From: an uncultured SAR116 cluster alpha proteobacterium
GTDB taxonomy: Bacteria > Pseudomonadota > Alphaproteobacteria > Puniceispirillales > Marisalimonadaceae
Assembly (NCBI GenBank): GCA_902578805.1
Contig: CACHEH010000001.1
Location: 124,001 to 188,000 of the forward strand
DNA: 64,000 nucleotides
Reading direction: 5' to 3'
The notes below the pieces were generated by a model. The model searched no databases, was not told where the DNA came from, and worked only from the letters and a program-made list of their open reading frames with translations. Positions 1 to 64,000 of this stretch are shown one piece after another (position 1 is the first letter of the stretch; each line of letters begins with the position of its first letter). A program made the position numbers and the translations under genes.

Positions 1-699
1 TTTAACTTTAAGAAATTTCTTATTTTTCCTTTTATTGATTTTTTTTAAAAGTATTATTAAAACTGGTACGTAAATAAGTAATTGTGGTGAAAAATACATT
101 ATTACTGAAACTAATTGATCAACATTTAAAAAGTTCACATAATAATATAAAAAACTAAAGGTTAAAATTGACTGAAAAAATAAGAGAAAGTTTGAAAGAA
201 ATGATTTTTTATATAAAATTAAAAATCTGTGAATTAATAAATTATTACTCGTAATTATCAAAATATAACAACCAACGTCAAAAATTTTTTTATTCTCCTG
301 AGTGAATAAAAAAACCTCATTACTAAGTAGTAAAAAAGAAAATAGATTAGATTTAAATATTATAAAACCAATTACAATTGTGAAACAAAAATGAAAAATG
401 ATAATTATACTAATATTTAAGTTATTAAATTCTTTAGAATTAAATTTATTTTGAATGGTTTGTGTTAATCCCCCTTCAAATAATTGAAACCAAGTTATAT
501 AACCAAAAATTAATATTATTGCCGAAGTGGTTGAAGGATCATGTATTTTAGTAAACACTGATATAGCGTATAATTGAGCTAACGCTCCAAAAAAACGAGC
601 ACAAAAATTTAAAATCATATAACTTAAAGCGCTCAAATTTAAATCTTCAATGATTACCTTAAGATTTTGAAATGAGAATATATTAAAATTTTTTATCAC
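1..699 (-). CDS. Wzx-like polysaccharide flippase, N-terminal part (runs off window)
   Basis: An open frame of 233 codons runs from a GTG at 699 to the window edge without a stop, so only the N-terminal part is present. The product is highly hydrophobic, with several predicted membrane helices. Residues 74-87 (FEGGLTQTIQNKFN) resemble the D-x-G-x-x-x-x-x-R-N motif after the second helix of MATE-fold O-antigen flippases. Such proteins move undecaprenyl-linked glycan units across the inner membrane. The start is uncertain: GTG 699 is the only ATG/GTG/TTG just upstream of the first helix, with an in-frame stop at 717-715, and no Shine-Dalgarno is visible. The family call rests on topology, one motif and the polysaccharide context. 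Confidence 0.6.
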   Translation of the reverse strand, partial: MIKNFNIFSFQNLKVIIEDLNLSALSYMILNFCARFFGALAQLYAISVFTKIHDPSTTSAIILIFGYITWFQLFEGGLTQTIQNKFNSKEFNNLNISIIIIFHFCFTIVIGFIIFKSNLFSFLLLSNEVFLFTQENKKIFDVGCYILIITSNNLLIHRFLILYKKSFLSNFLLFFQSILTFSFLYYYVNFLNVDQLVSVIMYFSPQLLIYVPVLIILLKKINKRKNKKFLKVK

Positions 700-950
700 T
701 ATATTTAAACACAGTTATTTATTTGAAATTCATATTATCTTATATTGAATTTCTTAAAAAAAATATATGTATCAATAACAAATAAATAATAAATTCATAT
801 AAAGACCGAAACAATAAAGAAGAATTTTTAGACATTAATAGTTGGCAGTACTTTTTTAAAAAATAAATTTTCTTATTACGTATTTTTTAATTCATTAATT
901 TTAACTTGATAAAATACATTGTTTTATTCAAACTAAACTTGGATGGATAC

Positions 951-1379
951 ATGTTGCTCGAAATGCTTGATAAAAATAATATTAAATATTTAGTTGTCCA
1001 TTGCTCAGACACCCCTGACACAGAAAATTTAAAAGCATTGGATATTCACAAAATGCATTTATCTTTTGGATGGAATGGCATTGGTTACCATAAAGTAATT
1101 TGTAAAAATGGAGAAATTGAAGAAGGTAGACCAACTTATTGGATTGGGGCCCATGTTTTTGAATATAATAAAATGAGTTTAGGCGTTTGTTTAATTGGAA
1201 GAAATAATTTTAATGAAAAGCAGTTAAATTCTTTGTTTGATCTTTTGAAAGGATGGAAAGAAACCTACCCTTTGGCTCAAGTCGTTGGTCATAGTGATTT
1301 TCCGAATACTGAAAAAACTTGTCCAAATTTTAATGTCAAAAATTGGTGGAAAAAAAAACAATTTGAAAAAAATAATTAA
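951..1379 (+). CDS. T7-lysozyme-like N-acetylmuramoyl-L-alanine amidase
   Basis: This is an Amidase_2/PGRP-fold zinc amidase of 142 residues, close in length to phage T7 lysozyme (151). From ATG 951 the T7 catalytic set can be read: zinc ligands His17 (VVHCSDTP), His114 (GHSD) and Cys124 (KTCPNF), plus Tyr46 (GIGYH) and Lys122. The enzyme should cut the bond between MurNAc and L-Ala in peptidoglycan. No signal peptide is seen, which suits cytoplasmic recycling of muropeptides or a phage-type enzyme. A TTG at 906 would add 15 residues; ATG 951 is preferred because it puts the first zinc ligand where T7 has it. The 3' end overlaps the NlpC/P60 gene, which suggests translational coupling. Confidence 0.85.
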   Translation: MLLEMLDKNNIKYLVVHCSDTPDTENLKALDIHKMHLSFGWNGIGYHKVICKNGEIEEGRPTYWIGAHVFEYNKMSLGVCLIGRNNFNEKQLNSLFDLLKGWKETYPLAQVVGHSDFPNTEKTCPNFNVKNWWKKKQFEKNN

Positions 1380-2178
1380 ACAAATAACCGTTTCTAAAAC
1401 GCCACTTTATAGAAATATTGAAAAATCATCTTCTCTGATTTCAGAATGCATTTTTGGCGAAGAATTCATAATTTATGAACAGACAAAAAATTGGTCTTTT
1501 GGATGCCTTACAAAAGACAATTATAAAGGTTGGACACATTCTAAAAATCTTGGAAACAGTCTTAACAACGATTACATCGTCTCAACAAATTCTTCAACAA
1601 TCCTTACTCAGCCAGATATAAAAAGTAAATTAATTGAAACTATACCTATTGGTTCACGGGTAAAAGTTCTAGGTAAGTTTGATAATTGGTATAAAATTCA
1701 AATCCCAAATAACTCAAAAAATAGTTATGGTTTCTGTCCATATGTTCATTTAATTAAAATAAAACAAAAATTAAATTGGAAATTATTAAAATTAATTATG
1801 AAACAGATGATTGGGACACCTTATTTATGGGGCGGGAGGACAAATTTTGGTATTGATTGTTCTGGTCTATTACAAATGTTATTTAACTTTGCAGGAATTT
1901 CGATACCTAGAGATACACATCAACAAGTAAAATTCTTTACAAATTCGAAGTTATTTAATCTAATAAATACTGATAAGAATTTTGACTATCATAATGACAT
2001 AACCATGGGTGACATCATATTTTGGAAAGGACATGTTGGTATAATGTTTAGTCAAAAATTTTTGCTACATTCAAATGCATTTCATATGGGTGTGTTTATA
2101 GAACCTCTCAAAGATACAATAAACAGGCATGCAAGACAAAATCTTAAGATAAGTAATGTATTCAGATATTTTAAATAA
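1363..2178 (+). CDS. SH3-domain NlpC/P60 cysteine peptidase
   Basis: A peptidoglycan endopeptidase of the C40 family, 271 residues from TTG 1363. Two bacterial SH3-like segments (about residues 8-65 and 70-132) precede the catalytic domain, which holds Cys166 in GIDCSGL, His224 in KGHVGIM and a third polar residue, His236. Homologues cleave gamma-D-Glu-diamino-acid bonds, often on free muropeptides. The start is debatable: ATG 1333 is also in frame, but TTG 1363 fits the family N-terminus (KKIIKQITVSKTPLYRN) and has GGTGGA upstream. It overlaps the amidase end by 17 nt, and its stop directly abuts the stop of the convergent methyltransferase. No signal peptide is visible. Confidence 0.85.
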   Translation: MKKIIKQITVSKTPLYRNIEKSSSLISECIFGEEFIIYEQTKNWSFGCLTKDNYKGWTHSKNLGNSLNNDYIVSTNSSTILTQPDIKSKLIETIPIGSRVKVLGKFDNWYKIQIPNNSKNSYGFCPYVHLIKIKQKLNWKLLKLIMKQMIGTPYLWGGRTNFGIDCSGLLQMLFNFAGISIPRDTHQQVKFFTNSKLFNLINTDKNFDYHNDITMGDIIFWKGHVGIMFSQKFLLHSNAFHMGVFIEPLKDTINRHARQNLKISNVFRYFK

Positions 2179-3006
2179 TTAATTAATTTTTCTAGCAGTT
2201 AGATATAGTACTTTGTCATCCCAATCTTCCTGCCAAACTTCTTTATAAATGTTAAATCCGTTATCAAATAACAATTTTACTAATCCATTATATGAAGGAT
2301 GCCATGTATGATGATCTTGAAAACTTTTAAATCCAATTGTTACAAGACAAGCTCTTAGTACCTCTTTACAATAAACAGAAAAATTAGTTTTTGTAGACTT
2401 GCCACTAGGCAGATAAATGCCAATTATTAAATTTCCACTTTGTTTTAATACTCTATGCGCTTCTAAAATTGCTAAATCTGGAATCTGTACGTGATCAAGC
2501 ATAGACCTCATATGAACAGTATCAACAGACATTGACTTTAAAGGCAAAAATTCAGCACACCCTCTTATAAAATTGAGAGGATATTTTAGACAATTATAAA
2601 CCTCCTTTTTTTCTTTGTTGATTGATTTTAATGGGTCTGCATCAGGATCTAAACTTAAATATTTAGTATTTGGTTTTAAAAACTCTCTTAAGGTTCCAAC
2701 GCTTCCACCTACATCTAAAATAACACCTTTGAGCGAAAGTTTTTTATAGAGCTTTTCCATAGCTTGCTTTTCATTCCTATATTTAGTCTTTTTATAAGAC
2801 TTATATTCACCTCTTCTTAACCATCTTTCAAATTGTGATTGTCCTTCAACCCATTCAAACCAACCTCTAGTATTCTTTAAAAAAACTGTTGCATCGGGTA
2901 TTTTACCTTTAGATGCAATAGCTTTTAATTGAATTGTCTCTTTTGTTACTGGATGGGCAAGAATACCCTTTACCCAATCTTCTAATATATAGTTTTTTAA
3001 ACTCAT
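2179..3006 (-). CDS. class I SAM-dependent methyltransferase
   Basis: 275 residues. Motif I (VILDVGGSVG, about residues 95-104), an acidic residue after the next strand (SLDPDAD) and the post-motif HVQIPDLAILEAHRVLK segment match Methyltransf_11-type Rossmann methyltransferases. The N-terminal 90 residues (ILAHPVTKETIQL) look like a degenerate Trm112-like region without the zinc cysteines. The substrate is unknown; a sugar or glycan-end modification is inferred from the neighbours. It is the last gene of a three-gene minus-strand set, 2 nt after the GT2 gene, and its stop abuts the convergent NlpC/P60 stop with no room for a terminator. Confidence 0.75.
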   Translation of the reverse strand: MSLKNYILEDWVKGILAHPVTKETIQLKAIASKGKIPDATVFLKNTRGWFEWVEGQSQFERWLRRGEYKSYKKTKYRNEKQAMEKLYKKLSLKGVILDVGGSVGTLREFLKPNTKYLSLDPDADPLKSINKEKKEVYNCLKYPLNFIRGCAEFLPLKSMSVDTVHMRSMLDHVQIPDLAILEAHRVLKQSGNLIIGIYLPSGKSTKTNFSVYCKEVLRACLVTIGFKSFQDHHTWHPSYNGLVKLLFDNGFNIYKEVWQEDWDDKVLYLTARKIN

Positions 3007-3008
3007 AA

Positions 3009-3836
3009 TTACCCAAAATTAGAAAATTTGTATTTGATTAATCTTAATATAAACTTTGCGAAGCTAAAAATTAAAATAAATGGAAGAAATATAAAAAATT
3101 TTTTTGATCTGATAGAATTTAAAAATAACACTAAAATTTCATTAATCCAGAATAGAAAAAAATGGCTAGATAGACCTTCACTAAATCCGTTTTTTGTATA
3201 ACAGCAAGCTAATTTTTTATTTATATAATAAAATTCATGTTTTTTAATCATTAATCTTAGCCATAGATCATAATCTTCTGCATACCTGAATTTTTCATTA
3301 AATAAAATATTATCATTCTTTTTCACCATTACAGTTCTTGTTTGAACAAAGTTTTTAAAAAACATATTAGGTAAATTAATTTTTTTTGTTATATCATTTA
3401 GTTGTTCAGTCTCTATTTTTTTTTCTCTTTTTTTATTATTTATAAAATAACTATCATGACAACTTAAAAAAATGTTTCTATTATTTTCCATTATCTCATA
3501 TTGATGTTCTAGCTTTTCTTTTAACCAAAAATCATCAGAATCTAAAAATGCCAAGTATTTCCCCTTAGAAATAAATATACCTTCATTTCTAGATGCTGCA
3601 GGACCTTTATTAGATTTATTTATAATTAATTTAGTTTTTATTTTATTGATTTTAAGTAATCTAACGCATTTTTTTATTTCTGTTATAGTTTTGTTGTCGT
3701 CATTACTACAGTCATCTATTAATATAACTTCTTTTGGAATACTTTTTTGTTTTATAATTGATGCCACTGAATGCTTTATGGTCTCACTTGAATTAAAACA
3801 AGGTATGATAACAGAAATTGGAAGTTGATTTTTCAA
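3009..3836 (-). CDS. family 2 glycosyltransferase
   Basis: 275 residues with a GT-A fold. The N-terminus PISVIIPCFNSSETI is the GT2 nucleotide-binding start, NKGPAASRNEG is the family's N-K-G-x-x-x-A-R-N motif, and LDSDDFW carries the metal-binding D-x-D. RYAEDYDLWLRL matches the E-D catalytic region. The last 40 residues are hydrophobic and basic and probably sit at the membrane. It should add one sugar to a lipid-linked glycan; donor and acceptor cannot be read. It lies 23 nt downstream of the GT11 gene and 2 nt upstream of the methyltransferase, so the three are probably co-transcribed. Confidence 0.88.
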   Translation of the reverse strand: MKNQLPISVIIPCFNSSETIKHSVASIIKQKSIPKEVILIDDCSNDDNKTITEIKKCVRLLKINKIKTKLIINKSNKGPAASRNEGIFISKGKYLAFLDSDDFWLKEKLEHQYEIMENNRNIFLSCHDSYFINNKKREKKIETEQLNDITKKINLPNMFFKNFVQTRTVMVKKNDNILFNEKFRYAEDYDLWLRLMIKKHEFYYINKKLACCYTKNGFSEGLSSHFFLFWINEILVLFLNSIRSKKFFIFLPFILIFSFAKFILRLIKYKFSNFG

Positions 3837-3859
3837 TATTTTTGACCATTTCTATTTCT

Positions 3860-4726
3860 TTAAAATCTTATCCAAGATGGTAATATCAATCCAGAGGGCT
3901 GCAATCTACAATTTAACCATTTTTTAGGAGCTATTACAATTTTATCATTAGTTTGTTTTTTTAACCATGCAGGCCACCAGCTAAAAGTACTATTAGCTAT
4001 AATATGATGTTTACATAAACACATTAATTTAAAATGCAACAAAGTGTCAGGAATAAAATCCATTAAAGTAAATTTTTTCTCTGAAAAATTTAAATTTTTG
4101 TTTACCCAATCATAGTCATCTGAAAAAATTAAAAAATGTGGATTGTTCACTCTGCTTTCAATATAATCAATAGACTGTTTATAATACGATCCATCTAATT
4201 GATAAAAAATATTTTTATTTTTTTTATTGATATAGTCACCTCTTCTTATATGTACGCTTATCAAATTTTTAATATGTAAAAATTCTCTAAATAATCTTGA
4301 CTCTTCTTTTGAAAGAGCTTGAAACGTAAAAATCTCTCGTATTTTATTTTTGTGTGAGGAGAAATAATTATAATTTTGCCAATATCCTTGTAAATAAATA
4401 CTATTTCTAATATCCAAGAATTTTGAATTAAAGTTGTATGGCTTTTCAATCAAGATTTTATCAGAGGACCATTGAAGTTTTTTTAAAATCCTTCTAACTA
4501 AAAAAAATTTTTTATAACCTAAAAGTTGGTTTAAATCCCTATTCGTCGCAATTTTATTTTTGATTGAAAATATTAAATTTAGTTGAAATTCTCTATCTTT
4601 AATTTTTTTATAATCTGATATGTCAAGCATCAATTCAAAGCCTTTGTTTTTTGCAAAACTATAGGCAGCGGCATATTGAAACATCTGATTGCCCAGACCA
4701 CCTGAGATATTAACTATGATGCGCAT
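3860..4726 (-). CDS. family 11 glycosyltransferase, alpha-1,2-fucosyltransferase type
   Basis: 288 residues, the usual length of GT11 enzymes. All the family's blocks are readable: GGLGNQMFQYAAAYSFA at the N-terminus, SVHIRRGDY (the GDP-fucose-binding HxRRGDY), FLIFSDDYDWV and ANSTFSWWPAWL. The expected reaction is transfer of L-fucose from GDP-fucose to galactose in alpha-1,2 linkage at the cytoplasmic face. The donor pathway (ManC, Gmd, Fcl) is encoded at 57.6-61 kb in the same window. It is first in a minus-strand set and is divergent from the FkbM gene across 161 nt. A related deoxyhexose donor or another linkage cannot be excluded from sequence. Confidence 0.88.
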   Translation of the reverse strand: MRIIVNISGGLGNQMFQYAAAYSFAKNKGFELMLDISDYKKIKDREFQLNLIFSIKNKIATNRDLNQLLGYKKFFLVRRILKKLQWSSDKILIEKPYNFNSKFLDIRNSIYLQGYWQNYNYFSSHKNKIREIFTFQALSKEESRLFREFLHIKNLISVHIRRGDYINKKNKNIFYQLDGSYYKQSIDYIESRVNNPHFLIFSDDYDWVNKNLNFSEKKFTLMDFIPDTLLHFKLMCLCKHHIIANSTFSWWPAWLKKQTNDKIVIAPKKWLNCRLQPSGLILPSWIRF

Positions 4727-4887
4727 TTAAGTAATTTTTTTAAAAAATAATACTACTTATTAACAAATTCTTTAAATAGAATAAAGCTGTTAATTTATTT
4801 TTTATAGTAGAATGAATTAGATGATATTTAATATATATGATATTTTCTTAAATTAATATATTAAAATTATACATAATAGAGAAAATT

Positions 4888-5718
4888 TTGAAATTTTTTT
4901 TAAAAAAACAGATAATTCGCATTTTGCTTTTAATTAATCATTTGATTCATAAAGTACCTATTATTGTTAGGATATTTGATTTATTTTTAGATTTACACTT
5001 GAACAAATATGAAAAAATAAAATTACAAAAACACAGTATATTTCTTCTGAGCACAAACTTTTTTACACGTTACAGAAACAAAACTTTTTTTTCTAAAGAG
5101 CCAGAGACATTGGAGTGGATTGACAGTTTTAAAAATAAATCTGTTTTCTATGATATTGGTGCAAATGTTGGTTTATATAGTATATATGCTGCAAAAACTA
5201 AAAATTGTTTAGTTCAAGCCTTTGAACCTTGTTTTTTTAATACCGATTATCTTGTTAAAAATATTTACAAAAATTCTTTAAATAATAATATAAATGTTTT
5301 TCCCGTGGTTTTAGGCAATATGGATAAAACAATATCGTTTAACACACCTAACACCATGTCAGGTAATGCTTTATCTCAGGCTGATTTTAAGAGTGTGTCA
5401 ACTGATTTTCCTATAGCATGTAAATATAATTTACCATCTTTTAAGATGGATAATATAATACATTATTTTAAGTTGCCCCAACCAGATCATCTTAAAATTG
5501 ATGTTGACGGGGCAGAATTAGAAATTCTTGAGGGTTCAAGAAAAACATTAAAAAAATTAAAAAGTGTATTAATTGAGATTGACGATGAAAATGAAAAGAA
5601 GAGAAAAAAAATTAAAAAAATATTAAAAGATAATAATTTTAAGTTAAAATTTCAGAGCAAAAATGAATTAGTATTTAACAAAACACATAACGAAATTTGG
5701 GTTAAGAATAATCACTAA
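4888..5718 (+). CDS. FkbM-family methyltransferase
   Basis: 276 residues. VFYDIGANVGLYSIYAAK is the SAM-binding motif typical of FkbM proteins, followed by QAFEPC, and LKIDVDGAELEILEGSRK is the family's K-x-D-x-x-G-x-E-x-x-x-L-x-G block. These enzymes O-methylate sugars in O-antigens and secondary metabolites. The N-terminal 30 residues are hydrophobic (RILLLINHLIHKVPIIVRIF) and may associate with the membrane. It starts at TTG 4888 with GAGAAAA upstream. It is a single plus-strand gene between two minus-strand operons and ends 15 nt before the convergent PIG-L gene. O-methylation of a surface sugar is the likely role. Confidence 0.82.
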   Translation: MKFFLKKQIIRILLLINHLIHKVPIIVRIFDLFLDLHLNKYEKIKLQKHSIFLLSTNFFTRYRNKTFFSKEPETLEWIDSFKNKSVFYDIGANVGLYSIYAAKTKNCLVQAFEPCFFNTDYLVKNIYKNSLNNNINVFPVVLGNMDKTISFNTPNTMSGNALSQADFKSVSTDFPIACKYNLPSFKMDNIIHYFKLPQPDHLKIDVDGAELEILEGSRKTLKKLKSVLIEIDDENEKKRKKIKKILKDNNFKLKFQSKNELVFNKTHNEIWVKNNH

Positions 5719-5733
5719 ATAATTTATTTTAGA

Positions 5734-6432
5734 TCATAAAACAATACGCCATAGTTTAAAAGCTTCGGCCATTTCAACTCCACATTCCATTCCTCTAAAC
5801 CTAGCTAATGTTTTTAGGCCCCTTTCAGATCTTGGAAATGGAAAATCTTTTTCTTCACCTTTATATTGTGACCAAGCTAACATTTTTTTATCAAAAAATT
5901 CTTTAATATCTATATAAACATTTGGCTCAAATTTTTTTTCAAATACCCATCTTCCACTGCATGGAATTTCACACCCTAAGATGATAATTTTTTTTGTTAA
6001 AAAATTTGGCCTTGTTGCCGCCTCTACAGCTTTAAAAGTTATGATATGATCTGCATTAACTTCAATTGGATTGTGAGTAATTAGTATATCAGGTTTAAAA
6101 TTATTAATCTCTTTTTCAATTAATTTGGTAATTTCAAGAATTGGTGTTTGATCAAATCTCAAACAATATAAATTCCCAAAACTAAAGTCATTAACTCCTA
6201 GAACTTTCATTGCATTTCGGGCACCATTTTCTCTGATTAATAATGCGTCATTATAAGTTTTCGTATTTAACTCATTAGGATTAAATCTTGCAGAAACCCC
6301 TTCTCCAAGCCAAACTATTCTGATTTTAGCACCTGAAGATTTTGCTTTTAATAATAATCCACCAGCACCAAGCACCTCGTCATCTGGATGTGCTAAAATT
6401 AATAAAATTTTGCTATTTGAATTAAAAATCAT
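5734..6432 (-). CDS. PIG-L/LmbE-family deacetylase
   Basis: 232 residues. ILAHPDDEVLGAGG gives the zinc-binding HPDDE motif near residues 15-19, and NADHIITFKAV supplies the later histidine ligand. The family removes N-acetyl groups from GlcNAc-like sugars, often on nucleotide- or lipid-linked forms. The WLGEGVSARF insert is seen in PIG-L proteins of surface-glycan clusters. It is the last gene of the minus-strand operon that includes PseB, KdsA-like and KdsB-like enzymes, so the substrate may be a 2-acetamido sugar made there. Two other PIG-L proteins (46454-47110, 63162-63851) lie in the window and differ in sequence. Confidence 0.85.
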   Translation of the reverse strand: MIFNSNSKILLILAHPDDEVLGAGGLLLKAKSSGAKIRIVWLGEGVSARFNPNELNTKTYNDALLIRENGARNAMKVLGVNDFSFGNLYCLRFDQTPILEITKLIEKEINNFKPDILITHNPIEVNADHIITFKAVEAATRPNFLTKKIIILGCEIPCSGRWVFEKKFEPNVYIDIKEFFDKKMLAWSQYKGEEKDFPFPRSERGLKTLARFRGMECGVEMAEAFKLWRIVL

Positions 6433-6486
6433 TATAGAACCCCAAAATTTAGACTTGCTGAAAATTCAAATTAATTTAGAAACATT

Positions 6487-7353
6487 TTATTTTTTATGTA
6501 TTATAAATTTTGTTATAGAAACAACAACAAAATAAATATACCAGATATAATATCTAAAAATATTTCCTTTAGCTATCTTACATATATGTTTTTTTATTTT
6601 AAAAATTTTAACCAAGAAAATGTATAATTCTTTTGTATTATGATGATCATAACCAGTTGATTTAGGTTGGTACACTTCAGCAGTCTTTTGAAAAAAAAGA
6701 TTATTTCCATATTTACGTAAATATAATGAATTTATTAAATCTTCTCCAATGGCATGACCATTTAAAGGATAATAATCAAAATTTTCGTAATATTTTTTAT
6801 TGAATAAAATACATCCACCGGGAATTAAATTAACAAATTGAGATTTAAGTGGTTGTGAATAATTTACAAACCAATGATCAAACCTAAATTCTTTTTTTTT
6901 ATCTACAATATTAATATTTCCACCACCTATAAAATTAAAAACTTTTTTTAATTTATCTCCTGCTACAGATTGTTTTTTTTTAGAATTTATTATTTTAACT
7001 TTAGCACCAACCGCAACTTTGGGCCCTTTTAAATTATAAGCTTTTAACAATTCCTCCAAGGTATTTTTTTTCATTGAAATGTCTGCATCCAATTGAAGAA
7101 TTAAGTCATAATTTGTATTTTTTATTCCCCAATATCTCTGAGCAACTTGTCCCTTCTTTAATGAATTCATAATCCTTAAATTGTCATAAGAGTTTTCATT
7201 TAATGTTTTTTTTTCATTTGGTGGATATATCAAAATTATTTCTTTTGGAATTACAGTACCAGAATTTAAATTTCCTATTAATTTATGCAGAGATTTTTCT
7301 CCAATTGTTGGAATTACTGCAGAAATATCAATTTTCTTTTCTTCTGTATTCAT
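6487..7353 (-). CDS. family 2 glycosyltransferase
   Basis: 288 residues. DISAVIPTIGEKSLHKLI is a GT2 N-terminus, LQLDADISM provides the D-x-D-like metal site and GHAIGEDLINSLYL the E-D catalytic block. PGGCILFNKKYYE matches the acceptor-loop G-G. The last 25 residues form a hydrophobic helix ending in lysines, so it is probably membrane-associated. It lies 20 nt downstream of the putative GT-B gene and 54 nt before the PIG-L gene in the same operon. Donor and linkage are not predictable. Confidence 0.82.
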   Translation of the reverse strand: MNTEEKKIDISAVIPTIGEKSLHKLIGNLNSGTVIPKEIILIYPPNEKKTLNENSYDNLRIMNSLKKGQVAQRYWGIKNTNYDLILQLDADISMKKNTLEELLKAYNLKGPKVAVGAKVKIINSKKKQSVAGDKLKKVFNFIGGGNINIVDKKKEFRFDHWFVNYSQPLKSQFVNLIPGGCILFNKKYYENFDYYPLNGHAIGEDLINSLYLRKYGNNLFFQKTAEVYQPKSTGYDHHNTKELYIFLVKIFKIKKHICKIAKGNIFRYYIWYIYFVVVSITKFIIHKK

Positions 7354-7373
7354 AATTTAATTCTAAAATTTTC

Positions 7374-8780
7374 CTAAATATGCTTTAGCATTGTTTTGTC
7401 AAAGTGAGCATAATAATTTTGACAATAGACCTTAAATTTCTTATCTCTAAAATTTCTATGAATAGACAGAAACTCATCAACTTTTTTAATTTTTAATTTA
7501 CTTTCACCCATATTAAATAATGGATCTATTGACATTTCTGATTTATATTTTAAATACAATGGTATTATACCCAAACAACCTGCCTGTACCGCCACGGTAG
7601 AACCTCTATATAATACAGTTTTACTTTTCATTAAATCATTTTTTAGAGAAGTGTTGGAAATCTCAAAATTATCAAATAATTTTAATCTTTTAGTAACATA
7701 AGATTTTATTTTTTTATCGTTATATGTGTTCGGATGTAATCTTAAGATAAAGGGAATAGTAGAATCTTGTAGTGATATTTTTATACAAAATTTTAAGAGA
7801 ATTTTTAATTCTGAAAAATACCCTTCTGGAACGATTAAACAAGATTTTCGTCTTTTGTTTAAATCCAAATCAAATCTTTTTTGTGTTCCTAAAACTTTTA
7901 CAATAGTTTCTTTATTTTCAATTTTTTTTTTGCAATGTTCTGCAGTAATTTTTCCAGTGCATAAAACATAATCCGGATCATATTTTTGATCAAAGCTTTT
8001 ATAAACAACATTTTGAGATTTGAAAATACCAGAATGTTGATATCCAACACATTTAATATTGGTTGAGACCTCTCTTGCTGCAGAAATGATTATTTTCTCA
8101 TAGGGATAACCCTCATAAGTAAAAATTACTTTTTGTGGAATTACTTCTTTTATAATATTTTTAATTTTTTTCTTAAAAGAATGATTTAAGAAAGTAGAGC
8201 TAGATAAAGATTCGTTTTGAATTTTCTTTAATATTTTAAAAAACAAATGGTTTTTTTTACTTTTTTGAAATTGAGTATCAATAAATCCTTTTATACATTT
8301 GAAAAAAATACTTATATTAGTTTTTAGGTCACTATTCCTAGAAATTATGATTGTATTACTTGGAAGCTTTTTACTTAATACTTCATTAGAAAATTTTGTG
8401 TGATTAATCATACAAGTTAGAGTATTTTGTGTCATAGCAATATCTGGAAAATAAAAATCTTTTTTATATGCTAATTGGTTTGGATTTATCATATGTGAGA
8501 TTACAATTGTGTTTAAATTTTGTTTATTCAATTTTTTTATATATTGCTTTGAACCGTCAAAAAATTCTAATCTATAAAAGATTTGAGTAATAAGTTTAAT
8601 TATTTTAAAAAATGCTCTTTGAAAAAAACTGATATTAAGATTCTTATAATTTTTAATTTCTTGATCGTGATATCTCAATAAATGTGGCCAGGAGATAAAA
8701 AAAGTATTTTCGTTTTGCTTGTTTCTTGATAAGAAATCATTTAAAAAATTACACAATCTTTTATAATCTTGGTTGTTCAT
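7374..8780 (-). CDS. putative surface-glycan glycosyltransferase (GT-B-like), unplaced family
   Basis: 468 residues; I do not place it firmly in a named family. The C-terminal half looks like a GT-B donor domain: VLCTGKITAEHC, VKVLGTQKRFDL, LRLHPNTY and YRGSTVAVQAGCLGIIPLYL correspond in order to the K-G-S, R-x-H-P and S-S-x-x-x-E-A-x-x-x-G-x-P blocks of CDP-glycerol-, Kdo- or sialyl-type transferases. The middle motif TYEGYPYEK followed by YQHSG resembles Leptospira-type surface carbohydrate proteins. Its place directly after the KdsB-like gene (1 nt gap) suggests it may transfer the CMP-activated ulosonic acid made by this operon. That link is inference. Confidence 0.5.
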   Translation of the reverse strand: MNNQDYKRLCNFLNDFLSRNKQNENTFFISWPHLLRYHDQEIKNYKNLNISFFQRAFFKIIKLITQIFYRLEFFDGSKQYIKKLNKQNLNTIVISHMINPNQLAYKKDFYFPDIAMTQNTLTCMINHTKFSNEVLSKKLPSNTIIISRNSDLKTNISIFFKCIKGFIDTQFQKSKKNHLFFKILKKIQNESLSSSTFLNHSFKKKIKNIIKEVIPQKVIFTYEGYPYEKIIISAAREVSTNIKCVGYQHSGIFKSQNVVYKSFDQKYDPDYVLCTGKITAEHCKKKIENKETIVKVLGTQKRFDLDLNKRRKSCLIVPEGYFSELKILLKFCIKISLQDSTIPFILRLHPNTYNDKKIKSYVTKRLKLFDNFEISNTSLKNDLMKSKTVLYRGSTVAVQAGCLGIIPLYLKYKSEMSIDPLFNMGESKLKIKKVDEFLSIHRNFRDKKFKVYCQNYYAHFDKTMLKHI

Positions 8781-8781
8781 T

Positions 8782-9543
8782 TCACTCTCTTAAAATCATA
8801 GATAATAGCTTCTTTTGTTCAATGTTTCTAAATTCTTTTTCCATTAAATCTAAATCACTAACATTATTTATAGAAGGATAATCTTTTTCTATAATAAAGC
8901 CCATCATATCAACGTTATTATCTAATAATTGTAATTGCTCTATGGATTCATTTTTGGAAAATGTTGAAGCAGCAAGATTTTTTATGTTCAAAAGAAAATT
9001 TCTCTCAAATGACATTATTCCTAACATTTTATAAACATATTTTTTTTGATTTTCGTAATCAGTTATATAAGGTGATTTTCTAAAACAATTTTTAATATAA
9101 TTATCATCTAATGAACATTTTACTGATGAAACATCATGTAACATTTTTTTATTCGTTACTGGCGAAACTATATTAAAAAAACTAGCTTTATTTTTTTTTA
9201 TGAAATTAATGAAAGAAGTTATTGTATCTGGTTCAACACAAGGTTCATCTCCTTGTAATAGTATAATATTATTACTTTCAATTTTTCTTGCAGCCTCAGC
9301 TATTCTATGAGTACCGTTAATATGACTTTGAGAAGTCAAGATAACTTCACCACAAAAATCTTTGATAACTGAAAAAATTTCTTTATCGCAAGTTGCTACT
9401 ACAACTTTGTCAACACCCTCTACAAGAAGTCCTCTTCTTCTAACATGTTCAATCATTGGAAGCCCGTGGATGTTGTGCAAGACTTTTCGTGGAAACCTTG
9501 TTGATGCCAATCGAGCAGGTATGATTATACTAAAGCTTGACAT
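8782..9543 (-). CDS. kdsB: KdsB-like CMP-ulosonate cytidylyltransferase
   Basis: 253 residues, the KdsB length. The N-terminal IPARLASTRFPRKVL is the CTP-binding motif (E. coli IPARYASTRLPGKPL), LLQGDEPCVEP matches the Q-G-D-E-P loop, and NGTHRIAEAA replaces the usual SGTERLAEV. The C-terminal SIEQLQLLD matches the H-I-E-x-L-E-Q-L block with His changed to Ser. It should activate Kdo or a related 3-deoxy-ulosonic acid with CTP. It sits 6 nt after the CBS-domain gene and shares an operon with a KdsA-like synthase. The altered motifs suggest a substrate other than housekeeping Kdo, but this is not proven. Confidence 0.78.
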   Translation of the reverse strand: MSSFSIIIPARLASTRFPRKVLHNIHGLPMIEHVRRRGLLVEGVDKVVVATCDKEIFSVIKDFCGEVILTSQSHINGTHRIAEAARKIESNNIILLQGDEPCVEPDTITSFINFIKKNKASFFNIVSPVTNKKMLHDVSSVKCSLDDNYIKNCFRKSPYITDYENQKKYVYKMLGIMSFERNFLLNIKNLAASTFSKNESIEQLQLLDNNVDMMGFIIEKDYPSINNVSDLDLMEKEFRNIEQKKLLSMILRE

Positions 9544-9549
9544 AATTTA

Positions 9550-9996
9550 TTAACGAATTATTTCTTTTTCAGATTTAGGTGTTTTAATCAAAAACTCAAT
9601 AGCTGGATGTAAATGAAAAAGACCAACTAATTTATGATTTTTATCAACTACCGGTAAATCCCAAATTTTTTTTTGTTCCATCAATGAAATAGCCTCCGAA
9701 AATTTGGTCTCTGGATAAATAGTAAAAGGATTTAAAGTCATATGATCATTAACATCTTCCATAAATAAAGCTGATAAAGGTTTTTGAATGTTTAATAACA
9801 TTCTTCTAATATCACCATCTGTAATCAAACCTAATAGTTGATTTTTATTGTCAACTATACATGTTATTCCTATCTTAAAAAAAGACATTTTTTCAAGCGT
9901 TTCTTTAATTATTTTTTCTTTATCAACTACTGGAAAGCTCTTTGTTGACATCATTACCATACTAACTTCTGGATCATTTTTAGGATGTATGGACAT
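9550..9996 (-). CDS. stand-alone CBS-pair protein (KdsD-type CBS region without isomerase domain)
   Basis: 148 residues comprising two CBS repeats (about 12-70 and 80-140), with LLGLITDGDIRRML and DLPVVDKNHKLVGLFHLHPA. This is how the C-terminal half of arabinose-5-phosphate isomerase KdsD/KpsF reads, but the N-terminal SIS isomerase domain is absent. The start is set at ATG 9996 because GGAG lies just upstream; a TTG at 10008 would place the start upstream of that site. The gene overlaps the KdsA-like 3' end by 17 nt and is followed by the KdsB-like gene after 6 nt, so the three are coupled. A regulatory, nucleotide-sensing subunit is one possibility. Confidence 0.8.
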   Translation of the reverse strand: MSIHPKNDPEVSMVMMSTKSFPVVDKEKIIKETLEKMSFFKIGITCIVDNKNQLLGLITDGDIRRMLLNIQKPLSALFMEDVNDHMTLNPFTIYPETKFSEAISLMEQKKIWDLPVVDKNHKLVGLFHLHPAIEFLIKTPKSEKEIIR

Positions 9997-10864
9997 TATC
10001 TTCTCCAAATTTATTAATTAACTCTAAAAATTTTGAATGCATCTCTACAGCTTGTGACAAAATTAATTTTAAATATTTTAAGTCTAAAACTGTGTTTGAG
10101 TCTGACAAGGCTTTTGATGGATTATCGTGAACCTCCATAAAAAGTGCATTGACCCCCATCCCCATAGCAGCTCTTACTAAACTTGGAATAAATTCCCTTT
10201 GTCCTCCTGAGATAGATCCCATTGAAGTTGGAAGTTGTATTGAGTGAGTGGCGTCATAGCAAACAGGATATCCTGTTTGAGCCATGATTGGTAATGATGT
10301 GAAATCATTAACAAGCATATTATATCCAAAAAACGTTCCTCTTTCAGTAAGTAAAACATCATTACAACCAAAAGATTCAAGTTTTCTTACAGAGTTTTTC
10401 ATATTCCATGGACTCATAAACTGTCCTTTTTTTAAATGTACTGGCCTTCCTGTAAAAGCCGCTTCTCTTAAAATACTAGTTTGTCTACATAAATATGCAG
10501 GAATTTGAACTAAATCACAAACCTCTCCGACAGCAGCAGCATCTTTGGCTTCAGAAAAATCAGATACCACTGGAATATTAAAAGTGTCCCTTGTTGACTG
10601 TAATATCTTTAATCCTTCTTCTAGGCCCACACCATGAAAGCTATCTGGTGACGATCTGCAATCTTTATCATAACAAGACTTAAATACCCATTTTAATTTT
10701 AATTCGTCACAAACTATTTTAATTTTTTCTGCCATATACATATTATGATCATAATTTTCAATAGCACATGGACCGCCAATAAATACCAAGGGTAATTTCT
10801 TGCCTACTTTAACTGGTTTTATTTTTCCATAACCAATTGAAATAATTTTATTTGTTTTTTTCAT
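9980..10864 (-). CDS. kdsA: KdsA-like 3-deoxy-octulosonate-8-phosphate synthase, variant active site
   Basis: 294 residues, DAHP/KDO8P-synthase TIM barrel. Cys33 in GGPCAIE indicates the metal-dependent class (E. coli KdsA has Asn there). VQIPAYLCRQTSILREAA, LLTERGTFFGYN, CYDATHSIQLP and EVHDNPSKALSD all align with KdsA blocks. The nearly invariant K-A-N-R-S motif that helps bind substrates reads KDCRSS here (residues 67-72). The family condenses phosphoenolpyruvate with arabinose-5-phosphate. The altered motif and the operon with PseB and an RmlD-like reductase suggest a related substrate, which is inference. It lies 16 nt downstream of the reductase gene. Confidence 0.82.
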   Translation of the reverse strand: MKKTNKIISIGYGKIKPVKVGKKLPLVFIGGPCAIENYDHNMYMAEKIKIVCDELKLKWVFKSCYDKDCRSSPDSFHGVGLEEGLKILQSTRDTFNIPVVSDFSEAKDAAAVGEVCDLVQIPAYLCRQTSILREAAFTGRPVHLKKGQFMSPWNMKNSVRKLESFGCNDVLLTERGTFFGYNMLVNDFTSLPIMAQTGYPVCYDATHSIQLPTSMGSISGGQREFIPSLVRAAMGMGVNALFMEVHDNPSKALSDSNTVLDLKYLKLILSQAVEMHSKFLELINKFGEDNVHTS

Positions 10865-10880
10865 ATTAAACTCACACTCT

Positions 10881-11780
10881 TTATAAATTCATAATATCTT
10901 CTCTTATACCATCTTTAATATCTATAAAAAGATGTTTGATATTTTCGTCAACAGTTCCACAGTTAAAATTTAATTTCTTAGATATTTTTGAATTATTTAT
11001 ACTTGTATCTTCTGGTCGAATAGTGAGATGACTTTGATTTTTAATGCTTATAGGTATTATAAGATTTTTATCTAGTTTCAAGATTTCACTTAACAAGATT
11101 CCAAAATCATATTTAGATATTCTGTCATTAGAACTTACATTAAATATTCCACTTGCTTTGGTTTCATAGAGCTTCAATATTATTTTAATCAGATTATATA
11201 TTGATACTGGTGAAAAATAAGCATCTTTAAAAAGGTAAATCTTTTTATTTTGTAATACACTATTAATAATTCTATCACTAAAGGAATATCTGTATTTTGG
11301 TCCCCACCCAAAAAAATTAGTTCTTATAATTAATGCATCATGCATTTTTTTTTGCACTAACTTTTCAGCCAATAATTTTGTTTTTGCGTATTCATTAATA
11401 GCGTGAGTGTCATCTTTTTCAGTTGTCATAGGCTTAATGCCACATGATAAATGGTCAGTTGATATATGAACAAGCTTAGATTTATACTTTAGACACAATG
11501 ATATAATATTATCTAAAAAAGTAACGTTAGTTTTTTTGGCTATTTTTGGATTGATTTCACATAATTCAATATCTGTGATTGCAACAGTATTTATAACTAA
11601 TTCAGGTTTGAATAAAGAAAATACTTTATTAAGCGATATATTAAATTTATTAGATTTTGTAAAAGGAATAGCGATTTTTCTTTTATTAAGTAAGATGAAT
11701 ACTTCATGATGTTTTCTCAATCTCAAAGCTAGATTACTTCCTAGCAATCCCGAGCCTCCAGTGATTAAAATTTTTTTCAT
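10881..11780 (-). CDS. RmlD-like NAD(P)-dependent sugar reductase (extended SDR)
   Basis: 299 residues. GGSGLLGSNLALRL is the Rossmann motif, HISTDHLSCG and YAKTKLLAEKLV (Tyr-x-x-x-Lys) are the catalytic region, and the sequence reads most like dTDP-4-dehydrorhamnose reductase family members. Next to PseB, it could reduce the 4-keto group of the PseB product to a 2-acetamido-2,6-dideoxy sugar, similar in principle to UDP-FucNAc or UDP-QuiNAc pathways. It lies 7 nt after PseB and 16 nt before the KdsA-like gene. It lacks the C-terminal cupin-like extension of WbjC/FnlB. The substrate assignment comes from context only. Confidence 0.72.
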   Translation of the reverse strand: MKKILITGGSGLLGSNLALRLRKHHEVFILLNKRKIAIPFTKSNKFNISLNKVFSLFKPELVINTVAITDIELCEINPKIAKKTNVTFLDNIISLCLKYKSKLVHISTDHLSCGIKPMTTEKDDTHAINEYAKTKLLAEKLVQKKMHDALIIRTNFFGWGPKYRYSFSDRIINSVLQNKKIYLFKDAYFSPVSIYNLIKIILKLYETKASGIFNVSSNDRISKYDFGILLSEILKLDKNLIIPISIKNQSHLTIRPEDTSINNSKISKKLNFNCGTVDENIKHLFIDIKDGIREDIMNL

Positions 11781-11787
11781 TCTGTAA

Positions 11788-12807
11788 CTAAGTTTCGTTT
11801 ATATTATCTTTAATCCATTTTCTAAGTTCTTCAGACGTCATATATTCATTGTTAGAAAAAGAATCATAGATAAAGTCATTTTTGACTTGCTTGCCATTTC
11901 CAATTCTATTCTTATCTTTTGACCATCCGTGAATAGCTGGTAAGATTTTGAAATAATCTTTATATTCTATTGTATATGGAGCATCTTCGATACCTATCAT
12001 TTGTTCATGTATTTTTTCACCAGGTCGAATTCCTATTATTTCAATCTTGGCATTGGGATCAACTGCTTTTGCTATTTCCATAATATTCATCGAAGGAATT
12101 TTTTTTATAAATATTTCACCCCCATGCATTTCATTTATAGATTTCCACACCAACTCTATAGCTTGATCTAGACTAATCATGAATCTGGTCATTCTTTTAT
12201 CTGTTATAGGAAATAAGCCATTTTTCTTAATACTCATAAAATAAGGAATGACAGACCCTCTTGAATTCATTACATTACCATATCTAACAACTGCAAACTT
12301 AGTTTGATGAGATTTATTATTAGAGTTGGCTGCTAAAAAAAGCTTATCAGCTGCTAATTTTGTTGCTCCATATAGATTAATAGGATTACTTGCTTTATCA
12401 GTAGACAAAGCTATAACTCTTTCTATTTTTTGATTTATGCATGCATCAATTAAATTCATAGCACCATCAATATTAGTTTTTATACATTCAAAAGGGTTAT
12501 ATTCTGCAATTGGAACAATTTTAGTTGCTGCAGCATGTATCACCAAATCTATTGCATCTAATGCTCTATATAATCTTTCCTTGTCTCTTATATCACCAAT
12601 CATAAATTTTATTCTTTTATCATTTTTGTACTCATGAGCCATTTCCCACTGTTTTATTTCATCTCGCGAGTAAATAACAATTTTAACATTTGGAAATTTT
12701 TTTAAGGTTGAAGATACAAATGCATTTCCAAAAGAACCTGTGCCACCAGTTACTAAAATCTTTTTATGATCTAAATTATAATTATTAAGATTTTTCATTT
12801 TGTTCAA
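11788..12807 (-). CDS. pseB: PseB-like UDP-GlcNAc 4,6-dehydratase (inverting)
   Basis: 339 residues. GGTGSFG (21-27), YSRDEIKQWEM, GDIRDKERLYRAL, HAAATKIVPIAEYNPFE, LSTDKASNPINLYGATK (Tyr146, Lys150) and VRYGNVMNSRGSVIPYF follow PseB/FlaA1 almost block by block, including the NPFECIKTNI segment that separates PseB from WbjB/FnlA. The reaction converts UDP-GlcNAc to the 4-keto-6-deoxy-L-arabino sugar, usually the first step to pseudaminic acid. None of the nearby genes is an obvious PseC, PseG or PseI, so the product may instead go to the adjacent RmlD-like reductase. It is first in the minus operon, divergent from the SDR gene across about 119 nt. Confidence 0.9.
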   Translation of the reverse strand: MNKMKNLNNYNLDHKKILVTGGTGSFGNAFVSSTLKKFPNVKIVIYSRDEIKQWEMAHEYKNDKRIKFMIGDIRDKERLYRALDAIDLVIHAAATKIVPIAEYNPFECIKTNIDGAMNLIDACINQKIERVIALSTDKASNPINLYGATKLAADKLFLAANSNNKSHQTKFAVVRYGNVMNSRGSVIPYFMSIKKNGLFPITDKRMTRFMISLDQAIELVWKSINEMHGGEIFIKKIPSMNIMEIAKAVDPNAKIEIIGIRPGEKIHEQMIGIEDAPYTIEYKDYFKILPAIHGWSKDKNRIGNGKQVKNDFIYDSFSNNEYMTSEELRKWIKDNINET

Positions 12808-12926
12808 ATTCTACTTATTAACTTATTTGCATACTACATGATTTGATAAAAAATTTAATTAAAATTTTAGATTTATATCTTACTTTTAATATGGTAATTA
12901 TTTAGAAAATATTCTGGATGTATCAA

Positions 12927-13907
12927 ATGAAAGTAATAGTCACAGGAGGTGCAGGTTTTATCGGAAGTCATTTAGTTGACAAACTCCTGGCTAACGGTGA
13001 CGAAGTTACGGTATTAGATAATTTTAGCACTGGTCGTATTGAAAATTTAAAACACATACAAAACCACATTGAAATAATTGAGGGTAATCTTAATAATTTA
13101 AATAATTTGAACGATTTAATAAAAGATAAACAATGGGTTTTTCATCTTGCTGCTCTTGCAGATATAGTTCCAAGCATTCAAAATCCAAAACAATATTTCG
13201 AAGCAAATGTAACTGGAACTCTAAACCTTTTAGAAGCTTGCATAGATCAGAACATATCTAAATTTATATACGCTGCTTCATCATCTTGTTATGGCATTCC
13301 TAAAATCTATCCTACCCCGGAAACTGCAAAAATTAATACAGAATATCCATATGCCCTTACCAAAAGATTGGGTGAAGAATTAGTTATGCATTGGGCAAAT
13401 ATTTATAATATTCCTGCTATTTCACTAAGATTATTTAACGTTTATGGACCAAGATCCAGAACTTCAGGAACCTATGGGGCAGTTTTTGGGGTTTTTCTTG
13501 CTCAGAAGCTTGCCAAAAAACCTTTTACAGTAGTTGGAGATGGTATGCAGACAAGAGATTTTACTTTTGTTTCTGACGTGGTCGACGCTATGCTTGTTGC
13601 AGCACATTCAAATATTATAAATGAGGTATTTAATGTTGGGAGTGGAAAAACCATTTCTATAAACCAAATCGTCAAATTATTAAAAGGAAATTGTGTATTT
13701 ATACCTGAAAGACCTGGTGAACCAAAAGTAACATTTGCCAATATAGAAAAAATAAGAGACCAACTAAATTGGTCACCAAAAATTTCAATTGAAAAAGGCA
13801 TTAATATCTTACTTAATAATATTGACTATTGGAAGAATGCTCCTGTTTGGACACCAAAAACTATATCCGACGCTACAAAGGATTGGTTTCGTTATTTAGA
13901 TAATTAA
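12927..13907 (+). CDS. NDP-sugar epimerase (extended SDR, GalE/WbpP-like)
   Basis: 326 residues. VTGGAGFIGSHLVDKLL is the NAD motif, AASSSCYG and YALTKRLGEELV (Tyr-x-x-x-Lys) the catalytic region, and RLFNVYGPRSRTSGTYGAV the sugar-binding loop of UDP-glucose/GlcNAc-type 4-epimerases. The C-terminus ends with an unusual tail (VWTPKTISDATKDWFRYL) beyond the SDR fold. ATG 12927 is preferred over ATG 12918 because GG lies a suitable distance upstream and family members begin MKVIVTGG. It opens the long plus-strand operon and is followed after 204 nt by a methyltransferase. The exact substrate is unknown. Confidence 0.8.
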   Translation: MKVIVTGGAGFIGSHLVDKLLANGDEVTVLDNFSTGRIENLKHIQNHIEIIEGNLNNLNNLNDLIKDKQWVFHLAALADIVPSIQNPKQYFEANVTGTLNLLEACIDQNISKFIYAASSSCYGIPKIYPTPETAKINTEYPYALTKRLGEELVMHWANIYNIPAISLRLFNVYGPRSRTSGTYGAVFGVFLAQKLAKKPFTVVGDGMQTRDFTFVSDVVDAMLVAAHSNIINEVFNVGSGKTISINQIVKLLKGNCVFIPERPGEPKVTFANIEKIRDQLNWSPKISIEKGINILLNNIDYWKNAPVWTPKTISDATKDWFRYLDN

Positions 13908-14111
13908 ACTAATAATTTGTAGATTTATATATAATATAACTATATGTGTGCTTTGTGATATTATCATGTAATAAATTTATTTTTTCAATACTATTTTAGA
14001 TCAAGAAATAGTTTTAACATTTACATTTAGTATGGATAATAATTTATTTTTCTTTACATAATAGCAAAATATACCTATTAAAATAATTTAAATTATTTCA
14101 AAGATTCTCTT

Positions 14112-14783
14112 ATGAACCAACCTCAGTCTAAATTATTTCTTCAGTCGCTCCACAACTCTACAAAACGAAATTATATGGAAAGAATGATAAATGACAAGGT
14201 TCATTGTAGTAATGTAGCATCACTTTATGGAAGAGAATATTGGGACGGAGAAAGAAAATATGGTTATGGGGGATATCATTACATTCCTGGTAGATGGCAT
14301 AACTTGGCAAGTAAATTAATAAATGAATATAAAATCGATAAAAATTCTAAAGTTTTAGATATTGGATGTGGAAAAGGATATCTTATCAAAGAGTTCAAAT
14401 TATTAATACCTGAATTAGAAATTAATGGTTTAGATATATCAAGTTATGCAGTTAAAAACTCACATGAAGATATAAAAAACAAAGTATCTATTTTTGATGC
14501 TAGAAACAATTTTAATTTTGAAGATAAAACCTTTGATCTAGTAATTTCATTGGGAGTTCTTCATAACTTTAAAATAAATGAAATAGCAAAAACAATTCAA
14601 GAAATTGAAAGAATAGGCAAAGACAAATATCTGATGGTTGAAAGTTATAGAAATAGTCAAGAATTGTTTAATCTTCAATGTTGGGCTTTAACTGCACAAA
14701 CTTTTTTTGAAGAAAATGAATGGGTTTGGTTTTTTAAGCAATTTAATTACACTGGAGATTATGAATTTATTTTCTTTGAATAA
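14112..14783 (+). CDS. class I SAM-dependent methyltransferase
   Basis: 223 residues. KVLDIGCGKGYLIKEF (about 85-100) is motif I, INGLDISSYAV carries the acidic SAM ribose ligand, and FDLVISLGVLHN is motif II/post-II. The N-terminal 75 residues (YWDGERKYGYGGYHYIPGR) recur in methyltransferases of polysaccharide clusters. The substrate is probably a sugar of the product made by the following genes, 48 nt downstream. No signal or membrane segment. The start at ATG 14112 lacks a clear Shine-Dalgarno. Confidence 0.78.
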   Translation: MNQPQSKLFLQSLHNSTKRNYMERMINDKVHCSNVASLYGREYWDGERKYGYGGYHYIPGRWHNLASKLINEYKIDKNSKVLDIGCGKGYLIKEFKLLIPELEINGLDISSYAVKNSHEDIKNKVSIFDARNNFNFEDKTFDLVISLGVLHNFKINEIAKTIQEIERIGKDKYLMVESYRNSQELFNLQCWALTAQTFFEENEWVWFFKQFNYTGDYEFIFFE

Positions 14784-14831
14784 AATAATTTTAAATTAAT
14801 TGGTAATTTAATAGTTTAAATATATGGTTTA

Positions 14832-16331
14832 ATGGTTAAAAAAAATTCTAAGATTATTACAGATGATATTATTAAACAAGACGGTTCATGTGTTTTATGT
14901 TATGGTCATTTTAACATTATTCATCCGGGGCATTTAAGATTTCTAGAATTTGCCTCTAAGCACGGTACTTTGCTTAAAGTATTTCTTCAAAATGATAAAC
15001 ATTTAAATTCTTCGGAAAAAAAATATTTTTTCAATCAAACTGACAGGGCTAATGCTTTAGCATCTCTAGAACTAATTGATCAAGTTATAATACAAAAAAA
15101 ACTAGATTTAATAGAAATAATTGACATTTTAAAGCCACAATTTCTTATACTTGGTAAAGAACATGAAAACAAAGGTCCATTGAATACAGCTTTGATAAGG
15201 CAAAAAATGACTTCTATTAAAGGAAAAGTTGTTTTTCATTCTGGCACAACCCAATACTCAAATTCTGAACTAAAAATGAACCAAGATTCAAATCAAAACC
15301 AAGTTTTTGCATTAGCTTGCAGAAGAAGAGGAATTGATGAGATAAAATTAAAAAAATTAATAACTAAATTTGATAAAGCCTCTTTACTTGTTCTAGGTGA
15401 CACTATAGTTGATCAATATATAGCATGTGATCCGTTAGGTATGAGCTCAGAAGCACCTGTCATAGTAGTTAAAGAGTTAGAATCCGAAGAATATTTAGGT
15501 GGTGCAGGAATTGTTGCGGCACACTTAAGCGCGCTAGGTGCGAACACAAAATTTATTTCTGTTGTTGGAGATGACACATACTCTAAACTAGCTGAAAATA
15601 AACTTATAAAACATAATATTTCTCATGATTTATTTATTGATGAGAGCAGACCAACCACTTTTAAAATAAGATATTTAGTTGATAATCAAAAAATATTTAG
15701 AGTTAGTAAATTAAAAGAGCATAACTTATCTAAGGAAATTGAAGATAAAGTTATAGAAAAATTATATGAGGTAGCAACAAAAATTTCGTCAATCTTAATT
15801 TGCGATTTTGTATACGGGGTTATTACACCAAGAATACTGAGTGAAATTTCAAATATTGTTAAAAAGTACAACCTCTTAGTTTTTGGTGATTTGCAATGCA
15901 GTAGTCAAGTTGGTAATATATCAAAATTTCAAAATTTTAATCTAATTTGTCCAACAGAAAGAGAAGCTAGAATTGGGATTAACAATAAAGATGATAGCGT
16001 CGAACAAGTATCAAATAAAATTTTAGATATTACACAATCAAGAAATTTAATCATGAAACTTGGTGCAAACGGATTTATTACATATGAAAAAACTAAATAT
16101 AATTTTATAGATAAAGAACATTTTCCAGCTTTAACTAAAAACCCTCTTGATGTTGCAGGAGCTGGAGATAGTTTGCTTGCTGGGGTTGCGTTAAGTTTAA
16201 CGTGTGGATCTGATATAATGACTGCTTCAGCTATTGGGGCTTATATGGCATCATTGGCAGTACAGTCAATAGGTAATAAATCAGTGGATAAAAAAACTTT
16301 GATCGAATACATAGAAAGGAATTTTTCTTGA
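14832..16331 (+). CDS. nucleotidyltransferase-PfkB kinase fusion (HldE activities in inverted order)
   Basis: 499 residues in two domains. Residues 18-148 are a cytidylyltransferase-like domain with the H-x-G-H motif (His31-Pro-Gly-His34 in GHFNIIHPGHL). Residues 180-499 are a PfkB/ribokinase-type kinase with GGAG at 223-226 and the catalytic GAGD at 443-446. HldE, the bifunctional heptose enzyme, has the kinase first and the nucleotidyltransferase second; here the order is reversed. The protein should phosphorylate a sugar or sugar phosphate at C1 and then nucleotidylate it. It overlaps the next SDR gene by 4 nt (TTGA). Downstream transketolase and HAD genes fit a heptose-like route. Confidence 0.85.
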   Translation: MVKKNSKIITDDIIKQDGSCVLCYGHFNIIHPGHLRFLEFASKHGTLLKVFLQNDKHLNSSEKKYFFNQTDRANALASLELIDQVIIQKKLDLIEIIDILKPQFLILGKEHENKGPLNTALIRQKMTSIKGKVVFHSGTTQYSNSELKMNQDSNQNQVFALACRRRGIDEIKLKKLITKFDKASLLVLGDTIVDQYIACDPLGMSSEAPVIVVKELESEEYLGGAGIVAAHLSALGANTKFISVVGDDTYSKLAENKLIKHNISHDLFIDESRPTTFKIRYLVDNQKIFRVSKLKEHNLSKEIEDKVIEKLYEVATKISSILICDFVYGVITPRILSEISNIVKKYNLLVFGDLQCSSQVGNISKFQNFNLICPTEREARIGINNKDDSVEQVSNKILDITQSRNLIMKLGANGFITYEKTKYNFIDKEHFPALTKNPLDVAGAGDSLLAGVALSLTCGSDIMTASAIGAYMASLAVQSIGNKSVDKKTLIEYIERNFS

Positions 16332-17314
16332 AGAAAAAGAATATTTTTATAACTGGTGGTGCAGGTTACGTTGGAACTTTACTAACAAAAAAACTTTTAC
16401 TTTTAGGCCATAGTGTAACTGTATACGATCTAATGATTTACGGTGAAAAAGTTCTTTCCTCCCACAAAAACCTTCATAAAATCAAGGGTGACATTAGAGA
16501 TATTCAAAAGATTAAAGACGCTATTAAAGGTCATGATACTATTATACATTTAGCATGCATATCAAATGATCCAAGTTTTGAATTGAACCCTAAATTGGGA
16601 AAATCCATTAATCTTGATAGCTTCAGACCTTTAGTTGAAATTAGTTTAGGTAATAAAGTTGAAAGATTTATTTATGCTTCTTCATCAAGTGTATATGGAA
16701 TTAAGAAAGATCTTAATGTTGAAGAAACAATGTCCTTAGAACCTCTAACAGATTATTCAAAATATAAAGCTGAATGCGAAAAAATTTTAAGTGAATATGT
16801 ATCAGATAATTTTACTTCAATAATACTTAGACCCGCAACTGTGTGCGGCTTTTCGCCACGTCAAAGACTAGACGTAGTTGTAAATATATTAACAAACTTA
16901 GCTTTTCATAGGAGAAAGATCAGCGTTTTTGGCGGAGATCAGTTAAGACCAAACATTCACATAAATGACATGGTTGACGCTTACATTAATCTATTATTCG
17001 CACCTAAAGAAATTGTAAATGGAGAAATATATAATGTTGGGTTTGAAAATCACTCAGTTCAAGAAATTGCCAATATCGTAAAAAAATGTATAGGTCAAGA
17101 CGTTGTTTTACAAACCATTCCCACCAATGATCACAGATCATATCATATTTCTTCCGATAAAATAAAAAAACAATTAGGTTTTACAGCTAGAAGAACAATA
17201 GATGAAGCTGTTCTAGACCTAAAGAAATCTTTTGAATTAGGTCTACTTCCTAATTCATTTGAAAATGAAAATTTTTATAACTTAAAAAAAATGCAATCTA
17301 TAAATCTACAATAG
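16328..17314 (+). CDS. extended SDR, NDP-sugar epimerase/dehydratase
   Basis: 328 residues. FITGGAGYVGTLLTKKLL binds the dinucleotide; ASSSSVYG and YSKYKAECEKIL carry the SDR catalytic Ser/Tyr/Lys. LRPATVCGFSPRQRLDVVVN replaces the usual R-x-x-N-V-Y-G-P loop and is found in SDRs of heptose and surface-glycan clusters. It starts at TTG 16328, overlapping the previous stop by 4 nt, with AAGGAA about 8 nt upstream. It probably oxidises, epimerises or dehydrates the NDP-sugar made by the fusion protein, giving a keto group for the two aminotransferases that follow. The exact reaction is unknown. Confidence 0.75.
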   Translation: MKKKNIFITGGAGYVGTLLTKKLLLLGHSVTVYDLMIYGEKVLSSHKNLHKIKGDIRDIQKIKDAIKGHDTIIHLACISNDPSFELNPKLGKSINLDSFRPLVEISLGNKVERFIYASSSSVYGIKKDLNVEETMSLEPLTDYSKYKAECEKILSEYVSDNFTSIILRPATVCGFSPRQRLDVVVNILTNLAFHRRKISVFGGDQLRPNIHINDMVDAYINLLFAPKEIVNGEIYNVGFENHSVQEIANIVKKCIGQDVVLQTIPTNDHRSYHISSDKIKKQLGFTARRTIDEAVLDLKKSFELGLLPNSFENENFYNLKKMQSINLQ

Positions 17315-17321
17315 GGATAAA

Positions 17322-18431
17322 ATGAAAGTTAAATATTCTTATCTTAAAAGACAATTCAGTGATGCAGAAGATCTTTGGATAAAGTTAAAAAAGTTTGTTG
17401 AAACCGGAGACTTTACTCTAGGAAAACCACTGGTAGAATTTGAAAATAAATTTTCTAAACTTATGAGTGTGAAACATACCATTGGCGTAAATTCGGGAAC
17501 AGATGCTATTAAGCTATCTCTAAAAGCAGTAGGTATTAAAAGCGGAGACGAAGTAATAACTGCAGCTAATACATTTGTTGCAACAGTTGGTGCTATAGCA
17601 GAAATTGGAGCTATACCTGTTTTTGTTGACTGTGATGACACTTTTTGTATCGACCCTAACAAAATAGAAAAAGCTATTACAAGTAAAACAAAAGCCATAG
17701 TGCCAGTTCATTTTACTGGCTATATGGCCAATATGAATAAAATAATGCCAATAGCTAAAAAATATAAATTGAAAATAATTGAAGATGCATGTCAATCAAT
17801 TCTAGGATCAATTGACAATAAATTAGCAGGAACTTGGGGTAACACAGGTGCATTTTCGTTACATCCATTAAAAAATTTAAATGTTTGGTCTGATGGAGGC
17901 CTAATTATCACGAATAATGATTTATTAGCTAAAAAATTACGTCTTCTTAGAAATCATGGTTTAAAAGACAGAGACACAGTTAGTCTGCTTGGATATAATT
18001 CAAGATTAGATACATTACAAGCTGTTGTTGGTAATTGGTTAATTCCACAAACAAAAAAAATTGCAGAAACAAGAATAAAAAATGCTAAGTATTATGATAA
18101 TGAATTTAAGAAAATTAAATACATAACAATACCTCACCGTCCTAAAAACTATAAAATTGTGTATCATCTTTACATAGTTTTTGCTGAAAAAAGAGATGCA
18201 TTACTTAAATATTGCATTGAGAAAGGTATAGAAGCAAAAGTTCATTATCCTATTCCAATATATAGGCAAGCAGCACTTAAATACTTAGGTTATAAAAAAG
18301 GTGATTTTCCTGTATCTGACATACATACAAAAAAAATCATTACTTTTCCTTGTGACCAACATATGAAAAAAATTGAATTAGATTACATAATTACTACAGT
18401 AAGAAATTTTTATAGATTAAAGAATGAGTAA
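17322..18431 (+). CDS. DegT/DnrJ/EryC1/StrS aminotransferase (first of a tandem pair)
   Basis: 369 residues, PLP fold type I. GVNSGTDAIKLSLKAVG, DEVITAANTFVATVGAI, VPVHFTGYMANM and IIEDACQSILGS are the standard DegT blocks, and Lys in SLHPLKNLNVWSDGG is the PLP-binding lysine. These enzymes aminate keto-sugar nucleotides with glutamate as donor. AGGG lies upstream of ATG 17322. Its 3' end overlaps the next aminotransferase by 8 nt, and both have exactly 369 residues, so they probably arose by duplication and then diverged. The target position and sugar are unknown. Confidence 0.88.
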   Translation: MKVKYSYLKRQFSDAEDLWIKLKKFVETGDFTLGKPLVEFENKFSKLMSVKHTIGVNSGTDAIKLSLKAVGIKSGDEVITAANTFVATVGAIAEIGAIPVFVDCDDTFCIDPNKIEKAITSKTKAIVPVHFTGYMANMNKIMPIAKKYKLKIIEDACQSILGSIDNKLAGTWGNTGAFSLHPLKNLNVWSDGGLIITNNDLLAKKLRLLRNHGLKDRDTVSLLGYNSRLDTLQAVVGNWLIPQTKKIAETRIKNAKYYDNEFKKIKYITIPHRPKNYKIVYHLYIVFAEKRDALLKYCIEKGIEAKVHYPIPIYRQAALKYLGYKKGDFPVSDIHTKKIITFPCDQHMKKIELDYIITTVRNFYRLKNE

Positions 18432-19533
18432 AATTCAAATCCCTTATATAAATTTGTCTGCGCAATGGGAAGAAGAGAAAAGCTTTCTTCTACCAGTAAT
18501 AAATGATGTGTTTTCATCAGGGCAGTTCATAGGTGGAGATGCTATAGAAGAGTTTGAAAGTAATATTTCAAGTTTATGCAATAGCAAATATAGCGTAGCT
18601 CTAAATAGTGGCACAGATTCTTTGGTTTGTGGTCTAATTGCATTAGGTGTAAAAAGAGGGGACGAAGTTATTACTCCTCCAAATTCCTTCGTTGCTTCAA
18701 CATCATCAATCGTTCATATTGGGGCCAAACCAATTTTTGTTGATGTTTTAGATGACCAAAATATAGATCCTATCAAAATTGAAGAAGCAATAACTCATAA
18801 AACAAAAGCTATAATGCCAGTTCATCTAACAGGCCGAATAGCTAATATGACTGAACTAATGAAAATAAGTCGAAAATATAATATACCAATAATTGAGGAT
18901 GCGGCTCAATCAATCGGATCAAAATATAAAGGAAAATTTAGTGGTACGTTTGGTGAAGTAGGCTGCTTTTCTGCACATCCATTAAAGAACCTTAATGCTT
19001 GCGGTGATGCTGGATTTTTAATCACGGACAATTTTGAAATATGGAAAAAAATAAGAAAATTAAGAAATCATGGTTTTGAAAAAAGAAATGTAGTTGATGA
19101 ATTTGGATATGTTTCACGAATGGATACGTTACAAGCATCCATTTTAAATTTGCGATTAAAAAAACTTGAAAATGTTATAAATAAAAGAAGACGTAATGCA
19201 GAAATCTATTTTGAAGCACTCAAAAAACTTCCAATCTTATTACCATTTGAAAAGCCTCACGAATTTAATTCTTATCATACATTTGTAATCCAAACTGACA
19301 AAAGAGACCAACTTAAAGATTTTTTGTTTCAAAATGGAATTGAAACTGCAATTCATTATCCTGTTCCAATTCACCTTCAACCAGCTTCAAGTTATTTAAG
19401 ATATAAAAAAGGTAGTTTTAAAAATACAGAGGCACAAGCCAATAAAATTTTGACACTTCCAATCCATCAATTTTTAGAAAATTCTGATATAAATTTTATT
19501 AATGATAAAATCATTGAATTCTTTAAATTATGA
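18424..19533 (+). CDS. DegT/DnrJ/EryC1/StrS aminotransferase (second of a tandem pair)
   Basis: 369 residues. ALNSGTDSLVCGLIALG, DEVITPPNSFVASTSSI, MPVHLTGRIANM and IIEDAAQSIGSK match the family, with the PLP lysine in SAHPLKNLNACGDAG. Its start overlaps the previous aminotransferase and its stop overlaps the HAD-APH gene by 4 nt (ATGA), so it sits in a strictly coupled series. Two separate aminotransferases imply either a diamino sugar or an aminated sugar plus a second product. Neither the donor sugar nor the position can be read from sequence. Confidence 0.88.
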   Translation: MSKIQIPYINLSAQWEEEKSFLLPVINDVFSSGQFIGGDAIEEFESNISSLCNSKYSVALNSGTDSLVCGLIALGVKRGDEVITPPNSFVASTSSIVHIGAKPIFVDVLDDQNIDPIKIEEAITHKTKAIMPVHLTGRIANMTELMKISRKYNIPIIEDAAQSIGSKYKGKFSGTFGEVGCFSAHPLKNLNACGDAGFLITDNFEIWKKIRKLRNHGFEKRNVVDEFGYVSRMDTLQASILNLRLKKLENVINKRRRNAEIYFEALKKLPILLPFEKPHEFNSYHTFVIQTDKRDQLKDFLFQNGIETAIHYPVPIHLQPASSYLRYKKGSFKNTEAQANKILTLPIHQFLENSDINFINDKIIEFFKL

Positions 19534-21140
19534 ATATTGGCCTAGATCTAGATAATACTATTATTGATTATTCATATCCTTTTTTATTTTATGCAAAAAA
19601 GCTTTTCCCAAATCTTGAAATTAATGGAAATAATAATAAAGAGAACATTAAACAACTAATTTTATGCAATTATGACCAGGCATCTTGGCAAAAATTGCAA
19701 GGAATTGTATATGGGAAAGGTCTTAGCTACGCAAAACTTTTTCCAGAACTTTATAGATTTTTATGGAGGGCAAAAAATAATAATATTAATATTTATATAG
19801 TAAGTCATAAGACTATATATGGTCATAATGATAATTCAAAAATTAATTTACATGCAAAAGCTTTTGAATTTTTAAAGAAAAAAAATATTTATAACCTTTC
19901 TGAAAAAAGTTTAGTAACAAAGGTCTATTTTTGCTCTACCAAAGAAGAAAAGATTCAAAAAATTAAAGAATTAAATTTAAATATTTTTGTTGACGACCTT
20001 GTCTCAGTGTTAAACGACAACGACTTTCCTAAAAAAACTAGAAAAATACTTTTTTCTCCATCAGCAGATAATACTGATCTTGAAATTGTTAAATCTTACA
20101 ATCAATTATCCAACAAATTGTTTGGAGAATGGTCGATAAAAGATTTTCAAATGAAAAAACCATTAAAAATGAATTTATTGAAAATCAAGCCAATAATCGG
20201 CCAAGGGAACTCTAAAGTTTTTTATGCTGAAAATATTTATCGAGAAAAAATCTGCCTTAAATTTTATCCAATTGATTTAAATCATGACCGAATAAACTCT
20301 GAATATAACGGTTTAAAAGAAATAAGTAAGGAAAATAAAAATGTTGCCATACCATTTTGGAAAAACAAAGATGCACAAATCTGCGCATATAAATGGGTTG
20401 ATGGAAACAAAATTAATAAACCCACCTTTCAAAATCTTGACTTCATGTTAAATTTTTTAAATCACCTACATCAAAGAAGAATGGAAAAAAAATTCTTAAG
20501 TTTCTCTTATGCCTCATCATATTGCCTATCAGGATATGAAATAGAATTACAATTAAACAATCGAATTAATCAATTATCAAAAATTAATGATAAACATCTT
20601 AGGCTTTTTTTAAATAAAAAATTGTTGCCAATTAAAGAATGTTTTATAAGAAGAGCTAAAAATATTTTAACAGAAAAACTTTATTATAAAAAATTAACTA
20701 TGGACGAATTAACACTAAGTCCGTCAGATTTTGGTTTTCATAACACTTTAAAAAAAAAAGATGGAGAATTAGTTTTTCTTGATTTTGAATATTTTGGCTG
20801 GGATGACCCAGTTAAACTTATTGCGGATTTTTATTTTCATCCAGGAAATAAACTATTACCAAAACAAAAAAATTATTGGCTTAAAAATTCCATTAAATTA
20901 TATAAAATAAAAAATAAAAATCGTCTTTTGGGATTGATACCATTGTACGGTCTTTGTTGGACATTGATAATCCTTAATGAATATAAAGGATCTGAATGGT
21001 TAAAACGTGTTTCAGCTAATAAATACAAAGTAAATTTAAAAGAAGAAATTTTAAATAAAAAGTTGAATGAAAGTAAATTTCTCTTACAGTATACTATTAA
21101 TTTATCCAAACGTTTAAGCAAGATAATTAATGATACTTGA
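19530..21140 (+). CDS. HAD phosphatase-like / APH-like kinase fusion
   Basis: 536 residues. The N-terminal HAD-like domain (1-180) has DLDNT (Asp6, Asp8), VSHKT near 91-95, and FVDD at 153-156. The C-terminal domain (215-480) resembles aminoglycoside/choline phosphotransferases: glycine-rich IGQGNSKVF at 223-231, Lys244 in CLKFY, SPSDFGFHN at 397-405 in place of the Brenner motif H-G-D-x-x-x-x-N, and LDFEYFGWDDP with Asp418. The first His of the Brenner motif is lost while Asp400 and Asn405 remain. Predicted roles are sugar-phosphate dephosphorylation and phosphorylation of a hydroxyl. It overlaps the transketolase gene by 11 nt. The activities are inferred, not shown. Confidence 0.75.
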   Translation: MNIGLDLDNTIIDYSYPFLFYAKKLFPNLEINGNNNKENIKQLILCNYDQASWQKLQGIVYGKGLSYAKLFPELYRFLWRAKNNNINIYIVSHKTIYGHNDNSKINLHAKAFEFLKKKNIYNLSEKSLVTKVYFCSTKEEKIQKIKELNLNIFVDDLVSVLNDNDFPKKTRKILFSPSADNTDLEIVKSYNQLSNKLFGEWSIKDFQMKKPLKMNLLKIKPIIGQGNSKVFYAENIYREKICLKFYPIDLNHDRINSEYNGLKEISKENKNVAIPFWKNKDAQICAYKWVDGNKINKPTFQNLDFMLNFLNHLHQRRMEKKFLSFSYASSYCLSGYEIELQLNNRINQLSKINDKHLRLFLNKKLLPIKECFIRRAKNILTEKLYYKKLTMDELTLSPSDFGFHNTLKKKDGELVFLDFEYFGWDDPVKLIADFYFHPGNKLLPKQKNYWLKNSIKLYKIKNKNRLLGLIPLYGLCWTLIILNEYKGSEWLKRVSANKYKVNLKEEILNKKLNESKFLLQYTINLSKRLSKIINDT

Positions 21141-21942
21141 TAAAAGATCAAAATACTTAAGATCCCTAATCATACGGATGATAAAAGTTGGTAAACGTGG
21201 TCATATTGGATCTGCCATGTCTTTGATTGAGATTTTACGTGTTTTATACGATCATTTTTTAGTTTTTGATCCTTTAAAACCATCTTGTGAAAATAGAGAT
21301 AGATTAATTTTAAGTAAAGGTCATGGATGCCTTGCGTTATTTGCTATTCTTGCTGATAAAAAATTTTTTTCTAAAAAACATCTTGATACATTTTGTGAAC
21401 CAAAATCTATTTTAGGTGGGCATCCAGAATTTGGAAAAGTTCCAGGTGTTGAAGCATCAACTGGTTCCCTTGGCCATGGACTTCCAATTGGTGTAGGAAT
21501 GGCAATTGCAGCAAAATTGAAAAATAAAAACTACAAAATTATTGTTATTACAGGCGACGGTGAACTTAACGAGGGGTCTAATTGGGAAGCGTTAATGTCA
21601 GCAAACAAACACAAATTAAATAATTTATGCCTTATAGTGGATTATAATAAAATTCAATCCTACGGAAACACCTCTGAGGTTTTAGATTTAGAACCTCTTA
21701 GTAAAAAATTAAGTAGTTTTGGGTTACATGTTTTAGAAGTTGATGGTCATAATATTGAAAAAATTAAGGTTTGTCTAAATACTTTTCAAAATAATTTAAA
21801 TTGTCCGACTGCTATAATCTGCCATACAATTAAGGGAAAAGGGCTTCCATTTGCAGAGAATAATCCTAGCTGGCATCATAAATCAAATATAACAGAAACT
21901 GAATTTGATAAAATTAATACTGCTCTCTCAATTAAGGAATAA
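21130..21942 (+). CDS. transketolase, N-terminal (TPP-binding) subunit
   Basis: 270 residues, covering the PP domain of transketolase. KVGKRGHIGSAMSLIEIL, LSKGHGCLALFAIL, GSLGHGLPIGVGMAIA and the TPP motif GDGELNEGSNWEALMSA are all present, with VDYNKIQ following. Together with the next gene it makes a split transketolase, which moves a two-carbon ketol unit between sugar phosphates. Split transketolases recur in secondary-metabolite and glycan clusters. It starts inside the HAD-APH gene and ends 2 nt before the C-terminal subunit. In this operon it may make a dedicated ketose phosphate precursor. Confidence 0.9.
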   Translation: MILDKRSKYLRSLIIRMIKVGKRGHIGSAMSLIEILRVLYDHFLVFDPLKPSCENRDRLILSKGHGCLALFAILADKKFFSKKHLDTFCEPKSILGGHPEFGKVPGVEASTGSLGHGLPIGVGMAIAAKLKNKNYKIIVITGDGELNEGSNWEALMSANKHKLNNLCLIVDYNKIQSYGNTSEVLDLEPLSKKLSSFGLHVLEVDGHNIEKIKVCLNTFQNNLNCPTAIICHTIKGKGLPFAENNPSWHHKSNITETEFDKINTALSIKE

Positions 21943-21944
21943 TA

Positions 21945-22883
21945 ATGAGAAAGGCAAGCTTATTAAAAATTAATGAAATTGCTTATCAAAATAAAAAAGT
22001 AATTTTTATAGGTTCAGACCTGGGTTCAGGTGTGCTCAATGATATGAAAAAAAATCTACCAAATCAATTTATGATGGAAGGTGTATCTGAACAAAATATT
22101 ATAGGTATTGCTGCTGGCTTGGCTTTTGAAGGCTTTATTCCATTTGTTAATACTATTGCAACTTTTTTGACAAGGAGGTGTTTTGAGCAAATTGCCATAG
22201 ACTTATGCCTTCACAATTTACCAGTAAAATTAATAGCTAATGGAGGTGGTGCAGTCTATGCACCCTTGGGGCCAACACATTTAGCAACTGACGATATTGG
22301 AATATTAAGAACTTTACCAAATATGACAATAATTGCTCCTTGCGATTCTGTTGAGATGAAAAACCTAATAGAGGCCTCAATTAATTGGCCATCTCCAATG
22401 TATGTTAGATTGGGAAAAGGAGGAGATAAAATAATTACTGATAAAAAAGAAAAATTCATAATTGGAAAAGGAATTATTAAAAAAGAACCCCAAAATGGAC
22501 TTTTTGTTACAACTGGAGTTATGTCTCAAATGGCGTTAGAGGCTTGTAAGATATTAGAAAAAGAAAATATTAATTGTGGTGTAATGCATTTGCATACAAT
22601 AAAGCCATTAGATGAGAATATAATTAACAAATACTTTCCAAAAGTTGATTCAATAGTTACCATTGAAGAACATTCAATTATTGGAGGCTTGGGGTCATCT
22701 ATTTTAGAGTTTTGTAATATTAATCTACCAAACGAAATTCATAAAATATCTAGAATTGGGATTCCTGATCAATTTTCTGATCAATATGGAAATCAAAATT
22801 CATTACTTAATTATTGGGGGATTAGTCCTAAATCTATAAGCTTAGAAATGAAAAAAAATTTATTAAGGTTTAAGGATAATTAA
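21945..22883 (+). CDS. transketolase, C-terminal subunit
   Basis: 312 residues with the Pyr and C-terminal domains. FMMEGVSEQNIIGIAAGLA contains the glutamate that activates TPP, and TIATFLTRRCFEQIAIDL, APLGPTHLATDDIGILR, VRLGKGG and SIVTIEEHSIIGGLGSSI follow the family order. AAGGA precedes ATG 21945. It pairs with the N-terminal subunit to form a dimer of heterodimers, as known for split transketolases and related DXS/PDH-type enzymes. The gene is tightly linked upstream and separated by 52 nt from the cupin gene. Confidence 0.9.
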   Translation: MRKASLLKINEIAYQNKKVIFIGSDLGSGVLNDMKKNLPNQFMMEGVSEQNIIGIAAGLAFEGFIPFVNTIATFLTRRCFEQIAIDLCLHNLPVKLIANGGGAVYAPLGPTHLATDDIGILRTLPNMTIIAPCDSVEMKNLIEASINWPSPMYVRLGKGGDKIITDKKEKFIIGKGIIKKEPQNGLFVTTGVMSQMALEACKILEKENINCGVMHLHTIKPLDENIINKYFPKVDSIVTIEEHSIIGGLGSSILEFCNINLPNEIHKISRIGIPDQFSDQYGNQNSLLNYWGISPKSISLEMKKNLLRFKDN

Positions 22884-22935
22884 TTTAATTACATTAAGAT
22901 TTTTTTGATGCCATTATCTATTTTTGGAGAAAATT

Positions 22936-23448
22936 ATGAAAAAATTTAAGGAGTTTTCAAAGGAAGTTGCTTACCTATTTGAAGATTATAATTATATAGA
23001 TAAGGCGGATATTAAATACCTAATCCAAAGGGCCGAAAATTTAAAATCTAAAAAGTATAGACTCTGTATGCATCAAAATTTTGAATCTCCAGTGCATGAA
23101 ATGTTTATAGTCCACCCAAAAAACATGTATGTAAGACCCCACAAGCATGAGGGCAAGTCTGAGTCTTTGATAGTTATAAGTGGAAATGCAGAATATATAA
23201 TTTTTAAAGAAAATGGAGAAATTGAAAATAGAATTCCACTAAGTCCATATAATGGAAAAGAAAAATTTTTTATAAAAATAAATAAAAATTTATATCATTC
23301 GATTAATATACTTTCAGAATGGTTTATATTTTTAGAAATTACTAAAGGCCCTTTCAATAGACAAGACACTATTTTTCCCGATTGGGCTCCTAGTTCTGAA
23401 GATAGCATAGAAGTAAAAAAATATATGGAAAATCTTAATAAATTATAA
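22936..23448 (+). CDS. wbuC: WbuC-family cupin metalloprotein
   Basis: 170 residues. HQNFESPVHEMFIVHP, YVRPHKHEGKSESLIVISG and FFIKINKNLYHSINIL form a small cupin with metal-ligand histidines, as in WbuC proteins of O-antigen clusters. The C-terminal GPFNRQDTIFPDWAPSSED is typical of the family. The start is decided by GGAG at 22926-22929, 6 nt before ATG 22936; a TTG at 22924 overlaps that site and is less likely. The biochemical function of WbuC is not established. Here it lies between the transketolase and a third aminotransferase. Confidence 0.85.
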   Translation: MKKFKEFSKEVAYLFEDYNYIDKADIKYLIQRAENLKSKKYRLCMHQNFESPVHEMFIVHPKNMYVRPHKHEGKSESLIVISGNAEYIIFKENGEIENRIPLSPYNGKEKFFIKINKNLYHSINILSEWFIFLEITKGPFNRQDTIFPDWAPSSEDSIEVKKYMENLNKL

Positions 23449-23462
23449 GTGGAAAACTTTGA

Positions 23463-24578
23463 ATGAATAAATATTATAAAATACCTATGTTTGATTTGAG
23501 AGTAACAGATCAAGTTTTAATGACTAAGTTAAAAAATGCCTTCGAAACTACATTATCACATGGGATGGTAATGCTAGGACCAGAGGTGCAAGAATTAGAA
23601 AAAAGAATATGTAAAATAATCAAAACACAATTTGCAGTAGGTGTTGGCTCGGGCAGTAGCGCTATATACCTTGCATTGAGGGCATCAGGTATTAATCAAG
23701 GTGACGAGGTAATAGTTTCTCCAATGACCTGGATAATAACTGTAAACGCCATAGCTGCATGTGGAGCAATTCCAGTTTTTGCAGATATTAATGATGATTT
23801 TAATATTGATCCTAAAAGTATAAAAAACAGAATAAATAAAAAAACTAAAGCTATTTTGACTATGCATTATGCTGGCAAGTTATGTGATATGACAAAAATC
23901 ACAAAATTAGCAAAAGAAAATGAATTGTTAATTATTGAAGACGCTGCACAAGCTTTTGGATCAAGCATGAATGGTGTTTTTGCAGGGAACTTTTCTACCG
24001 CCGCTTCATTTAGTTTTAATCCAATGAAGACACTTGGGGGTTATGGCGAGGCCGGTATTGTAGTAACTAACAATGAAGAAATTTATGAAAGAGTAAAAAG
24101 ACTTAGGCATGCTGGAACTAATTCAGATCCTAGAAAATTTATTACTAATGATTGTGTGGAAGTGTCCTTAAATCATAAAATAGATACAATAAATGCAAGC
24201 TTTTTGCTGATTGCTTTGGATGAATTAGACAAAAAAATGACTAAAAGGCATTATATTGCTTCCTCACTCAACAAAAGATTAACTAAAAAAATTAGATTTC
24301 AAAAAACAAAAAAAGATGAAGTTCATTCTCGTTATGTTTATCCAATAATTACAGATAAAAGAGATGATTTAAAACGTCATTTAGAAAATAATGGTATTGA
24401 AACCAAAGTTATGCATTACCCACTTGCTTGTGATGCGCAAGTTTATAGAAAATATAATAATTATCCACTTCCTAAGAGTTATGAGTTGATTAATAAGAAT
24501 TTGATTTTGCCGTCACATGAAAAGTTAAATGAAAATGATTTGGACTATTTAATAAATACTGTGAACGCATTTTTTTAA
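23463..24578 (+). CDS. DegT/DnrJ/EryC1/StrS aminotransferase (third in operon)
   Basis: 371 residues. GVGSGSSAIYLALRASG, DEVIVSPMTWIITVNAI, TMHYAGKLCDM and IIEDAAQAFGSS are family blocks, and the PLP lysine is in SFNPMKTLGGYGEAG. It is clearly different from the tandem pair upstream, with SFNPMK instead of SxHPLKNLN. It could act on the operon's sugar or serve as the PglE-type step of an N-acetylated 4-amino sugar together with the FlaA1-like dehydratase and the PglD-like acetyltransferase elsewhere in the window. GTGGA precedes ATG 23463. It is followed by a 204 nt gap. Confidence 0.88.
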   Translation: MNKYYKIPMFDLRVTDQVLMTKLKNAFETTLSHGMVMLGPEVQELEKRICKIIKTQFAVGVGSGSSAIYLALRASGINQGDEVIVSPMTWIITVNAIAACGAIPVFADINDDFNIDPKSIKNRINKKTKAILTMHYAGKLCDMTKITKLAKENELLIIEDAAQAFGSSMNGVFAGNFSTAASFSFNPMKTLGGYGEAGIVVTNNEEIYERVKRLRHAGTNSDPRKFITNDCVEVSLNHKIDTINASFLLIALDELDKKMTKRHYIASSLNKRLTKKIRFQKTKKDEVHSRYVYPIITDKRDDLKRHLENNGIETKVMHYPLACDAQVYRKYNNYPLPKSYELINKNLILPSHEKLNENDLDYLINTVNAFF

Positions 24579-24782
24579 ATTCAAAGATTTTACATTTTAT
24601 TCAGATATAAACTAAACTAAAAATGATAAAGTTATTGTAATATAAATTTTGTAAATAAATTTCGATAAAAATTTTTGTTTGTGTTGTCTAAAAAAATTAA
24701 ATCAAACTACTTTGCAAAATAAAATTTTTCTAGGTTTTTCATTTTTAAGACAAATAATTTTTATACATTTTAAAAAAGAACC

Positions 24783-25955
24783 ATGATTAAACCAAAAATA
24801 AAAAAAATTATTAAAATTATAATATGTATTCCGTTAGCTGGTTTAATAATTATAATTTTAAAGCTTCTACATCCATTAGTTTTTATAAGATTAGGTAAAC
24901 TTAGAAGTGATAGAATGGGACATTTTGTTGCTGATACTTGTTTGATTCATTACTACTATGAGAAAAATAAGAGTGACACTGTAGATTTATATTGGGTTTC
25001 TTTCAAAACAGTAAATAAATACTGGAGAGAGTTAGCTATAAAAATAATTCCTTATTCATATTTTGCGATTTTTTATTATCCTCTGTTAACAATTTTTCCA
25101 AAATCGAGACATATTATAAAAAAAAATCCTGCTGAAGAACTTGTTTCTACAGATAAAGAGGGTTTTCTAAATAAGTTTAAATCTATTATTAACTTTTCTA
25201 ATTATGAAAATTCATACGCATGGAAAATTTTAGAAGACCTTAATATTAAAAAAGGATCAAAATTTGTTTGTTATCAAATAAGAGATTCCAGTTATTTAGA
25301 ACATCTATACAATGATATAGATTTTTCTTACCACAGTTTTAGAGATTCAGACATTTCTACTTATTTAAAAAGTATGCGTTTTTTATCTGACGAAGGTTTT
25401 TTTGTTTTTAGGATGGGAAAAGTAGTCAAAAATAAGTTAATAAGTAATAATGAGAAAATTATAGATTATGCGAATTCAAAAATAAAATCAGATTTCATGG
25501 ATGTTTGGCTTATGGCAAACTGTTCTTTTTGTATAACCTCTGGCAGCGGTCTTGATGAAGTTAGTGTTTATTCAAAAATACCACTTTTATATATAAACTT
25601 GTATAAAATTACAGCAGCTGCCCCATCATCAAGAATTATGGTTTGTCCAAAAAAATTTTATAAAAAAAATGGTAGAAAAGTTAATTTTGAATTTTACATT
25701 GACAGTGCAAACCTAAAAAAAAATGAAGATAAAAAATATAAAATAATCGATTTAACATCAGAAGAGATTTTAAGTACGACAAAAGATTTTTTAAATCTAT
25801 ATAAAAATAAATTTAAATTAGAAAACTCTAGAATTGATATTAATTCATTTTATGTGAAAAAATTTAAGAAACATAAATTTTTTAAAAGTTATTTTAAGAA
25901 AAATAATTTTAATCAACTTTTTTTATCAAAAATATTTTTAAATTGGATAAAGTAA
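24783..25955 (+). CDS. TIGR04372-type glycosyltransferase
   Basis: 390 residues. The N-terminus has a hydrophobic helix (residues 10-30, IIICIPLAGLIIIILKLL) and HPLVFIRLGKLRSDRMGHF. The core reads QIRDSSYLEHLY, YHSFRDSDISTYL and GFFVFRMG, which is the pattern of the TIGR04372 glycosyltransferase family in surface-glycan loci. FCITSGSGLDEVSV matches the S-x-S-G-x-x-x-x-x donor loop of GT-B enzymes. It closes the long plus-strand operon and probably transfers the sugar made upstream. Donor and acceptor are unknown. Confidence 0.72.
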   Translation: MIKPKIKKIIKIIICIPLAGLIIIILKLLHPLVFIRLGKLRSDRMGHFVADTCLIHYYYEKNKSDTVDLYWVSFKTVNKYWRELAIKIIPYSYFAIFYYPLLTIFPKSRHIIKKNPAEELVSTDKEGFLNKFKSIINFSNYENSYAWKILEDLNIKKGSKFVCYQIRDSSYLEHLYNDIDFSYHSFRDSDISTYLKSMRFLSDEGFFVFRMGKVVKNKLISNNEKIIDYANSKIKSDFMDVWLMANCSFCITSGSGLDEVSVYSKIPLLYINLYKITAAAPSSRIMVCPKKFYKKNGRKVNFEFYIDSANLKKNEDKKYKIIDLTSEEILSTTKDFLNLYKNKFKLENSRIDINSFYVKKFKKHKFFKSYFKKNNFNQLFLSKIFLNWIK

Positions 25956-25967
25956 TAAATAAAATTT

Positions 25968-25983
25968 AATTTTAATTAAAATT
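25968..25983 (+). terminator. possible weak hairpin terminator
   Basis: A perfect 16-nt palindrome (six A/T pairs and an AATT loop) is followed at once by CTTTTTCTTTC, 12 nt after the stop of the TIGR04372 gene and before a convergent minus-strand gene. The stem has no G or C, so it would be weak, and in such AT-rich DNA it could be chance. Confidence 0.3.
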
Positions 25984-26085
25984 CTTTTTCTTTCAAAATG
26001 CTTCTATGATTACCAATATCCTATCTTACTGGAGAGACATTGTTTGTAATGTAAAGGTTAAATTTTTAATCATAACGTCTTAACT

Positions 26086-27150
26086 TTAGTACGAGGCAAT
26101 TAGCTTCCATATATTGTCAATAATATCAAAATCTTTTATGATTTCGGCTCCTGAGTGAAGTGACTGCTTGCCATCTAATGTCGCATTAACAAAGGCTTTA
26201 TCAGAATTTTCAAATGACCACGTATAATTACCTTGTATTATAGTTTTGTTAACTTGTTTATGTTCGTTAATGTCATCAAATCTAACTGATACACATCCTG
26301 ACACATTTTGAAGAAAAGCGGGGGGAAGGTCTAATTTAATTTCGCCGCCTTCAAATTTTATCTCAACACCTTCTTTCCATCCATCTATATTAGATGGTCT
26401 GTAAACCCATTCTAAAGCACCTGGGAATTTACCAAAATCTAATATCGCTACACTATATCCATTTTTTCTGAAATCAACATGCTTTACCTCACATTTTTCA
26501 TTGAAAAAATAAGTAATTAAATTGATGTCATGAGAACATATGTTTACAAATTTTTCGTATTCTGTGTGTAAATCTTTATCTAACCATTCAGGAGCAATAC
26601 TGATGGGTGGTGGTTTTAAACGTTTCTCTCTAGTGTCTATTCTTTGAAAAATTCCACAGTAATCATTTCCAGCTTCAACATATATCTTTACATATAGTAT
26701 ATCACCTAAATTATTATTTTTCCTGTAATTTTCTAAAATGTTTTTAGCCTTAATTACCGCATCGTCATATCTTCGCATAAAGCCAACGCTATAAATCAGT
26801 GAATTTTTTTTAGCTATATCAACTAATTCTTTTGCTTGCTTGTAGGTAGGGGCCATTGGCTTTTCAGTTAACAAATGTTTTTTTGCAGTTAAAATATCCT
26901 TAGCAATTTGATGAGTATTTCTTCTATTTACCACAGCTACAACTGCATCACATTCTAATTCTTTCAATAAATCACTGTGATTATTAAAACCTCGTTTTAT
27001 ATCATATGACTTTAATACTTTATTGCGAAGATCTGGTCTTAGCTCAGCTAGTCCAACAATATCAACATTTTCAAATTTTGAAAATCTTTCAAGGTGCGCA
27101 GCTTGACCTACAAATCCAGCTCCTACCCAGCCGACTTTAAGTTTTTTCAT
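26086..27150 (-). CDS. Gfo/Idh/MocA-family oxidoreductase
   Basis: 354 residues. VGWVGAGFVGQAAH is the NAD(P) Rossmann start; LLTEKPMAPT is the family's E-K-P motif with the catalytic Lys, and CSHDINLITYFF supplies the conserved His/Asp of the sugar site. Such enzymes oxidise or reduce sugar nucleotides, typically at C3. It is coupled by a 4-nt overlap (ATGA) to the preceding C-methyltransferase gene. That pairing suggests formation of a branched or C-methylated deoxysugar: one enzyme methylates, the other reduces or oxidises. It does not resemble the second Gfo/Idh at 52055 closely. Confidence 0.82.
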   Translation of the reverse strand: MKKLKVGWVGAGFVGQAAHLERFSKFENVDIVGLAELRPDLRNKVLKSYDIKRGFNNHSDLLKELECDAVVAVVNRRNTHQIAKDILTAKKHLLTEKPMAPTYKQAKELVDIAKKNSLIYSVGFMRRYDDAVIKAKNILENYRKNNNLGDILYVKIYVEAGNDYCGIFQRIDTREKRLKPPPISIAPEWLDKDLHTEYEKFVNICSHDINLITYFFNEKCEVKHVDFRKNGYSVAILDFGKFPGALEWVYRPSNIDGWKEGVEIKFEGGEIKLDLPPAFLQNVSGCVSVRFDDINEHKQVNKTIIQGNYTWSFENSDKAFVNATLDGKQSLHSGAEIIKDFDIIDNIWKLIASY

Positions 27151-28394
27151 TCTATATAATCAACTATTTTCAAATTAGGAAGTGGTATAATAAATTTACC
27201 TCCATTTTTAATAAAGTCTTGATGTTTGTCTAAAATCTTTTTGTAATATCTCCAGGCTAATAAAACTATATAGTCTGGATGATCTTCATATATTTTATTT
27301 GGTGGATATACTGGCAGACCTTTACCAGGGCTAAATAAGTTTTGTTTAGCCTCAAAATCATCAACTAAATAATCTAAATGATTACCCATATCGTAATGAT
27401 AAATTAATGTTGTTGAAGTTGCTGATGCACCATATCCAATAATTTTTTTTCCTTCCCTTTTGATATTATTTATTAATTTAGAATATTCATTTTTACCTTT
27501 AGATATTTTTTTTGAATAAGTTTTAAAAATTTTGGGTGTTTGAAAACCTTCAGCTTCTTCTTTGTCAATGAAATCTTGTACATTTGATGATATTTTTCTC
27601 TTACCACCTACCAACTGCAAAGCCATCCTCATAGAACCTCCCTTAGTTTCATTTGGCTTAACATCAATTATCTCTAATCCTAGTTTCTTAAAATAAGCTT
27701 TAAGAGGCTTTACAGTAAAGTATGAGTAATGTTCGTGATACGTAAAGTCCCAAACATTATTTTTAACTTGTAAGTAAAAATAGAATGTTTCAAAAAAAAA
27801 TAACGTATCATGATCCATCATTATTTTAATATTATCAATAAATGAATCTAATTCATCAGTGTCAGCAACTAAATTATTACATGAAATTATAGCAGGGGTT
27901 TCATAATCCTTAACAATTTTATATGCTATGTCTGAATTAAAAAAATCTGGTATGGTTTCAATACCTCTTTTGTTTGCTTTCTCAGCTATGCCTGGCATTG
28001 GGTCAACACCAAGTGTATTCATTCCTAAATCTTTAAAAAAACTCAGCAAAATTCCATCGTTGCTACCTATATCAACAACTAACCCCCCTTTTTGTGGTTT
28101 AAAACTTTGGACAATATCATGAGCACAATTTTGAAAATGACTTCCAAGACCAAGCGTGCTCTCGGTTTCATATATGTAATTGAGGTAAACTTCTTCTGCG
28201 TCTATAACATGGCTAAGCTGAGTATGCCCGCAGTCATTACAGAGATATAAGTTAAGTGGTATCAAATCCTGTGTTTTATTTAGGTCATTTTTCTTTACAT
28301 AAGAATCTGCCGGAGGAGTAGGTGTAAGAGACAATTGACATTCGATTTTCCGAGATTTACACAATCTACAAAAGTTTTTTTGATAAAATTTCAT
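27147..28394 (-). CDS. sugar C-methyltransferase with zinc-binding N-terminus (NovU/TylCIII type)
   Basis: 415 residues. The N-terminal zinc site is made by Cys9, Cys12, Cys52 and Cys55 (FCRLCK, LCNDCG). The SAM domain has VVDIGSNDG at 106-114, and EHYSYFTVKPL contains the E-H of the active site. The C-terminal domain (YGASATSTTLIYHY, DDFEAKQNLFSPG, VLLAWRYYKKI) is Methyltransf_14. The family C-methylates 4-keto deoxysugar nucleotides at C3 or C5. The neighbouring Gfo/Idh gene supports this. A C-methyl branched sugar in the surface glycan is the inference. Confidence 0.88.
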   Translation of the reverse strand: MKFYQKNFCRLCKSRKIECQLSLTPTPPADSYVKKNDLNKTQDLIPLNLYLCNDCGHTQLSHVIDAEEVYLNYIYETESTLGLGSHFQNCAHDIVQSFKPQKGGLVVDIGSNDGILLSFFKDLGMNTLGVDPMPGIAEKANKRGIETIPDFFNSDIAYKIVKDYETPAIISCNNLVADTDELDSFIDNIKIMMDHDTLFFFETFYFYLQVKNNVWDFTYHEHYSYFTVKPLKAYFKKLGLEIIDVKPNETKGGSMRMALQLVGGKRKISSNVQDFIDKEEAEGFQTPKIFKTYSKKISKGKNEYSKLINNIKREGKKIIGYGASATSTTLIYHYDMGNHLDYLVDDFEAKQNLFSPGKGLPVYPPNKIYEDHPDYIVLLAWRYYKKILDKHQDFIKNGGKFIIPLPNLKIVDYIE

Positions 28395-28544
28395 ATTGTA
28401 CCTGCGATTAAAATTTTATTTTATATATTAAATAAAATACTTTTACAATTAATTATCTGAGGCAACAGAACATAATGTAAATTAGCATGTTTTGACTAAT
28501 AAATTTGACGGAAATTATCTATACATTATTATTAATAATTATTT

Positions 28545-28549
28545 AGGAG
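28545..28549 (+). promoter_or_regulatory. Shine-Dalgarno AGGAG indicating an ATA start
   Basis: AGGAG lies 7 nt upstream of an in-frame ATA at 28557. The first ATG/GTG/TTG in the frame, GTG 28584, is 34 nt away and has only A/T-rich sequence before it. The spacing is ideal for ATA 28557. Confidence 0.55.
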
Positions 28550-28556
28550 CTATAAA

Positions 28557-30248
28557 ATAAAAAAAAATATATTAGATATTTTTGTGATTTTTTTTAAAAA
28601 TCACCCAAGATCTTTCCTGTTACTTTTCTTGGTTCTAACTATTGAAGGATTTATTGCAAGCATCGGAGTTTTAAGTGTTGCTCCTCTGGCTGACTTTATT
28701 TTAGATCATAATCTTAAAGAACCTAGTGAAGTTACCCTTTTTTTTGTTAGTTATATCCAAAAAATTAACTTGTCCCCGAGTATTTTGATTTTTTCATCTT
28801 TCTTTATTTTTATTAACCTTATTAAAGCAATTTTTGAAATATTAATAAGACTTTGTGTTCTTATAATTAAATATGCTGTTCAAAAAGAAATTATGACTAA
28901 TTTACTAAGAACTTTTTTATATACTCAATTTTCTTTCTTCACAAACCAATCTCAGGGTAAATTCTTAAATACTTTTAATAGAGAAGTTACTGTAGTTGGC
29001 GATACACTAGGGCATTTAACAATGCAATTAGCACAAACAGTTCAACTGTTAATATATTTAATCGTGCCTCTAATGATTGATCCTATAATGACTATTTCAG
29101 CCTTAGGTATCGCAATAGTATTGTCTACACCTTTTTTATTTCTGAAACAAAAAAGTTATAATTTAGGAAAAGCAAATACACATACCTCAAATAAAACCAT
29201 GTCTGTAATTTCTGAAATTTTTAGTGGTATTAGAGTTCTCATTGCTAATTCTAGACAAGAAAAAATGATAAACCTTCATAAAGAAGTTTTTTCACAACAT
29301 GTAAAGGCAACTGTAAAATCTCAAATACTGGCTCAGTCTATTCAATCTATATATTACCCAATTGGAATCGCAGCAGCTATTTGCTCAATGGGAATTTCTA
29401 TCTTTTTAGGCGTAAAACTATCAGATACTGCAATTGTATTATGGTCTCTTTTAAGAGCCATGCCTATACTTGGAACTTTAATCAGAACGAATATAAGTAT
29501 TAGTAATTTTATTCCAAGTTACGAACAATTAGAAAAACTTAAAGATGAAGCTGACAAAGTGAAACTGAAAAATGGAGATCTTAAAATTAATAATTTTAGT
29601 GATAAAATTATTTTTAAAGATGTACAATTTTCCTACACAAGTAAAAATATTATTTTTAAAAAATTAAATATAGAAGTATTTGCGAATAAATTTAATGCAA
29701 TTATTGGTAAATCTGGTACTGGAAAATCTACAATCTTAGATCTTATGATGAGGATGCAAATACCCAGAAATGGAAAGATTTATGTTGACGGCAAGAACCT
29801 TCAAGATCTTGACATAATTAGCTTTAGAAAGATAATTGGCTATGTTTCTCAGGAACCATTTCTGTTTAATGGATCTATTAGAGACAACTTATTGTGGGCA
29901 ACAGAAAATAAAACTGATAAAGAAATATTAGAAGCCTGTGAATTAGCAAATGCTAAAAAATTTATAATAAATGCTAGAAATGGTTTAGAAACATTCATTG
30001 GTGATAATGGAATAATGTTGTCTGGAGGTCAAAGGCAAAGAATTGCTATAGCTCGTGCATTATTGAGAGATCCCAAAATCCTAATTTTTGATGAACCAAC
30101 AAGTGCACTAGATAATCAAACCGAAATGGCCATAATAGAAACTATAAACAATTTTAGGAATAAATTGTCAATTGTGGTTGTAACTCATAGATTGAGCTTA
30201 ATCAAAAAGGCAGATAATATTATAAATATTGATGAGTTAAATATTTGA
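28557..30248 (+). CDS. ABC exporter, fused membrane and ATPase domains (MsbA/PglK-like), apparent ATA start
   Basis: 563 residues if begun at ATA 28557 (554 from GTG 28584). Six membrane helices fill residues 15-310; the ATPase has Walker A GKSGTGKST, Q-loop SQEPFLF, signature LSGGQRQRIAIARALL, Walker B ILIFDEPTSALD and switch THR. MsbA/PglK-like exporters flip lipid A or lipid-linked oligosaccharides. The extra N-terminal MKKNILDIFV, basic then hydrophobic, makes a normal start for the protein and has AGGAG 7 nt upstream. If ATA is not used, the N-terminus begins at MIFFKNHP. It is a single plus-strand gene between two minus-strand sets. Confidence 0.88.
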   Translation: MKKNILDIFVIFFKNHPRSFLLLFLVLTIEGFIASIGVLSVAPLADFILDHNLKEPSEVTLFFVSYIQKINLSPSILIFSSFFIFINLIKAIFEILIRLCVLIIKYAVQKEIMTNLLRTFLYTQFSFFTNQSQGKFLNTFNREVTVVGDTLGHLTMQLAQTVQLLIYLIVPLMIDPIMTISALGIAIVLSTPFLFLKQKSYNLGKANTHTSNKTMSVISEIFSGIRVLIANSRQEKMINLHKEVFSQHVKATVKSQILAQSIQSIYYPIGIAAAICSMGISIFLGVKLSDTAIVLWSLLRAMPILGTLIRTNISISNFIPSYEQLEKLKDEADKVKLKNGDLKINNFSDKIIFKDVQFSYTSKNIIFKKLNIEVFANKFNAIIGKSGTGKSTILDLMMRMQIPRNGKIYVDGKNLQDLDIISFRKIIGYVSQEPFLFNGSIRDNLLWATENKTDKEILEACELANAKKFIINARNGLETFIGDNGIMLSGGQRQRIAIARALLRDPKILIFDEPTSALDNQTEMAIIETINNFRNKLSIVVVTHRLSLIKKADNIINIDELNI

Positions 30249-30344
30249 ATATTTTTAAAATTTATTATCAATTATTAAATAATAGTAGCTTTATGAAACA
30301 ACTTATATAAATTTTACTATTTAATATTTTATTGACAACTATTT

Positions 30345-30369
30345 ATAATTATTATTTCACAATAATTAT
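30345..30369. terminator. possible hairpin between convergent genes
   Basis: A 9-bp A/T stem (ATAATTATT pairing with AATAATTAT) with a 7-nt loop lies between the ABC exporter stop (30248) and the convergent LIC12192-family stop (30388). Only four T residues follow on the plus strand. The position fits a terminator, but the stem is weak and could be chance. Confidence 0.27.
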
Positions 30370-30387
30370 TTTGTACTAGTGTTACTC

Positions 30388-30798
30388 TTAAATTTTATTA
30401 ATACAATTTGGTAAATTCTTTTTTATCCTCCAAATATTTTCTATCTTATTTATATCACTTATTGAAGATACCTTTATATTTTCAAGTGCACAAAAAAATA
30501 TTTTTTTGTGCATAATCATTTTTTTTAAAATGGTTTTTCTAAGTTTATCACTTTCTGGTAATTGGAACATACTGTAGGAAATCAAGCCTAAAATGTTCGA
30601 ACTCTCTTCAGAAATTAGGGAATTTACTTCAGCTTTTAATATTAAACTGGAATTACGCATTGCATACTCAACTGCACTTAACATGTATTGAAGGCTATTT
30701 TTATCACAAAAATCTCTAATAACAATATTTTGAACACTTTGAGGAACTCTTTCTCCCATAAATGGTCTACTAAAAATATATCCTTTTACTCTTTTCAT
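30388..30798 (-). CDS. LIC12192-family sporadic carbohydrate cluster protein
   Basis: 136 residues. RVKGYIFSRPFMGERVPQ, VQNIVIRDFC and YMLSAVEYAMRNSSLIL match the small 'sporadic carbohydrate cluster' protein named after Leptospira LIC12192. Its function is unknown. It is coupled by a 4-nt overlap to the 2OG-Fe(II) oxygenase gene, its usual partner in these clusters. No membrane segment, signal or metal motif is seen. The downstream region to 30248 holds only a weak hairpin. Confidence 0.8.
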   Translation of the reverse strand: MKRVKGYIFSRPFMGERVPQSVQNIVIRDFCDKNSLQYMLSAVEYAMRNSSLILKAEVNSLISEESSNILGLISYSMFQLPESDKLRKTILKKMIMHKKIFFCALENIKVSSISDINKIENIWRIKKNLPNCINKI

Positions 30799-31589
30799 GA
30801 AATCTCTAATGATTTGTATTCCATTCCAATTCTTGATGCAGCCCTGAGAGTAATTGGCTCAAAGAATTCTCCTATTTTTTTATCGCCATAAGGAGTAAAA
30901 ACACCTTTAAATCTGCAATTCATAGACCATCTAGTTTCTTTCTCTTTATTAACCCTATTACCATGGGGTAAATTTTGATTAAAAATTAAAATTTGACCAT
31001 ATTTTATGTTTAACCAAACCACATCGTTTTTTATACTTTCAAATAAATCTTCTGAACTTTTATCAACAAATTTTTTGAATTTTTTTGATAACCTCTTAGT
31101 TTTTGAAGGAGGAAGCAAAAACATTGACTTAGTTTTATAACAATCTACCAGTGGTGTCCAAACTACAATTTCAAATGGTGAATCACCAGACCATGTGTCG
31201 GCGTGAACAGGCAACAATGAACTATTGTCGCCTGGCAATTGAATACTAAGATTTACTTTAATTTGCATTGACAATTCGTTACCAACTAAAACAGATAAAT
31301 AAGATTTGGCTAGTTGATAATAAAATTTTCTAAAATCTTGGTGATTATTTATTGAATTATAAATAAACAACCTAAAATCATTTAAATCTTTATTAGCTAA
31401 AAATCTGTGTGTTTCGTTAAAAAAATTTTCAAGATTTTGATTTTTTTTCAAACTTAATTTTTGTGAAGCCAGATCTTTTATTAAAGTGGTAATTTTTTTA
31501 AAAGCTTCTTTATTTTCAATTGTTCTAATAATATATCCGTTTCTTAAAAATTCATTAGTTGTTTTTACTTCATTTTTTTCGAGGAACAT
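30795..31589 (-). CDS. sporadic carbohydrate cluster 2OG-Fe(II) oxygenase
   Basis: 264 residues. The facial triad can be read as His129 and Asp131 in PVHADTWSGDSPFEIVVWTPL and His209 in NLPHGNRVN, with Arg220 (ETRWSMNCRFKG) as the likely 2-oxoglutarate ligand. The HADTWSGDSP context is typical of the oxygenase found beside LIC12192-family proteins. It should hydroxylate or otherwise oxidise a sugar intermediate; the true substrate is unknown. The start ATG 31589 has AAGG directly upstream and a 9-bp hairpin 20-42 nt upstream. Confidence 0.8.
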   Translation of the reverse strand: MFLEKNEVKTTNEFLRNGYIIRTIENKEAFKKITTLIKDLASQKLSLKKNQNLENFFNETHRFLANKDLNDFRLFIYNSINNHQDFRKFYYQLAKSYLSVLVGNELSMQIKVNLSIQLPGDNSSLLPVHADTWSGDSPFEIVVWTPLVDCYKTKSMFLLPPSKTKRLSKKFKKFVDKSSEDLFESIKNDVVWLNIKYGQILIFNQNLPHGNRVNKEKETRWSMNCRFKGVFTPYGDKKIGEFFEPITLRAASRIGMEYKSLEIS

Positions 31590-31608
31590 CCTTTTTCCAA
31601 TCTTCTAC

Positions 31609-31631
31609 TCAATAAACTTTTTGTTTATTGA
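31609..31631 (-). promoter_or_regulatory. hairpin in the leader of the oxygenase gene
   Basis: A perfect 9-bp inverted repeat (TCAATAAAC/GTTTATTGA) with a 5-nt loop of A on the transcript strand sits 20 nt upstream of the oxygenase start and 65 nt after the acetyltransferase stop. No T-run follows on the minus strand, so a terminator is unlikely. It could protect or modulate the RNA 5' end. Confidence 0.35.
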
Positions 31632-31695
31632 ATGCATTATAAGATCATTTTATACATAATTAAATAATATTTTTCCTATTATAATTATAAGATTT

Positions 31696-32304
31696 CTAAT
31701 TTAATTTAACTGATTTTTTATTAAACATTATGTTGTCTCCAGCACTTACAATAGTATTTTTCTCAATTGTTACGCCTTCTCTTACAATAGCGCCTGCCCC
31801 TATAAAACAACCTTCTTTTATATTTGCATCACCTAAAATTGTAGCACTTGGAGCTACATGTACATTTGATTCTATATTAACTCCATGTTCAATAACTGCA
31901 TTTGTGTTTATTATACAATTTTTACCAATAACACTTTTAGCATTAACAACTGTTCCATTCATTATAATGGTTCCTGTATCAATAATTGCTGATGGAGACA
32001 CATAAGAATATTTTGAAATTAACTTTATAAAGTTACCTCCTAAGTTAATTATTTTTTTAAAGATCTCTATTCTTTTTAAAGGGCTTTTAATCTGCCCTAA
32101 AGATATAAAAAAATATTTGTAATCTTTTACCAAATCATCTAATTTTTGGTCGTTTCCTAAATACTGGTATCCACTTTTACTAAGTAAAGCGTCTTTTTTT
32201 TTATCAACGAACCCAGCTAAAGTTAAATCTTTATTTTGATTTATAATGTCGGCACATACTAAGCTATGTCCTCCGCCACCGATAAATATAATATTTTTTT
32301 TCAT
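31696..32304 (-). CDS. NeuD/PglD-type sugar O/N-acetyltransferase
   Basis: 202 residues. The N-terminal Rossmann-like part (NIIFIGGGGHSLVCADII) and the C-terminal left-handed beta-helix hexapeptide repeats (INTNAVIEHGVNI, VAPSATILGDANI, FIGAGAIVREGVTI) are the NeuD/PglD architecture. The His in IEHG corresponds to the catalytic base. It probably N-acetylates a 4-amino sugar nucleotide with acetyl-CoA. Being divergent from legB, it is a candidate for LegH in the legionaminic route, or for PglD in the PglC/PglF-initiated route. Sequence alone does not decide. Confidence 0.82.
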   Translation of the reverse strand: MKKNIIFIGGGGHSLVCADIINQNKDLTLAGFVDKKKDALLSKSGYQYLGNDQKLDDLVKDYKYFFISLGQIKSPLKRIEIFKKIINLGGNFIKLISKYSYVSPSAIIDTGTIIMNGTVVNAKSVIGKNCIINTNAVIEHGVNIESNVHVAPSATILGDANIKEGCFIGAGAIVREGVTIEKNTIVSAGDNIMFNKKSVKLN

Positions 32305-32350
32305 TTTATCTACTCTTTCTAAAAATCAAAAATTTAACTTATATATATAC

Positions 32351-32376
32351 TTACATTTAAATTACTATTAATGTAA
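32351..32376. promoter_or_regulatory. inverted repeat in the divergent acetyltransferase/legB promoter region
   Basis: TTACATT and AATGTAA, 7 nt each and separated by 12 nt, lie in the 116-nt divergent region between the NeuD/PglD-like gene and legB. TTGTAA at 32382-32387 followed 16-17 nt later by GATAAA could be a weak promoter for legB. Spacing and symmetry are suggestive only. Confidence 0.25.
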
Positions 32377-32420
32377 TAAAATTGTAACCTGATTATTTAT
32401 TAAGATAAATATGGTAAAAA

Positions 32421-33425
32421 ATGAGCAATAAGAAAATTTTTATTACTGGGGCAGATGGGTTTATTGGTTCTCATTTAACAGAAAAACTTGTACAATTAGG
32501 ATATAACGTTAAAGCTCTAGCTCAATATAATTCTTTCAACTCTTATGGATGGCTTGATGACATTCCACAAAAAATATTGCCTGAATTTGAAAAAGTTTTA
32601 GGAGATATTAGAGACATTTCGCATATGGAAAAATTAATTAAGAATTGCGACGTTGTATTTCATCTTGCATCGTTAATTGGTATTCCTTACTCTTATAAAT
32701 CTCCATATTCATATATAGAAACCAATATTAAAGGCACACAAAATATAGTTCAAGCTTGTTTAAATAACAATGTTGACAAGTTAATTCACACGTCAACTAG
32801 CGAAGTATATGGATCTGCTGAATTTGTACCTATAACAGAACAACACCCTTTAAAAGGGCAATCGCCCTACTCTGCTTCAAAAATAGCTGCTGATCAAATT
32901 GCATTTTCGTATTTTGCTTCATATGAACTTCCATTAACAATATGTAGACCATTTAATACTTATGGTCCACGACAGTCTATGCGAGCAATAATTCCAACTG
33001 TAATTGTTCAATTATTAAAAAACAAAGATGAAATTTTTCTTGGTTCTCTTAGCCCTACAAGAGATCTAAATTATATTGAAGATACTGTTGATGGATTTAT
33101 TGCTTCTTTACTATGTAAACACAATATTGGAGAAACAGTTAACATTGGAAGTAATTTTGAAATTAGTATAAAAAATGTCGTTGATATAATCATAGAATTA
33201 AGTGGTAAAAAAGTAGAAATTATTCAAGAAGACATAAGAATGAGACCAAAAAATAGTGAGGTAGACAGGCTTTGGGCAGATAATAGTAAAGCTAAAACAT
33301 TACTAGATTGGTCCCCTCAATATTCTGGTTTAGAAGGCTTTAGGAAAGGAATACAAAAAACTTTTAAGTGGTTTCAAAGTCCAAAAAATATAGAAAAATA
33401 TAAAAATATGGGTTTTATTTCTTAA
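32421..33425 (+). CDS. legB: LegB-like NDP-GlcNAc 4,6-dehydratase
   Basis: 334 residues. FITGADGFIGSHLTEKLV, YNSFNSYGWLD, TSTSEVYGSAEFVPITEQHP, YSASKIAADQIAFSY and CRPFNTYGPRQSMRAIIPT follow LegB closely; Y-x-x-x-K is the catalytic pair. In legionaminic acid synthesis LegB makes the 4-keto-6-deoxy sugar from UDP- or GDP-linked GlcNAc. Its stop shares a base with the legC start (TAATG), and a PtmE-like guanylyltransferase lies 1.6 kb downstream, so the GDP form of the pathway is favoured by context. It starts at ATG 32421 without a clear Shine-Dalgarno. Confidence 0.92.
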   Translation: MSNKKIFITGADGFIGSHLTEKLVQLGYNVKALAQYNSFNSYGWLDDIPQKILPEFEKVLGDIRDISHMEKLIKNCDVVFHLASLIGIPYSYKSPYSYIETNIKGTQNIVQACLNNNVDKLIHTSTSEVYGSAEFVPITEQHPLKGQSPYSASKIAADQIAFSYFASYELPLTICRPFNTYGPRQSMRAIIPTVIVQLLKNKDEIFLGSLSPTRDLNYIEDTVDGFIASLLCKHNIGETVNIGSNFEISIKNVVDIIIELSGKKVEIIQEDIRMRPKNSEVDRLWADNSKAKTLLDWSPQYSGLEGFRKGIQKTFKWFQSPKNIEKYKNMGFIS

Positions 33426-34609
33426 TGACTAAACCTGAAGTTAATGTATTGAATCAAATAATAAACGCAATAAAAAGTACAATAGGTCCTCCACCTTGTT
33501 GTTTGCATGAGCCCCTCATTGATGATAGCGACTTAGTATCTGTAAAAAATAATTTGAATTCTGGTTTTGTATCTTCGGTTGGCTATGACATTCAAAAATT
33601 TGAAAACTTGTTATGTAAATTAACTGGAGCTAAATATGCTATTGCCGTAGTTAATGGAACGTCAGCTTTACATATCAGTCTCTTAGCTTCAGGTATAGAC
33701 AAGGGCGAGGAAGTGTTAGTACCATCTCTTACATTTGTTGGTACTGCTAATGCTATAAGTTATACAGGTGCTATACCGCATTTTGTAGATAGTGAAACGA
33801 CATTTTTGGGTATTGATTTTCAGAAACTTGATAAATACTTACAACAAAATACTAATATTATTAATGGTGCTTGTATCAACAAAATAACAAATAGAAAAGT
33901 TTCAGGAATAATGCCTGTACATATTTTTGGAATGATAGGTAATATGGAAAAATTATTAGAAATTGCTAAAAAATACAAATTAATTATTATTGAAGATGCT
34001 GCTGAGGCACTAGGAAGTTTTAAAAATAATAAACACGCAGGATTGTTTGGAAATTGTGGCTGCCTGAGTTTTAATGGGAATAAAATAATTACAACAGGCG
34101 GCGGCGGCGCTGTGATAACTAATGATAAATCTCTAGCAAATAAGGTTAGACATTTATCTACTACGTCAAAAGTTAAGATTGGGTATAAGTTTTTTCATGA
34201 CGGTTTAGGTTTCAACTATAGAATGCCAGCAATTAATGCAGCTTTAGGGATATCTCAATTAAATAAATTTGATTACTTGATAAAATTAAAAAAAAAGTTG
34301 CACTATAGATACTTAAGAAAATTTAAACAATTTACAAAAATTAATTTTTTAACTACGTATGATCATGCTTCTTTTAATAATTGGATTAATTCTATAAGAC
34401 TAAAAGAAAGTGAAACTACTTCAAAAGATTTTATAATTTCTGAATTAAATAAAATTGGATATGAGTGCAGGCCTGTTTGGGAACTATTACCCTCATTAAA
34501 TCATTTTAGACATTGTCCAAGCATGGATCTGTCTAATGCAACTAAAATTCACTCAACTGTTATAAATATTCCTAGTAGTGCTCAATTGTTTAAATATAGT
34601 GATGACTAA
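33425..34609 (+). CDS. legC: LegC-family aminotransferase
   Basis: 394 residues. The N-terminus HEPLIDDSDLVSVKNNLNSG and VSSVGYDIQKFE, then VNGTSALHISLLASG, VLVPSLTFVGTANAI and IIEDAAEALGSF, are characteristic of the LegC branch of DegT aminotransferases. The PLP lysine is in SFNGNKIITTGGGGA. The enzyme aminates the LegB product at C4. It is translationally coupled to legB. A 434-nt gap without a recognisable gene follows it. Confidence 0.92.
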   Translation: MTKPEVNVLNQIINAIKSTIGPPPCCLHEPLIDDSDLVSVKNNLNSGFVSSVGYDIQKFENLLCKLTGAKYAIAVVNGTSALHISLLASGIDKGEEVLVPSLTFVGTANAISYTGAIPHFVDSETTFLGIDFQKLDKYLQQNTNIINGACINKITNRKVSGIMPVHIFGMIGNMEKLLEIAKKYKLIIIEDAAEALGSFKNNKHAGLFGNCGCLSFNGNKIITTGGGGAVITNDKSLANKVRHLSTTSKVKIGYKFFHDGLGFNYRMPAINAALGISQLNKFDYLIKLKKKLHYRYLRKFKQFTKINFLTTYDHASFNNWINSIRLKESETTSKDFIISELNKIGYECRPVWELLPSLNHFRHCPSMDLSNATKIHSTVINIPSSAQLFKYSDD

Positions 34610-35043
34610 AAATTATATTGGTTTGAATTAGAGTATAAAATATTGATATAAAAAAATATAACAGCAAATACTATATAACTTTGATAATAAATATTTGTTT
34701 TTTATTCTCTCAAAATGAATTTTTTTTTATTACTGTTGTAAGTATTTTTTGTTATAATTACACAAAATTAGTTTTGGATTTAAAGTTAATCATAGGTTAG
34801 TTTGAAAATTGTATAAGTTATAAAATAAAAGTAGCTAAAAAAGACTAAATTTTAAACGATAAAACAGAATTATTATACTTTAATTCAAATAACTTATCAG
34901 AATGAAAAATGTAATAAAATTTAATGAACATTAAAATCTTGAGAACTAAAAGTTCACCACAAAGCATATCAAAGAGCTAATATTTCAAATCTTTTAATAA
35001 AATTATAAAGAATTAATGTTAAAAATTTAGTTTAATTATAAAA
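34610..35043. other. 434-nt non-coding gap
   Basis: The longest gap between genes in the window. It has no open frame with a plausible start and no recognisable tRNA or small-RNA fold. It is A/T-rich with several T- and A-runs. A promoter for the following PtmE-like gene is expected here, but no convincing -35/-10 pair stands out. Confidence 0.5.
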
Positions 35044-36084
35044 ATGGAAAAAATTTTAAAAAAAATAACTTTATATCCTTCTAATACAATTTCTGATGGT
35101 ATGAAAAAACTTGATCTATATGGTTTGCAGATAATTGTATTGATTGATAAAGAATTTAATCTGATTGGAACCGTGACTGATGGTGACATAAGAAAAGGAT
35201 TAATGAAAGATGTTAAACTTAATGACAGAATATTAAAAGTCGCAAACTTAAATCCAAAGTTTGTTAGTGAAAATACATCTAAAAATGAAATAATGAAAAT
35301 TTTTCAGAATTTTAATTTCAGAGCAATACCAGTTATAGATGATAATAAGAAATTGAAAAGTTGTTATTTTATAAATGATTTTGTCAAAATAGATAGCAAA
35401 AGTTCAAGTATTCTGATAATGGCCGGGGGATATGGTAAAAGACTTGGTCACTTAACAAAAAACTGTCCTAAACCAATGTTAAAAATAAACAAAAAACCCA
35501 TACTTCGCCACATAATAGAAAAAGCTGTTAAAGAAAATTTTTACAACATTTTTATATCAGTTCATTATAAACATGAAATTATCAAAAATTATTTTGGCAA
35601 TGGGAAGAATTTTAATGCTAATATAGAATATATTATTGAAAAAAAACCTCTTGGTACAGGTGGTTGTTTAAAGCTAATGCCTAATATAAATGAATCACTT
35701 GTAGTTACAAATGGAGATATTTTTTCTCAAATACGATTTACTGATATTTTAAATTTTCATAAAGCTACCAGTTCTGACGTAACAATGAGTGTCTTTAATC
35801 ATGAAATCCAAAACCCTTTTGGTGTTGTTAGGACAGACGGTTTTAAATTAATTGAATTTGAAGAAAAACCTACTTGGACAACTAAAGTTAATGCCGGTAT
35901 TTATGTTGTTGAAGATACGGTGAAAGAATTTATTAATAAAAAAGAAAATATATCTTTACCAGGCATTATTAAAAGAATGAATGACAAAAATAAAAAATGT
36001 TCTGTGTACACAATGTCAGATCTTTGGATTGATATAGGAACAGAAGATCAATTAAAAAAAGCTGAGACACTTATAAAAAAATAA
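35044..36084 (+). CDS. ptmE: CBS-domain sugar-1-phosphate nucleotidyltransferase, PtmE-like
   Basis: 346 residues. Two CBS repeats (about 1-55 and 65-115; GTVTDGDIRKGL, AIPVIDDNKKL) precede a GT-A nucleotidyltransferase with ILIMAGGYGKRLGHLT (124-139), NCPKPMLKINKKPIL, PLGTGGCLKL and VTNGDIF. The same CBS-nucleotidyltransferase architecture is seen in Campylobacter PtmE, which makes GDP-glucosamine for legionaminic acid. Nearness to legB/legC supports this. Other NTPs or hexose phosphates cannot be excluded. It lies 33 nt before the propeller gene. Confidence 0.85.
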   Translation: MEKILKKITLYPSNTISDGMKKLDLYGLQIIVLIDKEFNLIGTVTDGDIRKGLMKDVKLNDRILKVANLNPKFVSENTSKNEIMKIFQNFNFRAIPVIDDNKKLKSCYFINDFVKIDSKSSSILIMAGGYGKRLGHLTKNCPKPMLKINKKPILRHIIEKAVKENFYNIFISVHYKHEIIKNYFGNGKNFNANIEYIIEKKPLGTGGCLKLMPNINESLVVTNGDIFSQIRFTDILNFHKATSSDVTMSVFNHEIQNPFGVVRTDGFKLIEFEEKPTWTTKVNAGIYVVEDTVKEFINKKENISLPGIIKRMNDKNKKCSVYTMSDLWIDIGTEDQLKKAETLIKK

Positions 36085-36117
36085 ATTATAATTTTATAAA
36101 TTGATAATAGGTAAAAA

Positions 36118-37572
36118 ATGAAATTTAGGATTTTTGCGATTATTTTAGTTATTCTAATAATCATAATTGCATTTATGTTTAAAATAATAGGGACTAATCA
36201 CCCTGTTGCAAACTTAATGAGAACTTATATACCTAACTTTATTATTGAGCCCGTAAAAGAAACAATTTTTGTTTTTAAACAAAATAAGATTTTAGAAGAT
36301 AAAATTATTTATTTAAATAAAAAAATCACAGACAAGGAAAATACTATAAAAAAAATAAACCATCTTTTTCCTGATCTTCCAAATTTATTGGGTTTTATTC
36401 CTATTAGTAAAGTTAAAGATATAACATATTTTGAATTTGACAATTTTAAATATAAACTTGAAAAATTCAACACAGGCTTGTTACTTACATCAAAACATCG
36501 AGGCAGCATTGGAAATTCATACATAGATTTTAAAAATGAAAATTTATTTATGACAACAGCTAATGGAATTTTTTCTTATACAAATTTTAAAAATTTTGAG
36601 AAAGAAAATTTTAAATTTCAAGTTATAAAATCTAACATAAAAGAAATTATTAAATATGAAGATTTTTATTCTATCTCTTCTTATGGAATTAAAGACATGT
36701 TAATACATAAAAATTATTTATATGTTTCATACTCTAACGAGTATAAGAAGGACTGCTTTAATACTGGAATTTTAAGAGCAAAACTAAATACTGATTTTTT
36801 AAATTTTTACAAATTTTTTAACCCTCAAACATGTATAATGAAGTTAAACGATTACGGAGAATTTAATGCTCATCACTCTGGAGGAAGAATTATTAATTAT
36901 AAAGATGATAAATTATTATTTTCAACAGGAGAGTATAGATATAGAACTCACGCACAAAACAAAAATAATTTATTAGGAAAAATCATCTCAATTGACCTTA
37001 AAAATAAACAAACTAAAATTTTATCAATTGGTCATAGAAATCCACAAGGTCTTTTTTATGATAAAGAAATGAACTATATAATATCAACTGAACATGGACC
37101 AAAAGGAGGAGATGAAATAAATTTGAACGATCTTAATAAAGTTGAAATAAAAAATTTTGGTTGGCCTATTTCTTCTTATGGTGTGCATTATATCCCTTCT
37201 AAAAAGAAACTAGAGAGTGCACCATTACATAAAAGCCACAAAAAATTTGGATTTAAAGAGCCATTAAAATATTTTACTCCTTCGATAGGCATTTCAGAAA
37301 TTATAAAAATAAGTTCTGAATTCAATAATATACAGAAAACACAATATTTTTTTGGAGCCCTAGGAAAAAGTTTCCAAGATCATGGTTATGAGGGACACCA
37401 ATCTCTTCACCAAGTAATTTATGATGAAGACTTTGAATTAATCAAACATAATATATTTAATCTTGAAGAAAGAGTAAGGGATCTATTATACTCAAAGTCA
37501 AAACGTAAACTTTTTTTGTATTTAGAATCAACTGCATCAATTGGCGTTTTATCACTAGTAAGTCATAATTAA
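36118..37572 (+). CDS. membrane-anchored PQQ-type sugar dehydrogenase-like beta-propeller
   Basis: 484 residues. An N-terminal membrane helix (6-25) anchors a periplasmic domain. A coiled-coil-like stretch (55-82) is followed by a six-bladed propeller similar to soluble glucose dehydrogenase/Asd: AHHSGGRI at 251-258, HRNPQG at 306-311, EHGPKGGDEINL at 325-336 and NFGWP at 346-350. These are the substrate-His, PQQ/Ca and blade motifs of the GSDH family, although whether this member binds PQQ is open. Such genes also appear in glycan clusters with unknown roles. It is followed after 54 nt by a large GT-C-like membrane protein. Confidence 0.78.
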   Translation: MKFRIFAIILVILIIIIAFMFKIIGTNHPVANLMRTYIPNFIIEPVKETIFVFKQNKILEDKIIYLNKKITDKENTIKKINHLFPDLPNLLGFIPISKVKDITYFEFDNFKYKLEKFNTGLLLTSKHRGSIGNSYIDFKNENLFMTTANGIFSYTNFKNFEKENFKFQVIKSNIKEIIKYEDFYSISSYGIKDMLIHKNYLYVSYSNEYKKDCFNTGILRAKLNTDFLNFYKFFNPQTCIMKLNDYGEFNAHHSGGRIINYKDDKLLFSTGEYRYRTHAQNKNNLLGKIISIDLKNKQTKILSIGHRNPQGLFYDKEMNYIISTEHGPKGGDEINLNDLNKVEIKNFGWPISSYGVHYIPSKKKLESAPLHKSHKKFGFKEPLKYFTPSIGISEIIKISSEFNNIQKTQYFFGALGKSFQDHGYEGHQSLHQVIYDEDFELIKHNIFNLEERVRDLLYSKSKRKLFLYLESTASIGVLSLVSHN

Positions 37573-37626
37573 ATTTAGTTTCTATTAACATAAATAAATT
37601 AATCTAATCATAGGGAAAACATAACT

Positions 37627-39687
37627 TTGAATTCAACTTCTATGTTTATCTTAATTTTTCCATACCTTATGACTATTTCATTAGTTTTAATCCTACATAG
37701 GTATTTTTATAAACTAATTATTAATAATTGGCACACAAATGATTATGACATTAGTTTAAAAATCGGAATATTAATTTTAATTTCATTATTTTTGTCTTTT
37801 GAATTTTTTTTGTTTGGTAAAAATTCTCTGTTAATAATTTATGACGAAGCTGATACTTTTTTTCCTTTATATAAGACTCTGTCAGAAGACCCAATATCAA
37901 ACATTTTTTTTTCATTTAGTGGAGGACTTAACAGAAATGGTGTTATGTTTGATACTAAATTTATTAGTCTGCAAGTAATTTTACTATCGTTATTTAATCC
38001 CTTTGCAGGTTATGTAGCCATTAAAATCATAAACGCTTTTTTAGTTGTGTTTGGTTTTTGGTTTTTAACAAAAAACAATCTTAAACATACGTTAATATTA
38101 TCTGTGATTTATTATGGATCTTTGATTTACATAAGTACAATTTCTATTGCTCATATGAGTGGATATTCAGCAATTCCACTTACTATTTTTATATTGTACC
38201 AATATGAAAGTAAATCCGTTGTAAAAAAATCATTAATTTTGTTAGCATATTTTCTTTTTATTTCAATATCTTCAAGTCTTCCGCACTCTATTATGGCTCA
38301 TATTGCAGGGATTTTTAGTGGTTTATTTTTATACAAATTAAGTAAAAGAAATATTCTTTTTTGTATTAAAGGGATTTTATTACTTAGTACTTTTTCAGTA
38401 CTTAATCATCTCCCAGTAATTGAATTTGTTCTCAATAATAAAGATATATTATTCAGAACATCTCAAAATATTGAAACGTTCAACTTCAAACATATTTTTT
38501 ATCACCCTTTTTACGAATTATTTTCAAAATTGAGAGGACCACTTTTTTTCATTTTCGGTACTTTATTTATTATAACTCTGTACTTTCTTTACGATTTAAA
38601 ATCAAAAGTAATTGCAATTATCTGTCCAATTTTATTATCAATTTCATTAGATTTAGTACTAACTGTTGAAGCTTTTTCTTTTATAAACACTCTAAGATCT
38701 GAGATGATTGTGTTGTCAGTTCCATCAGTTATTATTATTGCATTTTATCAATTTTTTAATGAAAAAAAAAATAAAGTATCCTTTTTAAAAACCAAGAATT
38801 TAAATTTTATAGTTTTAATTATATTCTCCTATTTTATATGTGATACAAAATTTAGTCATTTCTTACATTGGCAAGGGGAGGGAAGTTTCAAATCTAATTT
38901 GATTTTAGATGAAAAACTCAAAAAGTATTTGATAAGCAAAAATATAATAAGTGATGATTCTAAAATTTTAAGTAATTTTAGAAGTGTAGTGATTCCAACA
39001 AAGTTAACACCAGGACTATTGTGGTATCATAGGATTAATTCTTTAGACGGATATTCTAGTTTCTTTCCTAAGAAAAGAGCTTTAAAATGGATGCAAGTTT
39101 TTAACACACATTTACATAATGAACAGTATATAACAAACAGATATCATATTAAATTCAGTAATTTTAGTGTAAGTAAAAATTTACTAAACGATAACAAAAT
39201 AAATTTCTTAAGATCTCATGGTGTAAGATTTTATTTTTCGTCAGTGCCATTACAAGAAAAGAATCTTGAGTTAAAGTATAATAAATCATTTAAAGAAAGA
39301 ACTAACAATTTATTTCAAATACATATATCCAACTTTTACAGAAATTTAAGAAATATGGATTTTTATGTTTATGAAGACGTTGATTATGAACCTATGGTTC
39401 AAATTAGAAACTTTAAAGATGAATTAATATGTAGTAAAAAAATTTTTATAAAAATAAAAAAAGATCATCTCTTATTAGATTTAAGAAATTGTAGAAAGTT
39501 AGTGTCAAAAGAAAATTATTCTCTAATAGTATCACTTCCAAATTTTGAAAAACTAAGAGTTAATCAAAATGATGTTATTTCTTATTTCAATATAAACAAA
39601 GAATTAAAATTTGTTATACCAATAAATTTTAGTAATAAAAAATTAAGTTTAAAACCAGTTACATTCAATAAAAGTAGTCTAAATTAA
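37627..39687 (+). CDS. large polytopic membrane protein, GT-C/DUF6044-like
   Basis: 686 residues with about a dozen hydrophobic helices up to residue 400 and a mainly soluble C-terminal part of 280 residues. After the second helix, LIIYDEADTFFPLYK places Asp73, Glu74 and Asp76 in the first periplasmic loop, where GT-C transferases keep their catalytic acid. The layout resembles DUF6044/YfhO-like proteins. It may use a polyprenyl-phosphate sugar, and the UbiA cassette downstream could supply one. The start TTG 37627 has AGGGA 10 nt upstream; ATG 37642 is the alternative. Function unproven. Confidence 0.62.
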   Translation: MNSTSMFILIFPYLMTISLVLILHRYFYKLIINNWHTNDYDISLKIGILILISLFLSFEFFLFGKNSLLIIYDEADTFFPLYKTLSEDPISNIFFSFSGGLNRNGVMFDTKFISLQVILLSLFNPFAGYVAIKIINAFLVVFGFWFLTKNNLKHTLILSVIYYGSLIYISTISIAHMSGYSAIPLTIFILYQYESKSVVKKSLILLAYFLFISISSSLPHSIMAHIAGIFSGLFLYKLSKRNILFCIKGILLLSTFSVLNHLPVIEFVLNNKDILFRTSQNIETFNFKHIFYHPFYELFSKLRGPLFFIFGTLFIITLYFLYDLKSKVIAIICPILLSISLDLVLTVEAFSFINTLRSEMIVLSVPSVIIIAFYQFFNEKKNKVSFLKTKNLNFIVLIIFSYFICDTKFSHFLHWQGEGSFKSNLILDEKLKKYLISKNIISDDSKILSNFRSVVIPTKLTPGLLWYHRINSLDGYSSFFPKKRALKWMQVFNTHLHNEQYITNRYHIKFSNFSVSKNLLNDNKINFLRSHGVRFYFSSVPLQEKNLELKYNKSFKERTNNLFQIHISNFYRNLRNMDFYVYEDVDYEPMVQIRNFKDELICSKKIFIKIKKDHLLLDLRNCRKLVSKENYSLIVSLPNFEKLRVNQNDVISYFNINKELKFVIPINFSNKKLSLKPVTFNKSSLN

Positions 39688-39869
39688 TTGTTGAAAGAAA
39701 TTTAGATTAGATTAATTTGCGACTTAGTAATTTCATTGATGTATCAAGTTTATAAATTAAAACTGCATTTTTAATTACCCATGATCTTCAAATTCTTAAC
39801 CAAAATTATTTGTCTCAATTTTGAAGGATTTTTATTATATTATTACTTTAATTAAGTTATTATGAGAAA

Positions 39870-40763
39870 ATGACATACACAATTTTTGATAAACTTATAC
39901 CATATTTTCAGATTATGAGGTTTAATAATTGGGTAAAAAATATTTTAATATTTTTACCTATATTATCCTCTCATAATTTAGAAACTGAATATCTCATAAA
40001 CACCATATTTATTTTTTTTATGTTTAGTTTAACAGCTTCTTCAATGTATATCATTAATGATTATTTCGATTACGAAAAAGATTTATTGAACAAAGCAAAG
40101 AAAAAAAGACCAATAGCTTCTGGTAAAATATCAAAAAAGAATGGCTTAATTCTGTTTTTTTTATTACAAATATTTTTACTAATTATTTTGTTTTTATCAG
40201 ATAACTTGAAATTATTAGCTTTTTTAATGTTCTATAATCTGATTGTTTATTTTTACACTATTAAGATTAAGTTAATTAAATTTTTAGATGTTTTTGTTTT
40301 GGGTTTGTTATTTGTTTACCGAGTTTATATTGGTGCAGAATTTAATAATTTAGAAGTATCAATTTGGATTATAAACTTTACATTTTTTTTCTTCGTTGGA
40401 TTGGCATTTTTAAAAAGGCACGCAGAATTAAATAGTGACTTTATTGAAAAGAAAAATTTAAGGAAATTACGACCCTATGAAAAGGAAGATAAACAAATAA
40501 TAAGTCTGTTTAGTTTTATATGTATCACTATAGCTACTATTTTACTTATTAATTATTTTTCTACTTCTAAAATTAAATTACTTTATCAGAATGCAATTTA
40601 TCTTTATGCAATTCCACCTGTTTTTTTTACTTATTGTTTTATCCTATTAGACAAACTCATTATTAACAAATCTATTGAAGATCCTATAAATTATTGCTTA
40701 AGGCTTAAAAGTAGCTGGATATTTTTTATTTTTATTTTAATATTACTTATTTTGGCTAAATAA
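39870..40763 (+). CDS. UbiA-family prenyltransferase, polyprenyl-phosphate phosphoribosyltransferase-like
   Basis: 297 residues and about eight or nine membrane helices. The first Asp-rich motif is NDYFDYEKD (Asn63, Asp64, Asp67, Asp71), followed by KKKRPIASGKIS. FLDVFVLGLLFVYRVYIGAEF and AFLKRHAELNSD match the second motif and the K-R-x-A-E-L stretch of decaprenyl-phosphate phosphoribosyltransferases (Rv3806c type) better than quinone-type UbiA. The reaction expected is transfer of a 5-phosphopentose from PRPP to polyprenyl phosphate. The two downstream genes could dephosphorylate, modify and flip the product. Confidence 0.8.
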   Translation: MTYTIFDKLIPYFQIMRFNNWVKNILIFLPILSSHNLETEYLINTIFIFFMFSLTASSMYIINDYFDYEKDLLNKAKKKRPIASGKISKKNGLILFFLLQIFLLIILFLSDNLKLLAFLMFYNLIVYFYTIKIKLIKFLDVFVLGLLFVYRVYIGAEFNNLEVSIWIINFTFFFFVGLAFLKRHAELNSDFIEKKNLRKLRPYEKEDKQIISLFSFICITIATILLINYFSTSKIKLLYQNAIYLYAIPPVFFTYCFILLDKLIINKSIEDPINYCLRLKSSWIFFIFILILLILAK

Positions 40764-40780
40764 CTAATTCGGAAAATTTA

Positions 40781-41161
40781 TTGAACAGTTTTATTTTTAC
40801 AATGATAGGTTTATTTCTATCTATTGCTTTAAATGCTAGCGCCCAGATTTTTTTGCGTACTGCAGTAATGAATAAAAAATTAAGTTTTAGTATAGAGGTG
40901 ATACTCGAATTAATAAAATCTATTCATATTTGGTATGGAATGATTTGTTATAGTTTTAGCATTTTTTTGTGGATATTTGTATTATCTAAAATTCAAGTTT
41001 CTCTCGCGTATCCTTTTCAAGCTTTAGGATATATCTTGGGATCATTCTTAGCATGGTATTTATTAGATGAAAAAGTAAATAATTTAAATTTAACGGGATT
41101 AATTTTTATTTCAATTGGACTAATAATTTTATCAATAGGAATTTATAATAATGAAAGATAA
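40781..41161 (+). CDS. small four-helix transporter (EmrE/ArnE-ArnF-like flippase subunit)
   Basis: 126 residues with four membrane helices. ALNASAQIFLRTAV at the start and QVSLAYPFQALGYILGSFLAWYLLDE with a final GLIFISIGLIILSIG match the SMR/ArnE-ArnF pattern. ArnE/F flip 4-amino-4-deoxy-arabinose phosphoundecaprenol, and related small proteins flip other polyprenyl-phosphate sugars. It begins at TTG 40781, 17 nt after the UbiA-like gene, and its end overlaps the SDR-PgpA gene by 11 nt. A drug-export role is less likely in this setting. Confidence 0.75.
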   Translation: MNSFIFTMIGLFLSIALNASAQIFLRTAVMNKKLSFSIEVILELIKSIHIWYGMICYSFSIFLWIFVLSKIQVSLAYPFQALGYILGSFLAWYLLDEKVNNLNLTGLIFISIGLIILSIGIYNNER

Positions 41162-42599
41162 TATTATTATTATTGGTGGAAGTGGATTAGTTGGAAAAGC
41201 AATAATTAATCTAGAAGAAATTAAGTCAAAGTTTAAGATATTTGTATTAGACAGACATTGTGATGTAGATAAACATTTTGTTGACTTCATAGAATGTGAT
41301 ATTAATAAAAGTAAATTCTATAAAGATATTTTTAAGTTATTACCAAAAAAATCCTTCATAATAAACTTAGCTGCAAGACAATACGGAGATAATCCTCCTA
41401 AAAAAGATAGACTCAATTGGTTTTTAGAAACAAATTATTATGGATGTAAAAACGTTCTTAAACTTGCATCAACACTTGATGCAAAAGGTTTTATTCAATT
41501 CTCCACCGACATGGTTTATGGAATTCCTTCTTCAGGATTAATAAGCGAAAATCACCCAATCAAGCCTATAGGTGAATATGGGGTATCTAAAGCAAAAATA
41601 GAAAATTATATAATAAACAATCGAGATAATTATAAATTTACTATTTCAATAATGAGGCCAAGAATGATACTTGGGAAAGGACGTCTAGGAGTTTTAATAA
41701 AATTATTTAAATTAATTCAAAAAAATCTTCCAGTACCTCTAATAGGATCTGGTCGAAATTTTTATCAAATGGTCTCGGATAGAGATTGTGCCAGAGCGGT
41801 TTATTATTGTATAAAAGCGAAATGCCCACCTAAAGCTTTTAATCTTGGATCTGAAGTAAAAGAAAACGTTGAAAATCTTATAAAAAATTTAATCTATGAT
41901 AGTAACTCTCGTTCAGTATTAATTAAAACTTCGGCTAAATTAACAAAAACACTAATAAAAATACTAAATTTGTTTTCTATAGAAATTTTATTTAAAGAAC
42001 AATATGAGTTAGCTGACAAAAACTTTATATTAGATATAACAAGATCTAATAAAGTTTTGAATTGGTACCCAAAAGACAATGATACTAGTATGATGAAAGT
42101 CGCCTACAAAGCTTGGATGAAAGATAATATAGTTATAAAAATACCAAAAAACTTGAAAACCTTTGTTCTTTCGTGTGGATTTATTGGCTTTTTCCCGATA
42201 GCTTCTGGTACTTTTTGTTCGTTTATTTTTGCATTTTTAGGGTATATAATTAATGTTACATATAGTTGGAAATTAACTTTTACATTATCAATGTTAACTC
42301 TAATTCTTGGAACTTATTTTTGTTTTAAATTGAACAAAAATGTTTCAAAAAAAGATCCTGGCTGGGTGGTTATTGATGAAGCTGCTGGACAGCTGATTGT
42401 ATCATCATTTGCTGGATTAAATCCACTTATGCATTTCATTGGTTTTATATTTTTTAGATTTTTTGATATTACAAAAATTGGATTAATTAAAAAATCAGAG
42501 AAAATTAGGTTTGGAGTTGGTATAATGGCTGACGACTTTTTAGCAGCATGGATAACAGTCCTAATCTTAGTTTGCTCAAGCTTTTTTTTAAAATTTTAA
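41151..42599 (+). CDS. SDR sugar epimerase / PgpA phosphatase fusion
   Basis: 482 residues. Residues 1-315 form an extended SDR: IIGGSGLVGKAI, FSTDMVYG, YGVSKAK (Tyr143, Lys147) and MRPRMILGKGRL. Residues 335-482 are a complete PgpA domain: GFFPIASGTF at 346-355, DPGWVVIDEAAGQ at 402-414, FRFFD at 435-439 and GIMADD at 457-462, with membrane helices. PgpA removes the phosphate from phosphatidylglycerophosphate. In this cassette a polyprenyl-phosphoryl 5-phosphopentose is a more likely target, and the SDR may act on the dephosphorylated sugar. An internal ATG at 42117 could give a free PgpA domain. No stop separates the halves. Confidence 0.85.
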   Translation: MKDNIIIIGGSGLVGKAIINLEEIKSKFKIFVLDRHCDVDKHFVDFIECDINKSKFYKDIFKLLPKKSFIINLAARQYGDNPPKKDRLNWFLETNYYGCKNVLKLASTLDAKGFIQFSTDMVYGIPSSGLISENHPIKPIGEYGVSKAKIENYIINNRDNYKFTISIMRPRMILGKGRLGVLIKLFKLIQKNLPVPLIGSGRNFYQMVSDRDCARAVYYCIKAKCPPKAFNLGSEVKENVENLIKNLIYDSNSRSVLIKTSAKLTKTLIKILNLFSIEILFKEQYELADKNFILDITRSNKVLNWYPKDNDTSMMKVAYKAWMKDNIVIKIPKNLKTFVLSCGFIGFFPIASGTFCSFIFAFLGYIINVTYSWKLTFTLSMLTLILGTYFCFKLNKNVSKKDPGWVVIDEAAGQLIVSSFAGLNPLMHFIGFIFFRFFDITKIGLIKKSEKIRFGVGIMADDFLAAWITVLILVCSSFFLKF

Positions 42600-42700
42600 A
42601 TAAAGATTTAAAATTTATATTTTACATTTTAAACTATAAACAGGGCAATAATTTTAAATTTAATATTAAAAAATCATTAGTATTCATTATAATTCTAATA

Positions 42701-42706
42701 AAGGAG
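42701..42706 (+). promoter_or_regulatory. Shine-Dalgarno AAGGAG deciding the neuB start
   Basis: AAGGAG lies 6 nt upstream of TTG 42713. The frame is open back to 42548, but the conserved NeuB N-terminus begins at this TTG. Confidence 0.75.
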
Positions 42707-42712
42707 ACCACC

Positions 42713-43723
42713 TTGAAGAATGGAAAAGTTTATATAATTGCAGAGGCCGGGGTAAACCATAATGGATGTGTTAAAACAGCTATGAAATTAATTGATTATG
42801 CGTCTAATTCAGGAGCAGATGCTATCAAATTTCAAACTTTTAAAGCTGATACTTTAGTGACAAGATATGCTGAAAAAGCCGAATACCAAAAAAAAATTAA
42901 CAATGATTACGACAGTCAATATGAAATGATCAAAAGGTTAGAATTAAATTATTCTGACCATATCACATTATCTCAATATGCTTTCGAAAAAAAAATTGAG
43001 TTTTTATCAACCCCTTTTGATCTAGAAAGTATAGATTTATTATTTGAATTAGGTTTAGAAAAATTTAAAATTCCAAGTGGAGAGATAACAAATCTGCCAT
43101 ATTTAGAAAAAATTGGACGACTGAATAAAGAAATCATTTTGTCTACCGGGATGAGTACCTTAAAAGAAATTGAACAGGCTATTAGTGTTTTGATATCCTC
43201 AGGTTCAAAAAAAGAAAACTTAACAGTTTTACACTGTAATACTGAATACCCTACCCCTTTGATAGATGTAAACTTGAAAGCAATGGTAAATATTGGCAAC
43301 ACTTTCAATGTAAACTTTGGTTATAGTGATCATACTTTAGGTATACATGTTCCAGTAGCTGCCGTTTCGATGGGAGCAAAAATAATAGAAAAACATTTCA
43401 CATGTGATAAAAATATGGAAGGTCCTGATCACAAGGCAAGTCTTTGTCCTCTAGAGTTAAATCAAATGGTTAAGCTTATAAGAAATACTGAGATAGCATT
43501 AGGTAAATCGATCAAGGAACCTACTGGAAGTGAAATTAAAAATATAAAAATAGCTAGAAAATCAATTGTTGCTAAAACTTCTATAAAAAAAGGTGAAAAT
43601 TTTTCCTTGTATAATCTAACTACTAAGAGACCAGGTGACGGCATAAGCCCTATGAAATGGCATGACGTTTTAAAACTAGTAGCAAAAAAGGATTTTAAAA
43701 AAGATGATTTAATAGAAATTTAG
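42713..43723 (+). CDS. neuB: NeuB-family nonulosonate (sialic/legionaminic acid) synthase
   Basis: 336 residues from TTG 42713, chosen because AAGGAG is 6 nt upstream and IIAEAGVNHNGCVKTA is the family start. DAIKFQTFKADTLV, KIPSGEITNLPYLE, LSTGMST, LHCNTEYPTP, FGYSDHTLGI and IEKHFTCDKNMEGPDHKAS follow NeuB/LegI. The C-terminal SAF/antifreeze-like domain (ARKSIVAKTSIKKGE) completes it. It condenses phosphoenolpyruvate with a six-carbon 2,4-diacetamido or N-acyl-mannosamine-type sugar. It is tail-to-tail with the FAD enzyme with a 4-nt overlap. The substrate is probably the NeuC product encoded at 47 kb. Confidence 0.93.
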   Translation: MKNGKVYIIAEAGVNHNGCVKTAMKLIDYASNSGADAIKFQTFKADTLVTRYAEKAEYQKKINNDYDSQYEMIKRLELNYSDHITLSQYAFEKKIEFLSTPFDLESIDLLFELGLEKFKIPSGEITNLPYLEKIGRLNKEIILSTGMSTLKEIEQAISVLISSGSKKENLTVLHCNTEYPTPLIDVNLKAMVNIGNTFNVNFGYSDHTLGIHVPVAAVSMGAKIIEKHFTCDKNMEGPDHKASLCPLELNQMVKLIRNTEIALGKSIKEPTGSEIKNIKIARKSIVAKTSIKKGENFSLYNLTTKRPGDGISPMKWHDVLKLVAKKDFKKDDLIEI

Positions 43724-45057
43724 CTTAAAATTTGGTACAGATCAACTAAAGTATCATTCATAAACCATGCCCTACCACTGTACCTACCTGCTGTCTTTAA
43801 ATTGCTATAACTATCTTCTAATATTGAATTTAGTTTAAAAGTTTGCTTTTCATAATCTTTGGTCAAGATTGGGATTGTAGAGGGGAGAAGTTCACTTTTA
43901 TTAAAAATAACTTCAGAGCCTTTTGGAACTATGTCTAATTTTTTTAATTCATTAATTATTTGAGACACATTAATTGATCTGGCTTCCTCAAAATCACACA
44001 AAACTTCTACTGTTAAATAAGAAGAATTGCTTTCAATTATTTTTTTCATATTTGGATATAAAGTAATCCTAAACACTTTAAAATCAGGATCCCAATTCCA
44101 TAAATATGTTGAGCTTTTATTTTTTAGAGGCTTATCAAATTCAAGGTGAAATATTAAATTAGATCTTGTCTTCGGTATATTTCCTTTGAATTTTATATTT
44201 CCTGCCCTTAATCCAAGTGCAGGTGGAATTGTCCACAAACAAAAATCTATGTCTATGCTTTTACCATCTTCTAAAATTAGAGATTTTATCACACCTTTTT
44301 CTGAAACTATCTTATTAATTGTTTGCGATTTATGTATAGTCACATTATTTTTTTTTAAAATTTTTTTTTGATCTTCTATCCATTGTCCAATACCTCGCAT
44401 ACCCTTAGGATAAAAATACTTTATATTTCTAATATCTTGATCAAAGGAATGATATGCTATTCTATCGTCATAAATCGATTTTTTTTTTAAAGAAAGTGTT
44501 AAATCGCTTGTAAAAGCTATAATGCGTTGCAGACCAAAAACTTTCAGAGATTTTATAGACAAATCGTCGTAATTCACATTTCCATATATTTTTTTTATTA
44601 CCTTATCAAAAACTTCTTTTTTTAAAGTATGACCAAAATTTTTTAAAATATAACTATTATAATCATCAACAAAGCTTAAAGATTTAATCTCGTTTAGTTG
44701 ATTAATAGACTTATCATATAATTTTTGTGGCAAGTTTCTAATATCAATTAATGGGCTATTATAATTCCATTTTAAAAAAAAATTTCCATCAAATAATTTA
44801 TCATGAATTAACCATTTTTTTTCTAAGTTTTCTATTGAACCAAATAACTTTTTGTTTAAATCATCAATTTTTGTCAAAGTAAAAATGTGAGGCCCATAAT
44901 CAAAATACGTATCTCTTCCATAATTTTTTGATAATAACAAGCCTCCAATATTTTTTGATTTTTCTACAATATGGATTTTTTTATATTTTTTTGCTAGTAT
45001 ACGTGCAGCTATTATTCCAACAACACCTCCACCAACAATAACACACGAATTTTGCAA
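43720..45057 (-). CDS. FAD-dependent amine-oxidase-fold oxidoreductase
   Basis: 445 residues. CVIVGGGVVGIIAARILA is the FAD ADP-binding motif and VEKSKNIGGLLLS the G-G following it; TAGRYSGRAWFMNDTLVDLY near the C-terminus is the flavin-binding block of the amine oxidase/UDP-galactopyranose mutase superfamily. FDYGPHIFTL resembles mutase and protoporphyrinogen oxidase relatives. Such proteins occur in glycan clusters with an unknown reaction. It could act on the polyprenyl sugar or nucleotide sugar made nearby, but it is not a DprE1-type flavoenzyme. Its 3' end overlaps neuB by 4 nt. Confidence 0.75.
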   Translation of the reverse strand: MQNSCVIVGGGVVGIIAARILAKKYKKIHIVEKSKNIGGLLLSKNYGRDTYFDYGPHIFTLTKIDDLNKKLFGSIENLEKKWLIHDKLFDGNFFLKWNYNSPLIDIRNLPQKLYDKSINQLNEIKSLSFVDDYNSYILKNFGHTLKKEVFDKVIKKIYGNVNYDDLSIKSLKVFGLQRIIAFTSDLTLSLKKKSIYDDRIAYHSFDQDIRNIKYFYPKGMRGIGQWIEDQKKILKKNNVTIHKSQTINKIVSEKGVIKSLILEDGKSIDIDFCLWTIPPALGLRAGNIKFKGNIPKTRSNLIFHLEFDKPLKNKSSTYLWNWDPDFKVFRITLYPNMKKIIESNSSYLTVEVLCDFEEARSINVSQIINELKKLDIVPKGSEVIFNKSELLPSTIPILTKDYEKQTFKLNSILEDSYSNLKTAGRYSGRAWFMNDTLVDLYQILS

Positions 45058-45108
45058 AACTAATCACTTTAATTATACTTTAAAAAAAATTTATATTAAT
45101 GTTATAGC

Positions 45109-45795
45109 ATGATTGTTTCTATCCACCAACCCAGTTATTGGCCATGGCTCGGTCACTTAAGTAAAATTATGAAAAGCGACTATCATATTATTTTAGATGA
45201 TGTAGACGTAAAAAGGAATTCGTACCAATATAGAAATATATTCAATAATAACAATAAAATTACATACCTTACATTACCTGTTGATAAAACATATAGAAAA
45301 AGAATTTGTGACCTATCTTTTAAAAACAATACTTGGCCAGAAGAACACTTAAAGTTACTTTCAATTTATTATAATAAAACAAATTATTTTGATGAAATTT
45401 ATTCTCTTATTGAACCAATTTATAAAATTGGGAAACATATGAAACCTTGTGAGTTTTTAACTGAAACTATTAATTCAGCGATGAATATGCTTGAATTAAA
45501 AACACCTTTAATGTCGTCAAAGGTTTTGAATGTTGATGGCAATAAAGGAACAAAGATTCTAAACTTAGTTAAAAAAGTTAATGGAAAAGTTTATTTATCC
45601 GGTGAAGGTGCCAAAGAATACTTAGAAAATATGAACGAAATTTTCTTAGAAAACAAAATTAAAATAATCTATAATAAATATCTACTTCCTAAATATGATC
45701 AATCAAATAAATTATCATTTATACCAGGATTATCATGTTTAGACTTACTCTTTTATCAGGGAATTCAAAATGCAAGATTCATATTTAAAAGATAA
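45109..45795 (+). CDS. WbqC-family protein
   Basis: 228 residues. IHQPSYWPWLGHLSKIM, DDVDVKRNSYQYRN, LTLPVDKTYRKRICDL, VYLSGEGAKEYLE and YDQ follow the WbqC family, found in O-antigen loci and proposed to act in amino-sugar metabolism, with no firm reaction. It overlaps the following methyltransferase by 26 nt, so the two are probably coupled. No membrane segments. Confidence 0.85.
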   Translation: MIVSIHQPSYWPWLGHLSKIMKSDYHIILDDVDVKRNSYQYRNIFNNNNKITYLTLPVDKTYRKRICDLSFKNNTWPEEHLKLLSIYYNKTNYFDEIYSLIEPIYKIGKHMKPCEFLTETINSAMNMLELKTPLMSSKVLNVDGNKGTKILNLVKKVNGKVYLSGEGAKEYLENMNEIFLENKIKIIYNKYLLPKYDQSNKLSFIPGLSCLDLLFYQGIQNARFIFKR

Positions 45796-46453
45796 TTTTT
45801 CAGTACTAAAAAATAATTCTCAGATATGGGATGACATTTATAAAGCAAGTGACTCAGTATTGGATTATCCAAATGAGCATTTTGTAAGATTATTTTTTAG
45901 ACATTTAGCGCCTTTAGGAAATAGGTTTTTAGACTGGGGAATTGGAAGCGGAAATAATGCTAAGTTTATGACTATTCAAGGTAAAAATGTTTATGGAGCA
46001 GAAGTATCAAGTTACGCAATTGATTCCGTTAAAAAATTATATAAATCTCATTTTAATAAAACTATTAAGATTGATCACATTAGAGATAACAAATTAAATT
46101 TTAAGGACAACTATTTTGATTGTATAGTTTCTTGGCAAGTCCAATGTTACAATAATGAAAATACATTTAAAGCTTTCTTAAAGGAAAGTTTTCGTTGCCT
46201 CAAAAAAAATGGAATATTAGTCTTTACGTTAACGAACACCAATGACCTTATTTTTGAAAACTCAAAAAAAATAGGAAATAATACTTACTTATCCAACTAT
46301 CAAAATCAAAAAGGGGTGATTCTTTTTGCAGTAAAGGAAAGTGCTGAATTAAAAAAATATATCCATAATTTTACAGTTATAGATGATGGATTTTTCTCAT
46401 ATAAATTAAATAAAAAACTTAGTAAACATTCAGTTTTTATTTTAAAAAAATAG
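45770..46453 (+). CDS. class I SAM-dependent methyltransferase
   Basis: 227 residues. NRFLDWGIGSGNNAKFM is motif I, YGAEVSSYAID carries the acidic ribose ligand, YFDCIVSWQVQCYNNE motif II and FRCLKKNGILVFTLTN the post-motif region. Its start lies inside wbqC (26-nt overlap). Its stop abuts the convergent PIG-L stop with no spacing. The substrate is unknown and probably a sugar in the same pathway as WbqC. Confidence 0.78.
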   Translation: MQDSYLKDNFSVLKNNSQIWDDIYKASDSVLDYPNEHFVRLFFRHLAPLGNRFLDWGIGSGNNAKFMTIQGKNVYGAEVSSYAIDSVKKLYKSHFNKTIKIDHIRDNKLNFKDNYFDCIVSWQVQCYNNENTFKAFLKESFRCLKKNGILVFTLTNTNDLIFENSKKIGNNTYLSNYQNQKGVILFAVKESAELKKYIHNFTVIDDGFFSYKLNKKLSKHSVFILKK

Positions 46454-47110
46454 TTAAAAAATCATCCTTATTACATGAAAGGCTTCTGCATATATGTTAT
46501 TTGATTCGCTACCTCTAATTTTAGCAAGATTTTTAGAAGTTTCCAAACTCCTAGGAAAGGGGTGTGGTGCTAATTCACTTTCATAAAGTTTAAGTATGTT
46601 AATTTTTTCATCCATATAATTAGAAATATCAAAATATATTTTTGGTTGAAAAAAATCTTTAAATGCGAAATTTGTTTCCGATGGTACTTCATAAGCCAAT
46701 AAAGTTTTTACTGATTTAGCTCGAAAAGGTTTTGATGCACTAATAACAGCATTTGCTATTATTCTATGGTCAGAGTGTATGTCTCCATAAAAAGGAGTGA
46801 ATATAATTGAAGGAGAAAAATCTTTAAATAAATCGGAAAAATTAATTATCATATTTTTCATGCTTTTATCTGAAATTTCACTAGATAAATACGACAATTG
46901 ATGTACTTTAAAAAAATTGAATTTTTTAGAAATATCTTTTATGAGATCTCGGCGTTTATTCTTCTCAGTTTTAGAATAATCTTTTCCCATCTTTGTAACA
47001 ATGACCCAATGTATTTCTGCTCCTTCGTCATTTAATCTAAGCAATGTTCCGCCACAACCTAATACTTCATCATCAGGGTGTGGAGCAATGGCAAATATAA
47101 TTTTTTTCAT
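46454..47110 (-). CDS. PIG-L/LmbE-family deacetylase
   Basis: 218 residues. FAIAPHPDDEVLGCGGTL gives the HPDDE zinc motif and DIHSDHRIIANAV the second ligand set. It follows the neuC-type gene by 15 nt, in an operon with neuA, so it may de-N-acetylate a nonulosonic-acid precursor or a derivative, allowing another acyl group to be added. It is only distantly like the PIG-L at 5734. Confidence 0.85.
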   Translation of the reverse strand: MKKIIFAIAPHPDDEVLGCGGTLLRLNDEGAEIHWVIVTKMGKDYSKTEKNKRRDLIKDISKKFNFFKVHQLSYLSSEISDKSMKNMIINFSDLFKDFSPSIIFTPFYGDIHSDHRIIANAVISASKPFRAKSVKTLLAYEVPSETNFAFKDFFQPKIYFDISNYMDEKINILKLYESELAPHPFPRSLETSKNLAKIRGSESNNIYAEAFHVIRMIF

Positions 47111-47125
47111 AGTAAATGCTCTATT

Positions 47126-48295
47126 TTATAATTTAAGTGGGTCATCTCTTCTAAAGTCTTTATAATTTTTAATATTTAATTCCTTTAATAATTTATATGC
47201 TTTATTACTAGCATCTCCTTCACCATAAATGTTTTTTATACCTTGTAAATTATTTGACCTAAATTCTTCACTTAAAACTTTTATAATAGACTTTTTTATC
47301 TTAACTTTATTTACATCACAAAATACAACATTTTTTTGTGACTTTCTTCCAATCATTCTTTCCCCAACATTAATTACAGGGATTGGAATAGAAGCTGCCT
47401 CTAAAATTCCAGAACTTGAATTACCTATTTGAAACTTTGCTTGACGATAGACATTAACAAATTCATTACGTTTTAAATTGTTTACAAATTTAAAAAAATT
47501 AACATTTTCAAACTTTTTAAAATCATTTATTAAAATTCTTGATCCGGCATCGATGTTTGGAGAATTAATAATAGCTGAAATTTTATTTTCATATAACGCA
47601 TCCAAAAGAATTTTAAAATCTCGTATACTATCTTCTTCTTTAGAAAATAATGGATGAAAAATTACAAGAGCATAATTATCAATATCAAATCCTAGTGGTA
47701 ATTTTAAAAATGTTGACACTTTCCTATTTTTTTCTTGTTTGAATTTATCAAGAGCTGGGCTCCCTATATTAAATATTCTAGAAGGATTGGCACCAATACT
47801 TATCAACCTGTCATTATGCTCTTTGAGTGTGGTTACCAAATAAGATGACATTTTAGAAGTTGCATGTCGTATTGGGTTATCAATAGTACCGTCTAAATCA
47901 TGATCACCAGCAAAAAAATGAACTGTTGGTATTTCTAAAAACCCCCCTAAAATTGACCCCATTAACACTTCTTCTCGATCACCTGCATAAATAATTATAT
48001 CAGGGTTAAACTTATCAATTAATGGAATAGAATTATTTAAAAAGATAGATGCAGATGTCAATCTTGATTTGTTCTTATTTCCATCTATTAAACATTCAAT
48101 TTCTCCGAGAATACTATGTCCATCTTCTTTGATATGATCAACTGTGTAACCAAAAGATTGTGAAAGATGAGCACCAGCAACTAATATTTTGAAATCTATT
48201 TTATGGTCGTTTGTAAGTAACTTAAATAAATAACTTAATAAATCATATTCAGATCTACTATAAGTAATTGCTAAAATTTTTTTTTTATTTTTCAT
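47126..48295 (-). CDS. neuC: NeuC-family UDP-sugar 2-epimerase (hydrolysing), LegG-like
   Basis: 389 residues from ATG 48295. ILAITYSRSEYDLLSYLF, VAGAHLSQSFGYTV, YAGDREEVLMGSILGGF, HFFAGDHDLDGTIDNPIRHA, NIGSPALDKF and NSSSGILEAASIPIPVINVGER follow NeuC/LegG. The reaction removes the nucleotide and epimerises C2, giving the NeuB substrate. ATG 48295 overlaps the neuA stop as ATGA, a better choice than GTG 48310. It is coupled to neuA upstream and to the PIG-L gene downstream. Confidence 0.92.
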   Translation of the reverse strand: MKNKKKILAITYSRSEYDLLSYLFKLLTNDHKIDFKILVAGAHLSQSFGYTVDHIKEDGHSILGEIECLIDGNKNKSRLTSASIFLNNSIPLIDKFNPDIIIYAGDREEVLMGSILGGFLEIPTVHFFAGDHDLDGTIDNPIRHATSKMSSYLVTTLKEHNDRLISIGANPSRIFNIGSPALDKFKQEKNRKVSTFLKLPLGFDIDNYALVIFHPLFSKEEDSIRDFKILLDALYENKISAIINSPNIDAGSRILINDFKKFENVNFFKFVNNLKRNEFVNVYRQAKFQIGNSSSGILEAASIPIPVINVGERMIGRKSQKNVVFCDVNKVKIKKSIIKVLSEEFRSNNLQGIKNIYGEGDASNKAYKLLKELNIKNYKDFRRDDPLKL

Positions 48296-48987
48296 TGATT
48301 TTTTAAACACATCGAAACAATTGTATAATCAAATTCAGAATCAATATCATATGATCTTTCGATTGGCATCTCATAAAAAAGTGTGTCTGGGTAGAATAAC
48401 TTATCGCTTTTAATCAATGCATCTCGCGACCATATATATATACTAGCATTCATATCATAACAAATTGGAGTATCTTGTCGTCTTGTAATTTGTTTCTTTG
48501 GCTCAAAAACTAAAGATGCATATTTGTTGTTTTTTAATTTTACCATGTTGAAATATGGTGATCTTCTTGAGAGGCATCCAGTAATTAAGTTTGGCGCTTT
48601 ATTATTCTCAAAAATATTTATACAATTTTGAAGGTCGTCAAATGACCTTAGAGGTGAAGTTGGGTCTAAGTCTATAATATATTTATAAGTTTTTTTAGTT
48701 ATTTTTTCTGCTTCCTGAAAACAGTGGCGTATAGCAGGGATTTTGGGTGATGAATTTTTGGCTAGTTTTTCTGGCCTCTTAATATTCAATGATGAGCCAA
48801 AGTTTGAAGCACAATCTAAAATTTCTTTAGAATCTGAACTCACAACAATATCTTCAAAATAACCACTTTTTTTTGCAAATTCTATCGTGTATGCTATCAA
48901 AGGTATGCCGTTGATTAACTTTAAATTTTTGCCTGGAACCCCTTGAGATCCACCACGAGCGCATATAGTACATATTAAAGGTTCCAT
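48292..48987 (-). CDS. neuA: CMP-nonulosonate (NeuA/LegF-type) cytidylyltransferase
   Basis: 231 residues. CTICARGGSQGVPGKNLKLI is the CTP-binding start, DIVVSSDS, DLDPTSPLRSFDDLQNC and TRRQDTPICYDMNASIYIW are NeuA/LegF blocks. It charges the NeuB product with CMP for transfer. It is first in a three-gene operon (neuA, neuC, PIG-L) with a 4-nt overlap to neuC. The convergent or divergent neighbours do not share its function. A glycosyltransferase for the CMP-sugar may be the PFTS-like or GT-B-like protein in the window. Confidence 0.92.
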   Translation of the reverse strand: MEPLICTICARGGSQGVPGKNLKLINGIPLIAYTIEFAKKSGYFEDIVVSSDSKEILDCASNFGSSLNIKRPEKLAKNSSPKIPAIRHCFQEAEKITKKTYKYIIDLDPTSPLRSFDDLQNCINIFENNKAPNLITGCLSRRSPYFNMVKLKNNKYASLVFEPKKQITRRQDTPICYDMNASIYIWSRDALIKSDKLFYPDTLFYEMPIERSYDIDSEFDYTIVSMCLKNQ

Positions 48988-49044
48988 AAATTTACTTATA
49001 CAATCATCAAAAAAAAAATAAAAGCTGAAATTGGTAAGAGTAAA

Positions 49045-50670
49045 ATGAGAGATACTAAATTAGAAAGAAAGGATTTTGTTGAATGGGATAAGATTACACA
49101 AAAATACGGTCATCATTATGCATTTCACTTAGAATTAGATCATATATCTAGGCTTCTGTCAGAAAAAATGAATGATACCTTACATTCTTTCATCGAATTT
49201 GACAAAAAAGCAATTATTAATAGAATTTTGCAGATTGTTATTTCCTCAATTTATTCAGAATTTTCCAAATTTTATCTTGAATTGTGTATAAAAAATAAAT
49301 GTTACTATAAATTAAATCAAAATTTTGTTAAGTTTTCTGAATATCATATAGATTTGAAGAAAAAAAAACTTTTATTAAATATATCTTTCAAATTTAAACT
49401 CCTATTAAAACTTTTTAAAAATTTTTTTAAAATTCAATATATTTTCCTTAAGAAAATAATTTTTTCAAAAAAAAGAGATGGAAAGGTTGCTTTATTCTTT
49501 GAAAATATTCCAAAAAAATCTTTCTTTAATATGGAAAACGATAAACCGTTTATAAATTTCATCAATCATTTCCCTATTGATGAATTTAATAAAATTGAAA
49601 ATATCTATGTTGAAAACTTAAGTTCAAAAATTAAAAGTAAATCATTAAAAATTAAATATCATAAGGAAATTTTATTTGAAGCTGTATGTCACCTTCCTAA
49701 ATCACTTAACATTATGTCAAAATTTTTTTTTAAACACTGGAAGAATTTTTTTAAAATTTTAATTATGATTTTTAAAAATCCCATTTTTTTATTGATACAA
49801 AAAGACTTAGTTTCCAGTGCACTATATGCAACTTTAAATAATGAAAAAATTATAAACCTTATTTTTTATACTAATTCAATCCAATTTGATATTCCTCTTA
49901 ATTTTACAAATCAACCTAATAAGTCTTGGAAATCGGTAATGCTTTGGTATACGTCTGGCTGTGATTATTTCAGCTACGATGTCCTTCCTTTAGATTTGTT
50001 TAAAGTTAGAATGAAATTTATTAAATTCGATAAAACTTATGTATGGTCAAAAAGTCAAGCAGATCGATTGAGAGAGGGAATAAACCAAATAAATTATAGT
50101 ATATGCCCACCAATTTTGTTTTACATGCCTAACGAAAAACTAAAAACAAATATAAAAACTAAAAAATATATTCTAATCTTTGATGAAACACCTCACTTGA
50201 ATGAAACCACTTTAATACATTATGGTTATAGATACAAATATTGGGATATAAACACATCAAAAAGATTTTTAAAAGATATCATAAGTCTTTTTGATTTAAT
50301 AAATAAAGATTTAACGGAACCATATGATCTTGTGTTAAAACAAAAAAAACCCATTATCAAAGGACACCATCACCCAGATTACGATAAAGTTTTAGATTTT
50401 GGAAAAAGTAAGGGTTTGATTATAGCAAATTTCAATTGTAACTTATTTAAATTAATAAATATGTCATCTTTCTCAATTATTTCTCCGTACGCTTCCCCCG
50501 CTCATATATGTGCGTTTATGAAAAAAAAATCAATTTATTATGATCCCAAAAGTGAGCTTCGGTTTATTCAGAATGATCATAAAAATATACAATTGATCAA
50601 AGGGAAAAATGAGTTACAAAGTTATTTTTTTAATAAAATTTACCAGAATGCTTTTCTGAAAAATATTTAA
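49045..50670 (+). CDS. putative polysaccharide biosynthesis PFTS-motif-like protein
   Basis: 541 residues. The C-terminal half contains TYVWSKSQADRLREG, ILIFDETPH, YDLVLKQKKP and SIISPYASPAHICAFMKKKSIYYDP. The last stretch resembles the P-F-T-S region of 'PFTS motif' polysaccharide proteins (here P-Y-A-S), a GT-B-like donor-site loop followed by Y-Y-D-P. The N-terminal part is lysine-rich with a basic, hydrophobic segment that may bind membranes. The family function is unproven; transfer of a surface sugar is the likely role. Its last 41 nt overlap the convergent nucleotidyltransferase gene. Confidence 0.55.
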   Translation: MRDTKLERKDFVEWDKITQKYGHHYAFHLELDHISRLLSEKMNDTLHSFIEFDKKAIINRILQIVISSIYSEFSKFYLELCIKNKCYYKLNQNFVKFSEYHIDLKKKKLLLNISFKFKLLLKLFKNFFKIQYIFLKKIIFSKKRDGKVALFFENIPKKSFFNMENDKPFINFINHFPIDEFNKIENIYVENLSSKIKSKSLKIKYHKEILFEAVCHLPKSLNIMSKFFFKHWKNFFKILIMIFKNPIFLLIQKDLVSSALYATLNNEKIINLIFYTNSIQFDIPLNFTNQPNKSWKSVMLWYTSGCDYFSYDVLPLDLFKVRMKFIKFDKTYVWSKSQADRLREGINQINYSICPPILFYMPNEKLKTNIKTKKYILIFDETPHLNETTLIHYGYRYKYWDINTSKRFLKDIISLFDLINKDLTEPYDLVLKQKKPIIKGHHHPDYDKVLDFGKSKGLIIANFNCNLFKLINMSSFSIISPYASPAHICAFMKKKSIYYDPKSELRFIQNDHKNIQLIKGKNELQSYFFNKIYQNAFLKNI

Positions 50671-51379
50671 TTGCACTTATATATTTTTCTTTATTATCAA
50701 TGGCAAATCTATTTTCTTTTAATGGCAATCCAAATAACTTTTGTCTATTTACAAGTTTAGGGAAAACATCTTTTGGAAAATCTAAATGCGCTTTCGAATC
50801 CAACAAATCCAAAATGGATGGAGACATTAAATAAATTGATGAATTAGACCAAATATTTTTTGAATCATTATTAGTCAAAATAAAATTTTTCTGTTTTTTA
50901 GTAGGTCGTTCATAAAATGCAGTTATTAAATTATTTTTATTTCTTGTAATTATGAATGAGTTAGAGTTTGTATTTTTATGCATAAACACTGTACATAAAG
51001 CCCCAGTTTTTTTAAAGTGTTTAATCATTCTATTAAGATTTTCAAAAAAAACTACATCACCATAAAATACAAAAAAAGGATCATTTCCAATTAACTCTTT
51101 TTCAAATATTTTTACTCCACCTGCAGTTCCATTTAAGCTCTTTTGGTATTTATAAAAAATATTAACTCCTAATTTTTGACCATTTCCAATACAGGATATA
51201 ATTTTTTCACCAAGATAATGTAAATTTATATATATTTCTCTAATGTCATATTTTTTTAATAATAAAATTTGCCATTCCAATATGGTTTTACCGTGAAACA
51301 TTAATAATGGTTTTGGACAATTTGTAGTTAATGAACCAAGCCTAGATCCTAACCCACCACATAAAATTACCGCTTTCAA
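50630..51379 (-). CDS. sugar-1-phosphate nucleotidyltransferase, HddC-like
   Basis: 249 residues. VILCGGLGSRLGSLT is the NTP-binding motif, NCPKPLLMFHGKTILEWQI, SLNGTAGGVKIFE and FFVFYGDVVF are the GT-A nucleotidyltransferase blocks. With a GmhB-like phosphatase immediately upstream (4-nt ATGA overlap) it resembles HddC, which makes GDP-D-glycero-D-manno-heptose. A hexose specificity is possible. Its 3' end overlaps the convergent PFTS-like gene by 41 nt. Confidence 0.82.
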   Translation of the reverse strand: MKAVILCGGLGSRLGSLTTNCPKPLLMFHGKTILEWQILLLKKYDIREIYINLHYLGEKIISCIGNGQKLGVNIFYKYQKSLNGTAGGVKIFEKELIGNDPFFVFYGDVVFFENLNRMIKHFKKTGALCTVFMHKNTNSNSFIITRNKNNLITAFYERPTKKQKNFILTNNDSKNIWSNSSIYLMSPSILDLLDSKAHLDFPKDVFPKLVNRQKLFGLPLKENRFAIDNKEKYISAIKYFSEKHSGKFY

Positions 51380-51960
51380 ATCAAATCGTCCATAATTGGT
51401 ATAATATCTTCCAATTTATTTACTCTATAATTAGGTTGTATTGTTTCCTTGTTTATTTTTAGACTACTTTCAATAAGTTTCGATTTGTTGTATTTACCCT
51501 TAATCATAATTGTTATACAACCAGCTAGATTACCAGCCACTATATCGCTTATCCTATCACCCACCATAAAGCTTTTTTTTAAATCCAAATTAAATTTTTT
51601 TTGTGCCTTAAATAACATGCCAGGTTGAGGTTTTCTAAAATAACTATCAAACTTGTATCTATTGATATTAGCATTTGGATGAAACGGACAAAAATAAACT
51701 CTATCGAAAACACTAATTCCTAACTTAGTATTAATTTTTTTTAAAATAATATCGTTGAGTATTTTCATTTCTCTGTAAGTTTTTAGCCCTTTTGAAACAA
51801 TAGTTTGGTTTGTTACTACTATAATTTTAAAAGATCTTTTTTTAGCTGCTTTTAAAAGTTGAAATAATCCTTCTATAAATATAATTTTATTTGGGTTTAA
51901 ATTAATACCCTTATCAATAATGATTGTGCCATCTCTATCTAAAAACAAAGCCTTTTCCAA
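51376..51960 (-). CDS. HAD-IIIA phosphatase, GmhB-like
   Basis: 194 residues. LFLDRDGTIIID is HAD motif I with the nucleophile Asp, VVTNQTIVSKG motif II, RKPQPGMLFKA motif III Lys, and FMVGDRISDIVAGNLAG motif IV. YFCPFHPNANI contains part of the zinc loop seen in GmhB, D-glycero-D-manno-heptose 1,7-bisphosphate phosphatase. It is first in a two-gene set with the HddC-like gene. No heptose kinase of the HddA type is seen nearby. Confidence 0.85.
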   Translation of the reverse strand: MEKALFLDRDGTIIIDKGINLNPNKIIFIEGLFQLLKAAKKRSFKIIVVTNQTIVSKGLKTYREMKILNDIILKKINTKLGISVFDRVYFCPFHPNANINRYKFDSYFRKPQPGMLFKAQKKFNLDLKKSFMVGDRISDIVAGNLAGCITIMIKGKYNKSKLIESSLKINKETIQPNYRVNKLEDIIPIMDDLI

Positions 51961-52040
51961 AATTTACCCAACTGTTAATAGTTTACTTAAAACGTAAATT
52001 ACACTATAAATCTTTTAATGATTTTTTATATAAAAATTTT

Positions 52041-52044
52041 GGAG
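52041..52044 (+). promoter_or_regulatory. Shine-Dalgarno GGAG indicating an ATT start
   Basis: GGAG lies 10 nt upstream of in-frame ATT 52055, where the conserved Gfo/Idh N-terminus begins. No ATG, GTG or TTG occurs in this frame between the stop at 52031 and TTG 52256. Confidence 0.6.
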
Positions 52045-52054
52045 TAATAAAAAA

Positions 52055-52972
52055 ATTAAAACCCTAATTATAGGCGCGGGCTCGATTGGCTTAAGGCACG
52101 CACAAATTTTAAGAAAATTTGATCATAAAATTGCTTTTGTTTCCAAAAGATCTGACTTAAAAAATACTCATTACTCAAAAATAAAAGATGCTTTAAAATT
52201 TTTTAAACCAACTTATATCATAATTAGTCAAGAAACAAATAAACATCTAACAACATTGAAAGAGATTTTTAAATTTGGTTACACAGGAAAAATTCTCCTA
52301 GAAAAGCCGTTATCAACAGTCTATAAATCGAGAATAGATTTAAAGTTTAACTCCGATAAAATTTTTTTAGGATATAATTTACGTTTTCATCCTTGCATAG
52401 AAAAGTTAAAAAAAAAATTGGATCATGAAAAAGTCTTAAGTGCATCAGTCTATACGGGACAATATCTGCCAGATTGGCGTCCCTTTAGAGATTATAAAAA
52501 AACCTACTCATCAAGAAAAAAGGAGGGAGGTGGAGTTCTTTTAGAATTAAGTCACGAACTAGATTATCTTACATTTCTTTTTGGTAAATGTATTAAAGCT
52601 GTTTCGTGGCAAGATAAATTGAGTAATCTTGAAATTGACTGCCATGACAGCGCCATTGGTATTATGAGCTTTCAAAAATGCAAATTCCTTTCTTTACATT
52701 TAAACTTACTTGATAGGAAAGCAAGGAGAGATATAATTGTAAATACAAATGAAAACTCGTATAAAATTGATCTTGTTAATAGTGTTTTCGAGATAAATAA
52801 TACTAAAGAGGTTCTTAAAAAAAATCGGAATATTTCTTATTTCCTTATGCATAAAGATATATTACTTAATAATAGAAAAAAAATCTCATGCTCTTTCGAT
52901 GAAGGTGTTAACATTATGAAGCTTATTCATAAACTCCAATTGAAAAGGAAATTTGAGTTAAAATGTTATTGA
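52055..52972 (+). CDS. Gfo/Idh/MocA-family oxidoreductase, apparent ATT start
   Basis: 305 residues from ATT 52055: the N-terminus is then KTLIIGAGSIGLRHAQIL, the expected NAD(P) motif. The first canonical start, TTG 52256, would delete 67 residues and the whole dinucleotide-binding site. LLEKPLSTVYKS is the E-K-P motif and GGGVLLELSHELDYLTFLFG the substrate-His region. It overlaps the following SDR gene by 10 nt. The pair recalls the Gfo/Idh and SDR genes of Campylobacter ptm loci. Sequence error at the start codon is the alternative explanation. Confidence 0.85.
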   Translation: MKTLIIGAGSIGLRHAQILRKFDHKIAFVSKRSDLKNTHYSKIKDALKFFKPTYIIISQETNKHLTTLKEIFKFGYTGKILLEKPLSTVYKSRIDLKFNSDKIFLGYNLRFHPCIEKLKKKLDHEKVLSASVYTGQYLPDWRPFRDYKKTYSSRKKEGGGVLLELSHELDYLTFLFGKCIKAVSWQDKLSNLEIDCHDSAIGIMSFQKCKFLSLHLNLLDRKARRDIIVNTNENSYKIDLVNSVFEINNTKEVLKKNRNISYFLMHKDILLNNRKKISCSFDEGVNIMKLIHKLQLKRKFELKCY

Positions 52973-53757
52973 AAAATAAAAACATTATCCTTACTGGTTC
53001 GTCAGGTATTTTAGGAAGAAAATTAAGCCAAAAGCTCTTAGATGAGGGTGCGAACATGGCCTTAATTGATATAAATAAAACTGATCTGAAAGATTTAAAA
53101 AAGAATTTGAAAGTAAACAATAATCAAAAATTAAAATTTTTTAATATTGATATTACTAACGAGATCGATGTTATAAATACTGTGGAAGAAATAAATTCAA
53201 TGTTTGGAAGCATAGACGTACTTTTTAATAACGCGGCCTCAAAAGGCCCATCATTAGAAAAGTTTTTAGCACCATTTGAAGATTACGAAATTTCAACATG
53301 GAACAGTGTATTAAATGTAAATATAACAGGAATTTTTCTCTTTTCTCGAGAAGTTATTAAATTTATGAAAAAACAAAAAAAAGGTTCTATCATTCAAACT
53401 GCGTCAATTTATGGTGTTGTTGCACCAAAAAAAGATATTTATAAAAATTCTTCTTATAAAGGAAATGAAATAAATACTCCTGCAGTTTATTCAGTTTCTA
53501 AATCAGCTGTAATTGGATTTACAAAATATCTAGCATCTTATCTAGGACCTTATAACATCAGAGTAAATAGCATTAGTCCAGGAGGAATTTTTAGCGGTCA
53601 AAATGACACCTTTGTTAAAAATTATTCAAGTAAAGTACCACTAGGAAGAATGGCATCTGCAGAAGACATGTTTGGTATAGCAATATTTCTTGCCTCTGAA
53701 CAATCATCTTACTTGACTGGGCAAAACATTTTAGTAGACGGTGGTTTTAGTTTGTAA
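52963..53757 (+). CDS. classical short-chain dehydrogenase, PtmA-like
   Basis: 264 residues. NIILTGSSGILGRKLSQKLL is the T-G-x-x-x-G-x-G motif, VLFNNAAS the N-N-A-G-like block and YSVSKSAVIGFTKYLA the catalytic Tyr-x-x-x-Lys; VNSISPGGI and LTGQNILVDGGFSL close the fold. The reading is like PtmA-type SDRs of flagellin-glycan and legionaminic loci. It overlaps the Gfo/Idh gene by 10 nt and ends 3 nt before the convergent SIS gene. The substrate is not predictable with confidence. Confidence 0.82.
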   Translation: MLLKNKNIILTGSSGILGRKLSQKLLDEGANMALIDINKTDLKDLKKNLKVNNNQKLKFFNIDITNEIDVINTVEEINSMFGSIDVLFNNAASKGPSLEKFLAPFEDYEISTWNSVLNVNITGIFLFSREVIKFMKKQKKGSIIQTASIYGVVAPKKDIYKNSSYKGNEINTPAVYSVSKSAVIGFTKYLASYLGPYNIRVNSISPGGIFSGQNDTFVKNYSSKVPLGRMASAEDMFGIAIFLASEQSSYLTGQNILVDGGFSL

Positions 53758-53760
53758 AAA

Positions 53761-54321
53761 TTATTTGTTAAAATTAAACTTTATCAAGTCTACTAAAATT
53801 AAGAGAAATTTGTTATGGAGTATTTCAACATAGTTATAATTAGAACTGTTAACCCATATGTTGAAATGTCCAATAGAGGATAACGAATTATTTTTTTTGA
53901 AACCACTAAAGGTAATTACATTTAATTCATTTTCTAATGCAAATCTAGCTCCATTTAAAATATTAGAAGATTCACCACTACTACTTATAAAAATTACACA
54001 ATCTTTTTTTTGTGAATAGCTTTTTATAGACTCTTTTATCCAATTTTCATAACCAAAGTCATTAGCATAGCATGTAATTAAACTACTTTCATTAAATGTC
54101 ATCGCCCTAATACCTAATGCTTTTAGAAAATCAATTGCAACGTGACTGGCTATCGAAGCACTCCCCCCATTTCCTACAATGTAAATTGTTCCGTTTGAGT
54201 TTGAACAATCAATAATACAATTTGAAATTTGGATTAAAGTATTAATTTCTAAATCCAGCGATAAACTATTTAAATCATTTAAATAATTTCTTATAAATTT
54301 TTCTTTATCTTTTTTTTGCAT
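53761..54321 (-). CDS. SIS-domain phosphosugar isomerase, GmhA-like
   Basis: 186 residues. TIYIVGNGGSASIASHVAIDFLK is close to the GmhA/DiaA G-N-G-G-S-A-x-x-A-x-H block; FISSSGESSNILNGARFA is the second SIS motif. GmhA converts sedoheptulose-7-phosphate to heptose-7-phosphate. ATG 54321 is preferred; GTG 54330 is possible. It lies 13 nt downstream of the murQ-like gene and about 1.8 kb from GmhB-like and HddC-like genes, so a heptose role is reasonable. DiaA-like functions remain possible. Confidence 0.78.
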   Translation of the reverse strand: MQKKDKEKFIRNYLNDLNSLSLDLEINTLIQISNCIIDCSNSNGTIYIVGNGGSASIASHVAIDFLKALGIRAMTFNESSLITCYANDFGYENWIKESIKSYSQKKDCVIFISSSGESSNILNGARFALENELNVITFSGFKKNNSLSSIGHFNIWVNSSNYNYVEILHNKFLLILVDLIKFNFNK

Positions 54322-54334
54322 TACTAGCACAAGC

Positions 54335-55066
54335 TTATTTAAGTAATTGTAAAAAGTTTATTTTTCTTTGTTTTAATTTTTTGTTAGATACAACAAAATT
54401 ATTCATCAAACCATTTTTTACAAATCCCATTTTTGTCATTAACATAGATGATATTATATTTAAACATATTTTTTGTGCCGTTGCTGCTTTCAATCTAGTT
54501 GAACCAGCTATAATTTCGTATCCAGTATCTAAAAATATACCTAGATCAGACTCTTGAAATATTTCTCCATTTACATTGTTTGAAATTGCCACTGATAAAC
54601 ATTTTTTTTTGGATAGCTTTATACATCTTTTAGTGAAGGGCGTATTTCCACTTGCTGCCAGTCCTATAACAACATCATTCTCTGTCAAAGCTAAATTTCT
54701 TATTATTTCTTGGACTTGATTAATATCATCTTCTGCTCCCTCGACTGAATCAAGAATTGCTTTTGAACCTCCAGCTATCATAAATGCAATTCTATTTCTT
54801 GGCCATCCAAAAGTAGGGTAAAGTTCAACAGCATCTTGAACAGCTATTCTTATTGAGGTTCCAGCACCAGCATATATTAGTCTTGCTTTGTTGCTATTGA
54901 TTAATTTTTCGTATATTGTTTCAATAACTATTTTTATTTGTGGCATAGCCTTTTGAAGAGCATATATTGCCTCTTCTTGATTGTTCAACATTGTTTTAAT
55001 CGCTAACTCAATCGGCATTTTATCTATCCAAAGATTTTTTGGAGGTTGCATTTCTGTATTTAGCAT
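54335..55066 (-). CDS. murQ: MurQ-like N-acetylmuramic acid 6-phosphate etherase, short C-terminus
   Basis: 243 residues. LIYAGAGTSIRIAVQDAVEL, YPTFGWPRNR, AGGSKAILDSVEGAEDD, GLAASGNTPFTKRCIKL and GSTRLKAATAQKICLNIISS follow MurQ. The Glu in AVELYPTF and in SVEGAEDD correspond to the two catalytic glutamates. The first motif is the alphaproteobacterial variant. Usual MurQ proteins are near 300 residues; here the C-terminal helical segment of about 55 residues is missing, with the protein ending shortly after KKLKQRKINFLQ. It should convert MurNAc-6-P to GlcNAc-6-P plus lactate, using AnmK product. Confidence 0.85.
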   Translation of the reverse strand: MLNTEMQPPKNLWIDKMPIELAIKTMLNNQEEAIYALQKAMPQIKIVIETIYEKLINSNKARLIYAGAGTSIRIAVQDAVELYPTFGWPRNRIAFMIAGGSKAILDSVEGAEDDINQVQEIIRNLALTENDVVIGLAASGNTPFTKRCIKLSKKKCLSVAISNNVNGEIFQESDLGIFLDTGYEIIAGSTRLKAATAQKICLNIISSMLMTKMGFVKNGLMNNFVVSNKKLKQRKINFLQLLK

Positions 55067-55123
55067 TTTTTATATTCCTAATAATACTGTGTATTTTTTT
55101 TGATTTATGATAGTACATAATGT

Positions 55124-55690
55124 ATGATTTTAAAGAGAATTTTTGATATTGTTTTATCTTTATTTCTGTTGCCTCTCATTTTGTTACCAGCAATTTTAAT
55201 TGCAATTTTGATAATAATTGAGACAAGGGATTTTCCAATATTTCTTAGTAAGAGAGTTGGTAAAAACAATGTACTCTTTCTAATGCCTAAGTTTCGAACT
55301 ATGAAGAAAAATACACCACAGGTAGCCACACACCTATTGAAAGATAGCCACCTATACATTACTAAAATTGGAAAATTCTTGAGGAAAACTAGTTTAGATG
55401 AAATTCCTCAAATAGCGAGCGTTATAATAGGGCATATGTCACTTGTTGGACCAAGACCTGCATTATTTAATCAAAATGATCTAAAAAAGCTAAGAACTGA
55501 ACATAATATCCATTTATTAACACCCGGTATTACTGGCTGGGCACAAATTAATGGACGTGATGATATTAGTATTAAAAAAAAAGTCGAAATTGAAGTCTAT
55601 TATGAGAAAAATATAAGTATTTTTTTAGATATAAAAATTTTACTTTTTACTATATTAAAAGTCTTTAATATGAATAATATTAGTCATTAA
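55124..55690 (+). CDS. monotopic phosphoglycosyl transferase, PglC-type initiating sugar transferase
   Basis: 188 residues. The N-terminal re-entrant helix (RIFDIVLSLFLLPLILLPA) is followed by FLSKRVGKNN, KFRTMKKNTP, LRKTSLDEIPQ with the Asp-Glu catalytic dyad, SLVGPRPALF and TPGITGWAQINGRDD. These are the diagnostic blocks of small Bac_transf proteins such as PglC/WbaP C-terminal domains. It transfers a phospho-sugar from a UDP-sugar to undecaprenyl phosphate, starting the glycan. It lies 2-14 nt before the FlaA1/PglF-like gene, so both probably handle a UDP-diNAcBac-like donor. Confidence 0.92.
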   Translation: MILKRIFDIVLSLFLLPLILLPAILIAILIIIETRDFPIFLSKRVGKNNVLFLMPKFRTMKKNTPQVATHLLKDSHLYITKIGKFLRKTSLDEIPQIASVIIGHMSLVGPRPALFNQNDLKKLRTEHNIHLLTPGITGWAQINGRDDISIKKKVEIEVYYEKNISIFLDIKILLFTILKVFNMNNISH

Positions 55691-55704
55691 AAGTGATAAC
55701 TTAC

Positions 55705-57579
55705 ATGGAAAAATTTTTAAAAAAAGTTTACTTTTTAAAATTATACCAGCTATTACCTAAACGAATATTTATAATTTTCTTTGATTTGGCTATTTGCTTT
55801 TTTACATTATGGATAGCTTTCTTTTTAAGACTAGATAAATTTTACTATTTTAATAAAATACCAATTTACCCATTAGTAATATCACTTACCTTATTAACAG
55901 TAATTATTTTTTCTTTTCAAATTCACAAATCAATTAATAGACACTCTGGTCTTGAAGCATTCATTGAATTATCTAAAGCTTTAGTTATTTATAGTATCAT
56001 TTTTGCATCTATTTTTACACTTAACACCTTCGAGGGTGTTCCAAGAACTATAGGTATAATTCAACCAATTTTAATGTCTTTTTCTATTCTTTCTTCACGT
56101 GCGATTATCAGATATATTTTTTTAATTTTTTCAAACTTTGAACAAAGAGAGAAAAATATAACAAATTGTCTTATTTATGGAGCAGGGAGAACTGGAATAC
56201 AACTTGCTAAGATTATAAAAGATGACAAAACTCTAAATTTTATTGGATTTTTGGATGATAATGATAAACTTGTTAATACCAAAATTAATAATAAGTTTGT
56301 CTACACCCCCTCTAAATTAGAGAAAATAAAATTAAAGCAAAATATAGAGTTGGTTATATTAGCGATACCATCTATTAAGGTAGTTAAGAAGACACAAATA
56401 TTATCAAAATTACAAAAATTAAATATTACATTAAGAACATTACCAAATTTAAATGAATTAACTTCTGGCAAAATTGATTTATCTAATTTAAGAGACTTAA
56501 ATATTAATGATTTATTAGAGAGGGATCCGGTAGGAACTAACAAAATTGTCCATGCAAAAAATATTTATAACAAAAATGTGCTTGTTACAGGTGGCGGTGG
56601 ATCAATTGGAAGTGAGTTGTGTAGACAAATATTACAACTTTCGCCTAGATCCATAATCATTGTTGAAATAAACGAATTTTTTCTATACCAAATAGTTCAA
56701 GAACTTAGAGAAACGATTTACGACAGAACAGTAAAGGTTATTCCAAAACTTGTATCAATTTTAAATTATAATGTACTAACAAAAATCTTTGAAACTCATA
56801 AACCTGACATAATTTTTCACGCTGCAGCATACAAACATGTAAGTATTGTTGAAGACAATCCTATAGTAGGTTTAAATAATAATGTATTTGGTACATTGAA
56901 TATAGCCAATCTTGCTCTCAAACATAAAGTAAATTATTTAGTTCTTATCAGCACAGACAAAGCTGTTAGACCAACAAATATTATGGGCGCCTCCAAAAGA
57001 TTGTCTGAGTTAATTATTCAGGCTTTTCAAACTAGAACTAAAAGCTCAACATTTTCGATAGTAAGATTTGGAAATGTTTTAGGGTCATCTGGTTCAGTCG
57101 TTCCAAAATTTTTTAAACAGATACAAACTGGTGGTCCAATTACCATTACAGACAAAAGAGTCACTAGATTCTTCATGACCATTCATGAAGCAGTAAACTT
57201 AGTCATAAAATCATCTATCATTTCTAAAGGAGGAGAAGTATTTGTTCTTGATATGGGTGATCCTATAAAAATACTAGATTTAGCAAAAAAAATGGCTTTA
57301 CTGTCAGGTAAAACAATCAAAAATAATTATAATAGAAATGGTGATATAGAAATCAAAATAACAGGTCTTTTAGCTGGTGAGAAATTATATGAAGAGTTGT
57401 TAATAGGTAATAATCCTATTAAAACTCAAGAAAAGAAAATATTAATGGCTGAAGAGAATTTTCTTGAGTGGAAAAAATTAAAAAAGTATTTAAAAGAATT
57501 GGAGATTAGCTTAAGAGAAAATAACATAAAAAAAATAAAAAAAATCTTTATAAAAACTGGCACTTTTTACAATAGTTAG
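55705..57579 (+). CDS. FlaA1/PglF/CapD-type membrane nucleotide-sugar 4,6-dehydratase
   Basis: 624 residues from ATG 55705 (GTG 55693 is possible). Four N-terminal membrane helices (about 10-135), a Rossmann domain (NCLIYGAGRTGIQLA), then the SDR domain: VTGGGGSIGSELCRQIL, HAAAYKHVSIVEDNP, ISTDKAVRPTNIMGASKR and RFGNVLGSSGSVVPKF. The Met in place of Tyr (NIMGASK) is the PglF/WbpM-type signature. It makes the 4-keto-6-deoxy form of UDP-GlcNAc. Pairing with the PglC-type transferase suggests it supplies the initiating sugar. Confidence 0.93.
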   Translation: MEKFLKKVYFLKLYQLLPKRIFIIFFDLAICFFTLWIAFFLRLDKFYYFNKIPIYPLVISLTLLTVIIFSFQIHKSINRHSGLEAFIELSKALVIYSIIFASIFTLNTFEGVPRTIGIIQPILMSFSILSSRAIIRYIFLIFSNFEQREKNITNCLIYGAGRTGIQLAKIIKDDKTLNFIGFLDDNDKLVNTKINNKFVYTPSKLEKIKLKQNIELVILAIPSIKVVKKTQILSKLQKLNITLRTLPNLNELTSGKIDLSNLRDLNINDLLERDPVGTNKIVHAKNIYNKNVLVTGGGGSIGSELCRQILQLSPRSIIIVEINEFFLYQIVQELRETIYDRTVKVIPKLVSILNYNVLTKIFETHKPDIIFHAAAYKHVSIVEDNPIVGLNNNVFGTLNIANLALKHKVNYLVLISTDKAVRPTNIMGASKRLSELIIQAFQTRTKSSTFSIVRFGNVLGSSGSVVPKFFKQIQTGGPITITDKRVTRFFMTIHEAVNLVIKSSIISKGGEVFVLDMGDPIKILDLAKKMALLSGKTIKNNYNRNGDIEIKITGLLAGEKLYEELLIGNNPIKTQEKKILMAEENFLEWKKLKKYLKELEISLRENNIKKIKKIFIKTGTFYNS

Positions 57580-57595
57580 AAATCTACTTTTATTC

Positions 57596-58996
57596 CTATC
57601 TATTATACGGATCTGAAATTCTGATGATATCATCTTCACCAAAATAAGTACCATATTGAACTTCTATAACAATTAAAATATCTTCTTTTTGATTAGATAA
57701 AGAATGTTTCACCTCACTTTTTATTATTATGGACTCGCCAACGGAATGAGTGGTGGAATTACCGTCTAAAATTACTTTGGCTTCACCTGAAACAACAGTC
57801 CAATGTTCTGATCTTTTTAGATGGTATTGATAAGAAAGAGATTTAAAAGGATCAATAAATAATCTTTTAACCTTACATTCCTTTGAGTCTAATAATACCT
57901 CAAACTTACCCCAAGGTCTGTATTCATAAGTATGTTCTATGGCAATAGCCTTGTTTGCTTCTTTTAAATTTTGTACGATAGATTTAACCTTTTCAGAGTA
58001 TCCTTTTTTGAAAATTAAAGTAGCATCCACTTCATCAACAATAGTAATGTTCTCTAATCCTATTCCAACTATTAGTCGATCTGATGAGTGAATATCTGTA
58101 TTTTTGCTTTCAAGTAACATTTGATTTTTTTTGTCCTCATTAAATTTTTCTAGTAAAACATTCATAGAATCCCAATTGCCAATATCACTCCAACCACCAC
58201 TAAACGGAATAAGTTTAATAAATTGTTCATTTTCTAGAATCGCTTTATCAATAGAAATATTTTGTAAAAAAATCATATCACTTTTTTTAATTACATTTAT
58301 GTTTGACATAACATCTCTATTTGACCATGCATTTTTGATTGATTTTTCTAAAATAGGATTAATCTTTAAAAAACTTTTTACAATTTGGTTTGCGGATACT
58401 ACAAAAATTCCAGCATTCCAAAAATAATTTTTATCGTGAAGAAATTCTTCAGCAGTTGACAAATTTGGTTTTTCTGTAAACTGAAGCACATCTAAAACAT
58501 TTGTATCATTTTTTTTTTTTGTTTTGATGTAGCCAAAACCAGTAGAGGGATTTGTAGGTTTGATACCCAAAGTAACCCAAAATCCTTTTTCTGCCTCACG
58601 AATAGCGTTTTTAACAACTAATTTAAAATTAGCATTATCCTCTATCCAATGATCAGAAGGCATAATACATAAAATAGCGTCTTTTGATTTTTCTAATGCT
58701 TTTAAAGCAGAAAAATAGATAGCTGGTGATGTGTTTCTAGAAATTTCTTCTAAAATCATAGAAGAATTTTTTACAAAATTATTCAGGTTTTTTTTAATTA
58801 AATATTCATAATCTCTGGATGAAGCAATAATGAGGTTCTGACAATTGTTTAAAGTTTCAACCCTTTTTAAAGTATGTGTAAAAAGATTACCAATTTTATG
58901 AAATTTAATGAATTGTTTAGGTAATGATTTTCTACTCTTAGGCCATAACCGATCACCTGACCCTCCACTTAAAATTACTGGAAATAATTTTTTCAA
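57596..58996 (-). CDS. manC: mannose-1-phosphate guanylyltransferase / mannose-6-phosphate isomerase
   Basis: 466 residues, the type-II bifunctional length. VILSGGSGDRLWPKSRK and PKQF form the GTP-binding pyrophosphorylase motif, FTEKP the sugar-binding block, and the C-terminal cupin domain has RPWGKFEVL and YQYHLKRSEHWTVVSG with metal ligands. It provides GDP-mannose for the following Fcl and Gmd enzymes. It is the last gene in the minus set fcl-gmd-manC order reversed, 13 nt after fcl. Its stop is 16 nt from the convergent FlaA1-like stop. Confidence 0.95.
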   Translation of the reverse strand: MKKLFPVILSGGSGDRLWPKSRKSLPKQFIKFHKIGNLFTHTLKRVETLNNCQNLIIASSRDYEYLIKKNLNNFVKNSSMILEEISRNTSPAIYFSALKALEKSKDAILCIMPSDHWIEDNANFKLVVKNAIREAEKGFWVTLGIKPTNPSTGFGYIKTKKKNDTNVLDVLQFTEKPNLSTAEEFLHDKNYFWNAGIFVVSANQIVKSFLKINPILEKSIKNAWSNRDVMSNINVIKKSDMIFLQNISIDKAILENEQFIKLIPFSGGWSDIGNWDSMNVLLEKFNEDKKNQMLLESKNTDIHSSDRLIVGIGLENITIVDEVDATLIFKKGYSEKVKSIVQNLKEANKAIAIEHTYEYRPWGKFEVLLDSKECKVKRLFIDPFKSLSYQYHLKRSEHWTVVSGEAKVILDGNSTTHSVGESIIIKSEVKHSLSNQKEDILIVIEVQYGTYFGEDDIIRISDPYNR

Positions 58997-59009
58997 CTTC
59001 TCTTCTTTC

Positions 59010-59960
59010 TTAAAATATATTTTTTATAGCCCAGTCATATGTGCTTTTAATACCACTTTTTAAATTTATTTCAGGCTTCCAACCATAAGATAATGCTTTA
59101 GAAATATCTAATTTTTTCACAGGGGTACCATCAGGTTTTGTGTCATCATAACTTATTTGACCGTCATATCCAACTACATCAGCTACTATTTCTGCAAATT
59201 CTTTTATGCTAATATCTTTACCAGTACCAATATTAATGGGTTTACTTGAGGAGTAATATTCTAACATATAAACAATAGCTTTTGCTAAGTCAGAAACATG
59301 CAAAAACTCTCTACGTGGTTTTCCAGTTCCCCACACTATAACTGATTTTTGCTTGTTAATTTTAGCTTCATGAAACCTTCTCAATAATGCAGCAGGAACA
59401 TGAGATAATTTAGGATCAAAATTATCATTTGGACCATATAAATTTGTTGGTAAAAGTGAAATAAAATTACAATTATATTGATTTGAATAAGATTCACATA
59501 ACTTAATACCAGCTATTTTTGCAATTGCATATGGTTCATTAGTAGGCTCTAAGAAACCAGATAAAAGGTAATCTTCCTTAATTGGCTGTTGACTATATTT
59601 TGGGTAGATGCATGAAGAACCAAGAAAAACTAATTTTTCTACCCCAGTAATATGGGAAGCCCTAATAATATTATTTTGAATTCTTAGATTATTTTCAATA
59701 AAATCTACAGGATAATTGCTATTTGCATAAATACCACCTACTTTAGCAGCTGCAATAATAACTACTTGAGGTTTATTATCTTTGAACCATTTTAAAACTT
59801 TTTCTTCCTTTTTAAGATCTAAAATTTTTCTGTTTACATATAATAATTGGTTAGATTTACTCTTGAGTTCATTGAAAGTTGCTTTGCCAACCATTCCATT
59901 ATGGCCTGCTATAAAAATAGACTTATTTTCAATATTAAAAATCTTATTTTTACTTACCAT
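59010..59960 (-). CDS. fcl: GDP-L-fucose synthase
   Basis: 316 residues. [14 protein letters not shown] is the cofactor motif typical of Fcl, [50 protein letters not shown] and [20 protein letters not shown] follow the family. It epimerises and reduces the Gmd product to GDP-L-fucose with NADPH. It overlaps gmd by 11 nt. The only obvious fucosyltransferase in the window is the GT11 enzyme at 3860-4726. Confidence 0.95.
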
Positions 59961-61005
59961 TTTTAAAATACTTTAAGTCACTTTCAACCATTTCCGAAAC
60001 TAATTCTTCAAAAGAAATTTTTGTTTCCCAATTTAAAATTTTCTTGGCCTTTGAAGAATCGCCTAAAAGTTGATCAACTTCTGTAGGTCTAAAGTATCGT
60101 GGATCAACTTCAACAACACATTTACCAGTTTTTTTGTTAAACCCTTTTTCTTGTTGACCTTCGCCTTCCCACTCAATTTCAACATCAATTTTTCTAAATG
60201 ATAAATTTACAAAGTCTTTTACTGAATGCATTTTTCCACTTGCTAAAACAAAATCATCAGGAGTATCGTGTTGTAAAATTTTCCACATTCCATCTACATA
60301 ATCTTTTGAATGTCCCCAATCTCTGAGAGCATTTAAATTTCCCAGAAATAATTTATCTTGCAGTTCATAATATATTTTGGCAACTGCCATTGTAATTTTT
60401 CGAGAAACAAAGGTTTCCCCTCTCGTTGGTCCTTCGTGATTAAACAATATTCCATTAGAAGCAAAAATATTATATGCTTCTCTATAGTTAACGGCAGTCC
60501 AGTATGCATATAATTTCGCTACAGCATATGGACTTCTAGGGTAGAATGGGGTACTTTCTGTTTGAGGTACTTCAACAACTTTTCCATATAGCTCAGATGT
60601 TGACGCTTGATAAAACTTAACTTTTTTTTCAAGTCCTAAAATTCTAATTGCTTCCAAGCATCTTAAAACTCCAATAGCATCTGCATTTGCGGTATATTCT
60701 GGAGTTTCAAAACTTACTTTTACGTGACTTTGTGCGGCTAAATTGTAAATTTCGTCAGGTTCAGTTTCTTTTATTAATCTAGTTAAATTCATGGAATCTG
60801 TCATATCTCCATAATGAAGAAAAAATCTTTTATCTTCAATTTGCGGATCTATATAAAAGTGATCAATTCTGTCAGTGTTTATTAATGACGATCTTCGTTT
60901 AACACCGTGGACAATGTAATTTTTTTTTAAAAGCAATTCAGCTAAATAAGCTCCGTCTTGCCCATTTACCCCAGTAATTAGAGCTATCTTTTGATTGTTT
61001 TTCAT
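59950..61005 (-). CDS. gmd: GDP-mannose 4,6-dehydratase
   Basis: 351 residues. [79 protein letters not shown] and [19 protein letters not shown] are Gmd-specific blocks. It converts GDP-mannose to GDP-4-keto-6-deoxy-mannose. It is first in the gmd-fcl-manC operon, divergent from galE across 82 nt. Confidence 0.97.
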
Positions 61006-61087
61006 CTGTAAATCTAAAACAAACCTATTAATTCATATTAATTTAAGGTATCTATTGGTTTTATATTTTAAATAATGGTGAATGTAA

Positions 61088-62080
61088 ATGAAAGTTTTAA
61101 TAACAGGTGGTGCAGGTTATATTGGAAGCCATATGGCATTAGAACTTCTAGATCAAGGTAATGATGTTGTAATTTTAGATAATTTAACCTCTGGATCCAA
61201 AAAAATTGTACCGTCAAACGCCACTTTTATCGAAGGCGACATCTCCAATTTAAATCTTGTTCAAAGCATTTTTGATGATCATGATATTGAAGCAGTAACA
61301 CATTTTGCAGGTAGCGTAAAGGTTGAGGATAGTGTTAAAAATCCTTTTAAATATTATGAGAATAATTCTTTTAAAACACTAAAGTTTGTTGATTTTTTAA
61401 CAAAATCAAATGTGAAAAAATTAATTTTTTCTTCAACAGCAGCAGTTTATGAAGAAAAAAAAAGTGGCTTAATAAGTGAATCGCATACATGCAATCCATC
61501 AAATCCATATGGACAATCAAAATTAATGTGTGAAAATATTATTAGAGATTTGTGCAAAGGTACAAATTTAAAATTTTTCATTTTAAGATATTTTAATGTT
61601 GCTGGTGCTGATATTCAACTAAGATCTGGTCAAATTGACGAAAATTCAAATCATTTAATAAAAGCTTGTATTGATTGTGTCTTAGAAAAAAGAAAATTGA
61701 TAGAAATATATGGTTTAGATTATGACACTGATGATGGATCCTGCGTAAGAGATTTTATTCATGTTTCAGATTTAATTTCAGGCCATTTGTTAGCTGTTGA
61801 ACATTTAGTAAAAGGCGGTGATTCAGATATATGCAATCTTGGATACGGGAAGGGTTTAAGTGTTTTAGAAATAGTTGACAAGGTGAAGAAAATTTCAAAA
61901 ATAAACTTCACAACGAAGATAGTTGGAAGAAGGTCTGGGGACGCTTCAAGAGTAGTTGCTGACAGTAATAAGATGATGACTAAATATAATTGGAAACCAA
62001 AACTTGATGATATAGATACTATTATATTAACTGCTCTTAATTGGGAAAAACAAAAATTAAAAAAAAATTATGAAGCTTAA
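61088..62080 (+). CDS. galE: UDP-glucose 4-epimerase
   Basis: 330 residues. ITGGAGYIGSHMALELL, FAGSVKVEDSVKNPFKYYE, FSSTAAVYE, NPYGQSKLMCENII (Tyr-x-x-x-Lys), LRYFNVAGAD and DTDDGSCVRDFIHVSDL are GalE blocks. It interconverts UDP-glucose and UDP-galactose, or their N-acetyl forms, and would supply galactose as an acceptor for fucosylation. GGTGA precedes ATG 61088 by 6 nt. It overlaps anmK by 11 nt. Confidence 0.95.
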   Translation: MKVLITGGAGYIGSHMALELLDQGNDVVILDNLTSGSKKIVPSNATFIEGDISNLNLVQSIFDDHDIEAVTHFAGSVKVEDSVKNPFKYYENNSFKTLKFVDFLTKSNVKKLIFSSTAAVYEEKKSGLISESHTCNPSNPYGQSKLMCENIIRDLCKGTNLKFFILRYFNVAGADIQLRSGQIDENSNHLIKACIDCVLEKRKLIEIYGLDYDTDDGSCVRDFIHVSDLISGHLLAVEHLVKGGDSDICNLGYGKGLSVLEIVDKVKKISKINFTTKIVGRRSGDASRVVADSNKMMTKYNWKPKLDDIDTIILTALNWEKQKLKKNYEA

Positions 62081-63170
62081 ATATGTTATAGGTTTAATGT
62101 CAGGTACAAGTATGGATGGGATCAATGCTTCGTTAGTAAAAACTAATGGAGAGATACTTGAACAGACAGATTACCAACTAATTTTAAATTATAATAAATC
62201 AACTGCAAGTTTACTCAAAGAATATGTTTTTAATTATCCTAAATTAAAAGATAATAAATATTTGGAAAATCAATTATCTAATGAAATTGTAAGTGATCAC
62301 AACAACGCCATCACAGAAATTATAAAATTGTCTGGAATTAAACCAGATTTAGTTGGATTTCATGGTCAAACAGTTTTTCATAATCCTAAAAATAAAATTA
62401 GTGTACAAATAGGTGACGGATATTTACTTTCAAGAATGTGTAAAATAAAAGTTGTATCTAAATTTAGACAAAACGATATTAATAATGGTGGAGAAGGTGC
62501 ACCTATTTCACCAATATATCATAAATTTCTTATGCAAAAGTTTAACATTGATCTACCTTGCTCTTTTATTAATATTGGTGGTGTATCAAATATTACTTAT
62601 TGGGATGGACATACATTAATTGGGTTTGACTTAGGACCAGGTAACGGATTAATGGATGTTTATTGTCAAAAACATCTAGGTATACCTTTCGATAATTTAG
62701 GCGAAATTGCCTCTCAAGGACAACCTGATTTTAATATAATTAACAATTTTTTGAAGCTTCCTTTCTTTAAAAAAAAATACCCTAAATCCATCGATAGATT
62801 AGAATTTGAAAGTTTTGTTCAAAAATTGCCGTTAAAAAATTTTAGTCATTCAGACATTCTATCCACTTTCTTGGAATTTACAGTAGTATCAATTCAAAAA
62901 GGTATTGGAATGTTACCATCCCTTCCAAATAAGTTTGTAATTATGGGTGGTGGACAACACAATAAACATTTAATGAAAAAATTAAAATTATCTCTTCCTG
63001 CTGAAATTGTTGAACCAAATCAAATTGGAATTGATGGCGATTACGTGGAAGCTGACATGATTGCTTACTTGGCAATGCGACGTTTAGCTAATATGCCTAC
63101 TACTTACCCAAATACTACAGGTGTAGATGGCCCATGTATAGGTGGAGAAATTTTTAATTTTTTAAATTAA
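62070..63170 (+). CDS. anmK: anhydro-N-acetylmuramic acid kinase
   Basis: 366 residues, near the usual 370. IGLMSGTSMDGINASLV is the ATP-binding start, GFHGQTVFHNP, VSKFRQNDINNGGEGAPISP, INIGGVSNITYW, GFDLGPGNGLMDVY and MGGGQHNKHLM follow the family. It opens and phosphorylates 1,6-anhydro-MurNAc to MurNAc-6-P, the MurQ substrate. It overlaps galE upstream by 11 nt and the convergent PIG-L gene by 9 nt. MurQ itself is at 54335-55066. Confidence 0.95.
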   Translation: MKLKYVIGLMSGTSMDGINASLVKTNGEILEQTDYQLILNYNKSTASLLKEYVFNYPKLKDNKYLENQLSNEIVSDHNNAITEIIKLSGIKPDLVGFHGQTVFHNPKNKISVQIGDGYLLSRMCKIKVVSKFRQNDINNGGEGAPISPIYHKFLMQKFNIDLPCSFINIGGVSNITYWDGHTLIGFDLGPGNGLMDVYCQKHLGIPFDNLGEIASQGQPDFNIINNFLKLPFFKKKYPKSIDRLEFESFVQKLPLKNFSHSDILSTFLEFTVVSIQKGIGMLPSLPNKFVIMGGGQHNKHLMKKLKLSLPAEIVEPNQIGIDGDYVEADMIAYLAMRRLANMPTTYPNTTGVDGPCIGGEIFNFLN

Positions 63171-63851
63171 AGAACTTGGTGTGTTTTTGTAATATGGTCT
63201 TATTGGCATTGTAGATGGTAATAAATATCTGAGGTCTACAAAAGGAAAAGACGGTTCAAATCTGAAAACTTCTGCATAACTCTTACCTCCTGCATTACAT
63301 TGTGCAGCTCTAAATCTATTATTAATTTCAATTGCTTTTAGAAACTTTTCAGGACTTTGACTTTTGTGTTTCAATATTGCTTGTGCCTTATCATTAAAAT
63401 AATCACTTATATCAATATAAATATTAGGGTTAAAATTTACTCCCATTAATGTTTCACAGAACAGCACCGGATATTTAAATCCTGCACTTGATTTAACATA
63501 ATCTGATAATGATCTATGATCAGAATGGTAATCCTCTGGTGGATGTGTAATGATCAAATCTGGTTCTATACTATCAAAATGTTTTTTTAGAGTTCTTGTT
63601 ATATTATGTTGAATAGACAATTCTCCATCCGAATAATCTAAAAAAATAGGAATACCAAAAATTTTTAATGCTTCCATCGTTTCTTTTTTTCTTATCTGAG
63701 AAAGATTTTTATTTGTAGTAACACTCCCTGCGCTTCCATCAGTAGCTATAATCATTTTTATTTCATCTTTTCTTTTTGAAAAAACTGAGAGAATACCATA
63801 CATAAAAATTTCAATATCGTCAGGATGAGCGCCTACTGCCAAAATTTTCAT
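63162..63851 (-). CDS. PIG-L/LmbE-family deacetylase
   Basis: 229 residues from ATG 63851. KILAVGAHPDDIEIFMYGIL contains the HPDD metal motif with Ile replacing the final Glu's neighbour as in BshB-like subgroups, and ITHPPEDYHSDHRSLSDYV the later ligands. ATG 63851 has AGGA upstream and matches the usual family start; ATG 63884 would add 11 residues. It is flanked by anmK and a GH84-like gene, which suggests an amino-sugar salvage substrate rather than an O-antigen one. Confidence 0.85.
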   Translation of the reverse strand: MKILAVGAHPDDIEIFMYGILSVFSKRKDEIKMIIATDGSAGSVTTNKNLSQIRKKETMEALKIFGIPIFLDYSDGELSIQHNITRTLKKHFDSIEPDLIITHPPEDYHSDHRSLSDYVKSSAGFKYPVLFCETLMGVNFNPNIYIDISDYFNDKAQAILKHKSQSPEKFLKAIEINNRFRAAQCNAGGKSYAEVFRFEPSFPFVDLRYLLPSTMPIRPYYKNTPSSLI

Positions 63852-63908
63852 TCTATTTTGTCCTATTTTGTTTAAAATAAACATTAAGAATTAAAATAAG
63901 TTAAATCA

Positions 63909-64000
63909 ATGAAAAGAAATAAAAATATCATAAATGGTTATATAGAAGGTTATTACGGTCGAATTCTTGGTTGGGAAGATAGACACAGAATAATATCGAG
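63909..64000 (+). CDS. GH84-like beta-N-acetylglucosaminidase, N-terminal fragment (runs off window)
   Basis: The last 92 nt open with ATG 63909 and read NIINGYIEGYYGRILGWEDR within the first 25 codons. GYIEGYYGR and W-E-D-R match the first strand of GH84 hyaluronidase/O-GlcNAcase-type enzymes (G-x-I-E-G-F-Y-G-R). Only 30 codons are present, so catalytic aspartates cannot be checked. With anmK beside it, a role in breaking down GlcNAc-containing polymers or recycled wall sugars is plausible. Confidence 0.65.
   Translation, partial: MKRNKNIINGYIEGYYGRILGWEDRHRIIS

Follow-up and report, generated by a model that had tools for sequence, protein, structure and literature searches.

We analyzed a 64,000-nucleotide stretch of DNA (the window) that lies on contig 1 of a 1.49-Mb SAR116 assembly estimated to be 70% complete. 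The window has a GC content of 27% and forms a glycan-biosynthesis island. Three genes lie close together on its forward strand: a UbiA-family gene (39870 to 40763; 297 amino acids [aa]), a gene for a small four-helix SMR protein (40781 to 41161; 126 aa), and an open reading frame (ORF) that joins an extended SDR domain to a PgpA domain in a single continuous frame (41151 to 42599; 482 aa). The gap between the UbiA and SMR genes is 17 bp, and the SMR gene and the fusion ORF overlap by 11 nt. An earlier note on this DNA had described the same three genes, and their ORFs, motifs, and Pfam domains were all confirmed. The mechanical start of the following NeuB ORF (42548 to 43723) falls within the fusion gene, and its true start is likely a TTG codon near 42713, preceded by AAGGAG. 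Elsewhere in the window, the ORF at 14832 to 16331 encodes an HldE-like single chain with a cytidylyltransferase domain placed before a PfkB kinase domain.

The UbiA protein carries the motifs NDYFDYEKD (residues 63 to 71) and KRHAEL (residues 182 to 187) and matches Pfam UbiA at 9.9e-23. Its top curated NCBIfam profiles were PRK08238 (3.8e-61), a UbiA-family model of about 480 aa of which the window protein covers the C-terminal part, and DPPR synthase (decaprenyl-phosphate phosphoribosyltransferase; 7.8e-32). Mycobacterial Rv3806c (8j8j) was both the best PDB match by sequence and the best fold match of the AlphaFold model (pLDDT 90.8; TM 0.73). Of the Rv3806c residues to which binding of PRPP, Mg, or the 5-phosphate has been assigned (PMC10994848), the window UbiA keeps nine (R17, K23, Y60, N63, D67, K77, R80, Y129, and K134), with K23, Y60, and K77 corresponding to K28, Y70, and K87 of Rv3806c, while Gln135 of Rv3806c, which touches ribose O3, is replaced by Val. 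The window's genome has a separate CtaB and 4-HB UbiA, in which the counterparts of K28, Y70, and K87 are M, G, and T and G, C, and T, respectively. These data bear on the reading that the UbiA protein is a prenyltransferase for quinone, heme, or archaeal-type lipid and that its neighbors are unrelated. The protein does belong to the UbiA superfamily, and an approximately unbiased (AU) test of a tree constrained to group it with the quinone and heme UbiAs of its genome did not reject that grouping (p-AU 0.088), although the branches are long. However, DPPR synthase types top both the profile and the fold rankings, the phosphoribosyltransferase-specific residues are present in the window UbiA but not in CtaB or the 4-HB UbiA, and the genome already has both housekeeping enzymes. 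A quinone or heme role was rejected on the basis of these residues, profiles, and enzymes, and we regard the broader reading as extremely improbable. The assignment to the DPPR type made in the earlier note therefore holds, and profile, fold, and active-site residues agree in making the prediction of a PRPP-dependent polyprenyl-phosphate phosphoribosyltransferase well supported. DPPR-type UbiAs were also present in 67 of 385 alphaproteobacterial genomes in a class-wide sample, often adjoining DprE1 and DprE2, and from this count, lipid-linked pentose pathways look common in Alphaproteobacteria.

The small protein has four hydrophobic stretches and is nearest to ArnE (1.7e-9) and ArnF (1.2e-8) in NCBIfam, both below the curated cutoffs, and its homologue adjoins the SDR in almost all relatives. 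It resembles the ArnE/ArnF undecaprenyl-P-aminoarabinose flippase in being a four-helix SMR-like protein for a lipid-linked pentose, but the window has a single gene, which scores under the family cutoffs, and a different sugar route. ArnE/F homology and position support the flippase role suggested previously, and the protein is a candidate flippase of lipid-linked pentose as judged from sequence and context.

The SDR domain of the fusion (41151 to 42137) matches Pfam Epimerase over residues 5 to 233 (1.5e-24), its fold resembles GalE and UDP-GlcA epimerases, and its YxxxK pair, Y143 and K147, is invariant among the SAR116 relatives. Homology, fold, residues, and genome comparisons give good support to the idea that this domain modifies the sugar and point to a candidate epimerase of polyprenyl-P-pentose. 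Members of this SDR family also accompany DprE1 in about 40 loci, and both DprE1 and DprE2 in two of the loci surveyed (L084 and L094), so the reaction of the family may differ among hosts. Rhizobiaceae loci (L058 to L100) show a conserved order of HAD-UbiA, DprE1-like oxidase, SMR, and extended SDR, mostly with no DprE2 nearby, and there the SDR may serve as the reductase partner of the DprE1-like oxidase.

The PgpA domain (42156 to 42599) lies on the same chain as the Epimerase domain and matches Pfam PgpA at near full length (residues 339 to 474; 1.6e-30). The fusion ORF has no internal stop, and its AlphaFold model consists of two confident domains joined by a low-confidence linker at residues 329 to 351. 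Nearly all highly conserved PgpA residues are kept, with one Gly-to-Ala change, and the conserved charged residues D402, D409, E410, R436, D439, K442, D461, and D462 are all present. The fused domain is thus an intact PgpA (PF04608) with its acidic and basic residues, but it differs from other members in being divergent, joined to an SDR, and part of a pentose-lipid cassette, with polyprenyl-P-ribose-5-P as its proposed substrate. The dN/dS ratio of the fused PgpA was about 0.19, versus 0.14 to 0.21 for its neighbors, values that are rough because dS is high. The domain is under purifying selection and is as constrained as the neighboring genes.

The SAR116 genomes AG-919-I05 (G054), AG-891-N20 (G051), and AG-426-I14 (G001) belong to the same family as the window's genome. 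In G054, the nearest relative, the operon runs UbiA, SMR, SDR, and then an 847-aa chain made of a GT-C-like membrane part and a C-terminal PgpA that is 73% identical to the window's PgpA. A short segment of the window at the fusion junction (42123 to 42143, forward strand) aligns twice in G054, with the end of its SDR and with the beginning of its PgpA domain, and the GT-C, of about 2.04 kb, lies between these two sites. Other marine alphaproteobacterial genomes, including two labeled Pelagibacterales, have relatives of this GT-C immediately after SMR-SDR, and the GT-C therefore belongs to the cassette. We found no homologue of it in the window's 70%-complete assembly. The simplest history, and a probable one, is that the GT-C gene between SDR and PgpA was lost in frame, giving rise to the SDR-PgpA fusion. 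The covalent joining was found only in this assembly among 58 genomes of the family, 136 genomes of the order, and the scanned GTDB genomes, and no relative was found in viral contigs. Within the genomes searched, the domain pair thus occurs as a fusion in this assembly only, but the association of PgpA with the cassette recurs, as described below.

The earlier note had also placed a GT-C-like acceptor enzyme at 37627, where the window encodes a 686-aa multihelix protein (37627 to 39687) with a large C-terminal soluble part. That role is unproven, since the protein had no Pfam match even at an E value of ≤10 and no relative among the 57 other genomes of the family. The window lacks the GT-C that belongs to the cassette in G054, and the 686-aa protein was rejected as a homologue of that GT-C since the two show no similarity. 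Directly upstream of this orphan membrane protein, the ORF at 36118 to 37572 encodes a glucose/sorbosone dehydrogenase domain after an N-terminal membrane anchor.

The cassette can be compared with the "three-component" pentofuranose system of the Citrobacter youngae O1/O2 O antigens, encoded by ORF12 to ORF15, which has been proven both genetically and in vitro (Kelly et al. 2024, PMC11127046). In Citrobacter, a HAD-UbiA protein produces polyprenyl-P-ribofuranose, an SDR (ORF13) alone converts Ribf to Xylf, an ArnE/EmrE-like protein is the proposed flippase, and a GT-C transfers the sugar (PMC11127046). A UbiA phosphoribosyltransferase, a small EmrE/ArnE-like protein as candidate flippase, and a surface-glycan locus are common to both systems, and the window's SDR is a candidate counterpart of the SDR epimerase (in O2). 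With its GalE-like fold and YxxxK pair, the extended SDR of the window could yield xylose, as does the ORF13-type SDR epimerase of the Xylf variants, or arabinose. The two systems differ in the 5-phosphatase, which is a HAD domain on UbiA in Citrobacter and a PgpA domain on the SDR in the window, and in the acceptor enzyme, a GT-C of family GT136 in Citrobacter for which we identified no counterpart in the window. Pentofuranose systems outside actinobacteria have been published for Citrobacter and Pseudomonas, and related systems employ other phosphatase families (PMC11127046). The proposal of a polyprenyl-phosphate pentose system outside actinobacteria was therefore right in outline, but because the cassette matches the proven Citrobacter system, neither the pathway nor its presence outside actinobacteria is new.

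The mycobacterial decaprenyl-phospho-arabinose pathway comprises Rv3806c, Rv3807c, DprE1, DprE2, and Rv3789. It resembles the window's system in its first step, where Rv3806c and the window UbiA have the active site in common, and in the need for a 5-phosphatase and a flippase. Its phosphatase is of another family, and its two-enzyme epimerization needs DprE1, for which we found only weak GlcD-like matches and no orthologue in the window's 70%-complete assembly; neither DprE1 nor DprE2 was found near the locus. A DprE1-dependent arabinose route was rejected on this ground.

We scanned GTDB genomes with an SDR profile and obtained 65 loci. UbiA, SMR, and SDR recur together in Rhizobium/Ensifer, Helicobacter, beta- and gammaproteobacteria, Roseobacteraceae, and SAR116. 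Among the 52 loci with both UbiA and SDR, 43 had only HAD, 5 had only PgpA, none had both, and 4, one of them truncated, had neither; because the HAD loci are mostly from close Rhizobiales, these counts represent few independent lineages (about five with HAD and two with PgpA). The HAD was a stand-alone protein in four of the 43 loci and a domain on UbiA in the rest, a few of which had broken frames. In G051 and G001, a stand-alone HAD follows the SDR at the position held by PgpA in the window, and no HAD-PRP domain was matched in the part of the window from 30 to 50 kb. A second arrangement was found in three genomes of uncultured alphaproteobacteria and in one of Rickettsiales, in which PgpA is a separate protein of about 160 aa whose gene overlaps the beginning of UbiA. 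In genome G528 (locus L238, 5534 to 9699), genes for a GT-C-like protein, a PRPP synthetase paralogue (Pfam Pribosyltran_N, 5e-13), PgpA, and a phosphoribosyltransferase-type UbiA follow one another, with no SMR, SDR, or HAD in the row. Here, PgpA goes with the phosphoribosyltransferase, beside the enzyme that makes the substrate of that transferase. PgpA stood beside UbiA in none of about 40 further UbiA loci in the class-wide alphaproteobacterial sample, so the PgpA type is rare.

In the UbiA tree, the window and G054 UbiAs grouped with the HAD-fused UbiAs (97/98), with the window UbiA on a long branch, and the other PgpA-type UbiAs were placed elsewhere. Holding all PgpA-type UbiAs as one clade was rejected (p-AU 0.0017). 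A common origin of all loci of the PgpA type is thus rejected by the UbiA tree, which is best read as two separate replacements of HAD by PgpA. A single cassette-specific clade in the PgpA tree was neither shown nor rejected (p-AU 0.247). The role of 5-phosphatase that had been suggested for the PgpA domain is supported by homology, by residues, and by the occurrence of either PgpA or HAD but never both, which by sequence comparison make the domain a candidate 5-phosphatase of polyprenyl-P-ribose-5-P.

A different explanation is that the PgpA domain is the phosphatidylglycerophosphate phosphatase of the cell, relocated and fused by chance, and that another enzyme removes the 5-phosphate of the lipid-linked ribose. 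In keeping with this explanation, the 70%-complete assembly has no PgpA other than the fused one. The housekeeping pgpA of SAR116 lies in the order ispDF-pgpA-cinA, and because ispDF is missing from the assembly, this observation says nothing about the housekeeping copy of the window's own genome. At the ispDF-cinA site of G054 (L147; G054 C36, 1279 to 1510), pgpA has decayed to a pseudogene with stops and two segments, 80% and 78% identical in nucleotides to the gene of a relative, that flank a deletion of about 200 bp; sister genomes keep pgpA intact. The PgpA tree also placed the fused PgpA and its G054 partner near the SAR116 housekeeping PgpA, with weak support and on a very long branch (about 3.1). 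However, that branch also shows how strongly the fused domain has diverged from housekeeping PgpA, loci with PgpA have no HAD, and a second lineage couples PgpA to UbiA, once beside a PRPP synthetase. Two genomes of that lineage (G136 and G138) have a second PgpA elsewhere besides the cassette PgpA. Two copies are rare (3 of the 271 alphaproteobacterial genomes with PgpA), and their presence fits a dedicated role of the cassette PgpA. We consider chance relocation of the housekeeping enzyme quite unlikely.

The pseudogene in G054 means that the cassette PgpA could also serve phosphatidylglycerol synthesis in that genome. Under this explanation, one PgpA tied to glycan enzymes (the SDR in the window and the GT-C in G054) would act on both polyprenyl-P-ribose-5-P and phosphatidylglycerophosphate, and the housekeeping gene would have been free to decay and be lost. 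In its favor, each of the two substrates is a phosphomonoester bound to the membrane on the cytoplasmic side, and the cassette PgpA that coexists with the pseudogene in G054 is conserved and under selection. On the other hand, PgpA is entirely absent from about 30% of alphaproteobacterial genomes, so other phosphatases may make a housekeeping copy unnecessary. We find a double role of this kind doubtful; if it were true, a surface-glycan donor and phosphatidylglycerol synthesis would share one phosphatase.

We favor as the best explanation of the whole, and consider likely, that these genes produce a pentofuranose carried on polyprenyl phosphate and export it for a surface glycan, with PgpA as the 5-phosphatase. 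From the gene content, domain identities, residues, and co-occurrence that we observed, we infer each of the reactions as follows. After phosphoribosyl transfer by UbiA, the PgpA domain would remove the 5-phosphate, a task for which most related cassettes have HAD, either as a domain or as a protein of its own, since PgpA appears to replace HAD in the same functional slot. The SDR domain would epimerize the lipid-linked ribofuranose on the cytoplasmic side with no DprE1-type oxidase, most likely at C3 (giving xylofuranose) or C2 (giving arabinofuranose). The ArnE/F-like protein would flip the product across the membrane, where a GT-C enzyme, not identified with confidence here, would use it in the periplasm. 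The fusion of PgpA to the SDR would place two successive steps on one membrane-anchored chain.

PgpA is normally known from membrane phospholipid synthesis, and none of the literature searched connects it with this pathway. The new element is the PgpA proposed as the phosphatase of a lipid-linked pentose cassette. The 5-dephosphorylation of polyprenyl-phospho-ribose-5-phosphate is carried out by different phosphatase families in different bacteria. If our interpretation is true, PgpA would be a further independent solution to this step, evolved about twice, and would give an annotation rule for "extra" PgpA genes.
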